From positions 62,001-126,000 of the forward strand of contig CAMYIE010000001.1 in NCBI GenBank assembly GCA_947258405.1: 64,000 nt of DNA, in the 5' to 3' direction. Positions within the stretch are counted from its first letter, which is position 1. The number at the start of each line of letters is the position of its first letter. The notes below the pieces were generated by a model that was given only the letters and a program-made list of their open reading frames with translations, made no database searches and was not told the DNA's origin. The translations under genes and the position numbers were made by a program. The DNA is from an uncultured Eudoraea sp. GTDB taxonomy: Bacteria; Bacteroidota; Bacteroidia; Flavobacteriales; Flavobacteriaceae. Shown piece after piece: positions 1-64,000 of the stretch.

Positions 1-314
1 GGGACGGATATTCTCGTTTTTAGTTTTTCAAGAATGGGAACACTTCCTTTCCAAACCAGGTTTGAGGCATTTTCTATGGTTCCGTGCCTGCTGGAAGCGT
101 TGGGAGCCCCGATTCCAACACCAAGTACGGTCAGATCTTCGGGATAGTCATTTACAAGAGACTTTACCGTATCGTAGAGTTTATCCAGATATTTGTCAAA
201 ATCCGGATATTCACGGGTGCGGAACCAGGTGTCTTTTAAGCAATCGCCCTCTTTGGTTACAAGGCCAACCTTGGTTTTGGTGCCTCCTATATCAATGCCA
301 GCTACTATATCCAT
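1..314 (-). CDS. ROK family sugar kinase (glucokinase-like), 3' end cut by window
   Basis: Only the first ~104 codons are in the window; the C-terminus lies beyond base 1. Translation of the minus strand begins MDIVAGIDIGGTKTKVGLV, the phosphate-1 loop of ROK/actin-fold sugar kinases, and continues with the GVGIGAPN segment typical of the family. ROK proteins that lack an N-terminal helix-turn-helix, as here, are usually cytoplasmic glucokinases that phosphorylate glucose or a related hexose with ATP. The start is the ATG directly before the phosphate loop. A glucokinase would suit the maltose genes about 32 kb away, which would release free glucose, but it is not adjacent to them. Substrate specificity cannot be judged from this fragment. 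Confidence 0.85.
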   Translation of the reverse strand, partial: MDIVAGIDIGGTKTKVGLVTKEGDCLKDTWFRTREYPDFDKYLDKLYDTVKSLVNDYPEDLTVLGVGIGAPNASSRHGTIENASNLVWKGSVPILEKLKTRISV

Positions 315-407
315 GAGTTTCTAAATGTGTTATGGATGAATAAATTGAGGGGTCAAGATATTATTTTTTTGATTGAAAAGGGGCAATTTGAAGTTATGAA
401 ACAACCA

Positions 408-1421
408 CTATTTATTAAACTTCCAGCCAAAGCCCGTATTTAATGTATAATCAAAAGTGGCCCCTGCCGTTGAGGGTTGGTTATCGTAGTTGAAGGACAG
501 TCCGGCACTGATATAAAAATCCTTTATGAACTTATACTTAAACTTAAAACTATAATCGATACGAAAACGATTGTTTTCAGTAAGACTGGGCAAAAACCTT
601 ATTCCGGTAATCAGATCTATTTTATCATAATCGAACATATTAAGAGCAAGAGACACAAAGACTTCCGCGGATTCCGCGTTTTCGTCATTATCTACAAAAT
701 TCTCGATATTGTAGTTAAGACCAGCTGCGACCCCGAAATACATTTTATTGGTATTGACCAGAAACTTGCCATAACCCAGGCTGGGGCTGATTCTGGAATC
801 GAGTGCCTGTGCGGTATTTTGGAGATAGGCGATCTCCGCAGTTATAAAATAATTATTCCCAAGGAGTCTTAATCCTTCGATCTGTGCGTCGGTACGGCTT
901 GTCTCTGCAACACTGTCCTGGGCAGAGATCAAAATATCCAGACTTCCATCTAAAAGCCATCGCACCCCGGAGTAGGAAATACCGGCTGTAGTATTGAACT
1001 GTCTATTATTATTGGCTTTGGTAATATTGGCCCCAATATCTATGGACCCTCTGAACCGACCCCAGAAATTGTCAGCCACCTCCTGAAGAGAGGTAATCTG
1101 ATTGATCGGTACTAATACAACATTGCCATTATTTTCAGTAATGCCGATCTGACCTTCCTTAGTACTTCGCACAAAGCCAAAGAGGTTCCGGGCTTGAGTA
1201 AGTGTAACGATGCACTTGCGTTCGATGGTCATCTCCTTAACCCTGTGGAATTTTATTGTGAAATCACTCTTGCTATAACGGGTTTTTATAGTGATGACAC
1301 CACTGGCCAGGTTCTTTATTTCACCTACCATAAGATCCCCATTTTTAAAACGCAGCGTATCTCTCTGTCCAAAAGATGACAAAGTAGTTATCAGAAGAAG
1401 GAATACACTCAGGCGCAACAT
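408..1421 (-). CDS. DUF481 family outer-membrane protein (copy 1)
   Basis: This 337-residue protein has a cleavable signal peptide (MLRLSVFLLLITTLSSFGQ, cut after Gln). A ~100-residue N-terminal part (DTLRFKNGDLMVGEIK...) resembles a small beta domain, and the rest resembles a DUF481 beta-barrel of alternating amphipathic strands ending ...NTGFGWKFNK, with an aromatic near the C-terminus as in outer-membrane barrels. DUF481 (YdiY-like, 'salt-induced outer membrane protein') has no firmly known biochemical function. The next gene upstream on the same strand (1512-2525) is a close paralogue of identical length, so the two probably arose by tandem duplication. The spacing between them (~90 bp) allows one transcript. 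Confidence 0.85.
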   Translation of the reverse strand: MLRLSVFLLLITTLSSFGQRDTLRFKNGDLMVGEIKNLASGVITIKTRYSKSDFTIKFHRVKEMTIERKCIVTLTQARNLFGFVRSTKEGQIGITENNGNVVLVPINQITSLQEVADNFWGRFRGSIDIGANITKANNNRQFNTTAGISYSGVRWLLDGSLDILISAQDSVAETSRTDAQIEGLRLLGNNYFITAEIAYLQNTAQALDSRISPSLGYGKFLVNTNKMYFGVAAGLNYNIENFVDNDENAESAEVFVSLALNMFDYDKIDLITGIRFLPSLTENNRFRIDYSFKFKYKFIKDFYISAGLSFNYDNQPSTAGATFDYTLNTGFGWKFNK

Positions 1422-1511
1422 GGAACAGCACTTGTTATATCGGTATACAATATAAAGAAACCTTTGAAACTAAGAATCAATTACGTTTAAATGAAAATCC
1501 TGTATAACGAA

Positions 1512-2525
1512 TCAATCATTAAATTTCCACCCCAGGCCACTGGTAATGATATAATCGAATTCGTTTCCGGCTACGGCGGGTTGGTTGTCGTAATTCACAT
1601 TAAACCCCAGTTTTATATATAAGTCCAGGGGGAGATCGTACTTTAACGTAAGGTCATAGTCGGTTCGGAAACGTCCACTTTCCGTTAAACTGGGATATAA
1701 GCGCACACCTGTAATCAAATCGATATCCTTAAAATCGTACATATTAAAACTAGTATCGACAAATACTTCGGCCGAGGTCTTATTTTGTGAATCATCTACA
1801 AAATCCTCTATATTGAGTGTTAAACCTGTTGATACGGCCATGTACAGCTTGTTGGTGCTTACAGGTAATCTACCAACACCTAAACTGGGGGTGGTTCTGC
1901 CGTCGAGTGCCTGTTCGGTATTTCTCAAAAAGGAGACCGATCCACTTATAAACCAGTTCTTTTTTAATATTCGCTGGATATTCACCTTGGCATCTAAACG
2001 CCTCGTTTCAGCCACACCGTCACGGGCAGAACTCAGGAAATTAACAGAACCCTGTGACAGGTACTTTTGACCGTTATAATCCAATACACCCTCACCAGTT
2101 AGCTGCCGATCATTGTTAGCTTTGGTAATGGTGAAGCCCACATCAAAGCGCACTTTAAATCGCTTTAAGAAATTATCCTCAACTTCCTTAAGGCCTATAA
2201 TTTGATTTAAAGGAAAAAATTCCACAGCACCATCATCCCCGGTAAATTGAACCTTGCCTTTCTCGATGGTCCGAACATGGCCAAACTTTCTCCGCCCTCC
2301 AGTAAGCACCAGGATGGCCTTGCGCTGGATGATCATTTCCTCTACTTTATTGAACTCTATCTTAAAATCCTCATCACTATAGGAAGTTTCCATTGTGAGT
2401 ACCCCTGTACTTATTAAAATGATCTCCCCATCGATCATATTGCCGTTGTGTAGCACAATGGTATCATTCTGACCGAAACCCAATAAACCGGTAAATAGCA
2501 ACAGAGTAAATAGAACTCGGGCCAT
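1512..2525 (-). CDS. DUF481 family outer-membrane protein (copy 2)
   Basis: This 337-residue paralogue of the 408-1421 protein starts MARVLFTLLLFTGLLGFGQ with a signal peptide cut after Gln. The N-terminal domain (DTIVLHNGNMIDGEI) and the barrel can be aligned end to end with copy 1: both share the stretch ITKANN(N/D)RQ, the segment DLITG(I/V)R and the end GLGWKFN(D/K). Function is inferred only from DUF481 membership: an outer-membrane barrel of unknown role. Its start is the only ATG consistent with the signal peptide. The two copies have diverged substantially at residue level, so the duplication is not recent. Confidence 0.85.
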   Translation of the reverse strand: MARVLFTLLLFTGLLGFGQNDTIVLHNGNMIDGEIILISTGVLTMETSYSDEDFKIEFNKVEEMIIQRKAILVLTGGRRKFGHVRTIEKGKVQFTGDDGAVEFFPLNQIIGLKEVEDNFLKRFKVRFDVGFTITKANNDRQLTGEGVLDYNGQKYLSQGSVNFLSSARDGVAETRRLDAKVNIQRILKKNWFISGSVSFLRNTEQALDGRTTPSLGVGRLPVSTNKLYMAVSTGLTLNIEDFVDDSQNKTSAEVFVDTSFNMYDFKDIDLITGVRLYPSLTESGRFRTDYDLTLKYDLPLDLYIKLGFNVNYDNQPAVAGNEFDYIITSGLGWKFND

Positions 2526-2665
2526 GTATCAATTCTTAACTATGACTTTGTTTTTGGCCTCACAAGGTAGCAAAAGGAGAGCATTTATGTCTAGTGCTTT
2601 CCGCAGATATTGTGTGTGTAGCACTATTTGGATGGTACTGCACAACTCTCCGCAGCTGGATGAAT

Positions 2666-3178
2666 CTAATGCCTCAGAAAGAGGCTTACCAACCACAACA
2701 CTCCCATAAGATAGACTAAATAAACTTTCCGGCTTATGGCAATGCCTATACATATTGCCACGGCAAAAAGCCTGGGAATGCTAACCATATCATCCATTGT
2801 ATCAAGGCCGGGGATCATATGACTGGCAATATAAATGCCCATTAAACTGAAAACCACCGGCATCCGCTTTCTAAAATAACCCTCAGTATTCTTCACTTCA
2901 GGATCGGGTGTCAGTGCATGAACTAAAAGCAGGAATAAGATGGGTTGTAGTAAAAATATCCAGTATTCAAAGTAGTTTACGCTTTCAAGATCTTTAGCAA
3001 TGAAAAGGAAGAGATAAACATTCCAAATAGCAATTTCGATAAAAACCACCGTGGTAACTAAATAAGGCCAGTATAGATACTCTCTATCAAAAAAACGCCT
3101 CCATTGGCTGAAAAGTTCTGCCAGGGCGACCCCATAGAGTAGCAATGGAATAAACGAAAGGTAATCTGCAATGTTCAT
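2666..3178 (-). CDS. Multipass inner-membrane protein, unknown function
   Basis: This 170-residue protein has about five hydrophobic helices: near residues 8-25, 38-58, 72-90, 108-124 and 135-165. The first loop contains a charged WRRFFDREYLYWPY patch. There is no signal peptide with a cleavage site, and I recognise no motif or family. It lies between the DUF481 pair and a small secreted protein, all on the minus strand; the ~140-bp gap before the DUF481 gene is large enough for a separate promoter. I can say only that it is an integral membrane protein; small polytopic proteins like this are common and poorly characterised in Flavobacteriia. Confidence 0.6.
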   Translation of the reverse strand: MNIADYLSFIPLLLYGVALAELFSQWRRFFDREYLYWPYLVTTVVFIEIAIWNVYLFLFIAKDLESVNYFEYWIFLLQPILFLLLVHALTPDPEVKNTEGYFRKRMPVVFSLMGIYIASHMIPGLDTMDDMVSIPRLFAVAICIGIAISRKVYLVYLMGVLWLVSLFLRH

Positions 3179-3262
3179 TTATATCTATATTAAAAATCCG
3201 AATAATCTTTCGATCATCCAGTAACTGGCAATAATTCCACAAAAATAAGCCGCCGATTTTTC

Positions 3263-3339
3263 CATCGTCTACCGCCCACCGTCCACCGTCTACCAACAAT
3301 TTTCATTTTCATCTTTCCATTTTCAACTCTCAATTCTCC
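3263..3339. repeat. Degenerate heptamer array (eleven 7-bp units)
   Basis: Read on the plus strand the spacer breaks into eleven consecutive 7-bp units with no phase slip, for example TACCGCC, CACCGTC, CACCGTC, TACCAAC, then ATTTTCA, TCTTTCC, ATTTTCA. The unit drifts along the array from a CACCGTC type to an ATTTTCA type. The last units run into the 3' end of the minus-strand gene at 3330, including its stop codon and two preceding codons. Confidence 0.75.
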
Positions 3340-3740
3340 TCAATCCCCCAGCGCTTGTAAGCCGATCTCAAAAACTCCCCATAGATCTCTTTATGGATGG
3401 TAAATTGTTCATCTGACAAGATTTCCTTAAGGTCCATGTCTTGCTTTACCAGATATTCTTCCAACTTTGCTTTGAATTCCTCCCTGGTGTATTCCTGGTC
3501 CTTATCGTCCAGCCTTGCGATTTTAGCAATGTAATAAGTAATGACACTGCTATAATCTGCCTCTTGTTCCTGGCTCAGTTCCATACGCTGTATTTCTTGC
3601 TGGAACCAATTCTGAAGATTGGCCTTTTCTTCATAGGTGAAGATCTGAACCTTGTTCGATTCTTTGTCAGTGCTTTGAGCCCATGCTGAGGCTGAGCCAA
3701 GGGCGATAAGTGATATTAATATGTATTTGGTAAAATTCAT
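3330..3740 (-). CDS. Small secreted helical protein, unknown function
   Basis: This 136-residue protein begins with a signal peptide (MNFTKYILISLIALGSASAWAQ, cut after Ala-Gln). The mature part is highly charged and predicted all-helical (KANLQNWFQQEIQRMELSQE...). It looks like the small periplasmic proteins of Flavobacteriia in which a helical hairpin counts residues around a LSQEQ motif, but I do not recognise a named family. The final codons and the TGA stop are built from the heptamer array at 3263-3339, so the C-terminal residues (EEN) may be array-derived. It is monocistronic as far as the sequence shows. Confidence 0.65.
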   Translation of the reverse strand: MNFTKYILISLIALGSASAWAQSTDKESNKVQIFTYEEKANLQNWFQQEIQRMELSQEQEADYSSVITYYIAKIARLDDKDQEYTREEFKAKLEEYLVKQDMDLKEILSDEQFTIHKEIYGEFLRSAYKRWGIEEN

Positions 3741-3874
3741 AGGTAATTTTTTAAAATTTAATTAAGTTAAATATACAAACAGTAAACGAAGATTTTTGGA
3801 AAGTATTTCAAAGAGGGAACGGGGAAGACATGGCTTAATTTTGTTATTTTTTGTCGTTGAAAAAGATTTATTTA

Positions 3875-4982
3875 ATGAAAAAAGCTAGTTTGGTCCTTCT
3901 GTTCCTGATTATAGCCAATATTATCTTCGCTCAGGTTTGCTCTAATAAGGTCCTTAAGGAAAGCAAAAGGGCTGAACTGGATAGTGTAGCTAAAGATCCT
4001 TTTCCATATCTGCTTCCTATATGGGGTGAAAAAGTGATCAAAATAGGATACGACATTCCATATTCTGCAGTTCTGGGTGTAACGTATGTGACCCAGGAAT
4101 CGGATATACTGATGAGCAATCTAGAGGTGGGATTTAACAATGGAGAACTTTTGGATCTCGATGACTTTATCAGTTTTCCCAGTGCTGTTTCCAGATCAAC
4201 AGCAGTTAATATCCGACCCGATTTCTGGTTGTTCCCATTTCTGAATTTATATGGGATCATGGCGCGCCTGGAAAGCAGCACAGAAATTATCGCTTCCCTG
4301 AGCCTGCCTAATCAGGACAGTTTGAAAATGTTGCCGAATTTACCACCAAGGCAGAGTTTGAAGTTACCACTGTAGGCTTTGGTCTTACACCTACAATTGG
4401 TGTTGGAGGTGGATGGCTGGCTATCGATATGAATTTTAGCTGGACCGATATTCCCGAGCTAAATGAACCAGTATTTACGTATGTTCTGGGACCAAGATTA
4501 GGGAAGACTTTTCAGCTTAAAAAACCTGATAGCAATATAGCGATCTGGATAGGGGGTTTTAGATTAGCGATTAATAATGTTACCAGTGGTTCATTGCCAT
4601 TTTCCAGCATTTTCCCCGATGGGGACCTGGATGAACGAATTATGACCGGTATGGAGAAAGTAGTTGAAAAACAAACAGAGGTTGACCAATGGTATAATTC
4701 TCTTACTCCACCCGAACAAATTGTTAATCGGCCAAAATACGAGGCTATCACCCGTATATTGGGTGCAGCCAATAACTTCCTTTTCAGTTTGGATGATGCC
4801 CGTGAAAATGAGGTTAATTCTACTGTTCAGTACAGTATCGAAAAGAAGCAAAAAGACTTATGGAACTTCTTGGTAGGGACACAGTATCAGTTCAATAAAA
4901 ATCTGATGGCGCGGGTCGAATTCGGGTTTCTAGGATCCCGTACCCAGTTTGTTGCGGACTTCAATATCGGTTCCGATTGTAG
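3875..4982 (+). pseudogene. Outer-membrane barrel-type protein broken by two frameshifts
   Basis: A signal peptide (MKKASLVLLFLIIANIIFAQ, start ATG 3875; an in-frame TTG at 3851 is less likely) opens a protein that runs in frame to ~4308 and then stops at 4375. The continuing sense (QFENVAEFTTKAEF..., later VGFGLTPTIGVGGGW) is in the next frame from ~4312, which implies one lost base near 4295-4312. A second loss near 4972 would restore an ending NIGYRL-stop at 4980-4982, a plausible barrel terminus, instead of an unrelated tail running to 5037 over the 3' end of the convergent gene. The joined protein would be ~369 residues. I do not recognise the family. Either the gene is decaying or the sequence has two base-call errors. 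Confidence 0.7.
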
Positions 4983-4996
4983 GCTTCACGCTATTT

Positions 4997-5917
4997 CTAA
5001 AAGGCCACTGACCATCCCAGGACCACATTATTTGTAATGGCTCCAATGTCTTTCAGCGTCTCAGACCGGAAATAAGTCAGTTTTATATTTTGCTTTTGTC
5101 CCAGAGGATAGCCAAAGGAAAATCCGGCCAAAAAATTACCCCGAACATCATTATTGGGTTGCCGGTTTACCACAGATTGCCCACCTGCACCAAAGGCTGC
5201 TCCTATGGCTACCCAAGCCCTGGAGGGGAAAAATTTAATCAGATGGGTTTGTGTAGAAAAAAGTGGTTTTTGTTCCTTTTCACTATCATTAAAAAAGTCA
5301 TTGTTGTCTGTAAAAAATAAAACCGAGGCCGTTAATTCGTACGACCATAAACCCCAATTGTGAACTAGTCCTGCCTGTGGCCTAAAAACAAATTGGTTGA
5401 GTCCCAGGTTCAGGATTTTTTCGTCGTTGTATTGTCCTAATGGTAAGCTGACCGCCAATGAAACTCCTATAGTAGTATATTTTGGATTTTCAGCTTGGTA
5501 TTTTTTTAGCTCGGCAGGCCCTAAGGCTGGCGGACCTTTTAAATGTATAGAAAAGCGAATCCTCGGATCAGCTAATCCATTGCGTTCAGCGCTGGCAGGA
5601 ATGCCACTTAGAAGGCCTTCCCATCGGGCAAAACTTACAGGCACCAACACATCTAATCTTGCATATTTCTTTGCCAACCTCAACGGATGTACAAAGGAAC
5701 CTACCATCGTATGTACATCTACTTCTACATCCTCTGCTTCCAATAACGGATCAAATAATACATCTCCAAAACTATAGGCATAGCCAAAACCAACAGCCTG
5801 AACGCCAATAGGAATATTACCCCATCTTCTGGGTTCAATATCCTGTCCTTTAAGCACAATGCTGAAGAACAGGAAGATAATGGCCGAGGTCAACTTATTT
5901 GAATAAATACAAAACAC
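4997..5917 (-). CDS. Phenol_MetA_deg-like outer-membrane transporter/barrel protein
   Basis: This 306-residue protein has a hydrophobic N-terminal signal ending ...LFFSIVLKGQ, then a barrel-like sequence with the segments PIGVQAVGFGYAYSFGDVLFDP, SFVHPLRL and VSLAVSLPLGQYNDEK. These match the PF13557 'MetA-pathway of phenol degradation' outer-membrane family, whose members are barrels of uncertain substrate. It ends with an aromatic (…VVLGWSVAF), as outer-membrane barrels do. The first codon is GTG at 5917; a TTG nine codons in (5893) is an alternative that still leaves a signal peptide. It converges on the broken gene at 3875-4982. Confidence 0.75.
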   Translation of the reverse strand: MFCIYSNKLTSAIIFLFFSIVLKGQDIEPRRWGNIPIGVQAVGFGYAYSFGDVLFDPLLEAEDVEVDVHTMVGSFVHPLRLAKKYARLDVLVPVSFARWEGLLSGIPASAERNGLADPRIRFSIHLKGPPALGPAELKKYQAENPKYTTIGVSLAVSLPLGQYNDEKILNLGLNQFVFRPQAGLVHNWGLWSYELTASVLFFTDNNDFFNDSEKEQKPLFSTQTHLIKFFPSRAWVAIGAAFGAGGQSVVNRQPNNDVRGNFLAGFSFGYPLGQKQNIKLTYFRSETLKDIGAITNNVVLGWSVAF

Positions 5918-5989
5918 GCCAATTAATTAAATGTCATGAAATATATGCTTAAATCAGTTTTGATCAAAAGACATACTAACTATTTATAT

Positions 5990-5997
5990 TATATTTG
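5990..5997 (+). promoter_or_regulatory. Candidate Bacteroidota -7 promoter box
   Basis: TATATTTG fits the TAnnTTTG -7 consensus of Bacteroidota sigma-A promoters, ~60 bp before the ATG at 6057. No TTG lies at the usual 17-23 bp upstream spacing; the nearest TTG is at 5960, with a 27-bp spacer. The assignment rests on the -7 box alone. Confidence 0.3.
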
Positions 5998-6056
5998 ATA
6001 ATAAATCTTCTAAATAATTTAATTAGCTAAAGCCTTGTATTAAAACTCCGTTGAGC

Positions 6057-6554
6057 ATGAAGAAACTACTTCTTATCACTACTTGCATCGTCATATTTGT
6101 GGCCTGTGAGTCTAAAGATTCAAATAGCGAAAAAAATGTCGGCCTTGTTGAAAGATATGTCGACGCAGTCCAAAACCTCGATTACGATTTGATGGATACT
6201 TTTCTTTCAGATGACTATATGGGTTATGGACCATCTACCAATGATAGTATTAATAAGGATGATGCGGTGAGTCAATGGAAGGAAAATGTGGATAAACTAT
6301 ACGAGAAAATAGAATATAAAAAGTCAAGAAGTATAGCGGTCACAGTAAAAGAAGGTGTTAATATGGGAGAATGGGTTTCCAACTGGGCCCAACTTGAAAT
6401 AGCTTATAAGAATGACGATCAATCCGTCACTATCTGGGCCAATTCGATTTACAAAATAGACAATGGCAAGATTAGTAGGAGCTTTACCTTCTACAATGAA
6501 GCAGATGTAATGGAGCAGCTCGGTTATATTTTTATTAATCCTGACAATCTTTAG
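6057..6554 (+). CDS. SnoaL/NTF2-like lipoprotein
   Basis: This 165-residue lipoprotein has the signal MKKLLLITTCIVIFVAC with a lipobox ending at Cys17. The mature part resembles the NTF2/SnoaL (DUF4440-like) cone fold: an N-terminal helix with VERYVDAVQNLDYDLMD, the DDYMGYGPSTND loop, and C-terminal strands (VSNWAQLEIAYKN, TIWANSIYKIDNGKI). Such proteins bind small ligands or act as minor isomerase-like domains; the exact role is unknown. I chose ATG 6057 over a TTG six bases earlier because it begins the lipoprotein signal directly. It is followed after 6 bp by the glycine-zipper gene, so the two are probably one transcript. Confidence 0.75.
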   Translation: MKKLLLITTCIVIFVACESKDSNSEKNVGLVERYVDAVQNLDYDLMDTFLSDDYMGYGPSTNDSINKDDAVSQWKENVDKLYEKIEYKKSRSIAVTVKEGVNMGEWVSNWAQLEIAYKNDDQSVTIWANSIYKIDNGKISRSFTFYNEADVMEQLGYIFINPDNL

Positions 6555-6560
6555 ATAACG

Positions 6561-7061
6561 ATGAAATCGATTATTATTACAACAATTAGTTTGCTTTTAC
6601 TTACACCATTAACTGGTGTTGCACAAAACACTTCTTCCATTGGTAACAGCTTGGGCGTTTTTATTTTTCCGGCTGATGGACAAGATCAGGCGCAGCAGAA
6701 TACGGATGAAATGACCTGTTTTAACTGGGCAAAACAACAGACCGGTTACGATCCTCTGAATCCGACACAGTTTGTGGCCGCCGAGGTAGATAAATCTGCC
6801 GATGGCTCCGCAGTAAGGGGCGCTGCTGGTGGAGCAGCAGCCGGAGCAGCTATTGGCGCCATTGCCGGCGATGCTGGTAAGGGTGCGGCAATCGGGGCCA
6901 TTGCAGGTGGTATCCGAGGTCGGAGGGCCAAGAAGTACGGAGAGGCCAAGCAACAGCAGCAGAATGAAGCCGCTGCAAATGCCACGGCGCAGAGCATGGA
7001 GGACGATTATAAAAAAGCGTTTAGTGCCTGCATGGAGGCGAAAGGGTATACAGTTAAATAA
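6561..7061 (+). CDS. Glycine-zipper family secreted protein
   Basis: This 166-residue protein has a signal peptide ending ...PLTGVAQ. The mature domain contains MTCFNWAKQQTGYDP, which resembles a YMGG-like/glycine-zipper N-terminal motif. An uninterrupted small-residue stretch (GAAGGAAAGAAIGAIAGDA...) with the GxxxG spacing of a glycine zipper follows at about residues 78-110. A basic RGRRAKK segment and a helical, glutamine-rich tail with a second cysteine (FSACMEAKGY) close the protein. Glycine-zipper domains insert into or span membranes in the envelope. The tail FSACMEAKGYTVK and the CFNWAKQ motif also occur in other bacterial glycine-zipper proteins. It is likely co-transcribed with the lipoprotein gene just upstream. 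Confidence 0.75.
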   Translation: MKSIIITTISLLLLTPLTGVAQNTSSIGNSLGVFIFPADGQDQAQQNTDEMTCFNWAKQQTGYDPLNPTQFVAAEVDKSADGSAVRGAAGGAAAGAAIGAIAGDAGKGAAIGAIAGGIRGRRAKKYGEAKQQQQNEAAANATAQSMEDDYKKAFSACMEAKGYTVK

Positions 7062-7105
7062 CCTTCCCTCAGCTTTCGGACCTCATAGTCTATTTTTTTC
7101 TGCCT

Positions 7106-7270
7106 ATGCGGTATAGGCCTTCTACTACGGCCGTGTATTGGAGATACCCACTCCGCCCTGGTATGTATATGACGCCTTTAGATTTGAAAGACGCATTCCG
7201 GAAGGAGCTCAGACAAGCCAGCAGGAAAGAGCTTATACGAGTCCTATTTGGTATACACCCAATTAAGTGA
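7106..7270 (+). CDS. Possible 54-codon small ORF
   Basis: An ATG at 7106 opens a 54-codon frame ending in TGA at 7268-7270 (protein starts [20 protein letters not shown] and ends ...VLFGIHPIK). The composition is basic and not obviously random, but I recognise no family and see no promoter. The stop codon is the first base triplet of the heptamer array that follows. It could equally be the remnant of a decayed gene or non-coding. Confidence 0.25.
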
Positions 7271-7336
7271 ATAGTGTCCCGATAGTTATCGGGAGTGAAT
7301 AGTGAATAGTGAAAAATGAAAAATGAAAAGTGGGGA
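7267..7336. repeat. Heptamer array interrupted by an 18-bp palindrome
   Basis: Units GTGAATA (three copies), GTGAAAA, ATGAAAA (two copies) and GTGGGGA follow at 7-bp period. Between the first GTGAATA and the next lies the perfect palindrome TCCCGATAGTTATCGGGA at 7277-7294, flanked by GTG on both sides. Similar short palindromes are known as dispersed elements in flavobacterial genomes. Confidence 0.75.
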
Positions 7337-7378
7337 GCAATCAGGAATAAAGAAAACTTCACTTTTCTCCTTTAACTT

Positions 7379-7864
7379 ATGACAATTATGAAAAAAGCAA
7401 TTTTTATTCTATCAGTAGCCTTAATGGCAGGAACTACTATCAACGCCCAATCGATGGACGAGGAAATAGACCTTATGCAATCGGTTTTTGGAATGGAAAA
7501 GAAGGAAATGTACTCCAATTTTATCACCGTCAAAGGTCCTGTTGCCGATAATTTCTGGACGCTATATGATGAGTATGAGACAAAACGCAAAGCCCTGGGG
7601 AAGAAAAGGATAAGTTTGCTTAAAGATTATGCTGAGAATTATGAGACCCACAACCCGGAAAAATTAGACGGGATGATGAATGCGATGATCAAGCAGAAAT
7701 CCAGTTTAGATAAGTTGATGAATCAATATTATAAGAAAATGCGAAGTACTGCTGGCTCTAAGGCCGCTGCGCAGTTTCTTCAGATGGAAACTTTTATACT
7801 GGCAGCGACACGGGTCACAATCATGGAGAATATTCCTTTTATCGGGGAACTGGAAAGTGAATAG
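7379..7864 (+). CDS. Secreted helical protein, unknown function
   Basis: This 161-residue protein has a signal peptide (MKKAIFILSVALMAGTTINAQ from the second ATG at 7388; the first ATG is 7379, giving MTIMKK). The mature chain is helical and charged, with the segment GPVADNFWTLYDEYETKRKA. This resembles the small flavobacterial periplasmic proteins with an ADNFW motif, but I know no assigned function. The stop codon (TAG) lies inside a heptamer repeat unit GTGAATA, as for two other genes in this region. I prefer start 7388 slightly, but both give the same mature protein. Confidence 0.65.
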   Translation: MTIMKKAIFILSVALMAGTTINAQSMDEEIDLMQSVFGMEKKEMYSNFITVKGPVADNFWTLYDEYETKRKALGKKRISLLKDYAENYETHNPEKLDGMMNAMIKQKSSLDKLMNQYYKKMRSTAGSKAAAQFLQMETFILAATRVTIMENIPFIGELESE

Positions 7865-7946
7865 TGATGAGTACAGCATAAAAAGCGGGGAAGTTGGAAG
7901 GCGGAAGACGGAAGACGGTTGACTGAAGTGGGCAGTATGCAGTAGC
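7857..7946. repeat. Heptamer array, 7-bp period
   Basis: Units from 7891 run AAGTTGG, AAGGCGG, AAGACGG, AAGACGG, TTGACTG, AAGTGGG, CAGTATG with a strict 7-bp step. GTGAATA and GTGATGA at 7857-7870 precede them and contain the stop codon of the gene ending at 7864. About 90 bp further, before the DsrE gene, ATCCGTC, CACCGTC and CACCAAA (8037-8057) repeat the CACCGTC unit seen at 3263. Confidence 0.7.
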
Positions 7947-8066
7947 AGTATGAAATTCAGTCCGGAGAATCAAAAGTTAATAACAATATAGATGACGGTT
8001 AATAACAAACGGCAGATGGGACCGCAATAAAAAGCAATCCGTCCACCGTCCACCAAAATAATACTT

Positions 8067-8420
8067 ATGCACCACGTAATATCCACAACCTGGGGTCCGA
8101 CAGATACCACAAGGGCTTCACTACCATTTATTTTTGCATCAACTGCACTGAGCGCAGGAGATTCTGTCATGATCATGCTTTTTCATGATTCCGTCACAAT
8201 AGCAGTAGAGGGCTGTTATGAAAAGATGATCCCGGTAGGTCCGGCTCCTGCATTCGAAGAAGTCTTTGCAAATAAGAATGCCGAAATTATCGTCTGCAAA
8301 CCTTGTGCGGAGGCTCGTGGAATTTCAGAATCCACACTGGTTGAAAATTGCCGCTTTGGAGGGATGAAAGACTTCCATGACCATCTATCCAGGGAAGAAG
8401 CGAAGGCGGTTACTTTTTAA
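8067..8420 (+). CDS. DsrE/DsrF-like family protein
   Basis: This 117-residue single-domain protein begins MHHVISTTWGPTDTTRASLP and has the DsrE-fold pattern. It has an N-terminal strand, a FIFASTALSAGDSVMIMLFHD segment, and a cysteine-bearing KPCAEARGI stretch that corresponds to the family's reactive-cysteine region. DsrE proteins are sulfur-relay or thiol-handling proteins of the cytoplasm (COG2044 type). Here it stands alone, without dsrF/H or tus genes, so the partner is unknown. The ATG at 8067 is the first start after the heptamer spacer. The gene's stop codon opens the next heptamer array. Confidence 0.8.
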   Translation: MHHVISTTWGPTDTTRASLPFIFASTALSAGDSVMIMLFHDSVTIAVEGCYEKMIPVGPAPAFEEVFANKNAEIIVCKPCAEARGISESTLVENCRFGGMKDFHDHLSREEAKAVTF

Positions 8421-8544
8421 GTCGGAAGTCGTAAGATCGATGTGGACAGTTTGCAGTTCCTCCTTCTCCACCTTAGGCGGATACGGAGGACAAAGAGCAG
8501 TCTGCAGTCTGATGTCAACAGTATGCAGTAATATTATGCAGTCT
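8419..8544. repeat. Heptamer array with embedded imperfect palindrome
   Basis: Units AAGTCGG, AAGTCGT, AAGATCG, ATGTGGA, CAGTTTG start at the last two bases of the DsrE stop codon. At 8458-8490 a 15-bp imperfect inverted repeat (TCCTCCTTCTCCACC and GGCGGATACGGAGGA, three-base loop) interrupts the array. GCAGTCT, GCAGTCT, GATGTCA, ACAGTAT follow from 8497, again at 7-bp steps. Confidence 0.65.
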
Positions 8545-8590
8545 AGGCGGAAGGTAATTAATAATATATAATTGTCTGAATTCTGAAGAT

Positions 8591-8658
8591 GGAAGTTGGG
8601 TGTTTGGTGTAGGAGGTGTAACTTCCATTATCCATTATCCATTATCCATTATCCATTA
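8591..8658. repeat. TCCATTA heptamer, five perfect copies, plus hairpin
   Basis: Five identical TCCATTA units fill 8624-8658. Just before them GGAAGTT (8591-8597) and AACTTCC (8620-8626) form an inverted repeat whose loop also has 7-bp spacing (GGAAGTT, GGGTGTT, TGGTGTA, GGAGGTG). The array sits between the 3' ends of the convergent DsrE gene and the lipoprotein gene at 8681. Confidence 0.8.
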
Positions 8659-8680
8659 TAGAAGTTAAATTATTGGAATA

Positions 8681-9316
8681 TTAGTTTGAAATACTCTTTG
8701 CCATTAGTTCGGTGACCAGTTCTTCAGAATATTTTGTCACAGTCTTTTGAAGGTCCGTAGGGTTTTTTACCGAGAACCGCCCAACCCATTGCAGGTTTTC
8801 ACCATCTTTATCCGTGATGTCGAATAAAACCGATTCGAGGATATATTCGATCCCTGTGGTAACCCTGTCGGGCTCCCGGTAGGTCATAGGGTACATGCCA
8901 TAATAGCTCCCAAACCCACCATACATACCACCGTATCCCGCATAAGTATTACCTGGAGTGACCTGAGTGTACTGTGATTCGTCTAACAAGTTGGTAACCA
9001 ATACACCTGTATATCCGGCACTGAGAAGGGATTCAACGAGTTGATCCAACTCTGCTTCTGATAGTTCTTTTTCAAAGGAGTCTGTTTTGATAATTTTTAT
9101 TGAAGAAACGGCACTGACGCCCTGTGCTCCAAGATCACTTACAATTTGATTTTCAAATGCAATCCTACCCGTCATATCACCCTCGCGGTAAACCACCAGG
9201 ATTTTTTTATAATTCTTTTTTTGGTTGCTGACATTTGTAGAATTGGTCATGTAGGTAGTTTTACAGCCAGTAAAAACAAACGTTGCCAATACGAATAAAG
9301 GAATTAATTTTTTCAT
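8681..9316 (-). CDS. Lipoprotein with Gly/Tyr-rich insert, unknown function
   Basis: This 211-residue lipoprotein has the signal MKKLIPLFVLATFVFTGC with a clear lipobox at Cys18. The N-terminal half looks like an alpha/beta domain (KKILVVYREGDMTGRIAFEN, SAGYTGVLVTNLLDE). A low-complexity Gly/Tyr/Met insert around residues 125-145 (YGGMYGGFGSYYGMYPM) then leads into a second alpha/beta stretch. It resembles the uncharacterised flavobacterial lipoproteins that carry a DUF4136-like fold, but I cannot assign it. It is isolated by the TCCATTA array on one side and a 580-bp non-coding stretch on the other. Confidence 0.65.
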   Translation of the reverse strand: MKKLIPLFVLATFVFTGCKTTYMTNSTNVSNQKKNYKKILVVYREGDMTGRIAFENQIVSDLGAQGVSAVSSIKIIKTDSFEKELSEAELDQLVESLLSAGYTGVLVTNLLDESQYTQVTPGNTYAGYGGMYGGFGSYYGMYPMTYREPDRVTTGIEYILESVLFDITDKDGENLQWVGRFSVKNPTDLQKTVTKYSEELVTELMAKSISN

Positions 9317-9481
9317 AACTGATTTTTAAGTTTTAAACATATAAATCTAAATCTGTCACGATTAAATCTCAGTCGGCAGGAAGGTCGATTTAAACGAGCG
9401 ATAAAGATAATTTAAAATGAGGCACAAAAAAACTGTTATCGCCCAAATATAAAGGTTTGATCGAAATTTTAACAAATGATA

Positions 9482-9514
9482 AAACCCGGAGTTTGGCTTA
9501 AATGTTTCGGGTTT
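9482..9514 (-). terminator. Possible terminator hairpin
   Basis: AAACCCG (9482-9488) pairs with CGGGTTT (9508-9514) around a 19-base loop. On the minus strand the hairpin is followed by a T-rich run (TTTTATCATTTG). It lies downstream of the minus-strand operon ending at 9898, after the 174-bp repeats. The rest of 9317-9480 shows nothing I can name. Confidence 0.4.
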
Positions 9515-9517
9515 GAA

Positions 9518-9897
9518 TCTCAATGTCACTTCGAGTGAATTTTGAGAGCGGAGTGATCAAGATTTGTATCGAGAAGCGATTCTATTTCAATACTCGGGGA
9601 TTTGGTTGCCTATATTGGTTCTCGATACATTTTTTACCTCGTTCTACTCGTTAAAAAATACTCGAACTGACAACTGGTTTCCAGTTTTAGGTCTCAATGT
9701 CACTTCGAGTGAATTTTGAGAACTCGGTGATCAAAATTTGTATCGAGAAGCGATTCTATTTCTAATCTTATGGATTTGGTGGACTATAATTGTTCTCGAT
9801 ACATTTTTCACCTCGTTCTACTCGTTAAAAAATACTCGAACTGACAACTGGTTTCCAGTTTTAGGTCTCAATGTCACTTCGAGTGAATTTTGAGAAG
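9518..9897. repeat. 174-bp tandem palindromic repeat, two copies and a partial third
   Basis: The motif TCTCAATGTCACTTCGAGTG recurs at 9518, 9692 and 9866, exactly 174 bp apart. Each unit has TGTCACTTCGAG near one end and CTCGAACTGACA near the other, with GTATCGAGAA and TTCTCGATAC in between, so a copy could fold into a long hairpin. The third copy is truncated at the stop codon of the gene at 9898. Similar TGTCA(C/G)TTCGAG palindromes are dispersed in many flavobacterial genomes; no transposase is present. Confidence 0.85.
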
Positions 9898-10749
9898 CTA
9901 ATCAATCTCAAAGCGATATAAATTCCGACCTGTACCAGCATTCTGCTCATCGGACAGTAACAAAGTAGTATCGTTCAAAAAACAAACCGATTCGAGCTGA
10001 GTAGAGGCTCCCAGATCGATGAATTTAATTTTACCTCTGGTAAAGTCATCCTCTGTAAACTCTGTAAATACCCAAAGCTTACCATAGCTCAGTAAAACGA
10101 TCTTTTCTCCGCTGGGAGAGATATCTGCCGAAGTGATCCGGCAGCCGAAACGATCCTTACATGGCGTGAAGTTTCCAACAAGTGTTGCTTTGTATTCCCC
10201 TTTTTTTGCCGGAACCTTGTAGATTAAAGACTCCCCGTCAAAAGGACGGGTCCTGTTCTTGGTGATTATATAGAGATTGTCGTTTCTGTAAAACAGTGCC
10301 TCTGAATCGTATTTGAGGTTTTTTTTCTTGGGAGGGAATTTCTTTTGTTCCGGGTAACTCAGTTTTATCTTCTGTGCTTCTATCTTTTCTCCTTTCTCTG
10401 TTTCGGGATTGGGAATTTTATAGATCACCAGATTGGTCCGTCTGTTATTGTTGTTTCCGGTGTCGGCAATATAGACATTGTTATCCTCGTCTATGGCAAG
10501 ATCTTCCCAGTCTTTGTTTTTGGCATGATCAACATGAAATTCTTTGAGGAGTTCTCCTTCGAAATTTACCTGATAGATCTTATCGGCACCACCACTGTCG
10601 TTTATCAGCCAAACAGTGCTATCTCTGAGATGGACCATACCAGAGTTCTCATCGAGCTTCTTTGGGAGTTTACTAACAAATTCGAGCTGGCCGTAGTTAG
10701 AGCAACTAGCCAGAAGAAATGTCAGCACAAAAAATACATATCTATTCAC
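9898..10749 (-). CDS. Beta-propeller lipoprotein (SdiA-regulated/NHL-like)
   Basis: This 283-residue lipoprotein (MNRYVFFVLTFLLASC, lipobox Cys16) has repeated strand motifs of a propeller: ENSGMVHLRDSTVWLINDSGG, DWEDLAIDEDNNVYIADTG and SADISPSGEKIVLLSY. This pattern fits the SdiA-regulated/NHL-type propellers, which are extracytoplasmic and mostly unassigned. The start is GTG at 10749, where GTGAATAG both starts this gene and ends the upstream gene (8-base overlap). The two are therefore translationally coupled, and the propeller is the last gene of the transcript. It ends at the truncated 174-bp repeat. Confidence 0.7.
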   Translation of the reverse strand: MNRYVFFVLTFLLASCSNYGQLEFVSKLPKKLDENSGMVHLRDSTVWLINDSGGADKIYQVNFEGELLKEFHVDHAKNKDWEDLAIDEDNNVYIADTGNNNNRRTNLVIYKIPNPETEKGEKIEAQKIKLSYPEQKKFPPKKKNLKYDSEALFYRNDNLYIITKNRTRPFDGESLIYKVPAKKGEYKATLVGNFTPCKDRFGCRITSADISPSGEKIVLLSYGKLWVFTEFTEDDFTRGKIKFIDLGASTQLESVCFLNDTTLLLSDEQNAGTGRNLYRFEID

Positions 10750-11641
10750 CTTCTTCTACGAGAGGCATAAAGACCTCTGTTTTCCATTTAAGTTCTTCGC
10801 CACCAAAATTGGGATTGTTATAAAATATTTCGATTGGCTTACCGGTGACTTCCAATCCATGTGCCTCGGCATAATCGGCTAAAGCGTACCAGGCCCTGTC
10901 TGAAAAGATATAATTCCCGTTAAATTCTGCTTTCAATGCCTTGCCCGGGGTAATTTCTTTAAACTTAATATCTCCCAGCTCGGGGAGGTTTCCTTTCTTT
11001 TTGACCGGATAGCAAAAATTAAAACGAATACTGTCTTTTTCAGGATTCCAGTATGTAATTTCGACCATTGGCGGACCATCGAGTTCCAGGTTGTGTCTTG
11101 TTAGTTGAGATCCAAGATAATTGTGATCCCTCATCATTCCTTTCGCTTTATCAGATTGTTTTGTTTCCAGAACCGTATAAGCACAAAATTTTGCCGGGAT
11201 ATCTTCTTCACCCAGCAACGTAACTCTTATCTCAGAGAGATGTTCGTTAAGCAGGGCTGCATAATCCAGAAGTGTATTTCTGGTACGTACTTCAAAATCT
11301 GTATCCTTAAAAGGTACGATGATCTTGTTCTTCAGACTGTGTTCGGGATCACTGGCATATACCTTAACCAGTGAGGTAGAATCTGTGAGTCTTTCTGTTT
11401 TCCACCGATATATATGGGTAGAATCGTTGAATTTTAGCTGAAGATCTAATACTGACAGCGATTCCTGATCGATGATTGTCACTTCTTCGTTCAGGTTATC
11501 CCATAATTTGATCACCTGACGTACTGTACCGGGGCTGGTATTTACCTCGAAACGCACGAGATAGTCATATGGTTTTACAAAGAGATACCAGATAATCCCT
11601 GCGAGCAGTAACAGTCCGATCCAAATAATGGCTTTTTTCAT
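10742..11641 (-). CDS. Membrane-anchored SRPBCC/GyrI-like ligand-binding protein
   Basis: This 299-residue protein has one N-terminal transmembrane helix (KKAIIWIGLLLLAGIIWYLF) and no cleavage site, so it is probably anchored with the rest facing the periplasm. Residues ~25-145 look like an SRPBCC-type region, and residues ~150-295 match the GyrI-like/AraC-effector-binding fold (KFCAYTVLETKQ, FSDRAWYALADYAEAHG, PIEIFYNNPNF). GyrI-like domains bind small hydrophobic or aromatic ligands and usually sit on regulators; a membrane-tethered form without a DNA-binding domain suggests a sensing or scavenging role. It overlaps the propeller gene by 8 bases and lies 27 bp after the haloperoxidase-like gene. 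Confidence 0.75.
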   Translation of the reverse strand: MKKAIIWIGLLLLAGIIWYLFVKPYDYLVRFEVNTSPGTVRQVIKLWDNLNEEVTIIDQESLSVLDLQLKFNDSTHIYRWKTERLTDSTSLVKVYASDPEHSLKNKIIVPFKDTDFEVRTRNTLLDYAALLNEHLSEIRVTLLGEEDIPAKFCAYTVLETKQSDKAKGMMRDHNYLGSQLTRHNLELDGPPMVEITYWNPEKDSIRFNFCYPVKKKGNLPELGDIKFKEITPGKALKAEFNGNYIFSDRAWYALADYAEAHGLEVTGKPIEIFYNNPNFGGEELKWKTEVFMPLVEEGE

Positions 11642-11668
11642 AGTGCAATCGATCTATAGCAGTGATAA

Positions 11669-12991
11669 TCAGTTCATTTTTAATCGCTCAACGACCAGGG
11701 CGCCTAAATCTCTACCCTGTTTTACGCCTACATCCACTGCCACACGGTAGTGAATGCCACCGTACATCCTGCTGATTGCGGCTTCATTTGCGGCCTGGGT
11801 GAAGGAGCTAAAACTACGGACGGGGAGGCCGTAAGGCAATTCAGTGTCATCGTCAAAGGCAAAGTTATCCCCGAATATCGATGTCAGTGCCGTGGCAGCG
11901 GCACCGGAAACAACGCTATGACCACTGGTATATTCCGGGAATGGTGGTGTTTGCAGCACAGGCTCCCAACTATCGTCTATATGCTCGTTGATAAGGGTCT
12001 CGGGACGGATTAGATTAGAATAGTACTTTTCGTCCCAGCAACTGATAAAGGCATCGGCAATGGCGATTGAGGTTTTGGTATACGCATAAAGAGTTTTATC
12101 GAAATCACTATTTGAACTTCGGCTGGCAATTTTTACTATTCCAATCCAATGAGCCCCCGGGGTGATTTTTTTGGTAGCAAACATAAGATGACCCCTGGTT
12201 ACAGAGACATACGGATTACAATCCCAGAACTGGGCGATGGCCACTTCTTCCGATTCATCGCCTTTGGCGGTGATCTCATTGCTGATATCATAGACTTCTT
12301 TCACTTCTTTGTAAAAATCCGACCCTTCCTTCATTGAGAATGGCGGGGGAGGAGTTGGCCTGAACTGTGAGGCCGAATCGATAACAAAGGGGCGGATCTT
12401 ATCCCAGTGTGGCTCAATACCATCCATATAAGCGGGGGGTGTAGGTTGCCACCTTGACGGATCGTCGGTATCTACCGTGAACTTGGGCATGGTCCTTGTC
12501 TGATTATAGTTGTCCTGGTTCATCCAACCGGCAATATGTTCTGCTACCTCCAGGCCATAGTCTTTTGAGGCGTTGAACTCGCGCGCATTCTTCCCTTCCC
12601 ATATTCCGTAAAGGCTATCTCGGTATTCAGCCATCCTGTCCTCCGAGAAAATGAGTCTTCGACTTAAATCCATATGGGCTATAACCGCGGCTAATTCATA
12701 ATTAACGGGTTTAGTATTATCAGGTGCCGGTATCGCTGTTAGCCCACGTAACTGACCTGCCAGTGACCGATAGGAATCGTTGTTGAGGGCCATGATCTCG
12801 TAGGCTGCAATATTGGGATAAGCATAAATCCTGCTGGCAACCGGGGGTGAGAAAATATCGTGAATCATAATTTCCGTTACCTTGTCTATGGAACCGTATA
12901 GTTGCTCCGGGCCAATCTCAATGGGCTCTGCATCTTTACCACAACTGGCGACTAGCAATGCGGTAATCAAAATTCCTGTAATCTTCTTCAT
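11669..12991 (-). CDS. Vanadium-haloperoxidase-like PAP2 superfamily lipoprotein
   Basis: This 440-residue lipoprotein (MKKITGILITALLVASC, lipobox Cys17) carries the three phosphate/vanadate-binding motifs of the PAP2/vanadium-dependent haloperoxidase family. K322 and R329 lie in KYYSNLIRP, the SGH core ends at H358, and S407-R408 with H414 lie in SRMYGGIH. These ligands make a catalytic role plausible: either vanadate-dependent halide oxidation or phosphatase. The sequence alone does not decide between them, as motif 1 is KX6RP in both. It follows three FG-GAP lipoprotein genes and its start overlaps the upstream stop by 4 bases (ATGA), so coupling is strong. It is exposed at the membrane surface. 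Confidence 0.85.
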   Translation of the reverse strand: MKKITGILITALLVASCGKDAEPIEIGPEQLYGSIDKVTEIMIHDIFSPPVASRIYAYPNIAAYEIMALNNDSYRSLAGQLRGLTAIPAPDNTKPVNYELAAVIAHMDLSRRLIFSEDRMAEYRDSLYGIWEGKNAREFNASKDYGLEVAEHIAGWMNQDNYNQTRTMPKFTVDTDDPSRWQPTPPAYMDGIEPHWDKIRPFVIDSASQFRPTPPPPFSMKEGSDFYKEVKEVYDISNEITAKGDESEEVAIAQFWDCNPYVSVTRGHLMFATKKITPGAHWIGIVKIASRSSNSDFDKTLYAYTKTSIAIADAFISCWDEKYYSNLIRPETLINEHIDDSWEPVLQTPPFPEYTSGHSVVSGAAATALTSIFGDNFAFDDDTELPYGLPVRSFSSFTQAANEAAISRMYGGIHYRVAVDVGVKQGRDLGALVVERLKMN

Positions 12992-15900
12992 GGGTCGATA
13001 TGATTTATTAATTCGTATACCTGGGCACTTTGATCGTTAAAAGTTACCAGTAGATGGGGTTGTTTTTCAACATGAATTATATTGAGGTGCCGCACCGATT
13101 TTTCTGTAAAATCAAGCCCTGATCGATGGCCTAAAATCACTTCACTCTCATTAAATATCAGGGCGCCTGAGAAGCTGCCAAACCTTCCATGATACGGTTT
13201 TACCCCAAAGTAATTCCCAGCCGCCAGGACTTCCTGGGTGCCATCCTGATCAAAATCGTAAACCAGGAAATCGGTTATGGGTGCCATCTGCAATTCTTTC
13301 GAAAAGGGGATGAACTCAAAATAACCATTTTGGTTTAAAAGGTAGCCCGAACGCAATTCGTGCACTTCAAGCAGTTTTGCTTTTGCCAGGAGTTTTGGAT
13401 CAATAATCTCTTCCATGGTTTTACCGGCAAAATCCCTGTATTGCGTAAATTTCTTCTTAAGACTGATCATCTGACCCGCCAGTCCGTCCAGATCCTCTAT
13501 AGGATAGTAACCCTTTTCTTTGGCCAGGGCTACCACGGTTTCTGTACTTCCGTTATCATCAAAATCGGAATAATACATTCTAAGGGGTTGTTGAGCCGAT
13601 GCGGCAAATTTGCTGTTACTGCCCCAGTTCCCAACCACAAAGTCCATATCGCCATCATGATCGATGTCAAAAGCTTCAATACTCTGCCACAAGCCATTGA
13701 TTTTCTGATCTACAAGGGAAACTTCTTTTAACTTACCTTTTTCATTCCTGAAAAATTTAGGAGCCATCCACTCACCCACAATTACAAGATCGGGCCTGCC
13801 ATCGCGGTTGAAATCTTCCCATATGGCATCGGTAATCATCCCAGCTTGATTCAGTGATTTATTTTCAACGATATTAAAATTACCACCTTCATTTTCCATC
13901 AGGTAGGAAGTAGGGATATTTCCAAAATCGTTTGAAATGGACTGATTGCCGAGAAAGAGGTCTATATCACCATCATCGTCCACATCGCAGGGTGCTATTA
14001 CCGATGCATTTTGATATGAATCGGGCAGCCCAGCACGATTGAACTTCCCCTGTTTCTGTGTAAAATGGGAGTTGAGCTGTTGCTCCATACCGTCGAAGAA
14101 ATCAGCACCGCCAACACCGATGATAAGGTCATTCTCTGAATTGTTATCAAAATCTCCGATTACTGCTACCACGTCTTCCTTTATCGAATCTTTCGAAAAT
14201 TCTTCAATCTCACTTTCTTTAAATCCATCTTCGTCCTGAAGAAAAACATGTGAAGGTTCTGATCTGGAGCCACCAAAATAGACATCTTCCTTACCATCGC
14301 CATTGAGATCACCTATGGCCGTTGCCGGACCTCTGTCTGAAAGCTGATAGGGAATAAGTTTCTGCCGGTTAAAATCGATATAAAGATCTTCACTATGGGT
14401 AAAATCGATACCTAAATTATCTTCAACGACCTGAAAAACCTTCTCGGTGTCGTGATAAAGGTCTTTATAGTTAAAAGTCCGGGTGTTTTCAGGACTGAGG
14501 GTGAGTAATTGGTTTAATTGAATCTCTTTGATCAGCTGGGTACTTTTATCCGGCCACACGATCCGCAATGAATCTACAAGCGCGGCCTTGCCGTAACCGA
14601 AGTGCAAGATGGGTTCGGAAGATGCCTGGAAACCCCTTACTGTATATAATTCTTTGTATTGCAATTGGCCGCCGTGGTAAGAATAGACCTTTGTACCTAT
14701 CCCATATTTATTCGATTCAGTATAATCGAAACGTATTTTTAGGTAAGACGCCTGATCATCCGTCTTGTTGATATAAAGCCTGACCGGACTATTGATATTA
14801 TTGGTCACCAGATCCAGGTCGCCATCTCCATCGAGATCGGCCAGGGCGGTAGCACCAGATATCAGGGTATCTTTTTGCATCCAGCTGTTCGATTTATCCT
14901 CAAATTTCAGGGAGTCTGATCCTTTAAATATATAGTTGTAGGTATTTCCTGAAGGCATCATTTCCAACGCCTGCTGGTCTACCAGCTTGGTATTGTTGAT
15001 CTTTTTTTTGATCTGTTCGTTCGAAACAAAATTGATAAAATCGAGGTCATTAGGACGTTTCGGAATCCCATTGGATATAAAGAGATCCTGTTCACCATCC
15101 TGATTGAAATCGGCAAAGAGGGCACTCCAGCTCCAATCGGTTGCTGCAATTCCACTAAAGAGGGCTGTTTCTTCATAGGTGGTGTTCTGGCGATTGAGGT
15201 GAAGCATGTTACGGGTAAACTGGTAGTGATATCCAAAAGGACCCACACGTAGTTTCTGAGTCTGTACATTGTCATCCCCTTCGGATGATTTTAATACCGT
15301 TTCATCTTCGGGGAGCATGTCAAGAGAGATAATATCGCTCCAACCGTCGTGGTTTATGTCGGCCACGTCATTGCCCATAGAGAACCTGGTAGAATAACCA
15401 AAGTAATCGCGCAGGCTTTCCGTAAAAGTACCGTCGCCATTATTGAGGTAATAGTAATCGTCTTCATGAAAATCGTTACCCACATAGATGTCCGGATATC
15501 CATCCTGATTGAAATCTGAAATGGCAACTCCAAGGCCATATCCGTTTATCCCGCCATAGACGCCTGCTTCCTCGCTTACTTCAACAAAACGCTTTCCATC
15601 ATTTCTAAGGAGTTTATCGCCGGTCTGATAGTTTCTTTTGTAACGTAGCTCAGCATTACCGAAAGACTCCTGAGTGTGCACCGCATGGTTCAAAAGGAAG
15701 ATATCGAGATCGCCATCGAGGTCGAAATCCAAAAAGGCCGCCGAGGAGCTGTAGGAATCAAAATCGAGTCCGAATTCTGCCGCCTTTTCAGTAAAAGTTC
15801 CATCTCCGTTATTGATGAACAATTCGTTATATCCGTCAAAACCTTTGAGCCCTACCACGGCACAGACGTAGATATCCAATAGTCCGTCACCATTGATATC

Positions 15901-16248
15901 GCCCATAACAGCACCGGTATTCCAGCTGCTATTGCCCGCTACACCGGCCTTTTCAGTAACGTCTTCGAACTGCAAATCGCCTTTGTTGAGGTATAATTTG
16001 TTTTTTACCTGATTGCCGGCCAGGTAGATATCGGGCAGATCATCGTTGTTGATATCGCCAATAGCAAGTCCACCCCCATTGTAAAAGTAAAGGTAATCAA
16101 GGATGTTCAGATCATCTGATTCGGTCAGAGTGTTGCTGAAAGAAATCCCCGTTTCATCGGGAGATGGGTGATAGAAAAGTTCCCCCTCTTTCTTTTTACA
16201 GCAAATCAGAAGTACCAGAATAACCAGGCCTGTAATCGTTTTACTCAT
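12988..16248 (-). CDS. FG-GAP/VCBS plus ASPIC/UnbV lipoprotein (third of trio)
   Basis: This ~1086-residue lipoprotein begins MSKTITGLVILVLLIC with a lipobox at Cys16. I chose ATG 16248 because the longer frame begins without a signal; it overlaps the upstream stop by 8 bases (ATGAGTAA). Residues ~50-480 are FG-GAP/VCBS repeats with calcium-type loops (DFDLDGDLDIFLLNH, DLDGDGDLDLVTNN), predicted to form beta-propeller blades. An ASPIC/UnbV domain at ~535-585 reads RGFQASSEPILHFGYG and SLRIVWPD. A second repeat block covers ~630-1070. The protein is probably surface-exposed and binds calcium and an unknown ligand. Function is not established for this architecture (CRTAC1-like). Confidence 0.85.
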   Translation of the reverse strand: MSKTITGLVILVLLICCKKKEGELFYHPSPDETGISFSNTLTESDDLNILDYLYFYNGGGLAIGDINNDDLPDIYLAGNQVKNKLYLNKGDLQFEDVTEKAGVAGNSSWNTGAVMGDINGDGLLDIYVCAVVGLKGFDGYNELFINNGDGTFTEKAAEFGLDFDSYSSSAAFLDFDLDGDLDIFLLNHAVHTQESFGNAELRYKRNYQTGDKLLRNDGKRFVEVSEEAGVYGGINGYGLGVAISDFNQDGYPDIYVGNDFHEDDYYYLNNGDGTFTESLRDYFGYSTRFSMGNDVADINHDGWSDIISLDMLPEDETVLKSSEGDDNVQTQKLRVGPFGYHYQFTRNMLHLNRQNTTYEETALFSGIAATDWSWSALFADFNQDGEQDLFISNGIPKRPNDLDFINFVSNEQIKKKINNTKLVDQQALEMMPSGNTYNYIFKGSDSLKFEDKSNSWMQKDTLISGATALADLDGDGDLDLVTNNINSPVRLYINKTDDQASYLKIRFDYTESNKYGIGTKVYSYHGGQLQYKELYTVRGFQASSEPILHFGYGKAALVDSLRIVWPDKSTQLIKEIQLNQLLTLSPENTRTFNYKDLYHDTEKVFQVVEDNLGIDFTHSEDLYIDFNRQKLIPYQLSDRGPATAIGDLNGDGKEDVYFGGSRSEPSHVFLQDEDGFKESEIEEFSKDSIKEDVVAVIGDFDNNSENDLIIGVGGADFFDGMEQQLNSHFTQKQGKFNRAGLPDSYQNASVIAPCDVDDDGDIDLFLGNQSISNDFGNIPTSYLMENEGGNFNIVENKSLNQAGMITDAIWEDFNRDGRPDLVIVGEWMAPKFFRNEKGKLKEVSLVDQKINGLWQSIEAFDIDHDGDMDFVVGNWGSNSKFAASAQQPLRMYYSDFDDNGSTETVVALAKEKGYYPIEDLDGLAGQMISLKKKFTQYRDFAGKTMEEIIDPKLLAKAKLLEVHELRSGYLLNQNGYFEFIPFSKELQMAPITDFLVYDFDQDGTQEVLAAGNYFGVKPYHGRFGSFSGALIFNESEVILGHRSGLDFTEKSVRHLNIIHVEKQPHLLVTFNDQSAQVYELINHIDP

Positions 16249-19200
16249 CCAGTCCGAATATCTTAGGTTTGTTATCGTTGATGGCCACAAACATGAATGA
16301 TTTACCTTGCTTATCCTTAAAGGTCTTTAGGTGTTTTACTTCATCCCTTATAAAAAAGCCACTGGTATTGTAATCCTGCCATTGGAAACCCATTTTACCA
16401 TCGCCCAGTAATACACTGCCGTAATTGGCATCTAATCTGGAAAACTGGGGTTTAAACTCGTAGTTATTCCCACCCAGGATAAGGTCCAGGTTACCATCCT
16501 TATCTACATCGGTACAACTTATATCACAAACACACGATAGTTGAACTCTTGGTGGCAAGCTTATAATTTCGAACTTGCCATTACCGTTATTTACAGCGAT
16601 TACCGACTCGGAGATTGAGGATTGCTTCATGATCGAATTCTCAAATATCTCAGCTGGGAAAAGTTCGTCTAACGAACGGCGGGCATATTCAGAAGCCTTT
16701 AGGTTTTCCTTTTTGAGTTTAACCATTTGTTCTGTCAGTTCTTTTTTCTGATGTATCGGAAAGTCCTGTCCATCGCTATGCAGGGTAACAATTTGCTCGA
16801 TGGTGCCGTTGTCGTCGAAATCGTTGATCCACATCTTCATGGGCTTGCCTTTCTCGGGCTTATAATGCAGGTTGCGCCCCTTGTTACCGAGCACAAGATC
16901 CAGGTCTCCATCCTGGTCAAGGTCTGCAGCTTCCACGGTATTCCACCAGCCATGCAGACTATCGAGGTCTGTATTCAGTTTGGTTAGTCGCCTGCCGGAA
17001 TTCCTGTAAATCATAGGTGTACCCCACTCAGAAACAGTTATAAGATCTTCCTTAGCATCACCGTTTATATCGGCCCAGATCGCGTCGGTGATCATACCGC
17101 CGTCTTTCAAATCATACGCCAGGCGTTCCGTAGCTTCCAGAAAACTACCATCACCATTATTTTCCAGAAAAAGATGATCAGGATCAACGCCATAGGTACC
17201 TACAACACTTCGGGATCCTATCATCACATCAATATCGCCATCTTTATCAAAGTCGTGAGGGGCAATGACAGAGATATTTTTAAATACCGAGGGAATTGTA
17301 TGAGCAGACCTGCTAAATTTCCCATTACCGTTGTTTATGTAAAGTCGACTTCTATAGGTATCTCCATCACCGACCTGATTTCCTCCGGTGCCTACCATCA
17401 GGTCCAGATCTCCATCTCCATCGGCATCGAAAAAGGCGGCGGCTGTATCCTCGTGACGAGCATCTTCATTAAATACAGCTTGTGACAAAGCGCTAAGCGA
17501 CCCGCCACCAGTATGTTTGTAGAGGACGGCAGATTGATCCTTAGCGCCACCAACAAAAACGTCTTCGTGGCCATCGCCGTTTACGTCGCCAACCGCCATA
17601 GCAGGTCCTTCCTGGGAGAGTTGCTGATAAATAAGCCCTTCGTAGTCGAAATCGTTATAATTATTTTCTTTGTGGGCGCTAAGTGCTGAGTTCTCCAATT
17701 CCCGCACCAATGTTTTGGGCATTACTTTCTCCGGTATGGAATAAAGCTCAACAGCATCCTTATAATCTACATTGAGTAGCTGATTGGCGGCTACGTTTTT
17801 CAAAAGTAAAGTCTTATCGTCAGGCCAGATGACCCTCAGAGAATCAATCTGAGTTGTTTTCCCCAGGCCGATGGTTTGTATATAGTCCATAGAAGACTGA
17901 AACCCCCTTGAGGGCATTAATTCCTGCAGTACCGTATTATCATCATAATATAGCAGCAGGGTAGTACCGACTGCAAAGGGGTTGGCTCCGGTACCTTTTA
18001 TTTTTAACTTGATGTAGTTATGTTCTTTTTGGCTTTCTGTATTGTTTTTATAAACAAAAGCATGCATGTTTACATTGTTGACCACCAAATCGAGATCTCC
18101 GTCGTTATCGAGGTCGCCATAGGCTGCACCATTAGACATGCTTGGTAATTCGAAGCCCCATTCCGCATTGGCTTTATCGAAGGTAATATCGCCCTTATTC
18201 CTGTATGCGAAATTCGGCTGGGGTTTGATAGGCATTTTTGCTATAATAGAATCGATTGACTCCTTACGACCAGTCAAGGCCATCTTCTGGATGATCTCAT
18301 TGGCAAAGAAGTCTACAAAATCGAGATCGGTAAGGTCGTGATTAATTCCATTGGTGATAAAGATATCGCGCAATCCGTCATTGTCCATATCGAACATCAG
18401 ACCTGCCCAACTCCAGTCTGTAGCATGTACCCCGCTGTAGTAAGCCACTTCGCTAAAACTTCCATTGCCATTGTTCAGCTGCAGGGTGTTCTGAATATAT
18501 TGCTGGTAAAAATCCTTGCTTTGTTTTAGTTTATATACATTATATCCTTCGAATTCCATAACCGATTTCACGCGCTCTTCCGGCTCGGGGAGCATATCGG
18601 TTATAAAAATATCGGCATGACCATCGTTATTGATATCAGCCATGTCGATACCCATTGCTGATAGTGAGAGGTGTGATGTCCAGTTTTTTATATCTTCTTT
18701 AAAGGTGCCGTCCTGGTTGTTGATATAGAGATAATCCCTTTCGTAGAAGTCGTTTGAGACATAGATATCGGGATAGAGATCTTTGTTGATATCGGTAATC
18801 ATCACCCCGAGTCCAAACCCGATAAGGCTTCCATAGATACCAGCTTTTTCACTGACATCCACAAAAGTACCGTCGCGGTTTTCCAATAACATATCGCCTA
18901 CGCCCCGAAAAATATGTGGGACACCTTCCCAGTCCTGTGCCCTGACTTCACGTTGTTCGGCATAGCCAAGACTACTTACAGGGATATTGCTGTTATTGAG
19001 GATATAGGCATCGAGGTCACCGTCTTTATCATAATCGAAAAAGCTGGCATGGGTTGAAAACCCGGTTTTTGCCAGGTTATATTCGCTGGCGCTCTCGGTA
19101 AAAGTTAGATCACCGTTATTGATGTATAAATCGTTATCGTGATTGTTTCCCTCCAGATTACCGGCATTGCTCACGTAGATATCCAACAATCCATCGGCGT

Positions 19201-19603
19201 TTACATCTACCATAAGTACCCCGGTAGACCATGGTTTTGAGCCCATCACACCGGCCTGTTCGGAAATATCCTCAAAGGTCATATCCCCTTTGTTGAGGTA
19301 TAGACGATTGGGATCCATATTTCCTGTAAGATATATATCCGCTAGTCCGTCGTTGTTGATATCACCGATGGCCACCCCCCCACCGTTATAGAAGTTCCGA
19401 TACTTAAAAATATTGAAATCCTTCTGGTTTTGGACCTTGTTTACAAAGTCGATCCCGGTCTCACTCGCACTGAGCAATGTAAAAAGTGTACCTGTCTGGT
19501 CCGATAACGCAGCTTCTTCTTTTTTAGAATCACAGGAAACCGCCAATACCAAAATCAGTAAAATAACAGACAGCTGGTGACTTCTCTTTATGTTCATGTT
19601 CAT
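16241..19603 (-). CDS. FG-GAP/VCBS plus ASPIC/UnbV lipoprotein (second of trio)
   Basis: This ~1120-residue lipoprotein has the signal MNMNIKRSHQLSVILLILVL ending at the lipobox Cys (AVSC). The start is ATG 19603, whose first base is the last base of the upstream TGA (TGATG); a TTG one codon earlier is less likely. N-terminal repeats include DINNDGLADIYLTGN and DVNADGLLDIYVSN. The ASPIC/UnbV motif RGFQSSMDYIQTIGLG, with SLRVIWPD, sits at ~565-615, followed by a second repeat block. It aligns end to end with its neighbours, so the three are tandem paralogues. Role unknown; an extracellular binding scaffold is the simplest reading. Confidence 0.85.
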   Translation of the reverse strand: MNMNIKRSHQLSVILLILVLAVSCDSKKEEAALSDQTGTLFTLLSASETGIDFVNKVQNQKDFNIFKYRNFYNGGGVAIGDINNDGLADIYLTGNMDPNRLYLNKGDMTFEDISEQAGVMGSKPWSTGVLMVDVNADGLLDIYVSNAGNLEGNNHDNDLYINNGDLTFTESASEYNLAKTGFSTHASFFDYDKDGDLDAYILNNSNIPVSSLGYAEQREVRAQDWEGVPHIFRGVGDMLLENRDGTFVDVSEKAGIYGSLIGFGLGVMITDINKDLYPDIYVSNDFYERDYLYINNQDGTFKEDIKNWTSHLSLSAMGIDMADINNDGHADIFITDMLPEPEERVKSVMEFEGYNVYKLKQSKDFYQQYIQNTLQLNNGNGSFSEVAYYSGVHATDWSWAGLMFDMDNDGLRDIFITNGINHDLTDLDFVDFFANEIIQKMALTGRKESIDSIIAKMPIKPQPNFAYRNKGDITFDKANAEWGFELPSMSNGAAYGDLDNDGDLDLVVNNVNMHAFVYKNNTESQKEHNYIKLKIKGTGANPFAVGTTLLLYYDDNTVLQELMPSRGFQSSMDYIQTIGLGKTTQIDSLRVIWPDDKTLLLKNVAANQLLNVDYKDAVELYSIPEKVMPKTLVRELENSALSAHKENNYNDFDYEGLIYQQLSQEGPAMAVGDVNGDGHEDVFVGGAKDQSAVLYKHTGGGSLSALSQAVFNEDARHEDTAAAFFDADGDGDLDLMVGTGGNQVGDGDTYRSRLYINNGNGKFSRSAHTIPSVFKNISVIAPHDFDKDGDIDVMIGSRSVVGTYGVDPDHLFLENNGDGSFLEATERLAYDLKDGGMITDAIWADINGDAKEDLITVSEWGTPMIYRNSGRRLTKLNTDLDSLHGWWNTVEAADLDQDGDLDLVLGNKGRNLHYKPEKGKPMKMWINDFDDNGTIEQIVTLHSDGQDFPIHQKKELTEQMVKLKKENLKASEYARRSLDELFPAEIFENSIMKQSSISESVIAVNNGNGKFEIISLPPRVQLSCVCDISCTDVDKDGNLDLILGGNNYEFKPQFSRLDANYGSVLLGDGKMGFQWQDYNTSGFFIRDEVKHLKTFKDKQGKSFMFVAINDNKPKIFGLDE

Positions 19604-22600
19604 CAATTGTTTTTAGGTATAAAGACCGGGTGGTTGTTGTTTTTCCCGATCAGGTAATAATCTTTATTCTGAATCTGAATTTTATTCAGGTTCCGGACAG
19701 GCCCGGAAGCATGGAGAACACGATCGTTTACCCATCTCATCCCGCCATTTCGATCATTCTGCAAAATTAAGCCATGTGAGGCATCCATACTACCCAGTTG
19801 AGTACTTATTTCGTGGTTATTTCCAATCAGTATAATATCCGGGTATCCATCGTTATTAAGGTCATCGAAACTGATATCCCTGATTGTCGATGCCTGGGTG
19901 ATTAGCGGCAATTTCTTTGGGATAAAGCTCCCCTGACCGTTGTTTTCGAAATAATGGGAAGCCAGGGTATAGGCGTACTTCAAATCTGCCCCCTGTAATT
20001 TCTCTCGACCGAAGAGTTCCTCCAGCGAAGCATTGGCGTAGCGTTTGTACGAGAGGTATTCTTTATTCAGAAAAGGCATTTGCTTTACCAACTCATCTTT
20101 GGAAGCAAGTGCTGTTTCCTGCCCTTGCTTGAAATAAGTTACAAGGGTTTCAATGCTTCCATTGTCATCGAAATCCTGTCGATAAAGCGATATTGGCTGT
20201 GAGGTTGATGCTTTTAGCAGACTGTTTTCCCCAAAATTACCCGCTGCGATGTCTAAATCGCCGTCGAGGTCAAAGTCGGTGATACTAAGAGACCACCACC
20301 AGCCATTGGTCTTGGCCAGACCGTTTTCCTTCTGCAGTTTTAACTCTTTACCTGAATTCAAAAAAACCATCACTGGCATCCAATGTCCAACAGCAACCAG
20401 GTCTGGAAATCCATTATCATCCAGATCTACCCAGCTGATGTCTTTTACGTTTCCACAAAATTGAAATTCAGGGGCAAATTCCCGGGTGATATTGTTAAAT
20501 GACCCTTTACCATCATTTTCGAAAATATATTGTTCCGGGGTTTTTCCAAATTCCCAGGGGACAAGATCTGCTGTAATGGTTATGTCGAGATCACCGTCTG
20601 CATCTATATCATAAGCAGTTACTCTGGAAGCGTTTACGTCGATATTTTGGAATTCATCCGGATCTTTAAGAAAAGTTCCTTTTTGGTTACGGTATAACCT
20701 GGGCCTGAGCTGCTGACCCTCTCGATATTCATTGCCGCCACTAACCACAAGAAGATCCTGCCAGCCATCGGCATCGGCATCGAAAAATACAGCCGAAATA
20801 TCCTCACTCTTTTCATCCAGGGAAAACAGATTTTCCTGATGTGAAGAGAATTGTCCTTCACTATTCTGCAAGAACAGCGCAGAGGCCTGTCTTTTAGCAC
20901 CCCCGATAAATATATCATCAAGACCATCGTTGTTAGCATCTTCAACTGCTATAGCCGGACCCTCATTGGTGCTGGCAAAGGGGATCAACGGATTTCGATT
21001 GAATTCGATAGAAATCTGGTCGTTGTGTTTAAAAGGAACCAAAGAGTCTAAAACTGAAACCATTTTAGAAGAGCTTCCTGAAGCGGCCAACTCTGATTGG
21101 GGTTCAGCGTCATCGATATTTACTGCAATATGCTGGTTCGCATTAACGTTGCGCATTAACTGGCTTTGCCCGGTAGGCCACGTAATTCTTATAGAGTCTA
21201 TTTCTGATACTTCTCCCAAACCGAAATGCAATGTTGGCGCCACGGACGATAAATAACCTCTTGTGATGAAATTCTCCCCAACGCTGTTGTTTGCCGATGT
21301 ATAGATCCGGGCTTTTACCCCAATTCCGAGGGGGTTGGTTTTCCCACCTTCAAAGCTCAAGTGTATAAAGGAACCGGAATTCTCTGTCTGGTTTTCAAGG
21401 ATATAAGCCTCCTCATCCACATTGTTCACAACCATGTCGAGGTCTCCATCCATATCTAAGTCTGCAAAGACCGATCCATTGCTGAAAGAAGGTTCAGAAT
21501 CCATCCAACTTTGTGTAACATCTTGAAAATGAAGTTCTCCAGTATTTTTATAGAAATAGTTTGCCACTTTAGTTTCCGGAATATTGTCTATCAGGCTCAT
21601 TTCAGCTTCCGTCATGCCCCGGTCGATACTTCGCTGAATCTCTTCATTGGAAATAAAATTGACAAAATCCATGTCGTTGGTGGCACCTTTAATGCCATTG
21701 GAGATGAAGAGATCTTTCAATCCGTCGTTGTCAAAATCGGCCAGTAGTGCGCTCCAGGACCATTCAGTAGCTGCTATACCCGATAAATGCCCGATTTCAC
21801 TAAAGGTTGCGTCGCCAAGATTCAGGTGAAGTGTATTCTGCATATACTGTGGCGCGTATCCATTGTTCAGGTAGTATTGATATGTGGGGAAAGCGTATTC
21901 CAACCCCGATGCTTTGTAGGTCTCCAGATTTTCAGGCAGCATATCGAGTGAAACGATATCTAAAAGGCCATCGTTGTTGATATCGCCCAGATCGTTACCC
22001 ATAGAATAGTGAGTGGTATGGCCCAAACGAGATGGATCCTGCGATATGATTTCAGTAAAAGTTCCATCCTGATTATTGAGATAGAGATAGTCGTTCTCAA
22101 AAAAATCGTTACCTACATAGACATCCGGATAACCATCATTGTTCAGATCACCGATCCCCAGGCCCAGCCCGTATCCAATTTTACCCTGAAAGATACCTGC
22201 CTCTGCTGATACATCCTTGTAATGGCCCTGGTCATTTCTAAAAAGGCGATCGCCAGAAATTGGATCATATTTACTTCTTTGCGCACCCTTTCCATATGCT
22301 CTGTTGGGATGAACAGAATGATTCAGAAGGAAGAGGTCGAGATCGCCATCCAGATCATAGTCAAAAAATGCGGCCTGAGTAGAGAGTCCGGCAAAATCGA
22401 GTTGATAAGCGGCTGCATTTTCCTTGTAAAGCGGCACACCATTTTCATCGATCCCCTGGTTTTCATAGAGCAGATTGCGCCCCTTCAAAGAACGGTATCC
22501 GCTGGCTTTACAGACATATATATCGAGCAGACCATCGGAATTGATATCTACATAGGTTACACCTGTAGACCAGGATTTCGGGTCTTTAATCCCAGCCGCT

Positions 22601-22899
22601 TCGGTGACATCCAGGAATTTCATCCCTCCCTGATTCAGGTATAGCTTATCCGGCCCCTGGTTAGCGGTAAAAAATAAGTCGGGTTTACCATCATTATTAA
22701 AATCTGCTGTGGCTACTCCGGCACCGTTGTAGTAATAGAGATAGGTAAGTATGTTGAGTTCAGGGGAATCCTTCAAATCGTTTCGAAAATCAATCCCTGT
22801 ATGGGATGAAGCCAATTTAACAAAGCGTTTTGGCTCCCTTTTCTCGCAGGCGACGAAGAGTAAACAAATGAAAGTGAAAAACCCCAAAAATCTTACCAT
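19603..22899 (-). CDS. FG-GAP/VCBS plus ASPIC/UnbV lipoprotein (first of trio)
   Basis: This ~1098-residue lipoprotein uses the signal MVRFLGFFTFICLLFVAC (lipobox Cys18). I chose ATG 22899 because the earlier TTG at 22926 would add nine residues before the signal. The protein has FG-GAP/VCBS repeats (DYDLDGDLDLFLLNH, DFDNDGLKDLFISNGI), an ASPIC/UnbV domain at ~545-600 (RGYLSSVAPTLHFGLG, SIRITWPTGQ), then more repeats (DFDLDGDLDIAAGNFGEN). It leads the coupled run that includes the other two copies and the haloperoxidase-like gene. It lies 125 bp after the symporter gene, so it could be on the same transcript; I see no terminator between. Confidence 0.85.
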   Translation of the reverse strand: MVRFLGFFTFICLLFVACEKREPKRFVKLASSHTGIDFRNDLKDSPELNILTYLYYYNGAGVATADFNNDGKPDLFFTANQGPDKLYLNQGGMKFLDVTEAAGIKDPKSWSTGVTYVDINSDGLLDIYVCKASGYRSLKGRNLLYENQGIDENGVPLYKENAAAYQLDFAGLSTQAAFFDYDLDGDLDLFLLNHSVHPNRAYGKGAQRSKYDPISGDRLFRNDQGHYKDVSAEAGIFQGKIGYGLGLGIGDLNNDGYPDVYVGNDFFENDYLYLNNQDGTFTEIISQDPSRLGHTTHYSMGNDLGDINNDGLLDIVSLDMLPENLETYKASGLEYAFPTYQYYLNNGYAPQYMQNTLHLNLGDATFSEIGHLSGIAATEWSWSALLADFDNDGLKDLFISNGIKGATNDMDFVNFISNEEIQRSIDRGMTEAEMSLIDNIPETKVANYFYKNTGELHFQDVTQSWMDSEPSFSNGSVFADLDMDGDLDMVVNNVDEEAYILENQTENSGSFIHLSFEGGKTNPLGIGVKARIYTSANNSVGENFITRGYLSSVAPTLHFGLGEVSEIDSIRITWPTGQSQLMRNVNANQHIAVNIDDAEPQSELAASGSSSKMVSVLDSLVPFKHNDQISIEFNRNPLIPFASTNEGPAIAVEDANNDGLDDIFIGGAKRQASALFLQNSEGQFSSHQENLFSLDEKSEDISAVFFDADADGWQDLLVVSGGNEYREGQQLRPRLYRNQKGTFLKDPDEFQNIDVNASRVTAYDIDADGDLDITITADLVPWEFGKTPEQYIFENDGKGSFNNITREFAPEFQFCGNVKDISWVDLDDNGFPDLVAVGHWMPVMVFLNSGKELKLQKENGLAKTNGWWWSLSITDFDLDGDLDIAAGNFGENSLLKASTSQPISLYRQDFDDNGSIETLVTYFKQGQETALASKDELVKQMPFLNKEYLSYKRYANASLEELFGREKLQGADLKYAYTLASHYFENNGQGSFIPKKLPLITQASTIRDISFDDLNNDGYPDIILIGNNHEISTQLGSMDASHGLILQNDRNGGMRWVNDRVLHASGPVRNLNKIQIQNKDYYLIGKNNNHPVFIPKNN

Positions 22900-23023
22900 A
22901 CCCCTGCCTAAAAAATCGCAGCGCAAGATACGGAAACTCCGGTGAATAATGAATCAATAGGGCGTTAATGTTTGGATTTTAACCTGGCCTTAGGAGTGAT
23001 AAACTACAGTTTTGTTTAAGTTA

Positions 23024-24676
23024 TTAATTCCAAAACATGGCATAGATTGCGGCGATGATAATCAATACGGCAAATGCCCCTATATTGAATTTAGGACTGG
23101 TTTTAAAGAGTCCTCTAGTAAGAGGAATACCTTTTGGATCTTCCTTGCCCTTATTCTGGGTTAGGCTCACAAGGACGATAACCCCCATAGTTAACAAAGT
23201 GGTATACCCCATCTGATCCAGAAATGGAATATTGACAAAGAAGGGACTATCGGACCATCCATTCTGACCAACTTTAAAATAAAGTGCTAAAGGGATGGAA
23301 GTGATAGCCCCAATAATGGCGGCCTTATTTGTAGATTTTTTCCAGAATAGCCCCATTATGAAGACGGCCAGGATACCAGGACTTACCAATCCTGTATATT
23401 CCTGGATAAACTGAAACGCCTGGTCTATCCCGCCGAGCAACGGCGCCATGAAACTTGCGATGATCAAAGCAATAGCAGCGGATGATCGGCCTACATTAAC
23501 GGTGCGTTTGTCTGAGGCATTTTTGTTGATATATTGAAGGTAGATATCCATCGTGAAGATCGTAGAAGTGGAATTGAGCATGGAAGCCAGGGACGAGACC
23601 ACAGCCGCAGTCAAAGCGGCAAAGGCTACCCCTTTCAACCCTACAGGCAAGAATTGCAGTAACCATGGATAGGCCTTATCGGCCTGAGTCAGGGAAGGAA
23701 CATTGTTCATCGCCAAATCTCCAAGTCTCTCCATGATGCTGGGATCTTTCACCATTACATATGCAGCTATACCGGGTATAACCACAATAAAGGGGATGAT
23801 TATTTTCAGGAAGGCAGCGAATACAATACCTTTTTGAGATTCGCGTAACGATTTGGCGGCCAATGTCCTTTGTATGATATATTGATTAAAACCCCAGTAG
23901 TAAAGATTGGCCACCCATAGTCCTCCTACCAGCACACCTAGGCCAGGGAGGTTTTTATATTCAGGGTTAGATTTATCGAGGATCATAACAAATTTTTCAG
24001 GTACGGCTGCGTATATAGTTTTCATGCCGGAAAATATCCCTTGTCCGCCTGAAACGGCGTCTAATGCCAGATAGGAAGTAATCAAACCACCTAAAACTAA
24101 GAATGCCACCTGAATTACATCGGTCCAGGCCACAGCAGAAAGCCCACCATAGAGTGAATAGGCAGCTGCGAACAGGGAAAGACCTATAACCCCGTAAACC
24201 ATAGGAATCCCCATGATTGTATCGAGAGCCAGCGCACCGAGATAGAGTACCGATGCCAGGTTGACAAATACATACAGGGCGATCCAAAAAACCGCTAGTA
24301 TTGTTTTAAGATTGGTGGAATAGCGTTTTTCTACGAACTCCGGGATGGTATAGAGTCCTTTTTCTATAAATATGGGAAGGAAAAATTTTCCAACGATCAG
24401 CAGGGTAATTGCGGCCATCCATTCGTAGGAGGCGATGGCAAGCCCTACAGCGAATCCCGAACCCGACATCCCGATAAACTGTTCGGCCGAAATGTTTGCC
24501 GCAATCAATGAGGCGCCAATAGCCCACCATGGAAGTGATTTGCTCGCAAGAAAATAATCCTCTGCATTTTTTTGATGTCCTTTCTTATCTCTGGAAACAT
24601 AGAGACCTACACCGAGAATAAGGCAGGCATAAGCGATAAAGATAAAATAGTCCCAAAATCCAAATGAAGATGTCAT
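23024..24676 (-). CDS. SGLT-type sodium/sugar symporter (SSS family)
   Basis: This 550-residue protein has about 14 hydrophobic helices of the solute:sodium symporter family. The segment AANISAEQFIGMSGSGF early in the chain is the signature region of vibrio SGLT-like sugar symporters, and later helices carry SSLASMLNSTSTIFTMD, another conserved SSS segment. It most likely brings a monosaccharide (xylose, glucose or galactose) into the cytoplasm with Na+. It lies downstream of xylA-xylB on the same strand with a ~139-bp gap, which supports xylose as substrate, but the sequence does not prove it. The start is the first ATG before helix 1. No separate periplasmic binding protein is present. Confidence 0.85.
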   Translation of the reverse strand: MTSSFGFWDYFIFIAYACLILGVGLYVSRDKKGHQKNAEDYFLASKSLPWWAIGASLIAANISAEQFIGMSGSGFAVGLAIASYEWMAAITLLIVGKFFLPIFIEKGLYTIPEFVEKRYSTNLKTILAVFWIALYVFVNLASVLYLGALALDTIMGIPMVYGVIGLSLFAAAYSLYGGLSAVAWTDVIQVAFLVLGGLITSYLALDAVSGGQGIFSGMKTIYAAVPEKFVMILDKSNPEYKNLPGLGVLVGGLWVANLYYWGFNQYIIQRTLAAKSLRESQKGIVFAAFLKIIIPFIVVIPGIAAYVMVKDPSIMERLGDLAMNNVPSLTQADKAYPWLLQFLPVGLKGVAFAALTAAVVSSLASMLNSTSTIFTMDIYLQYINKNASDKRTVNVGRSSAAIALIIASFMAPLLGGIDQAFQFIQEYTGLVSPGILAVFIMGLFWKKSTNKAAIIGAITSIPLALYFKVGQNGWSDSPFFVNIPFLDQMGYTTLLTMGVIVLVSLTQNKGKEDPKGIPLTRGLFKTSPKFNIGAFAVLIIIAAIYAMFWN

Positions 24677-24815
24677 GATGGTATTGGCAGATTCGGTTTA
24701 GTTGGTATTTTATCAAGTTAAGCCAAAATGAAATGCTATTTGAAAGATTCCCCAACACTTTAAGCGTTAATCGATATTAGGTTCTAGGGATTTAGCTTCC
24801 AATCTCTCAGGGGTA

Positions 24816-26141
24816 TTAAATATATTGGTTTATGATGTTCTCAAAGAGTTCTTGTTTTCCGCTTTGTATTCCTGGCTCTTCACCTTGTAGGGCAATTTCA
24901 TACAGGTCCTTCAGGGCAAGTTTACCCTCTTCAAAGTTTTTACCATCGCCCTGGTTGAAAGAGCTGTATCGTTCTTTTCTAAGCTGGTCATAGGGAGAAG
25001 AGGTGATTATCCGGTCGGCGATAAGCAGTGCTCTTGCGAAAGTATCTGCTCCCCCGATATGGGCATGGAAAATATCCGCCGGATCTGTAGAATTACGTCT
25101 GAGCTTTGCATCGAAGTTGATACCACCTCCTTTAAGACCACCAGCCTTAAGAAGTACGAGCATAGCTTCGGTTACTTCGGTGATATTATTGGGGAATTGA
25201 TCGGTATCCCAGCCATTTTGATAATCGCCCCGATTGGCATCTATACTGCCCAACATCCCATGAGAGGCCGCTACTTCAAGCTCGTGTGCAAAGGAATGAC
25301 TGGCCAGAGTGGCATGGTTTACCTCTATATTGAGCTTGAAGTCTTTTTCCAATCCGTACTGGTGCAGAAATCCAATAACGGTTGCCGCATCAAAATCATA
25401 CTGGTGTTTCATTGGCTCCATAGGTTTAGGTTCGATAAAAAACGCTCCTTTAAAACCAGCCTTACGGGCATAATCACGCGCCATTCCCAGGAACCGGCCC
25501 ATATGATCCAATTCCCGTTTCATATCGGTATTTAACAAAGACATATAACCTTCACGTCCTCCCCAGAACACATAGTTCTCACCATTGAGCTCAATAGTGG
25601 TATCGAGCGCCATTTTTATCTGTGCTCCGGCCCTGGCGACTACCTTGAAATTGGGATTTGTTGCTGCACCGTTCATGTATCGGGGATGGGAAAAGCAATT
25701 GGCCGTACCCCATAGAAGTTTAACACCGGTCTCCTGCATTTTACTTTTTAAATATCCCACTATTTTAACCAGCCTGGATTCTGAATCCTTAAGGGTACCG
25801 GCTTCGCGTATGAGATCAAAATCATGGAAACAGAAATAATCAAAGCCCATTTTTTCGATAAATTCGAATGCAGCATCTGCCTTTGCTTTAGCGGCTTCAA
25901 GTGGATCTGAGGGAACATCCCAGGGATGCTGAAGTGTTCCGGGGCCAAATGGATCGGCTCCTGTGCCACAAAATGAATGCCAGTAGGCAACAGCAAATCT
26001 GAGATGATCGCGCATGCTTTTACCGGCTACGATCTGTTTGGGATTATAGTATTTGAAAGAAAGCGGATTGTCTGAGTTCTTCCCTTCAAATGGGATATTT
26101 CCTATCCCTTTATAGTATTCGCTTTGAGTTCTAGATGCCAT
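24816..26141 (-). CDS. xylA: Xylose isomerase
   Basis: This 441-residue cytoplasmic enzyme converts D-xylose to D-xylulose. It has the class II xylose isomerase features: an N-terminal extension ([17 protein letters not shown]), the catalytic histidine segment FCFHDFDL, metal-ligand segments [17 protein letters not shown] and [18 protein letters not shown], and [19 protein letters not shown] near the C-terminal part of the barrel. The start overlaps the end of xylB by 11 bases, so the pair is coupled. No XylR-type regulator is adjacent; control may be shared or distant. Length is typical for class II. Confidence 0.97.
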
Positions 26142-27627
26142 TTTTAAATGATTTTAAAGTATTGTTGAGTCCTTCTTTCCATTGCCCATAAAATTCGAAT
26201 AATGAAGAGGACGATGGTTCCGGCCTATAGCTTTTAATAAAATCCTGGTCGCTGAGTTGGGCTTTAAATGTATCGAATTCGCCTTTATGCAAAAGGCAGG
26301 CTCTTGCTGCACCAACAGCTCCTGTAGTGTTGTAAACTTCAATATTAGAGCCAAAGAGTGTGGAAACCATCTGAGCAAACAATTCTGATCTAAACAAATT
26401 GTCATAGCCCGTTTTGATGGTATGAGGGGTAACGCCATCGCGTCTCATAATATCCATACCATAAGCAAATGAAAAGGCAATACCTTCGAGTGTGGCTCTG
26501 CATAGATGGGATTTTGAATGGATATTAAAATTAAGGGTGTCAATTTTGGCCCCGATGTCCTTGTTGTCGAGCATACGCTCCGGACCATTTCCAAACGGAT
26601 AAATTCGGAGGCCATAGGATCCCGCAGCAACATCGAGAGCAGCAGAATTCATTTCTTCATAATTAGTAAAATCAAGATTATCGAGTAACCAGCGATACAG
26701 GATGCCGGTTCCATTGATACATAGAAGTTTTCCGATCCTGGTTTTTTCTTTGCTATGGTTAACATGAGCAAAGTTATTTACCCTTGTGGATTCCTTCACA
26801 GACAAAGAATCCGTTACAGCGTATACTACACCCGATGTGCCGCCGGTTGTAGCTACCTCACCGGGATCCAGCACGTTTAATGAGAGGGCGTTGTTAGGTT
26901 GATCACCGGCTCTGTAAAGTATGGGTGTGCCCTTTTTAAGTCCGGAGGCCATGGAAGCTTTTTCGGAGACGGTGCCTTGCATTGAAAAGGTGTCTGCAAT
27001 ATCGGGCAGAAGATGTCGATCGATTTCGTAATAATCCAAAAGTGAAGTGGCCAGCTTGTTAGATGAAAAATCCCAAAAAATCCCTTCTGAAAGCCCGGGT
27101 ATTGTAGTACAAAGGCTACCAGAGAATTTATAGGCAATATAGTCGCCAGGGAGCATTATTTTATAGATCTGGCTATATAGTTGCGGTTCGTTTTCCTTTA
27201 GCCATCTGAGTTTGGAAGCGGTAAAATTTCCTGGTGCATTTAATAAATCAGTGCTACATCGATCAGCTCCAAGCTCATTCAGCGCCCTATTTCCTATTTC
27301 GACAGCGCGCCCATCACACCATATTATACTTTTGCGCAATAGAACTCCGTCAGACCCAACCACCACCAGACCGTGCATTTGGTAGGCAATTCCAATTCCA
27401 GAAATTTTAGCAGGATTGATCCGGGATTTAGATAATAACGCATGGGTCACCGAGCAAATATTTTGCCACCAATGATCGGGATCTTGCTCGGCCCAACCCG
27501 GTTTCAGTGAGATCATCTCCATTTCGGTTTCGGGTTTCTGTGCAATTGCCATTACTTTACCGCTTTGGCATTCTACCAAAGCACCCTTTACCGATGAGCT
27601 GCCTACATCATACCCGATATAATACAT
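26131..27627 (-). CDS. xylB: Xylulokinase (FGGY family)
   Basis: This 498-residue FGGY carbohydrate kinase phosphorylates D-xylulose to xylulose 5-phosphate with ATP. The N-terminus shows the phosphate-binding loop [15 protein letters not shown], and the C-terminal half has [13 protein letters not shown] and [19 protein letters not shown]. Xylulokinase rather than another FGGY member is inferred from the overlapping xylA gene. The product enters the pentose phosphate pathway. Its ATG lies 109 bp after the susD stop, beyond a strong terminator at 27690-27713, so xylBA has its own promoter; I found no convincing box upstream. Confidence 0.93.
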
Positions 27628-27689
27628 CTTTTCCTTTGGTTAAAATGTATAAGTAAGTTATTCTATTTGGTAGGATAAGACAAATAAAA

Positions 27690-27713
27690 AACCCCGGCCA
27701 AAAGGCCGGGGTT
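27690..27713 (-). terminator. Rho-independent terminator after susD
   Basis: A perfect hairpin, AACCCCGGCC and GGCCGGGGTT with a four-base loop, is followed on the minus strand by a T-run (TTTTTTATTTG). It sits 23 bp downstream of the susD stop codon and separates the susCD transcript from xylBA. Confidence 0.92.
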
Positions 27714-27735
27714 CAATCTATTATTTAAACTCCTA

Positions 27736-29385
27736 TTAGTTACAAGGTTCAGCTCCGGGATACCCGCAGTTCTGGACCAGATTAGGATTCGCAAGTAATT
27801 GCTGTGCCGGGATTGGGAAAAGCAGGCGTGCCTGGTTTCCAACTTCACTACTAGGCTTAAATTCCCATGCGCGCAGGTACTGACCGAAACGCTTAAGGTC
27901 GTTCCTTCTCCAGGTTTCCCCGAAGAGTTCTCTACCTCTTTCGTCAAGTAAGCCCTGTCCGTCAATTGAACCAAGTGGTGTAGCACCTCTAAGGTTACGC
28001 AGAGTGTTAACCATAGTCAAAGGATCCCCACCATTTCTCCACATGGCTTCAGCTTTCATCAAATAAGCATCGGCATATCGGAATACAGGCTGATGACCGG
28101 TAAATCCACCGAAGCGCATACCGTACTTCATTAAACGAATACCTGTGATCTCGTTGTTGTTGATAAGACTAGGCGTACCGCTTCCATCGACAAATCCTCT
28201 GGTGAAAGCAAGTGGCGCACCAGCTCTATCTTGCAGAGCTGTTCCGTCAAGGTCGTATTGCTGACCGATAAGGAATCCAAATCCAACATTGGAACCGTCT
28301 TCAAAACCACCATTATCGGTAGTGCCATCTCTTCCGGTAAATGGAAGTCCAGCATTTGGAACTCCACCTCTTCGAGGCTCCTGAAGATCAAGTGGGGTAA
28401 GATCGAGATCTACCCTGTTATTATTGGCATCTCCTTCAAAAAGATCGTAGAATTCAGCTAACGTACTAAAGCCGTTCCAACCACCTCCACCGATAGTAGT
28501 GGAGTTATAGTGAAGGCCGTTAAACATCCTGTTTCCTACAGAAGATCCTAAGGACCAAATGGTTTCGCTATCAGGAGTATTCTTGAAGATATCATAGTAT
28601 GGCATGCTTTCCAGTGCATATCCCTGACCAGCAATTTCATCAACTAAAGTAATGACCTGGGTCATATCTCCTGATTCAAAAGCACCGCTTCCATCATAGA
28701 TACCCTTGTTCAAAAGCACTTTAGCCTTTAAATATTTGGCAGCTTCCTTGCTTGGTCTGTCGGATTCACCTGCACCAATTCCTGGTGAGGCACCTGCTGG
28801 TAAGCTGGAAAGGTTAGAGATCGCCTGATCTAAATCTGCGATAATAAAATTAACCGCATCCGTTCCTGTCAACACGGCTGGAAGCTCTGAAGATGGAAGA
28901 GTTACATCTCTGAAAGGCACTTGTCCGAACCAGTCGAGTACAAGGTACATCGCATAGGCTCTTAAAAAGCTCGCTTCACCAATATTAGTTGCTGAAGGGC
29001 TACTACGTGAATCGAGTACCTGAGAGGCCAATAACTGGCTACCATTCCACTCGTTAAAAGGATCGATAATATCTGAAGCTTCTTCATTCCATTCGTGGTT
29101 ATGAAGGTTTCTCCACCTACCGTTATCACCCCAGTCGGTTCCCCTTGTAGGGATAAGGAATTCATCGGTGGTTACTTCATCCAGGGCATATTTATTAGCC
29201 TGGTTTTCATAATGTCCTCTCATCCGGTTGATGATTTCATCGACCGTAGAAGATGGATCTGCTAATCCCTGGAAACCTTCACTAATAATAGAATCGGTTT
29301 CCTTGATATCCAAATTCGTACAGGAAGAAATTCCAAAGACGAGCAGGAAGGTATAGAATATGGTTTTCATAAAGTTTCTTTTCAT
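27736..29385 (-). CDS. SusD/RagB-like outer-membrane glycan-binding lipoprotein
   Basis: This 549-residue lipoprotein has the signal MKRNFMKTIFYTFLLVFGIS and lipobox Cys22. It has the SusD fold: N-terminal TPR-like helices (INRMRGHYENQANKYALDEV, FLRAYAMYLVLDWFGQVPF), aromatic-rich loops and a conserved C-terminal segment (FRYADAYLMKAEAMWRNG, RGRELFGETWRRNDLKRFG). SusD proteins sit on the outer surface as a lid on the SusC barrel and bind oligosaccharide. Divergence from LacI-pgmB-GH65-GH13 suggests maltodextrin as ligand. It is co-transcribed with susC (19-bp spacing) and ends at the strong terminator. No SusE/SusF homologue follows. Confidence 0.92.
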   Translation of the reverse strand: MKRNFMKTIFYTFLLVFGISSCTNLDIKETDSIISEGFQGLADPSSTVDEIINRMRGHYENQANKYALDEVTTDEFLIPTRGTDWGDNGRWRNLHNHEWNEEASDIIDPFNEWNGSQLLASQVLDSRSSPSATNIGEASFLRAYAMYLVLDWFGQVPFRDVTLPSSELPAVLTGTDAVNFIIADLDQAISNLSSLPAGASPGIGAGESDRPSKEAAKYLKAKVLLNKGIYDGSGAFESGDMTQVITLVDEIAGQGYALESMPYYDIFKNTPDSETIWSLGSSVGNRMFNGLHYNSTTIGGGGWNGFSTLAEFYDLFEGDANNNRVDLDLTPLDLQEPRRGGVPNAGLPFTGRDGTTDNGGFEDGSNVGFGFLIGQQYDLDGTALQDRAGAPLAFTRGFVDGSGTPSLINNNEITGIRLMKYGMRFGGFTGHQPVFRYADAYLMKAEAMWRNGGDPLTMVNTLRNLRGATPLGSIDGQGLLDERGRELFGETWRRNDLKRFGQYLRAWEFKPSSEVGNQARLLFPIPAQQLLANPNLVQNCGYPGAEPCN

Positions 29386-29403
29386 GATCTACAATTTTTT
29401 CAA

Positions 29404-32400
29404 TTAAAATGATGCGTTAAGACCTACTACAATTGTTCGTGGGTTTGGGTATCCGGCAAAGTCGATTCCCCTTGAAGGAACACCAGACCCAAGATCACCA
29501 GTATTTATTGTTACTTCAGGATCCAAACCGCTGTAATCTGTGATCAGGAATAAATTCTGACCGGTAACAGATAATCTCAGGGTTTTAACAGTGCCTTCTC
29601 CACTTAGAGGCACAGTATATCCAATGGTTGCGTTTTGCATCCTAACAAAATCTCCTTTTTCCAAAAATCTTGTAGAAACATCCGCTGATGCACCTGGGGC
29701 TTCACCGCTGGTCAATACATCGCTGGTAACATTCCTTGCGTTGGTAATAGAACCAGAAGTAAAGAATGCATTTGCGGTATTGTTATATACTGAGAATCCA
29801 AACTGACCCGAGAAATAGGCAGAAAAATCCCAGTCGTTAACCGTAGCGTTCAAGGACAAACCTGTAGTAATTTCAGGTAATGCACTTTCGCCAACGAATG
29901 TTTGGTCTCCAATAGGATCTCCAACACCGTTTCCGTCAACATCGGTGTATACAGGGAATCCGTCGGAATCGAACCCTTCGAATAGCGCCATATAGTACGA
30001 GAACAAAGGCTGACCAGCTTCGAATCTCTGGGCAAAGGCACCAGATAATCCCTGACCGTTAATCTCACCGGTATTGATGGCACTTCTGAAGTCCTTGACC
30101 TCATTCTTGTTATAGGCAAAGTTAAAGGAGGCGCCGAAGGTAGCATTATCCTTCTGTACAAAGTCATAGTTAAGTGTTAGTTCAACACCCGAGTTAAGGA
30201 TCTTGGCATCCTGGTTACCGAACTGGAATGGGTCGATTGCAGGCTGAGCCGGAGGAGTCTGTAAAAGAACATCCGAGGTCTCTCTTCGATAGAAATCAAG
30301 ACTAGCAGTAAATCTGTCAAGATTCAAACCGAAGTCAAAACCAAGGTTAAAGTCTAGTGTTTCTTCCCACTTAAGGTCAGGAACATCCGTTGCAACGATG
30401 GCCAAACCATTTTGATTCACTTCGAGTGCATCGGTAATACCAAGTTCGCTAAATCGCTGACGCGCCACGAAGTTACCGTAACCTAAACCATCCTGGTTAC
30501 CAGTGATACCTGCACTAAGACGTAATTTCAAAGTAGAAACATTATCTCCTATAAAGTCCTCTTCGTTGATCTTCCACGCCACGGCTCCGGAAGGGAAGAC
30601 TCCGTACTGGTTGTCAGGACCAAACCTTGAAGAACCATCCGCACGAACGGTACCTGTAAACAACCATTTGTTTTTCAGGGAAAAATTGGCCCTTGCAAAA
30701 AATGACTGTAATTCATCCTTATTGTCGAATGCATCAACCGTAAGGGCTTCAACAAGCTTGTTAAAACCAAAAGCATTCTGCTCACCTGCTACAACAGAAG
30801 GAAACAATCTGTTAACTGAAAGCTGAGTGCTATTTCTACCATAAAAATATTGCTGATAACCACCTTGTATGGTTGCAGCCGCGTTATCCACTACATTGCG
30901 AATGTCGCGTTGCATCTTGCGAAGGTCAGTCGTCGAAAAACCACGGGCAGCAGAATTATATCCGCTTGACCTGAAATCCTGGAAGGAATAACCCACCAGA
31001 ACATCCAGATTGTTATCATTATTAAAGTTTTTATTCCAATTAACGGTAATTTCCATTAATTTACTTTCCCTGTTCAAAACATTGTAGTTACCCAAACCAA
31101 AACCTGAAACACCGGTAAAGGATAAGATACTACTGGAGATAACCGAAGTATTTGCTCCTTCAGACTTGTCATAACCAAGATTTGCCTTGGCACTCCACTC
31201 ATCGTTGAATTTGTAATTAGCAGAACCGTTTAAGAGAATCCGATCTGTAATAGTCTCAAACCTTGTATTGGCCAGATAGTTGGCTGGCTTGATCAATGTT
31301 CCACCATCATTAAAATTAGGATTGCTTGGCCAGGTTGGGTTAGCTGAGTAAGAAGCACCCAAAAGGTCGCCACGGAAACCAGAACCACCACTTATAGGGG
31401 GGGTTTCATCGTTTACGCGGGAAAGACTTGCCTGAATATTGGTGGTCAATTTATCATCGAACCATCGGTGAGACCAGTTAACACGTCCGGTAAGCCTTTC
31501 GAGACTGGAAGCCTCAACTACACCGAATTGCTTTTGGTAACCAATAGTTGCACGGATGTTACCACCACCATAATTATTAGAGTATGCCAAATTGGTAAGA
31601 GGTGAAGCCGTAGAACGGGTTACAAAATCCTGCCAGTTGGTATTTCCTCCGAAATTTACTGCGTTGGCATCACCACCGAATTGTGTAACACCTGCCAGGA
31701 ATTCATCTCTATTCAAAAGATCAAAGCTGTTCGCCGGAGTGGCGAATGCTATAGAAGTACTGAGCTCCCATTTTCCACCTGTAGCCGCTTTACCACTTTT
31801 AGTGGTAATAATCACAACACCATTAGCACCCCGTGAACCATAAATGGCCGTTGCAGAGGCATCTTTCAGAATCGAGATACTCTCGATATCAGATGGGTTA
31901 ATAAAGGTTAATGGGTTTCCTGTAGCTGTATCCCCGTTACCTGTATCGGAAGATGGGGAGGTATTTTCACCTGATAGTGGAATACCATCGACCACAAAAA
32001 GAGGATTGTTGTTCGCACGAACGGAGTTAGAACCCCTGATGTTCAAGCTAATCCCAGCTCCTGGTTGTCCACTTGCCTGCTGGATGTTAACACCTGCAGT
32101 CTTACCGGCAATCAATTGCTCGGGAGACGCAATCACACCCGTGTTGAAATCTTCAGCCGATACTGCTGCCACAGCACCTGTCGCATCTTTAACGGTAGTT
32201 GTACCATAACCGATGATAACAACTTCGTCTAATGCCTGAGCATCTTCCTGAAGTGTTACATTAATAGTAGTCTGACTGTTTACGGCAACTTCCTGAGTAC
32301 TGTACCCAATGTAGCTGAATACTAAAGTGCCATCAGCGGCCACGTTACTTAAGATGTAATTACCATCGAAGTCTGTTTGCGTACCAGTGGTCGTTCCTTT

Positions 32401-32532
32401 TAATACAACGCTAGCCCCGGGCAGAGGACCATTTACATCAGAAACCGTACCTGATACTTCTTGCGCTTCAACCAGCCCAAAGCAAAAAATAGCCCCAACT
32501 AGTAAAAAGCTTTTAAGTAGCGTAATCTTCAT
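29404..32532 (-). CDS. SusC/RagA-like TonB-dependent outer-membrane transporter
   Basis: This 1042-residue protein has a signal peptide ending ...FCFGLVEAQ. Next come a carboxypeptidase-D regulatory-like domain (~25-110, GTVSDVNGPLPGASVVLKGT), a TonB-dependent plug (~115-230, SISILKDASATAIYGSRGAN) and a long beta-barrel closing ...TIVVGLNASF. SusC proteins import oligosaccharides across the outer membrane with energy from TonB. It pairs with the downstream SusD gene. Its start faces the LacI-type gene across 352 bp, which fits LacI control of the pair. Substrate is inferred as maltodextrin from neighbours, not from the sequence. Confidence 0.95.
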   Translation of the reverse strand: MKITLLKSFLLVGAIFCFGLVEAQEVSGTVSDVNGPLPGASVVLKGTTTGTQTDFDGNYILSNVAADGTLVFSYIGYSTQEVAVNSQTTINVTLQEDAQALDEVVIIGYGTTTVKDATGAVAAVSAEDFNTGVIASPEQLIAGKTAGVNIQQASGQPGAGISLNIRGSNSVRANNNPLFVVDGIPLSGENTSPSSDTGNGDTATGNPLTFINPSDIESISILKDASATAIYGSRGANGVVIITTKSGKAATGGKWELSTSIAFATPANSFDLLNRDEFLAGVTQFGGDANAVNFGGNTNWQDFVTRSTASPLTNLAYSNNYGGGNIRATIGYQKQFGVVEASSLERLTGRVNWSHRWFDDKLTTNIQASLSRVNDETPPISGGSGFRGDLLGASYSANPTWPSNPNFNDGGTLIKPANYLANTRFETITDRILLNGSANYKFNDEWSAKANLGYDKSEGANTSVISSSILSFTGVSGFGLGNYNVLNRESKLMEITVNWNKNFNNDNNLDVLVGYSFQDFRSSGYNSAARGFSTTDLRKMQRDIRNVVDNAAATIQGGYQQYFYGRNSTQLSVNRLFPSVVAGEQNAFGFNKLVEALTVDAFDNKDELQSFFARANFSLKNKWLFTGTVRADGSSRFGPDNQYGVFPSGAVAWKINEEDFIGDNVSTLKLRLSAGITGNQDGLGYGNFVARQRFSELGITDALEVNQNGLAIVATDVPDLKWEETLDFNLGFDFGLNLDRFTASLDFYRRETSDVLLQTPPAQPAIDPFQFGNQDAKILNSGVELTLNYDFVQKDNATFGASFNFAYNKNEVKDFRSAINTGEINGQGLSGAFAQRFEAGQPLFSYYMALFEGFDSDGFPVYTDVDGNGVGDPIGDQTFVGESALPEITTGLSLNATVNDWDFSAYFSGQFGFSVYNNTANAFFTSGSITNARNVTSDVLTSGEAPGASADVSTRFLEKGDFVRMQNATIGYTVPLSGEGTVKTLRLSVTGQNLFLITDYSGLDPEVTINTGDLGSGVPSRGIDFAGYPNPRTIVVGLNASF

Positions 32533-32884
32533 AAATAGTTAATTTTAAGTTTAGTTAATTTTAAATCCAAAGGTTAAACATATATAAAAAAATCGTTAAA
32601 ATCTTATAACTCAAAACACGACCGCCTATACGAAATCGGCTTCGTGTCAATAACTTTTAGAAAATAACAGTCTCATAATTCAAGCTCTGATAGATTATGA
32701 AAACTGCGGTTTTGGGGTGAAAAATTTGCTAAAATCAAAACAAATATAGTACTTTTTTATTCACAAGAATCCAATTTCATCCTTGATAACAGGGGCCAAG
32801 ATAATTTTTTGTGTTAAAATGAACAATTATTTACAATTAATTTTTTTAGGTTTAATTTAACTTTTAACAAATCAATCCTCTCTT
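32533..32884. promoter_or_regulatory. Divergent susC/LacI control region with candidate operators
   Basis: This 352-bp spacer is AT-rich and contains two inverted repeats. ACGAA and TTCGT lie around six bases (32630-32645), and AAAACTGCGGTTTT (32700-32713) has AAAAC and GTTTT arms around TGCG. Either could bind the dimeric LacI-type protein encoded next door; LacI operators are usually short palindromes with a central CG. No exact TAnnTTTG box was found. Confidence 0.3.
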
Positions 32885-33904
32885 TTGAAAAAAAAAATAA
32901 CACTTAAGCATATTGCAAAGGAGCTAGATGTCTCTATTTCTACGGTATCAAAAGCCTTAAAGAACAGCGAGGAAATCGGGAGAGACACCAAGGAGAAAAT
33001 CCAGGCTATTGCTAAACTATATAATTACAGACCAAACAATATTGCCATAAGTCTGAAAAACAAGCGAACGAAGAATATCGGCGTTATTATACCAGACATA
33101 GTACATCATTTCTTTACTACTGTTTTCAGGGGAATAGAGAAATACGCAAATGAAAAGGGTTATAATGTAATTGTATGCGTATCTGACGAATCTTTCGATA
33201 AGGAGGTGATCAATATGGAGATGCTGGCCAATGGTAGTATCGATGGTTTTATAATGGCTCTGTCTGCTGAAACACAGATGAAAAACGATTTTAACCATCT
33301 TAAAGAAGTAACCGAACAAGGTATTCCTTTGGTGCTATTCGATCGGATAACTGATGATGTAATTTGTGATAAGGTAATTATCAATGACGAGGAAGCTGCC
33401 TATAATGCAGTAAAAAAACTTATCGAAAGTGGAAAAAAAAGAATTGCGCTTTTCACAACCGAAAACTATCTGGGAGTAAGCAGTAAAAGAGCCGATGGAT
33501 ACTTCAGGGCGCTAAAGGACCATAAGTTGGAAACAGACGAGAACCTTGTTCTTGAATTGCCGTTTCAATTCGAAAAGGAAGATAAAAGTGAAGCATTTTT
33601 TGAAAGGTATAGCTTTGATGCCGTTTTGTGTGTAAATGAAATATTTGCCATCAGGGCAATGAGGACCGCTCAGCGAATGGGAATAAAAATTCCACAGGAG
33701 CTGGCCATTATCGGTTTTACCGATGGAATACTTTCCAAATTATCTTCACCCAGCCTCACTGCTGTTGCCCAGCATGGTAACAGAATGGGTGAGATTGCTG
33801 CGCAGATGCTGATTGAAAAAGTGGAAAGCGATCAGGAAAGAGAATCTTTCCGAACAGAAATAATTGAGGCTACCATAATTGAAAGAGAATCAACAATACA
33901 TTAA
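32885..33904 (+). CDS. LacI family transcriptional regulator of the maltose locus
   Basis: This 339-residue protein has an N-terminal LacI helix-turn-helix (KHIAKELDVSISTVSKALKN) and a hinge (YNYRPNNIAISLKN). A periplasmic-binding-protein-like effector domain (~60-335) contains IGVIIPDIVHHFFTTVFRG and DGFIMALSA. The only initiation codon before the HTH is TTG 32885 (next in-frame Met is inside the effector domain), so the start is an unusual TTG. It probably controls the divergent susCD and its own operon, with a disaccharide or phosphosugar as ligand. It is followed after 19 bp by pgmB. Confidence 0.93.
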   Translation: MKKKITLKHIAKELDVSISTVSKALKNSEEIGRDTKEKIQAIAKLYNYRPNNIAISLKNKRTKNIGVIIPDIVHHFFTTVFRGIEKYANEKGYNVIVCVSDESFDKEVINMEMLANGSIDGFIMALSAETQMKNDFNHLKEVTEQGIPLVLFDRITDDVICDKVIINDEEAAYNAVKKLIESGKKRIALFTTENYLGVSSKRADGYFRALKDHKLETDENLVLELPFQFEKEDKSEAFFERYSFDAVLCVNEIFAIRAMRTAQRMGIKIPQELAIIGFTDGILSKLSSPSLTAVAQHGNRMGEIAAQMLIEKVESDQERESFRTEIIEATIIERESTIH

Positions 33905-33923
33905 CTTCACGAAATCTTTTTTT

Positions 33924-34595
33924 ATGATTAAAGCTGGATTTATTTTCGATCTGGACGGGGTGATAGTGGATACCGCAGGATATCACTATCTGGCCTGGAA
34001 GAAACTCGCAGATGAATTGGGGATACCATTTTCGGAAGAGGACAACGAAAGATTTAAGGGGGTAAGTCGTATTAGATGCCTGGAGATCCTGCTGGAGTTG
34101 GGTAATATTGAGGTCTCCAAAGAACAGTTCGACCTTTGGTTGCAGGAAAAGAATGAGGACTACCTTTCCTATATTGCTAAGATGGATGAAACAGAGATAC
34201 TGCCCGATGTGGTAAAAGTTCTCGACTACCTAAAGGATCGCAAGATTTCTATGGCGCTGGGATCGGCCAGTAAAAATGCCCGTTCGATTTTGGAAAAGGT
34301 AAAGCTAATTCCTTACTTTAACACCATGGTTGATGGCAATGCCGTTAGCAAGGCAAAGCCAGATCCTGAAGTATTTATTAAGGCAGCTGAATCCCTTAGT
34401 ATTGCAGCAAAGCATTGCGTTGTATTTGAAGATGCGCAGGCAGGAATAGAAGCGGCGAATGTTGCAGGCATGAAAAGCGTTGGAATAGGAAATAGCGATG
34501 TGCTATCAAAGGCCGATTATAATTTTAAAGACTTTACCGAGATCGATTTTGATTTTCTGGATGATCTGCTGAGTGAACTCGATGGGAAATCATAA
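33924..34595 (+). CDS. pgmB: Beta-phosphoglucomutase
   Basis: This 223-residue HAD-superfamily enzyme converts beta-glucose 1-phosphate to glucose 6-phosphate. The motifs are the nucleophile and general acid-base pair D9 and D11 in FDLDGVIVDT, the cap with WKKLADELGIPF, the phosphate-binding GSASKN, the KPDPEVF lysine and the magnesium ligand segment VFEDAQAGIEA. ATG 33924 is chosen over an upstream in-frame ATG inside the LacI gene because it begins the HAD core. It stands directly before the GH65 phosphorylase, whose beta-glucose 1-phosphate product it would consume. Confidence 0.93.
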   Translation: MIKAGFIFDLDGVIVDTAGYHYLAWKKLADELGIPFSEEDNERFKGVSRIRCLEILLELGNIEVSKEQFDLWLQEKNEDYLSYIAKMDETEILPDVVKVLDYLKDRKISMALGSASKNARSILEKVKLIPYFNTMVDGNAVSKAKPDPEVFIKAAESLSIAAKHCVVFEDAQAGIEAANVAGMKSVGIGNSDVLSKADYNFKDFTEIDFDFLDDLLSELDGKS

Positions 34596-34625
34596 AATTT
34601 TAAATAACACTATAATAAGGTATAA

Positions 34626-36944
34626 ATGAATCAGGATTACATATTGCCACATGATTGGTCGATAATCGAGGAAGGGTTTCAGAAAGAAAATGTTAAATCT
34701 TCGGAGAGCCTTTTTAGCATAGGTAACGGAGCCATGGGCCAGCGGGCAAATTTTGAAGAGCAATATTCAGGACATACTTTTCAGGGAAGCTATATCGCAG
34801 GTGTATACTATCCAGACAAAACACGAGTGGGTTGGTGGAAGAACGGGTACCCGGAGTATTTCGCCAAAGTTCTCAATGCGCCCAGCTGGATCGGAATAAA
34901 TGTATCGGTAAATGGTGAGGCACTCGATTTGAATAACTGTACCTCCGTAAAAAATTTCCGAAGGGAACTCAATATGAGGGAAGGCTGGTACCAGAGAAAG
35001 TTTGAAGCTACCATGACCAATGGGGCAGAGGTAATGGTAAAAGCTACAAGGTTCCTCAGCCTTGATCTCGATGAACTCGGTGTGATCAAATACGAGCTTA
35101 CCGTGGTGAACAAAGAAGCCGTGGTACAATTTGTGCCTTACCTCGACAGCGGTATTAAAAATGAAGATAGTAATTGGGACGATAAATTCTGGAATACTAC
35201 AAAGGTGATCTCCGACGGACATCAATGTTTTATCGAAGCACATACCATGAAGACCCATTTCGATACCTGTACCTTCATGGAAGCCCGGTTACTCTCGGGA
35301 AATAATTCCGATCCCATCGAAGAAATTAAAGAGGAGCTCTTGGTAGGCCATAGCTATCAACAACAGTTAGAAAAAGGTGCGACGGCAACATTGCTGAAGT
35401 TTGGAGGCTATACAGTATCGAGAGATCATAAAAGCGATGAATTGGTAAAAGCGGCAAAAGATGTGCTTAAAAAAGCAAATGATCTGGGATTTGACCGCTT
35501 GATAGAAATGCAAAAAACAGCCTGGGCCGGTATTTGGGATATGAGTGATATCACCATTGAGGGCGATGTTAAAGCTCAACAGGGTATCCGGTTTAATATT
35601 TTTCATCTGAACCAAACCTATCTGGGAACAGATTCGCAACTCAATATTGGCCCGAAAGGATTTACCGGTGAAAAGTATGGAGGAAGTACATATTGGGACA
35701 CGGAAGCGTACTGCATTCCCTTTTATATGGCGACCAAAGACCATAAGGTGGCCAGGAACCTTCTCCAGTATAGATACAACCATCTACAAAAGGCCATTGA
35801 GAACGCCCAGAAATTGGGGTTTTCAGGAGGTGCAGCGCTGTACCCAATGGTTACGATGAACGGAGAGGAATGTCATAATGAGTGGGAGATCACTTTTGAA
35901 GAGATCCACCGTAATGGTGCTATAGCATTCGCCATATATAACTACTTCAGGTTTACCGGAGACTATTCCTATATCCCGGAAATGGGACTTGAAGTATTGA
36001 TTGGGATCTCGAGGTTCTGGAATCAAAGGGCATCGTATTCCACGGATAAGAATAAGTATGTTATTTTGGGGGTAACCGGGCCGAATGAGTACGAAAACAA
36101 TGTTAATAACAACTGGTACACCAACTACCTGGCCCGATGGTGTATCCGTTATACTTTGGAACAACTCCAAAAGGTAAAAGAAGGATACCCACAAGATTAC
36201 GAGCGGATCATTGGGCAGACAAAAATATCAGTAACGGAGACCGACGCCTGGCTCGAAGTGGCAGATAATATGTATTTCCCATTCTCAGAGAAGCATAATA
36301 TATTTCTTCAGCAAGATAGTTTTCTAGATAAGGAACTCATCACCGTGGCAGAATTAGATAAGTCGCAAAGACCGATCAATCAGAAATGGAGCTGGGATCG
36401 GATACTGAGATCACCATATATAAAACAGGCCGATACACTGCAGGGGTTCTATCTTTTCGAAGATCAATTCGAGCTGGATGAAATTGTACGCCATTTCGAT
36501 TTTTATGAACCGTTTACCGTTCATGAGTCATCCCTTTCTCCCTGCGTACATTCTATACTTGCGGCAAAACTCGATAGAACGGCCAAGGCCTATGAATTAT
36601 ATCTGAGAACTTCAAGACTCGACCTAGATGATTATAACAAAGAGGTTGAAGAGGGGTTGCATATCACTTCAATGGCAGGTACCTGGATGAGTATAGTAGA
36701 AGGATTTGGAGGTATGAGAGTGGTGGAAGATAAGCTCTCCTTTACACCCAGAATTCCCGATCAATGGGAAGCGTATTCCTTTAAGGTGAATTTTAGAAAC
36801 CGTATCCTTAAAGTAAAAGTAACCAGTGAGAAAACGAGTTTCGAGCTGGAAGGCAAGGATGAAATGTCGATCCGTATTTATGGAAAAAGACTGGTTTTAA
36901 CCCCATCTGCGGAGGTAAGCGAAGCCAATTCCTTTGCGGTCTAA
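34626..36944 (+). CDS. GH65 phosphorylase, probably maltose phosphorylase
   Basis: This 772-residue cytoplasmic enzyme of glycoside hydrolase family 65 phosphorolyses an alpha-glucoside, most likely maltose, to glucose and beta-glucose 1-phosphate. The N-terminal beta domain carries SIGNGAMGQRANFEE. The (alpha/alpha)6 barrel contains GPKGFTGEKYGGSTYWDTEA, and GVTGPNEYENNVNNNWYTN carries the catalytic acid E488 at the PNE position. The chain ends in a small beta domain. The neighbouring pgmB supports the beta-glucose 1-phosphate product. Kojibiose or trehalose phosphorylase remain possible, as GH65 specificity cannot be read from the barrel motifs alone. Confidence 0.93.
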   Translation: MNQDYILPHDWSIIEEGFQKENVKSSESLFSIGNGAMGQRANFEEQYSGHTFQGSYIAGVYYPDKTRVGWWKNGYPEYFAKVLNAPSWIGINVSVNGEALDLNNCTSVKNFRRELNMREGWYQRKFEATMTNGAEVMVKATRFLSLDLDELGVIKYELTVVNKEAVVQFVPYLDSGIKNEDSNWDDKFWNTTKVISDGHQCFIEAHTMKTHFDTCTFMEARLLSGNNSDPIEEIKEELLVGHSYQQQLEKGATATLLKFGGYTVSRDHKSDELVKAAKDVLKKANDLGFDRLIEMQKTAWAGIWDMSDITIEGDVKAQQGIRFNIFHLNQTYLGTDSQLNIGPKGFTGEKYGGSTYWDTEAYCIPFYMATKDHKVARNLLQYRYNHLQKAIENAQKLGFSGGAALYPMVTMNGEECHNEWEITFEEIHRNGAIAFAIYNYFRFTGDYSYIPEMGLEVLIGISRFWNQRASYSTDKNKYVILGVTGPNEYENNVNNNWYTNYLARWCIRYTLEQLQKVKEGYPQDYERIIGQTKISVTETDAWLEVADNMYFPFSEKHNIFLQQDSFLDKELITVAELDKSQRPINQKWSWDRILRSPYIKQADTLQGFYLFEDQFELDEIVRHFDFYEPFTVHESSLSPCVHSILAAKLDRTAKAYELYLRTSRLDLDDYNKEVEEGLHITSMAGTWMSIVEGFGGMRVVEDKLSFTPRIPDQWEAYSFKVNFRNRILKVKVTSEKTSFELEGKDEMSIRIYGKRLVLTPSAEVSEANSFAV

Positions 36945-37006
36945 GACATATCCGTTTCGGATGAGAATAATTGTAGAAGAGCGAAATACCTTTCTAACAT
37001 TAGGCG

Positions 37007-38851
37007 ATGCGAATAATGATCAGGATAATTTGGTTTCTTGTACTACTCCTTAACATGAATGAAGCTTCATCTCAATTAGATAGAATTGAACCGCCGTTTT
37101 GGTGGTCGGGAATGCAGCGACCCACTCTTGAGATCCTTTTTTATGGAAATGATATTGCTGCCTACCAGCCCAGTTCGGAGGATATCAAAATAAAAAAAGT
37201 AGATCGCACCACAAATCCCAATTACTTGTTTGTCACAGTTGAGACTGCTCAACAACCAACAACTTCATCGGTTTTTACCTTCAGTAAAGAAAATGCTCCT
37301 GATATTACTGTTACTTATGAGTTCCGTGAAAGAAGGGAAGGCTCTGCAGCAAGGAAGGGATTCGATGCTTCAGATTTGATCTATTTGATTATGCCCGACC
37401 GTTTTGCCAACGGGGATCCTTCCGGGGATTCTCATCCTGAAATGCAGGAAAATGCAGACCGGTCTCAGCAGGGGGGAAGGCATGGTGGCGACCTCAGAGG
37501 AATAATTGATCATCTGGACTATATCGAGAACCTTGGTGCTACGGCGATTTGGAGTACACCTATGTGTGAAGACAACGATTCTCAGGGTTCATATCACGGA
37601 TATGCACAAAGCGATGTATATCGTATAGATCCCAGAATCGGGACTAATGAAGAGTACTTGGAGCTCTCTAATGGCTTGCATCAACGCGGCATGAAACTTA
37701 TCATGGATTATGTGACCAACCATTGGGGACTGGAACATTGGATGATAAAAGACATGCCCGATGAAGACTGGGTACACAATTTTTCAGAATATCGTCAAAC
37801 CAATCACCGAATGACTACTCAGTTAGATCCCTATGCATCTGAAAGGGATCTGAAAGACTGTATCGAGGGATGGTTTGTGCCATCTATGCCCGATCTGAAT
37901 CAAACCCACCCAAAGATGCTAACCTATCTGATACAGAACGCACTCTGGTGGATCGAATACGCCAATCTCGATGGTCTGCGTGTGGATACCTATTCATATA
38001 ACAACAGGGAAACTATTTCACAATGGACAAAGGCGATAATGGATGAATACTCATCTTTTAATATTGTAGGTGAGATTTGGATGCACCATCAGGCTCAGAT
38101 AGCATTCTGGCAGAAAAACAGTAAAATCGGGGCGCTTCAGAACTACAATTCCTACCTGCCCTCGATCATGGATTTTACTTTGCACGATGCGATCATAGAA
38201 GTATTTGATGAGCAGGAACCTCAGTGGAATTCGGGAATGGTTCAGGTCTATGAAAATTTCGTTAACGATTTCCTCTACCCAGACACCCATAATATTATGG
38301 TGTTTGCCGAAAATCACGATACACGGAGGATAAACGAAATCTATCCGGATATCGCCGATTATAAAATCATCATGTCGCTTATAGCAACCATAAGAGGTAT
38401 ACCTCAGGTATATTATGGTAGTGAGATTGGAATGAGAGGCCGGAAATCTCAGGGAGATGGAGATATCAGAAGGGATTTCCCGGGAGGCTGGCCAGAGGAT
38501 GAGTTAAATGCTTTTGAAATCTCGGGCAGAGATGAGATTCAAAATCAATATTATGATTTCAGTGCCAGACTTTTTAACTGGCGCAAAAAATCTGAGGTGA
38601 TCCATAGGGGTGAAATGACGCATTATACCCCAGAGGAAAATGTATATGTCTATTTTAGGTCCCTTGCCGATCAGACTGTCATGGTAGTACTAAATCCGAA
38701 TAAAGATTCCCGCGAACTGGACCCGGAGCGATTTCATGAAAGTATTGAAAAGTATACCAAAGGTCTTGATTTGATTAGTGAAGAGGTTATCGATCTGAAT
38801 GAGAAGTTTCTGATTGAAGGCAAAACCGCATATATTTTGGAATTGAAATGA
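37007..38851 (+). CDS. GH13 cyclomaltodextrinase/neopullulanase-like, periplasmic
   Basis: This 614-residue GH13 enzyme has a cleavable signal (RIIWFLVLLLNMNEASSQ). An N-terminal beta domain (~25-120, WWSGMQRPTLEILFYGNDI) precedes a catalytic barrel with D327 (DGLRVDTYS), E356 (VGEIW) and D438 (ENHDTRR), then a C-terminal beta domain (~540-614). The N-terminal module and length match the cyclomaltodextrinase/SusA type. It hydrolyses alpha-1,4-glucans or cyclodextrins in the periplasm after SusC import. Three ATGs occur close together at the start; the first is used. It overlaps the next gene by 4 bases. Confidence 0.9.
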   Translation: MRIMIRIIWFLVLLLNMNEASSQLDRIEPPFWWSGMQRPTLEILFYGNDIAAYQPSSEDIKIKKVDRTTNPNYLFVTVETAQQPTTSSVFTFSKENAPDITVTYEFRERREGSAARKGFDASDLIYLIMPDRFANGDPSGDSHPEMQENADRSQQGGRHGGDLRGIIDHLDYIENLGATAIWSTPMCEDNDSQGSYHGYAQSDVYRIDPRIGTNEEYLELSNGLHQRGMKLIMDYVTNHWGLEHWMIKDMPDEDWVHNFSEYRQTNHRMTTQLDPYASERDLKDCIEGWFVPSMPDLNQTHPKMLTYLIQNALWWIEYANLDGLRVDTYSYNNRETISQWTKAIMDEYSSFNIVGEIWMHHQAQIAFWQKNSKIGALQNYNSYLPSIMDFTLHDAIIEVFDEQEPQWNSGMVQVYENFVNDFLYPDTHNIMVFAENHDTRRINEIYPDIADYKIIMSLIATIRGIPQVYYGSEIGMRGRKSQGDGDIRRDFPGGWPEDELNAFEISGRDEIQNQYYDFSARLFNWRKKSEVIHRGEMTHYTPEENVYVYFRSLADQTVMVVLNPNKDSRELDPERFHESIEKYTKGLDLISEEVIDLNEKFLIEGKTAYILELK

Positions 38852-40758
38852 TAAACACTGGAGCAATTCACATATTGAGAACTATTAATCGATTATGGTC
38901 TGTTGGCTTATGTATTTTGTTAATTAATATGTCGGCCTGCGGGGAAAATGAAAAAGAAGTTAAATCTATGAACCTGAAGCGCGATCCTAAAAAGAAAGAA
39001 GTAATCTACCAGGTGTTCACGAGACTATTTGGTAATACTAATACCAACAACAAACCCTGGGGCACAGCTGAGGAAAACGGGGTGGGAAAATTTTCTGATT
39101 TTACCGAAAAAGCATTAGAAGAACTCAGGGACCTCGGTATAACCTATATCTGGTATACTGGTATTCCACATCATGCATTGATAACCGATTATTCCAACTA
39201 CGGAATTTCCAACGACGACCCCGACGTGGTCAAGGGGAGGGCAGGTTCGCCTTATGCCGTGAAGGATTATTATAATGTAAACCCGGATCTGGCCGATGAT
39301 CCTTCCCGTCGATTAGAAGAGTTCAAAGCCTTGCTGGACCGCAGTCAAAAAGCCGGACTGAAAGTGCTTATCGATATTGTTCCGAATCATGTAGCTCGTA
39401 ATTATGATGGAATTTCGACTCCTGAGGGCTTTGAGGCTTTTGGCGTTTCCGATGATACTTCGGTTGTGTACAAGCGGGATAATAATTTTTATTACATACC
39501 GGGGGAAGCTTTCGAAGTACCTGATAGCCATAATGGGTACCAACCTCTCGGTGGAGAAGATCACCCTCTTTCCGATGGGAGGTTCGAGGAAGTGCCTGCC
39601 AAATGGACTGGCAATGGCTCGCGTGCTGCAAAACCGGGGTTCAATGACTGGTACGAAACTGTTAAAATCAACTATGGTATAACGCCGGATGGCGTAGCCG
39701 AATTTGATCTTTTACCCGACGACTATGCCGACAAAGACCACGCGCTGCATTATGAGTTTTGGGGAGATAAAGATGTGCCGGATTCCTGGAAAAAATTTAG
39801 AGACATCGCAATTTATTGGCTCGATATCGGGGTAGACGGTTTCAGGTTCGATATGGCCGAAATGGTGCCTGTTGAGTTTTGGAGTTATCTGAACTCAAAT
39901 ATTAAACACAATAATCCGGATGCCATGTTGGTCGCAGAGGTATATAATCCTGAACTTTATCGCGAATATATTCACAAAGGGAAGATGGATTATCTCTACG
40001 ATAAGGTAGAGTTGTACGATAGTATTAAACACATAATTCAGGGTCATGGATGGACCGATCATATTCCTGTGGTGCAGAAGGGATTGGCCGATATTGAACA
40101 CCACATGCTTCACTTTTTGGAAAACCACGATGAACAACGTATTGCCAGTCCAGATTTTGCCGGAAACGCCAAAAAGGCAAAACCGGCAATGGTAGTTTCA
40201 GCTACGATCAGCACCTCTCCGACCATGATATATTTCGGACAGGAAGTGGGAGAACCCGGGGTGGAGGATGCCGGCTTTGGTGCCCCTACCCGCACTTCAA
40301 TCTTTGACTATATAGGAGTGCCCCATCATCAGCGCTGGGTAAACGATAAAAAATTTGATGGAGGTCAACTTAGTGCAGAGGAGAAACAACTTAGGGATTT
40401 TTATAAACGGCTACTAAATTTTACAATCTCCAGTGATGCCCTGATGGGCAGATATGAAGAGATCCATTTCTACAACAAAGAAAACACCGATGGATACGAC
40501 CATCGGGTACTTTCATTCGTAAGGTGGTCAGGGGATGAAAAACTTCTTATCATTACCAATTTTGATAACGAGAGATCCTATGATCTAAATCTTAAGATCC
40601 CTCCAGCGATAATTTCTGAATGGGGATTACACCAAGACCATTATGAAATGGAAGATGTCCTTTATGGTAGTGTTATAAATATGGAGGTTCAGGAAGATCG
40701 GGGCAGCCTGCAGATCTCGCTGTCTCCTTTGGAGTCGTATATATACAGATTAAAATAA
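38848..40758 (+). CDS. GH13 alpha-amylase lipoprotein (SusG-like)
   Basis: This 636-residue lipoprotein (lipobox at ...NMSAC) has a GH13 barrel with D335 (DGFRFDMAE), E364 in LVAEVYNPE and D428 in ENHDEQR. The usual glycine before the acid/base is replaced by alanine (AEVY), which keeps the glutamate. Extra loops (DSHNGYQPLGGEDHP, DYADKDHALHYEFWGD) mark an outer-membrane-type amylase. As a lipoprotein it could degrade glycan on the cell surface before SusCD, while its periplasmic neighbour completes the job. It overlaps its neighbour by ATGA and is the last gene of the operon. Confidence 0.9.
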   Translation: MINTGAIHILRTINRLWSVGLCILLINMSACGENEKEVKSMNLKRDPKKKEVIYQVFTRLFGNTNTNNKPWGTAEENGVGKFSDFTEKALEELRDLGITYIWYTGIPHHALITDYSNYGISNDDPDVVKGRAGSPYAVKDYYNVNPDLADDPSRRLEEFKALLDRSQKAGLKVLIDIVPNHVARNYDGISTPEGFEAFGVSDDTSVVYKRDNNFYYIPGEAFEVPDSHNGYQPLGGEDHPLSDGRFEEVPAKWTGNGSRAAKPGFNDWYETVKINYGITPDGVAEFDLLPDDYADKDHALHYEFWGDKDVPDSWKKFRDIAIYWLDIGVDGFRFDMAEMVPVEFWSYLNSNIKHNNPDAMLVAEVYNPELYREYIHKGKMDYLYDKVELYDSIKHIIQGHGWTDHIPVVQKGLADIEHHMLHFLENHDEQRIASPDFAGNAKKAKPAMVVSATISTSPTMIYFGQEVGEPGVEDAGFGAPTRTSIFDYIGVPHHQRWVNDKKFDGGQLSAEEKQLRDFYKRLLNFTISSDALMGRYEEIHFYNKENTDGYDHRVLSFVRWSGDEKLLIITNFDNERSYDLNLKIPPAIISEWGLHQDHYEMEDVLYGSVINMEVQEDRGSLQISLSPLESYIYRLK

Positions 40759-40792
40759 AAAACGGGCCTTCTTTGTTCCAAAAGACCCGTTT
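40759..40792. terminator. Bidirectional terminator between convergent genes
   Basis: AACGGGCCTT (40761-40770) and AAGACCCGTT (40782-40791) form a stem around a short loop, with one mismatch that becomes a G-U pair on the minus strand. T-runs lie on both sides (TTTATTTTAATCT on the minus side). It would end both the GH13 operon and the gene at 40813. Confidence 0.85.
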
Positions 40793-40812
40793 TCGGTGAT
40801 TGATTATGTGGG

Positions 40813-41241
40813 TTAGTTCGATGCTGCCCTTGGAGCCATAGCCTTATATGCTATACCGATAACTGCACCTATCAGTGCGAAAAATATCAGGTTAACCACG
40901 GCATCAGTCAGATGTCCTGTAAGGTCCATCATAGAAGATGTGGCATACCACAAAAGACTATAGGAAATACCTGCAAAAATACCGATCCAAATGCCAAAAT
41001 TAAATCCGGATCCAGCTCCGAAATTTCCGCCAGCCCACTTGCCGTAGATGGTACTTAAGGCAAATGATCCAATGATATGACTTATGACCAGCATCCCAAA
41101 ATCGGGCTCCTCCTTCATGATATTGGTAATAGTATGTCCTTCATAATAATCAACAAGGGCTATACCCCAGATTATGTATCCCAGAATAAACATGGTTAGC
41201 GCTCCGGCAAGTGTTGCGAGTAAATTTTGTTTAGTAAACAT
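40813..41241 (-). CDS. Four-helix membrane protein, unknown function
   Basis: This 142-residue integral membrane protein has four hydrophobic helices at about residues 9-31, 45-67, 72-97 and 111-137. A glycine-rich second loop (GGNFGAGSGFNFGIWIGIFAG) gives close helix packing. I chose ATG 41241 because a further in-frame start upstream is a TTG. The layout resembles small uncharacterised DUF1761/DUF4199-type membrane proteins, but I cannot assign it. It is monocistronic: the terminator at 40759 lies just after its stop and the next gene upstream is divergent. Confidence 0.6.
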   Translation of the reverse strand: MFTKQNLLATLAGALTMFILGYIIWGIALVDYYEGHTITNIMKEEPDFGMLVISHIIGSFALSTIYGKWAGGNFGAGSGFNFGIWIGIFAGISYSLLWYATSSMMDLTGHLTDAVVNLIFFALIGAVIGIAYKAMAPRAASN

Positions 41242-41443
41242 AGTTCGAATGTTAATAGGTTGATAATATCGCAAAGATATTAAATAATAATTATCAAATA
41301 GTTAATAAACACCTCATAAAATGATTATTGTATAATTACTTCGATTATAAATTAAATCGGATCTTCTCTTCAGTCGCTATATTATTTGAACTGAAATCGT
41401 ATTTTTACCATCATTTCCAAAACTCCTTATACTTTTAGAATTT

Positions 41444-42199
41444 ATGAGAAAATTGAGTAGTCTACTAACTTTTTTGTTAATTGGCGGCATTGCACTGAAT
41501 TGTTCAAACAATATGAAAGAACCACTGGTTATTGGACACCGGGGAGCGATGGGGCATGAAACAGAGAATACGCTGGCCTCTGTTCAAAAAGCCCTTGACC
41601 TTGGAGTAGATATGATCGAGATCGATGTATTCAATATAAGAAGTGGTGAGACCGTGGTATTTCATGATGAAAGATTAGAGCGTTTGTCTAATGGTGGCGG
41701 CAGAATTGAGGAGTATAATATTGTAGCTGTCAAAAACCTGACGCTCCGCGGAAATCACAGAATTCCACAGCTTCAGGACGTATTGAAACTTGTCGACAAA
41801 AAGGTGAACCTCAATATTGAATTGAAAGGCGCCGATACCGCAGACCGGGTAAACTTTATAATTGGAAGGTATATTGAAAACCAGGGTTGGGCTTTAGATC
41901 AGTTCCTTATTTCAAGTTTTAATTGGGAGACACTACGCGAAATGAGGAACATGAACCAAAATATTGCCATTGCCGTGCTCACGGAAGGCGATCCGATGAA
42001 TGCAATTCCTATTGCTCAGGAGCTTAATGCAGTGGCGATCAACCCTGATTATAAAACATTAAATCAGGCCAATATAGATGCTATTCATGCAGCTGGGTTA
42101 AAGGTATATACCTGGACTGTCAATGATCCTGATGAGATTGAGAAATTGAAGAAAATGGGGGTCGACGGTATCTTTTCCGATTATCCCGAGAGGATATAA
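41444..42199 (+). CDS. Glycerophosphodiester phosphodiesterase, lipoprotein
   Basis: This 251-residue GDPD-family lipoprotein has the lipobox ALNC in the signal (ending at Cys20). It hydrolyses glycerophosphodiesters to glycerol 3-phosphate and an alcohol. Visible motifs are the HRG metal and catalytic segment (IGHRGAMGHETENTLASV), EIDVFNIRSGETVVFHDE with the second histidine, and LNIELKGADTADRV. C-terminal TWTVNDPDE and GVDGIFSDYP are standard for the barrel. Being a lipoprotein it acts in the periplasm. The glpF-glpK pair nearby would use the glycerol side of the same metabolism. The next gene starts 3 bp on. Confidence 0.92.
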   Translation: MRKLSSLLTFLLIGGIALNCSNNMKEPLVIGHRGAMGHETENTLASVQKALDLGVDMIEIDVFNIRSGETVVFHDERLERLSNGGGRIEEYNIVAVKNLTLRGNHRIPQLQDVLKLVDKKVNLNIELKGADTADRVNFIIGRYIENQGWALDQFLISSFNWETLREMRNMNQNIAIAVLTEGDPMNAIPIAQELNAVAINPDYKTLNQANIDAIHAAGLKVYTWTVNDPDEIEKLKKMGVDGIFSDYPERI

Positions 42200-42201
42200 A
42201 A

Positions 42202-43494
42202 ATGTACGATGTAATTATTGTCGGTGGCGGGGCGGCCGGTTTTTATGCAGCCCTGCATATTGCCGAAGGAGCACCACATCTAAAGATAGCTATTTTAGAG
42301 AAAGGAAGGAAAGTGCTGTCTAAGGTGAAAATTTCTGGAGGCGGCCGATGTAACGTCACCAACGCTGCAATTGAACCTCAGTTGCTTGTACAGCATTACC
42401 CTCGTGGTACTAAAGAATTATTGGGCCCTTTTTATATTCATGGCAGCAGGGATACGATTTCATATTTTGAAGGTCATGGTATTGGTCTGAAGACAGAAAA
42501 GGATGGAAGAATCTTTCCCATTACGAATGATTCTATGACTATAATCAATTTTTTCCTGAATAAAACACTGGAGCACGGGACTGAAGTTTTAAGAAATACA
42601 CCGGTTCTGGATATCATCCCACCCCAGCAGTCGGAAAGCAACTCGGAACAACCATGGCAAGTAGTGAGCAAGCATCGAACATTTACAGCAAAATTCGTTA
42701 TGATTACCACGGGGGGGAATTCAAAGATATGGTCAATGCTAGGTCAAAAAGGGTATCAAATAATTCAGCCGGTTCCTTCCCTCTTCAGTTTCAACATAAA
42801 GGATGACCGAATTGCAGGACTTCAGGGAATTAGCCTAAATACCAGAGTTAAGGTACTGAGGCCAAATCATGGAAACCGCGAAATGTCTATCGGGCTGAAG
42901 ACCTGGTCTAAAGCGAGAGGATCTTTAACTGCTGAAGGCCCTCTTCTGATAACCCATTGGGGATTAAGTGGTCCGGCAATATTAAAATTGTCTGCATGGG
43001 GAGCTCGTGAACTATTCGGCTGTGGGTATCGTTTTCGCATCCAGGTAAACTGGATCCCGGACTATCATTCCAACAGTATAGTTCAGGTATTAAAAGAAAT
43101 TAAATCTGTAGATAGCTCTAAAACAGTTTTAAGAACACAGGCTTTCGATATCCCCAAAAAACTTTGGGGTAAACTGGTAAAGGCCTCGGGGGTAAATCCA
43201 AGCCTTACCTGGGCCGAAATGAGCAACCAGAAAATTGAAAACCTGGCTACAATGCTAAGCGCTTCTGAATTTGATGTAAACGGTAAAAGTACCAATAAGG
43301 AAGAATTTGTAACTGCAGGAGGGATAGAACTGAAACAAATCGATTTCAAGACCTTTGCAAGCAGGGTCCACCCCAATCTTTATTTTGCGGGAGAGGTACT
43401 CAATATAGACGGAATCACAGGAGGTTTTAATTTTCAATCGGCCTGGACCGGGTCCTATATTGCGTCAATGGCCATAGTTTCAAACGTGCAATAA
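42202..43494 (+). CDS. HI0933-family NAD(P)/FAD-dependent oxidoreductase
   Basis: This 430-residue flavoprotein begins MYDVIIVGGGAAGFYAALHI, an FAD-binding Rossmann fold, and contains KISGGGRCNVTNA, the hallmark of the HI0933/BaiN-type family. The C-terminus has the second FAD segment LYFAGEVLNIDGITGGFNFQ. Substrate is unknown; characterised relatives act on small ketones or steroids or on rRNA-linked flavin chemistry. It is separated by only 3 bp from the GDPD gene, so the two are probably one transcript, although I see no functional link. Its 3' end overlaps the convergent aquaporin gene by 15 bases. Confidence 0.9.
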   Translation: MYDVIIVGGGAAGFYAALHIAEGAPHLKIAILEKGRKVLSKVKISGGGRCNVTNAAIEPQLLVQHYPRGTKELLGPFYIHGSRDTISYFEGHGIGLKTEKDGRIFPITNDSMTIINFFLNKTLEHGTEVLRNTPVLDIIPPQQSESNSEQPWQVVSKHRTFTAKFVMITTGGNSKIWSMLGQKGYQIIQPVPSLFSFNIKDDRIAGLQGISLNTRVKVLRPNHGNREMSIGLKTWSKARGSLTAEGPLLITHWGLSGPAILKLSAWGARELFGCGYRFRIQVNWIPDYHSNSIVQVLKEIKSVDSSKTVLRTQAFDIPKKLWGKLVKASGVNPSLTWAEMSNQKIENLATMLSASEFDVNGKSTNKEEFVTAGGIELKQIDFKTFASRVHPNLYFAGEVLNIDGITGGFNFQSAWTGSYIASMAIVSNVQ

Positions 43495-44214
43495 ATGGCT
43501 GGCAAGAGCCGCTAGAATCCCGCCAAGAACAGGTCCTATAACAGGAATCCAGCTATATGTCCAGTTACTGCCGCCTTTCCCTTTGATCGGAAGCAGGGCG
43601 TGCATTATCCTGGGGCCAAGATCACGAGCCGGATTTATAGAATAACCGGTTGTTCCTCCCAAAGACATACCTATTGACCAGACCACCAAAGCTACCGGAA
43701 GAGCACCCAATGATCCCAGTCCGATAACGGAATCGGTTTCGAGGATCGTGGCATCGGTGAAAAACAATACGGCAAAAACCAAAACAAAGGTTCCTGTTAT
43801 TTCGGCTAACAAATTCAAAGGCATGTTGGGGATGGCCGGCGCTGTACTGAAAACAGCAAGTTTTAAACCCTGGTCCTCGGTTCGGTCGAAATGGTCTCTG
43901 TAATTGAGCCAGATCAGAAATGCGGCCAACATTGCCCCGATAAATTGCGCGAGCACATATGTAGCTACGCTGCTCCAGGGGAATAATCCGGCAGCCGCTA
44001 GTCCGATGGTCACCGCAGGATTGATATGGGCACCACTATGAGGGGATGCAATAGCCACAGCCACATAGACAGCCATTGCCCAGCCAGTGGTGATCAATAC
44101 CCAGCTACCGCTGCTATTGCCCTTGGTATCTTTTAAAACCACATTGGCATTTACCCCGCATCCAAGAAGCATTAAGATAAATGTTCCTACAATTTCTGCT
44201 GCAAATGGTGTCAT
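43480..44214 (-). CDS. glpF: Glycerol facilitator (aquaporin family)
   Basis: This 244-residue six-helix channel of the aquaporin family has two NPA half-helix motifs, HSGAHINPAVTIG and GYSINPARDLGPRI. The aspartate after the second NPA (NPARD) is the residue typical of glycerol facilitators rather than water-only aquaporins. It admits glycerol through the inner membrane. Its stop lies 15 bases into the end of the convergent flavoprotein gene. Its start lies 13 bp after the glpK stop on the same strand, so the pair is an operon for glycerol uptake and phosphorylation. Confidence 0.93.
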   Translation of the reverse strand: MTPFAAEIVGTFILMLLGCGVNANVVLKDTKGNSSGSWVLITTGWAMAVYVAVAIASPHSGAHINPAVTIGLAAAGLFPWSSVATYVLAQFIGAMLAAFLIWLNYRDHFDRTEDQGLKLAVFSTAPAIPNMPLNLLAEITGTFVLVFAVLFFTDATILETDSVIGLGSLGALPVALVVWSIGMSLGGTTGYSINPARDLGPRIMHALLPIKGKGGSNWTYSWIPVIGPVLGGILAALASHLLHV

Positions 44215-44227
44215 ATCTCCCTGCTAT

Positions 44228-45718
44228 TTAGTTTGTCCAATATTGAAGCGCCTCTACAGCTTTATACCATCCTTTTACAGATTCTTCTATGGGGGCCCTA
44301 TCCGTTGTTGGTATAAATCGAACATCTGTTTGCCATATCTCCTGTATTTCGTCCATGTCCTGCCAATAACCAACTGCAAGTCCTGCTAGGAATGCGGCGC
44401 CCATTACGGTGGTCTCGATAATTTTTGGCCTGATGGTCACCGTATTGAGAACATCGGCCTGGATTTGCATCAACAAGTTATTAACGGTAGCCCCTCCATC
44501 CACACGCAGTTCTTTAATGGCAATCCCCGAATCTGCTTCCATTGCTTTGAGGATATCCATAGTTTGATAAGCGATAGATTCAAGTGCAGCCCTGGCAATA
44601 TGAGCATCGGTACTTCCACGGGTAAGCCCAAAAATTGAACCCTTGGCATGTTGGTTCCAGTGTGGAGCACCTAATCCGGCAAATGCCGGAACAAAGAACA
44701 CCCCGTCCGAGCTCTCTACCGAGCCAGCAAGTTGCTCAACTTCCGAAGAATTTTTTATGATTTTCAGACTGTCTCGTAGCCACTGTACAACTGCGCCGGC
44801 AATAAAAATACTGCCCTCCAGCATATACTGGGTTCGGCCATTTATTTGCCAGGCAACAGAGGTAAGCAGGTTATGCTCGGAGACGATGGGTTTGTCTCCA
44901 ATATTCATCAGCATAAAACATCCGGTACCATAAGTGTTTTTTACCATTCCCTGTTGGGTACACATCTGTCCGAATAATGCTGCCTGCTGGTCCCCGGCAA
45001 TACCGGCTATGGGTATCCGACTGGCAAAGAGGCCATCGGCTGTATGCCCATATACTTCGCTCGATTGCTTTACTTCGGGCAATATGGTGCGCGGAATTTC
45101 GAATAGCTCCAGCAGCTCATCGTCCCAACTCAATGTATTGATATTGAAGAACAGGGTACGGCAGGCATTGGTCACGTCGGTGATATGAAGTTCACCTTTG
45201 CTTAGATTCCAGATAAGCCAGGTATCGATAGTTCCCATAAGCAGATCACCTGTTTCTGCTTTTGCCCTGGCACCCTCCACATTGTCGAGTATCCACTTCA
45301 CCTTAGTCCCTGAGAAATAGGCGTCTATAACCAGGCCTGTTTTTTCCCTGATCATCGGAGCTTTACCGTCTTTTTTCAGTTGGTCGCAATAATCCGCTGT
45401 CCTTTTATCCTGCCATACAATAGCATTGTAGATGGGTTTGCCTGTATTTTTATCCCACAAGACTACGGTTTCGCGCTGATTGGTAATCCCAATAGAAGCA
45501 ATTTGATTAGCCACTAACCCTGCTTTTGTCACAGTTTCGGCCGCCATACCAACCTGTGTTGACCAGATTTCCATCGGGTCGTGCTCTACCCATCCCGGTT
45601 GAGGGAAATACTGGGTGAATTCTTTTTGGGCGTTAGATACAATTGAGCCTTTACGATCAAATACCAGTGCACGACAGCTAGTTGTTCCCTGATCGAGGGC
45701 GATAATGTATTGATCCAT
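44228..45718 (-). CDS. glpK: Glycerol kinase
   Basis: This 496-residue FGGY-family enzyme phosphorylates glycerol to glycerol 3-phosphate. The phosphate-binding loop is [15 protein letters not shown]. The substrate-contact segments [22 protein letters not shown] and [14 protein letters not shown] are characteristic of glycerol kinases, and [17 protein letters not shown] is the C-terminal ATP segment. The length is normal. It is the first gene of the glpKF operon; the upstream 125 bp toward the divergent DUF1697 gene should hold its promoter, in which a TACATTTA box (one mismatch to TAnnTTTG) is the nearest match. Confidence 0.97.
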
Positions 45719-45843
45719 ATGTGATGCTTTGTGAATTGATTGTTTTGGTGAGCAGAGATAAATGTAAATGAATTATTCCAAAAATGCATAATGCCTGTTT
45801 AAATAGTGCCAGATTAACTTATATTGATAAATCAATTGGTATC

Positions 45844-46380
45844 ATGCCTGTTTATATCGCACTCTTAAGAGGGATCAATGTTGGGGGTCATAGAAAAATT
45901 ATTATGGCCGACCTGAGAATCCATTTTGAAAATTGGGGATTCAAAGATGTTCAGACCTATATACAAAGTGGGAATATTGTTTTTAGTTCAGAAGTGACAA
46001 AAGTTGAACAATTGGCGGATCGAATTAAAAGCGGGATCCTGGATGTATATGGGTTCGAGATTGCGGTATGGGTTGCCGATCGAAGAGATTTTAATCGGAT
46101 TGCCTTAAAGAACCCATATGGAGATATGGATGAGGCAGATCGCAAAGTATATTTTGTTTTTTTAACTCATAGGGCAAGTGCCGATCGAATCACCAGGTTA
46201 AAATCCATCGAATTCGATAATGAAGAGTTCACTATTTCCAACGAATGTATTTACCTTCATTGTAGAAACGGTTACGGGAAAGCCAGGTGCAACAATGTCT
46301 TCATTGAAACGGCTTTGAAAGTCAATACTACGGCAAGGAATTTCAGGACCGTAAACAAGCTAATAGAACTTGTTGGGTGA
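45844..46380 (+). CDS. DUF1697 family protein
   Basis: This 178-residue cytoplasmic protein begins MPVYIALLRGINVGGHRKI, the signature of DUF1697 (LRGINVGG), and continues with the family pattern YIQSGNIVFSSE. The ATG at 45844 is chosen over an in-frame ATG 60 bp upstream because the domain begins directly there. DUF1697 proteins have a compact alpha/beta fold and no established biochemical role. It is isolated, diverging from glpK and converging on the tspO gene. Confidence 0.9.
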   Translation: MPVYIALLRGINVGGHRKIIMADLRIHFENWGFKDVQTYIQSGNIVFSSEVTKVEQLADRIKSGILDVYGFEIAVWVADRRDFNRIALKNPYGDMDEADRKVYFVFLTHRASADRITRLKSIEFDNEEFTISNECIYLHCRNGYGKARCNNVFIETALKVNTTARNFRTVNKLIELVG

Positions 46381-46391
46381 TGGTAGATTGA

Positions 46392-46865
46392 TCAGTTCAG
46401 TTCCCAGATCTTATAATTAAGAAATGTCGCAAAACAAACCCAGATAAAGTAGGGAACAAGCAGATAGGCCGCAGTTTTGCTCACCACCCGGAAAGACTTC
46501 ATATTCAATAATATCAACGCAAGAAGGATCAGAATTACCAATAATGCCCAAAAAGGCCTATTAAAACCAAAGAAGACCACACTCCATAATGCATTGAAGA
46601 TCAATTGAAAGCTGAAATGATAAAGTGCCGTTTTAACCCAAATGTGATGTATTCCTTTAGACCATACAAGGCCGGCTGCAACTCCCATTAAGATGTAAAG
46701 AACGGTCCAAACAGGACCGAAAACCCAGTTTGGCGGGTTTAAGGAAGGCTTATTAAGACCTACATACCAACCGTCAACAGAACTCTGGGTTGCGAATCCG
46801 GAGAGAAATCCAACCAGCAGGCAGATAATAACAGAAATAACGATATATGTTAATCTTTTCTTCAA
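46392..46865 (-). CDS. TspO/MBR family membrane protein
   Basis: This 157-residue protein with five transmembrane helices has the TspO/MBR pattern: GWYVGLNKPSLNPPNWVFGPVW in the first loop, and FNALWSVVFFGFNRPFWALLV. TspO proteins bind porphyrins and other hydrophobic ligands and are linked to tetrapyrrole, stress and light responses. The initiation codon is TTG at 46865 (TTG-AAG-AAA), as no ATG precedes the first helix in frame. A BLUF protein lies 5 kb away, but nothing ties them together. The gene stands alone, 11 bp from the 3' end of the convergent DUF1697 gene. Confidence 0.93.
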   Translation of the reverse strand: MKKRLTYIVISVIICLLVGFLSGFATQSSVDGWYVGLNKPSLNPPNWVFGPVWTVLYILMGVAAGLVWSKGIHHIWVKTALYHFSFQLIFNALWSVVFFGFNRPFWALLVILILLALILLNMKSFRVVSKTAAYLLVPYFIWVCFATFLNYKIWELN

Positions 46866-46953
46866 TAGGGGAGGGTGAATCTATTTGTCAAGCGAATGAA
46901 AACTAAATTTACAATTTATTTTAATTCGAATGATAGCGTTGGGGTGGAAGAAT

Positions 46954-46961
46954 TATCTTTG
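46954..46961 (+). promoter_or_regulatory. Candidate -7 promoter box for mvaD
   Basis: TATCTTTG matches the TAnnTTTG -7 consensus exactly, 17 bp before the mvaD ATG. A TTG at 46939 is only 12 bp upstream, shorter than the usual 17-23 bp, so only the -7 element is well supported. Confidence 0.4.
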
Positions 46962-46978
46962 CCCAAATTGGCATCTGA

Positions 46979-48064
46979 ATGGAGGAAAAAGATTTTATAC
47001 TTCCGGATTACGACTTTTCTCGAAAAAGTGGAAAAGTAAGCTGGAAAGCACCTAGCAACATTGCAATTGTAAAATATTGGGGTAAAAAGGGCAATCAGAT
47101 ACCTGCCAATCCGTCATTGAGTTTTACCCTCGATACAAGCGCCACAACCACAAGCGTTGAATTTGAACTCCAGGAAGAGAAAAGAGATCGGTTTTCTTAC
47201 GATTTATTTTTTGATGGCAAGCCCAACCAAGATTTCAGGCCCAAGATCGATGATTTCTTTGCGCGCATTGAAGAATACTTACCGTTCTTGAAGTCTTTTC
47301 ATTTAAAGATCGATACGGCGAACTCTTTTCCGCACAGTAGTGGCATCGCTTCCTCTGCCAGTGGTTTTGCGGCCCTGAGCCTCTGCCTTACCGAAATGGA
47401 ATCGCAACTTTGCAACAGTACATCCCAGGATTTTTTCTTAAGTAAAGCCTCATTTCTGGCCCGATTAGGATCTGGTAGTGCGGCAAGAAGTATACAGGGT
47501 CCTTTGATGCATTGGGGATATCACTCCGGTACGAAAGCAAGTAGCGATCTTTATGCTATACCATATCCGAATGAAATTCACCCAGTATTTCTAGACTATC
47601 AGGATGTTATTTTATTGGTAGATCGCAGCGCTAAAGCAGTAAGCAGCACTCAAGGGCATGACCTGATGAAAGGTCATTTGTATGCCGATAGTAGATTCGA
47701 GCAGGCACATTCAAATCTGGAAAAACTGAACTCGGTTTTTAAGAAGGGCGACCTCTCTAATTTCATAACTATTATGGAGAGTGAGGCCCTGAGTCTGCAT
47801 GCGATGATGATGACCAGTATTCCATACTACCTGTTGATGAAACCAAATACAGTGGCGATAATAGAGAAAGTCTGGGAGTACCGATCTGCCACAGGAGTGC
47901 CACTGGGATTTACCCTCGATGCTGGTGCTAATGTTCATCTCCTCTTCCCGGGAAATAAGCGTGAAGAGGTTTATAGTTTTATTCAAAGCGATTTGATTCA
48001 GTATTGCGACCAGGGGGCTATGTTAAAGGATAGAGTAGGTCTGGGCGGAGTAAGGCTGTCCTGA
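46979..48064 (+). CDS. mvaD: Diphosphomevalonate decarboxylase
   Basis: This 361-residue GHMP-superfamily enzyme makes isopentenyl diphosphate from mevalonate diphosphate. The signature is KAPSNIAIVKYWGKKGNQI, with PANPSLSFTLDTSATTTSVE, SFPHSSGIASSASGFAALSL (ATP loop) and GSGSAARSIQGPLMHWG. The ATG at 46979 follows a good -7 box. It opens a run of genes for isoprenoid and lipid synthesis: a mevalonate-kinase-like gene, a UbiA prenyltransferase and a nitrilase. Phosphomevalonate kinase is not in this window. Confidence 0.95.
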   Translation: MEEKDFILPDYDFSRKSGKVSWKAPSNIAIVKYWGKKGNQIPANPSLSFTLDTSATTTSVEFELQEEKRDRFSYDLFFDGKPNQDFRPKIDDFFARIEEYLPFLKSFHLKIDTANSFPHSSGIASSASGFAALSLCLTEMESQLCNSTSQDFFLSKASFLARLGSGSAARSIQGPLMHWGYHSGTKASSDLYAIPYPNEIHPVFLDYQDVILLVDRSAKAVSSTQGHDLMKGHLYADSRFEQAHSNLEKLNSVFKKGDLSNFITIMESEALSLHAMMMTSIPYYLLMKPNTVAIIEKVWEYRSATGVPLGFTLDAGANVHLLFPGNKREEVYSFIQSDLIQYCDQGAMLKDRVGLGGVRLS

Positions 48065-48152
48065 CTAATTCCCGGTTATTGGTTTATTTGACTCATAAAT
48101 ATTACTATAACAGCAATCAATACCCTCGAATTCCCTGTTTGTTATATTTTTG

Positions 48153-48160
48153 TACTTTTG
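48153..48160 (+). promoter_or_regulatory. Candidate -7 promoter box for the GHMP kinase gene
   Basis: TACTTTTG matches TAnnTTTG exactly, 19 bp before the ATG at 48180, in the 115-bp gap after mvaD. No properly spaced TTG was seen. It supports an internal promoter in the mevalonate cluster. Confidence 0.35.
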
Positions 48161-48179
48161 ATTGAGAAAAATATCTTCG

Positions 48180-49118
48180 ATGAAAGGACCCCTCTTCTAT
48201 TCCAAAATTTTACTCTTTGGCGAATATGGTATAATCAAGGACTCCAAAGGCCTCTCGATCCCATATAATTTTTTTAAGGGAGCTTTAAAGACCGAAAATA
48301 GCACATCGGAAGAAGCACGTAAATCCAATGGGAAATTAAAGGAGTATTCTGGATACCTGGAACAGCTGCAACAGAGCGAACCCGGATTGGTTTCTTTCGA
48401 CCTCGAAAAATTGAACCGCGATATAGGCAAAGGCATGTACTTCGACAGCTCAATTCCACAGGGATATGGTATTGGCAGCAGTGGTGCTTTGGTAGCAGCG
48501 ATTTACGACAAATACGCAAATAACAGAATTACCGTGCTGGAAAACCTTACACGGGATAAATTGCTGAAATTGAAAAAGATCTTTGGCCGGATGGAATCTT
48601 ATTTCCATGGAAAATCTTCCGGCCTTGATCCATTGAACAGTTATCTTAGTCTGCCGATTCTCATCAATTCTCAGGACAATATCGAATCTACAAGTATTCC
48701 TTCACAGAACAGAGAAGGCAAAGGAGCGGTGTTCCTGCTCGATAGTGGCAGCACCGGAGAGACAGCCCCAATGGTTCAGATCTTTATGGAGAAAATGAAG
48801 AATGAGGGGTTCAGAACGGTAATCAGGGATCAGTTTATCAAACATACCGACGCCTGCGTTGAGGATTTTATCAGCGGGAATGTGAAATCGTTGTTCGGTA
48901 ACCTTAAAGAACTTTCTCATGTGGTACTCGATCATTTTAAACCCATGATACCTAAAGAATTTCATAAGCTCTGGAAATTGGGTATCGAAACCAATGATTA
49001 TTACTTAAAACTATGTGGTTCAGGTGGTGGAGGCTATATATTGGGCTTCACTCAAGATCTGGAACAAGCCAAAAAGACCTTACAGGGACATCATTTGGAA
49101 GTAGTCTACACTTTCTAA
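48180..49118 (+). CDS. Mevalonate-kinase-like GHMP kinase
   Basis: This 312-residue GHMP kinase begins MKGPLFYSKILLFGEYGI, the segment that opens mevalonate kinases. It has the ATP loop PQGYGIGSSGALVAAI and the C-terminal motif LKLCGSGGGGYILGFT. Mevalonate kinase phosphorylates mevalonate with ATP. The family in Flavobacteriia is divergent, and its position between mvaD and a prenyltransferase supports this role, but residues for mevalonate binding are not confirmed here. ATG 48180 is chosen over a TTG 18 bp upstream. The gene ends 11 bp before the UbiA start. Confidence 0.85.
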   Translation: MKGPLFYSKILLFGEYGIIKDSKGLSIPYNFFKGALKTENSTSEEARKSNGKLKEYSGYLEQLQQSEPGLVSFDLEKLNRDIGKGMYFDSSIPQGYGIGSSGALVAAIYDKYANNRITVLENLTRDKLLKLKKIFGRMESYFHGKSSGLDPLNSYLSLPILINSQDNIESTSIPSQNREGKGAVFLLDSGSTGETAPMVQIFMEKMKNEGFRTVIRDQFIKHTDACVEDFISGNVKSLFGNLKELSHVVLDHFKPMIPKEFHKLWKLGIETNDYYLKLCGSGGGGYILGFTQDLEQAKKTLQGHHLEVVYTF

Positions 49119-49129
49119 ATTGTCCACCA

Positions 49130-50038
49130 ATGCTCAGCAGAAAGAACAGACTCCTGCTTCTTAAAGGCCTGAGCCTATTTTCAATTATTCGTGGTTACAA
49201 TATCCTGGTCATAACCCTGGCCCAGTATCTGGCTTCAATCTATATTCTATCCCCTGATTTGCCTCTGAGAGATGTAATTCTCGATATCAACCTGTTTGTA
49301 ATCGTCCTCGCTTCTGCACTGGTGATAGCCGCAGGATATATTATCAATAGCTTTTATGATTCGGAGAAAGACCTGATCAATAGACCGAGGAAGAGTATGC
49401 TCGACAGACTGGTGAGTCAGCGAACGAAACTCAGCGCGTATTTCGTTCTAAACTTTATTTCAGTATTGCTGGCGAGCTATGTCTCCTTCAGAGCCACCTT
49501 GTTTTTTTCAGCATATATATTTGGTATATGGATATATTCCCATAAGCTCAAAAGAATACCACTGGTGGGTAATATTGTTTCAGCTACCCTGGCGATAACA
49601 CCATTTTTTGCAGTTTTTGTTTATTACAAAAATTTCGAGACGGTAATTTTCGTGCATGCTGTTTATCTTTTTCTTCTGATCCTGGTAAGAGAACTGATCA
49701 AAGACATGGAAAATATGGCAGGCGATCTGGCACAGGGCTACATGACGATACCTCTGATATATGGTACAAACGTTTCCAAAACACTTGCCAGTGTCCTGGT
49801 GTTACTCACGCTGTTGCCGGCCTTGCTACTTATCTACTCCTTTGATGTTGGTATTATGTATTTATATTTTTTTGGAAGTATTGCATTTTTAATCGGTTTT
49901 CTTGTACTCTTATGGAAATCAAATTCTAAGAAAGACTATATCTGGCTGCATAATATTCTCAAATTTATAATTGTGGCGGGTGTTTTTAGTATACTGCTGA
50001 TCGATGTAGACCTTGTATTAAACAGAATATTATCATGA
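49130..50038 (+). CDS. UbiA-family prenyltransferase
   Basis: This 302-residue membrane protein has about eight transmembrane helices. It carries the UbiA first aspartate-rich motif NSFYDSEKDLINRPRKS and a second aspartate cluster DMENMAGDLAQGY. These motifs coordinate magnesium-diphosphate in transferases of polyprenyl chains. In Flavobacteriia a UbiA next to mevalonate genes is often called geranylgeranylglycerol-phosphate geranylgeranyltransferase-like, but the acceptor cannot be read here. The ATG at 49130 avoids a 39-residue extension that would run through the 3' end of the GHMP kinase gene. Its stop overlaps the nitrilase start (ATGA). Confidence 0.88.
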   Translation: MLSRKNRLLLLKGLSLFSIIRGYNILVITLAQYLASIYILSPDLPLRDVILDINLFVIVLASALVIAAGYIINSFYDSEKDLINRPRKSMLDRLVSQRTKLSAYFVLNFISVLLASYVSFRATLFFSAYIFGIWIYSHKLKRIPLVGNIVSATLAITPFFAVFVYYKNFETVIFVHAVYLFLLILVRELIKDMENMAGDLAQGYMTIPLIYGTNVSKTLASVLVLLTLLPALLLIYSFDVGIMYLYFFGSIAFLIGFLVLLWKSNSKKDYIWLHNILKFIIVAGVFSILLIDVDLVLNRILS

Positions 50039-50985
50039 AAAATCATCTAAGGGTTGCCATGGCTCAATTGGCACCTGTATGGCTAAATAAAAAGAAAACC
50101 TTAGACCTGGCACTCAGAAGTATCGAGGAGGCGGCTTTAGAAAAGGCCAATTTGCTGGTATTCGGGGAAGCTTTTTTACCCGGATATCCCTTTTGGCTGG
50201 CCTATACAGATGGGGCCGCGTGGAACCAGGCCATAAATAAAGAATTGCATTCCCACTATGCTGCAAACGCTGTCTGCATAGAAGCAGGTGATCTGGCTGC
50301 GGTGACAAAATTAGCCCGGCAGTACAAAATGGCAATTTATCTTGGGATTATTGAACGGCCTGCTGACCGCGGGGGTCATAGTCTGTATTGCTCATTGGTC
50401 TATATCGATCAAAGCGGGGTGATAAAGTCTGTCCACCGTAAATTACAACCTACATACGATGAGAGACTTACCTGGGCTCCGGGAGATGGACACGGTTTGC
50501 AGACCCACCAATTAAAGGATTTTACGCTGGGAGGACTCAATTGCTGGGAGAATTGGATGCCACTGGTGCGTGCTGCACTCTATGGATTGGGCGAAGACCT
50601 GCACATTGCGGTTTGGCCCGGTAGCGATCACAACACAAAAGACATTACAAGGTTTATTGCACGCGAATCGCGAAGTTATGTTGTTTCAGTAGGTGCCCTA
50701 ATGCATAAAAAGAATTTCCCGGCCGAAACACCACACCTTGAACGTATTCTGGACAAAGCTCCTGATATTCTGGCAAATGGGGGAAGTTGCATTGCCGGCC
50801 CGGATGGAGAATGGTTAATAAGCCCTGTGATCGATAAAGAAGGAATTTTCTATCAGGACCTCGATTTCAGCCGGATAATGGAAGAACGTCAAAATTTTGA
50901 TCCCGCTGGTCACTATTCCAGGCCCGATGTAACCCGGTTAATACTCAATCTGGAACGTCAGTCGACACTTGAGATACCTCAATAG
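50035..50985 (+). CDS. Nitrilase (carbon-nitrogen hydrolase)
   Basis: This 316-residue enzyme has the Glu-Lys-Cys triad of the nitrilase superfamily: E45 in FGEAFLPGYPFW, K136 in HRKLQPTYDERL and C170 in GGLNCWENWMPL. The CWEN context and the FLPGYPFW loop point to the true nitrilase branch, which hydrolyses nitriles to acid and ammonia, more than to amidases. The substrate is unknown. The start overlaps the UbiA stop by 4 bases, so it is translationally coupled; whether it serves the same pathway is uncertain, as nitrilases are not normal partners of prenyltransferases. Confidence 0.9.
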   Translation: MKNHLRVAMAQLAPVWLNKKKTLDLALRSIEEAALEKANLLVFGEAFLPGYPFWLAYTDGAAWNQAINKELHSHYAANAVCIEAGDLAAVTKLARQYKMAIYLGIIERPADRGGHSLYCSLVYIDQSGVIKSVHRKLQPTYDERLTWAPGDGHGLQTHQLKDFTLGGLNCWENWMPLVRAALYGLGEDLHIAVWPGSDHNTKDITRFIARESRSYVVSVGALMHKKNFPAETPHLERILDKAPDILANGGSCIAGPDGEWLISPVIDKEGIFYQDLDFSRIMEERQNFDPAGHYSRPDVTRLILNLERQSTLEIPQ

Positions 50986-51007
50986 TTTAGATTCCATAGG
51001 TCTTTCC

Positions 51008-51015
51008 TACCTTTG
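51008..51015 (+). promoter_or_regulatory. Candidate -7 promoter box for the pseudouridine synthase
   Basis: TACCTTTG matches TAnnTTTG exactly, 14 bp before the ATG at 51030. No TTG lies at the normal spacing, so the -35-side element is not identified. Confidence 0.35.
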
Positions 51016-51029
51016 CGCAAATTAGTTGA

Positions 51030-51872
51030 ATGAGCAGGGGAAGCAAGTACCATAGAAAAGGGAAACCAAAATCGAAAAAGCGTTTTACAAATACGCCCGA
51101 TCGATCTCATCAGAAAGCCAGATCTGAAAAAAGCCCTAAACCAGATACCGCTCTTCAAAGTGATCTTATCAGACTTAACAGGTACCTTGCCAATTCCGGT
51201 ATATGTTCCAGGAGGGAAGCAGACACCTTCATAGCCGCGGGTAGTGTAAGCGTAAACGGGAAGACCGTTACCGAAATGGGTCATAAGGTAAATGCCGGCG
51301 ATGTGGTCCGTTTCGATGATCGGGTTATTTCCATGGAAAAAAAGGAATATATACTGCTGAACAAGCCCAAGAATTTTATTACAACTACAAGGGATGAAAA
51401 GGGAAGACGTACCGTTATGGAACTCATTTCCAATGCCAGCAAATCGAGACTTTTACCGGTGGGTAGATTAGACAGGAATACCACCGGACTCCTATTATTT
51501 ACCAATGATGGTGACCTGGCGAAAAAACTGACCCACCCAAAGCATGAGGTGCGAAAAATATATCATGTAGAACTCGATAAGAATTTGTCATCTGCGGACT
51601 TCAAAAAAATTCAGTCGGGCTTGAATCTTGATGACGGACCGGTGGTAGTAGATGAGATCAGCTTTGTTGAGAACAAGTCGAAAAAGGAAGTGGGAGTTAA
51701 AATTCACAGTGGCAGGAACAGGATTGTCAGGCGAATATTTGAACACCTTGGATATCATGTGATAAAATTGGATCGCGTGATCTTTGCAGGACTGACAAAA
51801 AAAGACCTGCCGAGAGGTCATTGGAGAAAACTTACAGAACAAGAGGTCATCAATCTAAAGATACAGCGCTGA
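51030..51872 (+). CDS. RluB/RsuA-family 23S/16S rRNA pseudouridine synthase
   Basis: This 280-residue enzyme has a basic N-terminal stretch (~1-40, KYHRKGKPKSKKRF), an S4 RNA-binding domain (~46-105, IRLNRYLANSGICSRREADT) and the RluB/RsuA catalytic domain with the conserved GRLDRNTTGLLLFTNDGDLA holding the nucleophilic aspartate. It isomerises a uridine in rRNA, acting in ribosome assembly; RluB (23S) is more likely than RsuA, but the target is not proven. A promoter box lies just upstream, so it need not belong to the mevalonate transcript. It converges on the BLUF gene. Confidence 0.93.
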   Translation: MSRGSKYHRKGKPKSKKRFTNTPDRSHQKARSEKSPKPDTALQSDLIRLNRYLANSGICSRREADTFIAAGSVSVNGKTVTEMGHKVNAGDVVRFDDRVISMEKKEYILLNKPKNFITTTRDEKGRRTVMELISNASKSRLLPVGRLDRNTTGLLLFTNDGDLAKKLTHPKHEVRKIYHVELDKNLSSADFKKIQSGLNLDDGPVVVDEISFVENKSKKEVGVKIHSGRNRIVRRIFEHLGYHVIKLDRVIFAGLTKKDLPRGHWRKLTEQEVINLKIQR

Positions 51873-51879
51873 TCTGTAT

Positions 51880-52314
51880 TTAAACTTTGGTTTTGGCATT
51901 GAGCAATTTATGCACTGTTCTCCAGAACGGCAATGATGCCGGATGGGTTGATGAGGTTTCTTCCACATCTTCAAAATATGAACTGATAAGCAGTCTGAGG
52001 TAGGTAATCTGATCGTTGTCGCCAAAAAAATCTTCATAGGCCATTTCCCATTTTTCAAACTCACGTCCTTCCCTTTGAGCGTAGGAGATCATCTCGATAT
52101 CAGTATGTCTTTTATCTTTTTTGATCTCATCGTAGAGTTCCAAAACTTTAATCTGGTTTCCCTCGAGATATTGGATAAACTCTCCTTCATAAAAAAGCAG
52201 ACAACCTGTTATTCCCAGCTTTTGATTTTTAACCCTTGCTTTTTCAAGCATTAGTCGAATGTCTTGTTGACCAAAAGAGGATGTGGCTACAGAACGGTAG
52301 ATCAGACAGAACAT
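51880..52314 (-). CDS. Stand-alone BLUF blue-light photoreceptor
   Basis: This 144-residue protein consists of a single BLUF domain (~1-95) plus a short helical tail (~100-140). The flavin residues known from AppA are all present: Y6 (matching AppA Tyr21), N30 (Asn45), Q48 (Gln63), W89 (Trp104) and M91 (Met106). It should therefore bind FAD and show the normal photocycle. No output domain is fused, so it probably acts through a partner protein, as short BLUF proteins do. It is 62 bp after argH on the same strand and converges with the pseudouridine synthase gene; the arg context is probably incidental. Confidence 0.93.
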   Translation of the reverse strand: MFCLIYRSVATSSFGQQDIRLMLEKARVKNQKLGITGCLLFYEGEFIQYLEGNQIKVLELYDEIKKDKRHTDIEMISYAQREGREFEKWEMAYEDFFGDNDQITYLRLLISSYFEDVEETSSTHPASLPFWRTVHKLLNAKTKV

Positions 52315-52375
52315 CAGAAGATTTATCAGTTTGTTCTCTTAAAAGTAAAAGATTCTTTACTAATAGGAAAACCGG

Positions 52376-53662
52376 TTAACGCTCTAATGCCTTTTTCATT
52401 TTAGAAAGGATCTCATCAAGACAAAGATCACCTATACTTCCCTTATGAGTATGATGCAGCTCGCGCTTAGGACTAAAAGTTCCTTTTTGAATTTCATCAC
52501 CTACCTGTTTATAGGCGTCCCTGAATGGTACTCCCTGTTGCACCAGCTCATTGACACGTTCCACAGAGTAAATGTATTTGTATTTCGGATCATCCAGGAT
52601 ATGGTCATTCACTTTAATGCTTTGAAGTGCCGAAGAAAGCATATCCAGACAGGCTTTCATTTCCTGAATCGCTGGGAGGATCACCTCTTTTGTAAGCTGC
52701 ATATCTCTGTGATAGCCGCTTGGCAGATTGTTCATCAGTAGCGTTAGTTGGTTGGGGATAGCCTGGATTATATTGCATTTGGCTCTGATAAGTTCGAATA
52801 CATCCGGGTTCTGTTTATGAGGCATGATGCTGCTTCCGGTGGTGAACTCCTCGGGGAAAGTGAGAAAATTGAAATTCTGACTCATATACAGGCATATATC
52901 CATCGAAAATCTTGAGATAGTCGCGGCCAGCGAGGCCAATCCAAATGAAGTGATTTTCTCGACCTTTCCCCGCCCCATCTGCGCTGCTATCACATTGAAT
53001 TTCTGCGTGTGAAACTCCAAACTCTCTCGTGTAAATTCCCTGTCGATCGGGAATGAACTCCCATATCCCGCGGCACTTCCAAGTGGATTCTGATCTACGA
53101 TTTTCAAAGCGGCATTCAGCATATACACGTCGTCGATCAATGATTCTGCATAGGCAGAAAACCATAGTCCGAATGAAGATGGCATCGCCACCTGAAGATG
53201 TGTATAGCCGGGCATTTGTACTGACTTGTATTTTTCGGCAAGTGCCATCAACTGGTCAAATAATTCCGAAGATCCGTTTCGTATCTGTTTTAGTTCATCC
53301 TTGAGAAACAACTGGATAGCCACAAGGACCTGGTCATTGCGCGATCGGGCGGTATGGATCTTTTTACCGGTATCGCCTAGTCTTTGAGTAAGCAAATACT
53401 CAATTTTGGAATGCATGTCCTCAAACTCATTTTCTATAGTGAAATTACCTTCAGCGATATCAACTCCGATCCGTTCCAATTCAGCGAGTAATCGATCGGT
53501 TTCAGCAGAGGTTAGCAAGCCAATTTTACCCAACATTGCAGCATGAGCCTTTGAAGCGATTACATCGTATTTTGCCAATATTAAATCGAGCTCCCGATCA
53601 TTTCCAACAGTAAACCGATCTACCTTAGCATCAGCATTGCTCCCTTTATCCCAGAGTTTCAT
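52376..53662 (-). CDS. argH: Argininosuccinate lyase
   Basis: This 428-residue enzyme splits argininosuccinate to arginine and fumarate. The fumarase-superfamily signature GSSIMPHKQNPDVFELIRAK and the segments SRNDQVLVAIQLF and MPGYTHLQVAMPSSFG are clear. It is the last gene of the arginine operon, 57 bp after the M20 deacylase. The length is a little short but normal for Bacteroidota ArgH. The first ATG, in a good N-terminal context (MKLWDKG), is used. Confidence 0.96.
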   Translation of the reverse strand: MKLWDKGSNADAKVDRFTVGNDRELDLILAKYDVIASKAHAAMLGKIGLLTSAETDRLLAELERIGVDIAEGNFTIENEFEDMHSKIEYLLTQRLGDTGKKIHTARSRNDQVLVAIQLFLKDELKQIRNGSSELFDQLMALAEKYKSVQMPGYTHLQVAMPSSFGLWFSAYAESLIDDVYMLNAALKIVDQNPLGSAAGYGSSFPIDREFTRESLEFHTQKFNVIAAQMGRGKVEKITSFGLASLAATISRFSMDICLYMSQNFNFLTFPEEFTTGSSIMPHKQNPDVFELIRAKCNIIQAIPNQLTLLMNNLPSGYHRDMQLTKEVILPAIQEMKACLDMLSSALQSIKVNDHILDDPKYKYIYSVERVNELVQQGVPFRDAYKQVGDEIQKGTFSPKRELHHTHKGSIGDLCLDEILSKMKKALER

Positions 53663-53719
53663 ATAGTTTTTATTTTGATTCTAGCATTCATAATATCAAA
53701 TGGCTTGCCATTGAATTGA

Positions 53720-54796
53720 TCAGGCAGTAAGCAGAAATCTCCTTAAGAGTTCTATATATATGGAAATTCCTTCTTCTATTTCCTCAACATAAATAAATTC
53801 GTCGGCCGAATGTGATCTTGTACTATCGCCAGGGCCTAGTTTTAAGGATTGACAACTCAGAGCTGCCTGGTCGGAAAGCGTTGGAGAACCATAGGTTTTA
53901 CGACCCAGTTGAACACCTGCCTTTATAAGGAGATGATTTTTGTCGATCGAAGAAGAATTTAAACGCAAAGACCTTGCCTTTAGTTCGCAGGGTGCATCAT
54001 TGATCAGGATATCAGCAATCTGCTGATTGGTATAGCAATCATTAACCCTCACATCGATCACTAAATTCACTTCAGCAGGCACTACATTATGTTGATCCCC
54101 TGCCTGAATTTGTGTTACCGTAATTTTGGTTTCCCCAAGTGTATCAGATATCTTTTCAAAGGAATAATCCTTAAACCACTTAAGCACTTCAATACTGTTA
54201 TAAATAGCGTTATTGCCGTTTGGATGTGCCGCATGAGATGGAGTTCCCTTTATACTCCCTTCGAAAACCACCAGGCCTTTTTCAGCTATTGCCAAATGCA
54301 TTTGAGTTGGCTCTCCAACTATTGCCAACTCTATAGGTGGTAACAGTTGCAGTACACTGTTAAGACCATTAGGTCCTGAGCTTTCTTCTTCTGCTGAGGC
54401 TACTATTATAAGATTATGACTCATTTCGCTATTGGTATAATAGTAAGAAAACAGTGCCAGCAAAGCGACAAGACATCCGCCGGCATCATTACTTCCCAAC
54501 CCGTACAGCTTTCCATCCTCGATCACCGCCTGAAAGGGATCTCTCGTATATGCAGCATTCGGTCTAACCGTATCGTGGTGAGAGTTCAGCAGTAAATTGG
54601 GCTTAGCCGGATCATAAAATTTATTCATCGCATATACATTATTGCGATGTCTGTGGCAGGCAATATCCTGTGAACTGAACCAATCTTCAATCAAGCTTGC
54701 AGTCTTGTCTTCCGCCGAGGAAAAGGAAGGGCAGGTGATTAACTGCTTTAATAGCAGAAGGGCATTTTCTGTAAGCTGTTCCGTAATACTACTCAT
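53720..54796 (-). CDS. argE: M20 deacylase, N-acetyl/succinyl-citrulline or ornithine type
   Basis: This 358-residue M20-family zinc deacylase has LLNSHHDTVRPN (first metal histidine), SNDAGGCLVALLA and SAEEESSGPNGL (metal and general base glutamates), and a SHAAHPNGNNA dimerisation segment. Because the neighbouring transcarbamylase is ArgF', it probably deacylates N-acylcitrulline rather than N-acylornithine. ATG 54796 is chosen over an upstream in-frame ATG inside argB: it overlaps argB's TGA by ATGA and begins at the domain. The acyl group (acetyl or succinyl) depends on the rest of the pathway. Confidence 0.9.
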   Translation of the reverse strand: MSSITEQLTENALLLLKQLITCPSFSSAEDKTASLIEDWFSSQDIACHRHRNNVYAMNKFYDPAKPNLLLNSHHDTVRPNAAYTRDPFQAVIEDGKLYGLGSNDAGGCLVALLALFSYYYTNSEMSHNLIIVASAEEESSGPNGLNSVLQLLPPIELAIVGEPTQMHLAIAEKGLVVFEGSIKGTPSHAAHPNGNNAIYNSIEVLKWFKDYSFEKISDTLGETKITVTQIQAGDQHNVVPAEVNLVIDVRVNDCYTNQQIADILINDAPCELKARSLRLNSSSIDKNHLLIKAGVQLGRKTYGSPTLSDQAALSCQSLKLGPGDSTRSHSADEFIYVEEIEEGISIYIELLRRFLLTA

Positions 54797-55593
54797 AACG
54801 TTATAGTTGTATATTCCTCCGCATCTTGCTGAAGCATACCGATGTCTCCAATGCATACCTTGTGGACTCCTGCCTCTAATGCGTTGAAGCAGTTATGGAG
54901 TTTAGGCAACATACCATCGCCTATTATTTGTTGTTCCAGCAATTGATTATAGCTGTTTTTATCGATTTTTCGGATAATACTATCTGCCTCTTCCATATTG
55001 GATAATACACCTTTTTTCTCAAAACAATAGAGAAGAGAAACCTCAAAGGTACCACTAAGGCCAACAGCGAGTTCCGAGGCGATAGTATCTGCATTGGTAT
55101 TCAGCAACTGACCCTTACCATTGTGAGTAAGCGCACAAAATACCGGAGTGATCTCATTCTTTATCAGAAGTGATATCGGTCTGGGATTAACTTGTTCTAT
55201 GTCTCCAACAAAGCCGAAGTCTACTTCACCTACAGGTCGTTTATGGGCCAGAATTGTGTTGCCGTCTGCACCACATAATCCTATGGCATTACAGTTTTTG
55301 GCCTGTAATCCCGCCACTATGGTTTTATTCAACAAGCCTGCGTAGACCATGACAACCACCTCCAGACTCTCACCACTAGTAATCCTTCTGCCCTTATAAA
55401 CCTTCGATTCCAGACCAAGCTTGCCTTCTATTTCGGTAGCTCTTTTACCTCCTCCATGTACCAGAATTTTATGACCTTCCATCTGTGCAAATCGCTCTAA
55501 CAGTACATTGAGCATCACCCGATCTTCTATTATCTGACCTCCGACTTTTACAATATTCAAACCTGGTTTTCTATGTACTTTCACGATATCCAT
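54793..55593 (-). CDS. argB: N-acylglutamate kinase
   Basis: This 266-residue amino-acid-kinase-fold enzyme phosphorylates N-acetyl- or N-succinylglutamate. It has NIVKVGGQIIED and HGGGKRATEIE (nucleotide site), GLCGADGNTILA and LNTNADTIASELA, the metal- and substrate-binding stretches of acetylglutamate kinases. It lies 1 bp after argF' and overlaps argE by 4 bases. If the pathway uses succinyl groups, as ArgF' residue A90 suggests, this kinase must accept N-succinylglutamate. Length is typical for the Bacteroidota form without an arginine-sensing N-terminal helix. Confidence 0.93.
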   Translation of the reverse strand: MDIVKVHRKPGLNIVKVGGQIIEDRVMLNVLLERFAQMEGHKILVHGGGKRATEIEGKLGLESKVYKGRRITSGESLEVVVMVYAGLLNKTIVAGLQAKNCNAIGLCGADGNTILAHKRPVGEVDFGFVGDIEQVNPRPISLLIKNEITPVFCALTHNGKGQLLNTNADTIASELAVGLSGTFEVSLLYCFEKKGVLSNMEEADSIIRKIDKNSYNQLLEQQIIGDGMLPKLHNCFNALEAGVHKVCIGDIGMLQQDAEEYTTITL

Positions 55594-55594
55594 G

Positions 55595-56533
55595 TTAGTT
55601 CGACTCCAATATCTTTTTTAGAACCAATTGTGCAGCATAGGTACGGTTGTTGGCTTGTGCATGAACCAGAGACTTATCACTGTCCAGCACTGCATCCTCA
55701 ACCACTACGTTTCTGCGAACTGGCAGGCAATGCATAAAATTTGCACTCCCGAGTTTATTCTCTGTCATCATCCAGTCACGATCCTGATGTAATACCTTAC
55801 CATAATCTTTGTAGCTGCTCCAATTCTTTACATATACAAAATCGGCATTTTCCAATGCCTTTTGCTGATCGTATTCTATTGTGCAATTACCGGTTATTTG
55901 TGGATTCAGTTCATATCCGGGAGGATGTGTAAGAACAAAATCGACTTCGCTCATTTGCATCACTTCAACAAATGAATTCGCCACCGCATGGGGCAGGGGT
56001 CTTGGATGGGGAGCCCAAGACAATACTACCTTGGTTTTTTTTGTTTTCCTGAATTCTTCAATAGTAATTGCATCGGCCAGGGCCTGTAGTGGATGATGGA
56101 TGGAGCTTTCCATATTTATTATGGGCACGCCGGCATATTTCTTAAATCCGTTCAGGACTAATTCTGCCTCATCGCTTTGTTTATCCTGAAGTGATGCAAA
56201 GGCTCTTACCGCAATAATATCGGAATATTGAGCGACTACCTGGGCAGCTTCTTTTATGTGCTCGGCGCTATTGCGATCCATAATCGAACCGTCTTCAAAG
56301 TCGAGGATCCAGCCATCCTTACCTATATTCATAACCATCACGTCCATACCCAGATTAAGGGCGGCTTTATGGGTACTCATACGCGTCCTCAGGCTGCTGT
56401 TGAAAAAAAGCAAAGCCAGGGTCTTGTTTCGCCCGAGATCTCGGAACCGCAATGGATCTTTCTTCATTTCCATAGCCGTTTTAACCCAATCGGACAGATG
56501 GTCTATATTTTTTACGGTCAGGTAGTTTTTCAT
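55595..56533 (-). CDS. argF': N-acyl-ornithine carbamoyltransferase (ArgF' type)
   Basis: This 312-residue transcarbamylase has the carbamoyl-phosphate motif SSLRTRMSTHKAA (residues 46-58), HHPLQALADAITIEEF and FMHCLPVRRN. It belongs to the ArgF'/acylornithine branch rather than OTC, as shown by DRNSAEHIKEA in the 86-96 region. At residue 90 it has Ala, where Xanthomonas acetylornithine transcarbamylase has Glu92 and Bacteroides fragilis succinylornithine transcarbamylase has Pro90. Exchanges at this site are reported to switch substrate. The enzyme makes N-acylcitrulline. It overlaps argD's stop by ATGA. Confidence 0.93.
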   Translation of the reverse strand: MKNYLTVKNIDHLSDWVKTAMEMKKDPLRFRDLGRNKTLALLFFNSSLRTRMSTHKAALNLGMDVMVMNIGKDGWILDFEDGSIMDRNSAEHIKEAAQVVAQYSDIIAVRAFASLQDKQSDEAELVLNGFKKYAGVPIINMESSIHHPLQALADAITIEEFRKTKKTKVVLSWAPHPRPLPHAVANSFVEVMQMSEVDFVLTHPPGYELNPQITGNCTIEYDQQKALENADFVYVKNWSSYKDYGKVLHQDRDWMMTENKLGSANFMHCLPVRRNVVVEDAVLDSDKSLVHAQANNRTYAAQLVLKKILESN

Positions 56534-57657
56534 ATCAATTCAGCTTTAAGTGCGTTGAAAAACTGCTCGATCTCTTTTTTGCCGATGGTCAGTGCAGGCA
56601 GGACCCTTAAAACGTTTTTGTTCTTCGAGCTACCCGTAAAAATCCGATATTGATAAATAAGGTTTTTTCTGAGTTCGGCTACTTCAAAATCAAATTCGAG
56701 TCCCAGCATCAGCCCTCTGCCTTTTACCTGTTTCACCTGTGGGACCTCTGTCGCCATTTGCCTGAAAACCTTTTCCATTTCAATGGCGTTTTTCATCAGG
56801 TCTTGCTGTTCAATCACATCCAATACCGAAATAGCGGCTGTACAAGCGAGGTGATTCCCGCCAAAAGTAGTTCCGAGCATACCATAGCGCGATTCGAATC
56901 TTTTATGTATCAAAACACCTCCAACAGGAAATCCATTACCCATACCTTTCGCCATGGTGATCAGATCGGGAGCTATGCCGTGGTGCTGAAAGCCAAAAAA
57001 CCGACCTGTTCTCCCAAAACCGCACTGCACTTCGTCTGCAATTAGGATGATGTTCTTTTCCCTGCACTTGCCCGACACCAGTTTATAAAAGTCTTTAGTG
57101 GGCTGATCTAATCCTCCCACGCCCTGAACCGCCTCGAGAATCACAGCGCAGACCTCCTTGTCCTCTGTAGCTTTTAAGAAACCCTGGGTATCGTTAAGAT
57201 CCAGGAATTCAACAGGCTGAAGTTTATTAATAGGAGCCTGAATTGAAGCGTTGTCTGTAACCGCCACCGCCGCAGAAGTCCTTCCGTGAAAGCTGTTCCT
57301 GAAAGCGATCACTTTGGTTTTAGCCGTAGCAAAAGAGGCTAATTTAAGAGCATTTTCATTGGCTTCAGCTCCGGTACTACACAAAAAAAGATTGTAGTCC
57401 CCACAACCTGAAAGGGATTGGAGCTTTAAGGCGAGCTTTTCCTGCAATGGATTTACCACAGAGTTACTATAAAAACCGATTTTATCCAGTTGTTCCTTTA
57501 GCAGCTTAACATAATGAGGATGGGAATGTCCTATTGATATCACCGCATGGCCTCCGTACAGGTCGAGATAAGAAACACCTTGAGTGTCCTTAATATATAG
57601 CCCATCGGCTGATTCTGGTACAATGTCATATAAAGGATAGACGTTGAATAGCTCCAT
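56530..57657 (-). CDS. argD: N-acylornithine aminotransferase
   Basis: This 375-residue class III PLP-dependent aminotransferase has the cofactor segments STGAEANENALKLA and ADEVQCGFGRTGRFFGFQHH. The pyridoxal lysine lies in ITMAKGMGNGFPVGG. It converts N-acylglutamate semialdehyde to N-acylornithine. The neighbours identify it as the arginine enzyme rather than a GABA-type paralogue. It starts 3 bp after the proC stop and overlaps argF' by 4 bases, so coupling is tight. Length is typical of bacterial ArgD. Confidence 0.93.
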   Translation of the reverse strand: MELFNVYPLYDIVPESADGLYIKDTQGVSYLDLYGGHAVISIGHSHPHYVKLLKEQLDKIGFYSNSVVNPLQEKLALKLQSLSGCGDYNLFLCSTGAEANENALKLASFATAKTKVIAFRNSFHGRTSAAVAVTDNASIQAPINKLQPVEFLDLNDTQGFLKATEDKEVCAVILEAVQGVGGLDQPTKDFYKLVSGKCREKNIILIADEVQCGFGRTGRFFGFQHHGIAPDLITMAKGMGNGFPVGGVLIHKRFESRYGMLGTTFGGNHLACTAAISVLDVIEQQDLMKNAIEMEKVFRQMATEVPQVKQVKGRGLMLGLEFDFEVAELRKNLIYQYRIFTGSSKNKNVLRVLPALTIGKKEIEQFFNALKAELI

Positions 57658-57660
57658 ATA

Positions 57661-58458
57661 CTAGTTTGAGGATTTAAACTCACTGATCTTCTCATTGGAA
57701 GCTACAATGCCACGAATCAGGGAGGAACTCAAACCCTGATGTTCCATTTCGTTAAGCCCCTGTATGGTACAACCCATAGGCGTGGTAACTTTGTCTATTT
57801 CTTCCTCCGGGTGATTTCCCGATTCGATAAGAAGCCCTGCGGCCCCGTTACAGGTATGCATAGCCAGCTCCTGAGCTTCTTTGGCATCAAAACCTAATTG
57901 AATAGCACCCTGTGTAGTAGCCCGGATAAGGCGCATCCAAAATGCGATCCCACTGGCACAAATCACCGTGGCAGCCTGCATCAGCTCTTCCGGAATCTCG
58001 AGCGTATGACCCATCCGGTCAAAAATGGCTGTCGCCAGCTCTATTCGCTTTTTTCCCATATCGTTACTACATACACAGGTCATGGACTTGCCTACTGAAA
58101 TAGCGGTATTTGGCATACTTCTGATAATATAGGTATCCGTTCCCAGAATGGATTCCATTTTATCGATACTAAAACCCGTTATGGTAGAAATAAGCACATG
58201 TTTATCGCTGAGCAGCGGTTTTACTTCGTGCAGGATATCAGCAAAATGACCCGGTTGCACAGCAAAGATCAGCACGTCGGATTCTTGTACTGCCTTAACA
58301 TTGTCGGAACCAACAGTTACATTACCGTAATTTTCAAAATGACGGATACTATCGGGATTCCTTTTGGTGAGGAACATCGTTGTGGCTCCATTGCTGTGAA
58401 GTATACCCTTAGCGATTGATATCCCAAGATTTCCAGCTCCGATTATTGCTATTTTCAT
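57661..58458 (-). CDS. proC: Pyrroline-5-carboxylate reductase
   Basis: This 265-residue NAD(P)-dependent reductase makes proline from pyrroline-5-carboxylate. The Rossmann loop MKIAIIGAGNLGISIAKG begins the protein, and the C-terminal signature VTTPMGCTIQGLNEME is conserved in ProC. Its presence between argC and argD joins proline synthesis to the arginine operon, plausibly because both start from glutamate semialdehyde. It lies 3 bp before argD and 39 bp after argC, with no promoter seen. Confidence 0.93.
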   Translation of the reverse strand: MKIAIIGAGNLGISIAKGILHSNGATTMFLTKRNPDSIRHFENYGNVTVGSDNVKAVQESDVLIFAVQPGHFADILHEVKPLLSDKHVLISTITGFSIDKMESILGTDTYIIRSMPNTAISVGKSMTCVCSNDMGKKRIELATAIFDRMGHTLEIPEELMQAATVICASGIAFWMRLIRATTQGAIQLGFDAKEAQELAMHTCNGAAGLLIESGNHPEEEIDKVTTPMGCTIQGLNEMEHQGLSSSLIRGIVASNEKISEFKSSN

Positions 58459-58497
58459 ATCTAATTTTGTTAGATTCTAATGGTTGCTTTATGATTT

Positions 58498-59472
58498 TTA
58501 AAATACGCCGGCTTTTAGTTTTAAACCTTGCTTTTGGTCTAGACCAAACATGAGGTTCATATTTTGAACCGCCTGGCCGGACGCACCCTTTAACAGATTA
58601 TCGATGGCCGACGTAATCAGCAGGACATCGCCGTGTTTATGAAGGTGTATATGACATTGGTTCGTATTTACCACCTGTTTTAATTCAATAGGTTGCTCAA
58701 CTACCTGGGTAAATACCGCATCGGAATAAAACTTCCTGAATAAATCGTTGGCTTCAGATTCACTGCCATTGAATACGGTGTAGGCTGTGATGAGAATACC
58801 CCGACTGAAATTTCCCCGATAGGGTAAAAAATATAGTTCCCCGGCACTTTTCTGTAAGGAAGAGACGGTTTGCCCGATTTCCTTCAGATGTTGGTGAGTA
58901 AAGGGTTTATACCATGAAAGATTGTTATTTCGCCAACTAAAATGAGTGGTTGAAGATGGTTTTACACCTGCTCCCGTACTTCCGGTAACACCGTTGATAT
59001 GGACTGACGATTCTAAGAGCTGCTGATCGGCCAGTGGGAGTAATGCCAGTTGAATGGCGGTGGCAAAACATCCGGGGTTAGCAACATTCCGGGCCCTGGA
59101 GATCTTGTCTGCCTGGAGTTCCGGTAATCCGTAAATAAATGTTCGCTCTTCGAAAACCGCATTTTCTTCATGCCTGAAGTCTGTGCTGAGATCAATGATT
59201 TTAGTATGCTTAGAAAGGCTGTAATTTTTTAAAAACTCATTGGAATGACCATGCCCCAGACAGAGAAAGATCACATCTGCTTCGGTATTCACCTTGTCGG
59301 TAAACAAAAGATCAGTAATGCCCGAAAGATCTGGATGTGTCCCGGAAATTTTTGTTCCCGGACGGGTACTGCTATAAACAAAGTCGAGTGATGTTTCTTC
59401 GTGTTGAAGAAGGAGGCGAATGAGTTCCCCTCCGGTATAACCCGATCCACCTATAATTCCTGCTTTAATCAT
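58498..59472 (-). CDS. argC: N-acyl-gamma-glutamyl-phosphate reductase
   Basis: This 324-residue NADPH-dependent dehydrogenase reduces N-acylglutamyl phosphate to the semialdehyde. The N-terminus has the nucleotide-binding segment IIGGSGYTGGELIRLL, and the catalytic cysteine lies in VANPGCFATAIQLALLP. GVTGSTGAGVKPSSTTHF is the family's substrate segment. The start overlaps the argG stop by 8 bases. The gene follows the operon order GNAT-argG-argC. The histidine proton donor region HQHLKEIG is also present. Confidence 0.95.
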   Translation of the reverse strand: MIKAGIIGGSGYTGGELIRLLLQHEETSLDFVYSSTRPGTKISGTHPDLSGITDLLFTDKVNTEADVIFLCLGHGHSNEFLKNYSLSKHTKIIDLSTDFRHEENAVFEERTFIYGLPELQADKISRARNVANPGCFATAIQLALLPLADQQLLESSVHINGVTGSTGAGVKPSSTTHFSWRNNNLSWYKPFTHQHLKEIGQTVSSLQKSAGELYFLPYRGNFSRGILITAYTVFNGSESEANDLFRKFYSDAVFTQVVEQPIELKQVVNTNQCHIHLHKHGDVLLITSAIDNLLKGASGQAVQNMNLMFGLDQKQGLKLKAGVF

Positions 59473-60655
59473 GTTTTCCTTCTGTTTGATTTGCTATTTT
59501 ACCCGGATTGGAGAGTATTTTAATAAACCCTTTGGCATCCTCTGCCGTCCATCCCTGGTTCATCTCACCATAACTTCCAAAATCTTTGTTCATAAGATCG
59601 TAAGGAGACCGAACCCCATCGAGAGTAAAACGAAACGGGTGCAGCGTGATAAAGACTTCACCTGAAACCTTTTTCTGGGTATCCATCAAAAAAGCTTCGA
59701 TGTTTCGCATAACCTCATCCAGATAATTCCCTTCATGAAGGAGCATACCGTAAAAGTTTCCCAGTTGTTCTTTCTGATATTGCTGCCATTTGCTAAGTGT
59801 ATGTTTTTCGAGGAGATGGTGTGCTTTTATGATCAATAAAGGTGCAGCCGCTTCGAATCCCACCCGGCCTTTGATGCCGATAATGGTATCCCCTACATGT
59901 ATGTCCCTGCCAATGGCATATCGACTACCAAGTGAGTTGAGCTTTTCAATAAGGACTATCGCCTGATCTGCCTTATCATTTATCGCCACCAGTTCTCCTC
60001 TGTCGAAGCTCAATTTTATTTGCTGAGGCTCAGTTTCCTCCAATTGACTGGGATAAGCCTCTTCGGGTAATGGGAGATGAGAGGTGAGTGTTTCGTCACC
60101 GCCGACGGAAGTGCCCCATAAGCCTTTATTTATAGAATATTTGGCTTTTGCCCAGTTCATATCGATACCTTCACTTTTAAGGTAGGCGATCTCCTCCTCT
60201 CGTGATAATCTATGGTCACGGATCGGTGTCACAATTTCCAGCTCCGGCGCCAAAATCTGGAAAATACTGTCAAATCGGACCTGGTCATTACCAGCCCCCG
60301 TACTGCCGTGGCCAACGTGGGTTGCTCCCAGTTTTTTAGCATATCCGGCTATTTCGATTGCCTGAACGATTCGTTCTGCACTTACTGATAATGGATAAGT
60401 ATTGTTTCTTAAAACGTTTCCAAATATCAGGTACTTAATAACCGTATCGTAATAGGTTTGTACCGCGTTTATGGACGTATAGGATTTTGCTCCCAGTGCA
60501 ATGGCCTTCTTCTCTGTTTCAGAGATTTCTTCCTGGGTAAACCCTCCTGTATTTACACTTACAGCATTCACCTCGAACCCCTTTTCTTTAGAGAGATATT
60601 TTGTGCAATAAGAGGTATCCAATCCTCCGCTATAAGCAAGAACCAATTTTTTCAT
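59465..60655 (-). CDS. argG: Argininosuccinate synthase
   Basis: This 396-residue enzyme joins citrulline and aspartate with ATP. The ATP-pyrophosphatase loop is LAYSGGLDTSYCTKYLS, and the segments VGHGSTGAGNDQVRFD and AKYSINKGLWGTSVGGDE fit ArgG. It is the second gene of the operon, and its ATG overlaps the GNAT stop by 4 bases, so it is coupled to that gene. It ends with an 8-base overlap with argC. Length is normal. Confidence 0.97.
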   Translation of the reverse strand: MKKLVLAYSGGLDTSYCTKYLSKEKGFEVNAVSVNTGGFTQEEISETEKKAIALGAKSYTSINAVQTYYDTVIKYLIFGNVLRNNTYPLSVSAERIVQAIEIAGYAKKLGATHVGHGSTGAGNDQVRFDSIFQILAPELEIVTPIRDHRLSREEEIAYLKSEGIDMNWAKAKYSINKGLWGTSVGGDETLTSHLPLPEEAYPSQLEETEPQQIKLSFDRGELVAINDKADQAIVLIEKLNSLGSRYAIGRDIHVGDTIIGIKGRVGFEAAAPLLIIKAHHLLEKHTLSKWQQYQKEQLGNFYGMLLHEGNYLDEVMRNIEAFLMDTQKKVSGEVFITLHPFRFTLDGVRSPYDLMNKDFGSYGEMNQGWTAEDAKGFIKILSNPGKIANQTEGKHD

Positions 60656-61269
60656 GAGGTATTTTTATTGAGGAACAGTCGGGTCTTTATTTTTTGAAGT
60701 CGTTTAAAGGCTTTACTGTTTAGTTTGTCTTTTTTGATCTTGATTCGTTTATCCGGGTCATACAGCATTCCTGTACAAAGGCACATTTTCCGATCTGTTC
60801 TGGTGAGGATATCAAAGTTCTTACAAGTCTGACAACCCCTCCAAAATTCCGGATCATTGGTCAGTTCAGAAAATGTTACAGGTTTATAGCCCAGCTCGTA
60901 GTTCATTTTCATTACTGCAAGGCCTGTGGTAATCCCAAAAATTTTGGCATCGGGAAATTTTTTCCTTGAGAGCTCAAAAATGGTCTTCTTTATTTCTTTA
61001 GCGAGGCCTATTTTTCTGTAATCAGGATGTACTATTAGCCCGGAATTGGCAACAAACTTCTTATGACCCCAAACTTCGATATAGCAAAATCCTGCAAATT
61101 TATCCCCGTCGAGAGCTATCACAGCATTTCCGTTGACCAGGCGTTTGATGATATATTCTGCTGATCTTTTGGCGATACCCGTACCCCTTACCTTAGCAGA
61201 TTCTGATATCGTCTGACTGATGACCTGTGCGTATTTTATATGTGACTCATTCGCAATTGCAATTTTCAT
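60652..61269 (-). CDS. GNAT-family acyltransferase, probable N-acylglutamate synthase
   Basis: This 205-residue GNAT protein has the acetyl-CoA pyrophosphate loop region VHPDYRKIGLAKEIKKTIF. A C-terminal basic extension contains four cysteines in GCQTCKNFD and KMCLCTGM. The position at the head of an operon for acylated arginine intermediates suggests it starts the pathway by acylating glutamate (acetyl or succinyl), but this is not proven. The cysteine pairs look like a metal site and are unusual for GNAT. The start is the first ATG of the frame, ~160 bp after the leader promoter. It overlaps argG by 4 bases. Confidence 0.8.
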   Translation of the reverse strand: MKIAIANESHIKYAQVISQTISESAKVRGTGIAKRSAEYIIKRLVNGNAVIALDGDKFAGFCYIEVWGHKKFVANSGLIVHPDYRKIGLAKEIKKTIFELSRKKFPDAKIFGITTGLAVMKMNYELGYKPVTFSELTNDPEFWRGCQTCKNFDILTRTDRKMCLCTGMLYDPDKRIKIKKDKLNSKAFKRLQKIKTRLFLNKNTS

Positions 61270-61355
61270 TGCCCTGAATTTTTATGAAAGAAAAGAAAGA
61301 CTATTGAGAGATTTGCGGAAATGGACGCACCTATTTCCATTACAGAAGCACACCC

Positions 61356-61433
61356 TTACGGGCGAGGGCGAACGCGGAACAACGCAGGCGCGATAGAATT
61401 CGGGCCAATGTTATGTAGTGCTTCTTTATTCAT
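61356..61433 (-). CDS. Candidate arginine attenuation leader peptide
   Basis: A 25-codon minus-strand ORF begins ATG at 61433 and ends TAA at 61356-61358. Its last residues read LFRVRPRP, with three CGC arginine codons among the last six sense codons. It lies upstream of the arginine operon, 87 bp before the GNAT start, and its stretch is GC-rich compared with its surroundings. A -7 box (61441-61448) sits just before it, which would make it nearly leaderless. Two alternative short stems follow (GGAAAT with ATTTCC, or AATGGA with TCCATT) but no classical T-run. I infer ribosome-mediated attenuation; it is unproven. Confidence 0.5.
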   Translation of the reverse strand: MNKEALHNIGPNSIAPALFRVRPRP

Positions 61434-61440
61434 TGAACAT

Positions 61441-61448
61441 CAAATGTA
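61441..61448 (-). promoter_or_regulatory. Candidate -7 promoter box for the arginine operon
   Basis: On the minus strand TACATTTG fits the TAnnTTTG consensus exactly. A start ~5 bp downstream would place the first base within a few bases of the leader ATG at 61433 and give a ~165-base leader before the GNAT gene. No properly spaced upstream TTG was seen. Confidence 0.4.
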
Positions 61449-61479
61449 CAAATAAAATTGAACTGGTATCATTAGGGTC

Positions 61480-62841
61480 TTAATTTTTTGAAATTATCAA
61501 TTTTGACCCTTCATACCTGATGATTTCGTAGATCATAAATCCGAATACGACAAAATACTCAATGGCGAGTAACCAGGATTGCTCTTCAAATCTATTTTCA
61601 CCATAGGCCGAATAACTTAAAAATATCATCGCCGACCAGACCAGGGGGAATCGATATTCCGAAAAAAGCGTTAATACCACAAGTGATATTATATACCAGG
61701 GGTGGACAGTTGTTGAAAGAAAATAATAGATGCTTAATACCCATAGCATTGAAACGATAAGAGCAGGTAGTTTTTCATTTTTTACGCGCCTGGCAAAAAT
61801 CAGGGTAGCAATAGCTACAATAAATGGAGTGATCTTGCCATAGGTCTTGATTAAATGCCAGGGTTTGATATCTAAAGTTAAGGCCATTTGCTTGAGGCCG
61901 TTGTATAAGCCTGCATTGAATTCAAAATTGGAAAACCAGAGTCCCACTGTTTTAGTGTAGTGTTCAGAAAATTCCGGAATGTAAAATGGCCAAAGTACAA
62001 TGAGGACTGTGAGTGTTGTTACACAATAAAAAAGAATAAGTTTTTTCCAGTTAAAGTAGAAAAGGAATAAAGGAAGAAATATCAGCGGGACAAGCTTTAT
62101 TTGGATGGATAGTGCCAATAGAATTGCTGCTCCCCACCAGTTTTTCTTTGAAAGCAGAAAGAGCGACCACACAAAGAAAAAAAACATCACCCCTTCAAAA
62201 TGAAGATTGCCGGTTAGTTCAATGATGATGAGTGGGTTTAAAAAGTACCAAAAGATCAAATGAGGAGATTTGTTTAAATTTTTTAGAAGCTTTCTGCCAA
62301 AGTATAATATACCCAGGTCGGCGAGAATAATAAACACTCTCATTGCTATCACAGAACCGAGGATCTTTTGTGATCCCAGATAGGCACTTACAGTGAATAT
62401 TATTTGATTTAACGGCGGATAATTACTAAAATTTCTCGAACTCAACTCGCCCATGCCTTTGTGGAGCAGGTTGCCGTTGGCCGGTATTGTTACTGCTTCG
62501 TTCATAATGCTATCCGGTGTGAAGAGATACGGATTTATGCCCTGAAGAATCATTTCACCATCCCAGATAAATCGGAAATAATCCTGTGAAAGCCCCGGGA
62601 GTGCTATCAGAAAAACGAGTCTGAAAAGAATTCCGGTCACCACTAAAAACTTCAAATTCCACTTTTCGAACTGGATGAGCTTAAAACAAAAGAAGAACAG
62701 TGCCCCATAGAGCATGATCAATCTCACAAAATCACTCCGCTCCAGATGATAAGCGAACACGAAATAAAATAAGGTGCTCGCCGCAAGGATCAGGATTGGA
62801 AATCGGTGTAATTTCCAATACGAAGCTATTTGGTTTATCAT
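61480..62841 (-). CDS. GT-C-type polyprenol-linked mannosyltransferase-like membrane protein
   Basis: This 453-residue protein has about 11-12 transmembrane helices. A first extracytoplasmic loop contains SQDYFRFIWDGEMILQGINPYLFTP, the DxxR/WDG pattern of GT-C alpha-mannosyltransferases and DUF2029/GT87-type enzymes. Later segments (SIQIKLVPLIFLPLF, TVHPWYIISLVVL) fit the same fold. It probably transfers a hexose from a polyprenol phosphate carrier at the periplasmic face, for a glycolipid or envelope glycan. It lies 81 bp after the GT2 gene on the same strand, so the two may cooperate. The precise donor and acceptor are unknown. Confidence 0.8.
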   Translation of the reverse strand: MINQIASYWKLHRFPILILAASTLFYFVFAYHLERSDFVRLIMLYGALFFFCFKLIQFEKWNLKFLVVTGILFRLVFLIALPGLSQDYFRFIWDGEMILQGINPYLFTPDSIMNEAVTIPANGNLLHKGMGELSSRNFSNYPPLNQIIFTVSAYLGSQKILGSVIAMRVFIILADLGILYFGRKLLKNLNKSPHLIFWYFLNPLIIIELTGNLHFEGVMFFFFVWSLFLLSKKNWWGAAILLALSIQIKLVPLIFLPLFLFYFNWKKLILFYCVTTLTVLIVLWPFYIPEFSEHYTKTVGLWFSNFEFNAGLYNGLKQMALTLDIKPWHLIKTYGKITPFIVAIATLIFARRVKNEKLPALIVSMLWVLSIYYFLSTTVHPWYIISLVVLTLFSEYRFPLVWSAMIFLSYSAYGENRFEEQSWLLAIEYFVVFGFMIYEIIRYEGSKLIISKN

Positions 62842-62922
62842 TTCAGCCTGGTTTGTGCTGATACGAAGAACCGAAAAATTTAAAAGTCAGGCAACCGGTA
62901 TAATAGAAAAGAGTAGAGCGGG

Positions 62923-64000
62923 TTAGGCTTTGGCGATAAGCGATTTGAAGAAAACAAATCCGAATCCAAGGAATAACATAAGATGAAATGGGAAGAGTCC
63001 AAAATCATTCAGGGGTATGGCGCTATACATGCCGAAAAGGAAATATACCATCAAAGCAAATTCGATGATCATATTCGGAGACATTTTTGTTGCGAGGTAT
63101 TTATTACCCTTCCAGCTGTCGGACAAATTGTTGATGTTAAATTTTGGAGTCCGCACAAACTCACTTCTTTTCCCCATATGACCTTCTATTACGGCCATTG
63201 AATTATGCAATGAAAAGCCAAGTGCAACCGAAAAGAAAGTGAAAAACAACTTGATATAATCTACAAAGTTGTCAAAACTGCTTCCCTGAATACTTTTGTA
63301 GGTGAACCAGTAACAGATAAAAAGTATTATTGTACTGACGATGAAAAAACTGGTAACCTCGAAAATCCAACCAAGATGGCCGAATGAATTCTTTATGTAG
63401 AGCATAGGGATACTTAGTACGGCTACGATAAATACACAGAGGAACATAGAACTGTTCAACAGATGCATCACGCCATGGAATTTGGTCTTCAAAGGAATGT
63501 TCTTGGCTGATATCACAGACCAGACCGACTTCCTAAAGTTTTCGGCCCCACCTTTATTCCAACGAAACTGTTGTGAACGTGCTGCGCTGATCACTACTGG
63601 TAATTCCGCCGGTGTTTCCACGTCTTCCAAATATTTGAATTTCCAGTTTTTTAGCTGCGCCCGGTAACTCAGATCCAGATCTTCTGTAAGCGTGTCTCCT
63701 TCCCAATTCCCGGCATCGAGAATACACTCTTTTCGCCAAATTCCAGCAGTACCATTGAAATTGATAAAGTGTCCTTTTGCATTTCGGCCAGCTTGTTCCA
63801 GAGTAAAGTGGGCATCGAGTGCAAAAGCCTGAATTCGAGTTAATGTGGAGTATTCTCTGTTGATATGCCCCCATCGGGTTTGAACCACCCCGATTTCCTC
63901 ATCTTTGAAGTACAATACCGTTTTCTTCAACCAATCGCTATCCGGCAGGAAATCTGCATCGAAAATGGCGATAAAATCTCCTTTAGCCACGGTAAGACCT
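62923..64000 (-). CDS. GT2 cellulose-synthase-like glycosyltransferase, 5' end cut by window
   Basis: At least 359 residues of a processive-type family-2 glycosyltransferase are present; the frame continues past base 64000, so the N-terminus with the nucleotide loop is missing. Visible motifs are the FDADFLP DxD segment, TEDLDLSYRAQLKNW (catalytic TED) and QQFRWNKGG (QxxRW). At least four transmembrane helices follow from about residue 170 of the visible part. This is the layout of cellulose-synthase-like and beta-mannan or glucan synthases. It is followed by the GT-C gene, so both probably act on one envelope glycan or glycolipid. Confidence 0.88.
   Translation of the reverse strand, partial: GLTVAKGDFIAIFDADFLPDSDWLKKTVLYFKDEEIGVVQTRWGHINREYSTLTRIQAFALDAHFTLEQAGRNAKGHFINFNGTAGIWRKECILDAGNWEGDTLTEDLDLSYRAQLKNWKFKYLEDVETPAELPVVISAARSQQFRWNKGGAENFRKSVWSVISAKNIPLKTKFHGVMHLLNSSMFLCVFIVAVLSIPMLYIKNSFGHLGWIFEVTSFFIVSTIILFICYWFTYKSIQGSSFDNFVDYIKLFFTFFSVALGFSLHNSMAVIEGHMGKRSEFVRTPKFNINNLSDSWKGNKYLATKMSPNMIIEFALMVYFLFGMYSAIPLNDFGLFPFHLMLFLGFGFVFFKSLIAKA

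Follow-up and report, generated by a model that had tools for sequence, protein, structure and literature searches.

A leader reading frame ending in arginine codons is conserved before the arginine operon in Flavobacteriaceae and may sense arginine through the ribosome

The window, i.e., the whole stretch of 64,000 nucleotides analysed here, carries an operon of nine arginine and proline genes, which begins with the gene of a GNAT-type acyltransferase and ends with argH. This gene content is as described in the first-pass annotation, which had been made from the window's letters alone and had proposed an arginine attenuator upstream of the operon. Among named relatives, a Robiginitalea MAG is the closest, sharing 96% identity in the first operon gene. 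The encoded acyltransferase reaches no NCBIfam cut-off; in these bacteria, it is a candidate enzyme for the N-acylation that opens arginine synthesis. The short leader ORF upstream of it ends with the codons TTC CGC GTT CGC CCT CGC CCG TAA, and the first-pass annotation had correctly read three CGC arginine codons within its final six sense codons as well as an adjoining -7 box. The leader's stop codon begins 89 nt upstream of the first operon gene's start. We take the -7 box to be of the Bacteroidota type, the consensus of which is TANNTTTG; transcription is predicted to start close to the leader ATG, which would make the leader near-leaderless. Two hairpins, H1 and H2, follow the Arg codons and are separated from the operon by a G-poor spacer (Table 1).

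Table 1. Features of the leader region and the arginine operon (positions within the window)
Feature	Position	Strand	Description
-7 promoter box	61441..61448	(-)	TACATTTG; ends 7 nt before leader ATG
Leader ORF	61356..61433	(-)	MNKEALHNIGPNSIAPALFRVRPRP; 25 aa, ATG start, TAA stop, C-terminal LFRVRPRP
Hairpin H1	61351..61364	(-)	CGCCC-GUAA-GGGUG; UAA stop in loop; 5' arm formed by last Arg and Pro codons
H1-H2 linker	61339..61350	(-)	12 nt; U-rich and G-poor in relatives
Hairpin H2	61317..61338	(-)	GGAAAU-A-GG-UGCGU-CC-AUUUCC; bulged A; core GGUGNGUCC
G-poor spacer, H2 to first operon gene	61270..61316	(-)	
Small hairpin over first-gene AUG	61259..61272	(-)	GCAAU-GAAA-AUUGC; -4.8 kcal/mol; role uncertain
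First operon gene	60652..61269	(-)	GNAT-type acyltransferase
Remaining operon	52376..60655	(-)	argG, argC, proC, argD, N-acylornithine carbamoyltransferase, argB, argE-like, argH

Corresponding leader loci were fetched via the first operon gene, which yielded 80 named loci and 30 loci from 60 relatives. The same block recurs before the first gene: a -7 box and the near-leaderless ORF ending in Arg codons, followed by H1, a linker of about 12 nt, the bulged H2 with its GGUGNGUCC core and the spacer. In the relatives, H2 has the form GGAAAU-A-GG-UGNGU-CC-AUUUCC, and the spacer after it mostly comprises 46 to 51 nt. The linker, the length of which could be determined to within 1 nt, comprises 12 to 13 nt in 84 of 97 leaders and consists of 46% U and only 6% G (99 leaders). 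Exclusion of L032, a duplicate of L003, of L026 to L031, which lack the H2 pattern, and of two exact duplicates left 101 distinct leaders from the 110 loci. A strict -7 box is present before the leader ATG in 58 of these 101 leaders and is located 5 to 9 nt from the ATG in 56 of the 58.

A covariance model detects the element in 123 of 199 genomes of the family, and the first operon gene is present in 130 of the same genomes. Both occur together in 121 genomes, two possess only the element, nine only the gene and 67 neither of them. In all 121 genomes with both, the element is located upstream of the first gene on the same strand and contig; the median distance is 47 nt, and 113 of the 121 distances fall within 35 to 70 nt. 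In G108 and G175, which have the element only, it is followed by an acyltransferase-like ORF and then by argG and argC, which indicates that the element goes with the operon. The acyltransferase-like ORF of G108 and G175 is a different one, which replaces the GNAT gene. Among the gene-only genomes, an Arg-ending ORF is found upstream in G034, G133, G163, G203 and G204, and by eye in G105; no such ORF was found upstream of the gene in G089, G093 and G150. In a sample of the order, which is rich in a large genus without the element (g146), 24 of 296 genomes match the model, 22 of which belong to the family and two of which were judged to be false. These two out-of-family matches (G044 and G361, with E values of about 0.01) were discarded on inspection by eye, since they resemble a terminator and a tRNA-adjacent hairpin; a second match in G201 (27 bits) was rejected as it lies at a different locus.

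The window's own genome contains one strong match to the model with 72.8 bits, and the next matches reach 13.5 and 13.0 bits. A repeat or mobile element was rejected as an explanation, since the 210-nt intergenic region matches only itself in this genome, and so was a tRNA gene, none of which was found within the window. A search against Rfam gave no match at the gathering score in the window; the best weak match on the strand of the element was Fibro-purF with 14.8 bits against a cut-off of 60. The H2-core pattern TAGGTGNGTCC matches twice in the own genome, the second time inside a long open frame on another contig, and a reversed control pattern matches three times.

At least two Arg codons are present among the final six codons in 99 of the 101 leaders and at least three in 84, figures that lean towards Arg, as the reading frame was chosen partly by Arg count. 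A subset of 82 leaders, which have a single ATG ORF of 24 to 29 codons and were further picked by stop position, ends with CCG (Pro) at codon -1 and CGC (Arg) at codon -2 in all 82 cases. Codon -4 encodes Arg in 76 and codon -3 in 74 of the 82; the remaining eight have Pro at codon -3, as does the window. These counts lend comparative support to the earlier reading as an arginine attenuator. Arg at codons -2, -3 and -4 of the subset is encoded solely by CGT or CGC, and CGY accounts for 366 of 378 Arg codons in the final ten codons of the 101 leaders, compared with 38 of 183 Arg codons across 14 window genes. This bias may partly reflect RNA structure, because the last CGC is part of H1. In 33 pairs of leaders, with each sequence used once and the start and the last three codons left out, codon positions 1, 2 and 3 carry 116, 80 and 155 differences. 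The synonymous share of changed codons is 0.307 compared with 0.210 under a null model in which the types of change are preserved, and none of 500 null runs reached 0.307. On this comparative evidence, the leader ORF is under coding constraint, also outside H1.

For the RNA structure, 53 of 100 sequences were picked for diversity, and 52 were kept after L024 had been dropped. In this alignment, 94.9% of cells pair and seven of 13 pairs show two-sided changes; its covariation score was reached by none of 500 shuffles, although the sequences are related and this count, like those on codon usage, terminators, composition and accessibility, is therefore not made up of independent cases. An alignment of 75 likewise related model matches (70 distinct rows), which was fitted to the covariance model's own structure, gave 96.0% pairing and again two-sided changes in seven of 13 pairs and no equal score in 500 shuffles. 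H2 covaries strongly, with two-sided changes in six of its eight pairs, while its GG/CC pairs are invariant in 70 of 70 rows and its GGUGNGUCC core is nearly invariant. H1, in contrast, covaries weakly: it is short, 15 of 67 sequences have a broken outer pair, and a two-sided change occurs in only one of five pairs and in a single sequence, so that covariation support for H1 is thin. The first-pass annotation had seen only weak stems after the ORF and missed both hairpins; since H2 is conserved and covarying, this caveat has to be changed.

Arg-rich leaders are also found beyond the family. A search with ArgG gave matches in 107 of 118 genomes of the phylum. Of 40 upstream regions taken, L199 to L203 were dropped as they had no assigned first-gene ORF, and 35 were tested. 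In 24 of the 35 regions, the last twelve codons of an ORF include three or more Arg, compared with nine regions on the opposite strand, and the Arg-rich ORF exceeds the region's own shuffles at 0.05 in 20 of the 35. All eleven genomes of family f35 have an Arg-rich leader ORF, which uses CGG codons and has ends such as RRIPRRR. Ten of 12 loci of the families f17, f18, f19, f22 and f23 reach at least three Arg, with seven of the 12 exceeding their shuffles, and the loci L028 and L030 of family f2 also end in Arg runs. None of four further genomes of genus g146 and neither of two of family f5 has an Arg-rich leader ORF. The theme is thus wide but not universal, and RNA and codons of the Arg leaders differ between lineages. 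Genus g146 (L144, L178 to L181) keeps the first gene and argG, and no Arg-ending leader ORF was found in the stretch examined upstream of these loci. In the f35 leaders (L184 to L193), early leader codons appear to form a long-range helix with the region preceding the first gene; the helix and its two-sided changes between species were seen by eye in the alignment.

For the family of the window, sequence comparison shows where the ORF lies and that it is under coding constraint, that the Arg codons, H1 and the covarying H2 are conserved, and that the element is strictly linked to the operon. The first-pass annotation had named a lack of conservation as the result that would refute its proposal; the ORF, the Arg codons and the hairpins are kept in relatives with the operon. 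Most probably, the element is a conserved ribosome-mediated leader that senses arginine via its Arg codons, with the masking of H1 as the switch; we infer translation, stalling, the direction of control and the readout from the arrangement of the sequence. RNA polymerase would begin a few bases 5' of the leader ATG, and a ribosome would translate the 25-codon ORF on the nearly leaderless RNA. When charged Arg-tRNA is low, the ribosome would stall on the CGY codons that closely precede the stop codon. As the latter lies in the loop of H1, stalling on codons -4 to -2 would place the ribosome over the 5' arm of this hairpin and hold the hairpin open. With ample arginine, the ribosome would get to the stop codon and depart, and H1 would be free to form. 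An open H1 would thus correspond to the operon being on and a closed H1 to the operon being off. With the Arg codons placed by the 5' arm of H1 and the stop codon within its loop, the arrangement points to a ribosome that masks H1 directly, and not to a switch between two long structures.

The mutually exclusive alternative structure of an attenuator was looked for and not found, which leaves only an H1 masked directly by the ribosome. Seven comparisons across 84 leaders revealed no conserved alternative pairing, with mean z values between -0.33 and +0.43. Only three leaders, those of the window, of its sister L003 and of Robiginitalea SC105 (L083), have a strong helix that joins the start of the ORF to the linker; in the window (61339-61424), AGAAGCAC of the ORF start can pair with GTGCTTCT of the linker, and there is no trend in the 84 leaders.

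The readout of H1 could take several forms. No intrinsic terminator was found by a strict scan of the window, as the first-pass annotation had also concluded. In a looser test, H1 and the U-rich linker are terminator-like in 45 of the 101 related leaders compared with 14 expected, and the window is not among the matches listed. H1 followed by the U-rich linker could therefore lead to pausing or weak termination of transcription. The spacer contains 6.6% G compared with 15.5% in 157 control upstream regions and has more C than G, which would suit Rho acting in the G-poor spacer; the first-gene start codon is less accessible than that of control ORFs (mean 0.25 vs. 0.47), and the control ORF starts were taken mechanically, so some of them will be wrong. 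Two of four groups of relatives have a predicted hairpin at the first-gene AUG, which would, together with the low accessibility, suit translational control of the first gene. The element would work like an attenuator, and the terminator of the classical type was looked for in the window and not found.

A comparable ORF, with an ATG start, 12 to 40 amino acids and at least three Arg in the final six codons, appeared in 38 of 5000 sequences obtained by dinucleotide shuffling of the 210-nt intergenic region. Taken without conservation, this is unusual and indecisive, and the case for the leader therefore rests on conservation. The shuffles would allow for a functionless ORF that arose by chance within a GC-richer patch; its conservation and linkage to the operon, however, leave this explanation a negligible probability and refute it as far as sequence conservation can. 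It is also unlikely that the leader peptide itself is the sensor, i.e., that free arginine binds a ribosome with a ...RRRP chain and causes arrest at the stop codon, for which the fungal arginine attenuator peptide and TnaC are precedents of nascent-peptide arrest. This would explain the Pro at codon -1 in all 82 leaders and the fixed position of the stop in the H1 loop, and related sequences such as APVRPFxPRRRP recur within genera; between families, however, only the Arg richness and some Pro are kept, and peptides and lengths differ.

Several findings speak against sensing by Arg codons as the best explanation: the window has no terminator-like site, no conserved alternative pairing was found, H1 is short, nine genomes of the family have the first gene without a model match, the genomes tested from g146 and f5 have no Arg-rich leader ORF, and the conserved loop of H2 would be unnecessary for pure codon sensing. 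H2 could instead be a protein- or ligand-binding RNA, with Arg codons that merely shape H1. The near invariance of the GGUGNGUCC core on a covarying stem would fit such a role, and the bulged A, the GG/CC pairs and the small loop resemble a protein-binding hairpin. We nevertheless regard H2 binding alone as very unlikely, as the coding constraint on the leader ORF extends outside H1, Arg-rich ORFs persist in families with a different or absent H2 loop, and the short element has a single copy in its own genome, well above the next matches. A tentative extension of ribosome-mediated sensing, which we consider possible but doubtful, is as follows: an Arg-tRNA-sensing leader ORF would control arginine biosynthesis in a large part of the Bacteroidota and be remodelled per lineage, with CGY codons and H1/H2 here and CGG codons and another RNA in f35. 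In the family of the window, a ribosome on near-leaderless RNA would then mask the hairpin bearing its own stop codon without a classical terminator, and the invariant bulged H2 would recruit a factor or pause RNA polymerase.

Ribosome-mediated attenuators of amino acid operons are known from the trp, his, leu, thr and phe leaders of other bacteria, and textbook attenuation refers to tryptophan, histidine and branched-chain operons. Like them, the leader described here has a short ORF in which end-product codons are frequent, lies between promoter and operon and is followed by hairpins, and it shows the clustered end-product codons and the conservation of ORF and regulatory codons with the operon that mark a ribosome-mediated attenuator. 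It differs from them in the amino acid, the near-leaderless ORF, the stop codon inside a hairpin loop and the additional sequence-conserved H2, and in that neither an intrinsic terminator (in the window) nor a competing pairing was found. The fungal arginine attenuator peptide is likewise encoded by a leader ORF before an arginine biosynthesis gene; it is eukaryotic, and its conserved peptide senses free arginine, whereas Arg codons rather than a fixed peptide are common to the families studied here, with similar peptides only within genera. The pyrBI attenuator of E. coli senses UTP through polymerase pausing; as in the present case, its leader ORF enters a hairpin, and a ribosome near the end of the ORF would block that hairpin, but no strong terminator was found here. 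To our knowledge, attenuation of a bacterial arginine biosynthetic operon has not been described, and a search of the open-access literature yielded no description of an arginine leader before a Bacteroidota arginine operon. Bacteroidota have unusual promoters and largely lack Shine-Dalgarno sequences; little is known about their transcriptional and translational control.

Two reports come close to the proposed system. For Flavobacterium psychrophilum, which belongs to the same family as the window, strong clues for leader peptide attenuation before amino acid biosynthesis operons were reported, and the available part of that report lists pheA and hisG among structured 5' elements conserved in other genera and does not name the arginine operon (PMC9723704). 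According to a 2026 study, slow Arg codons in the short leader ORF rbfL of S. aureus sense arginine restriction, as proposed here, and rbfL, which overlaps with a biofilm regulator's ribosome binding site, represses this regulator by occlusion (PMC13009471). The rbfL codons given there are the rare AGA and AGG (PMC13009471), unlike the CGC of the window. The present leader also differs in that its stop codon lies well before the next start and in that the genes behind it serve arginine biosynthesis. A comparative survey of attenuation from 2010 is cited in PMC4833913.

In a subset of relatives, a further Arg-ending ORF, e.g., MKNLKNKIRCSVPGLPARNYRRCF, is located about 130 to 220 nt upstream of H1. 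Several members of a subset (L012 to L019, L025, L148, L149, L161 and L162) have two tandem Arg-rich ORFs before the operon, and an NKIR-like stretch is common to many of the upstream ORFs.
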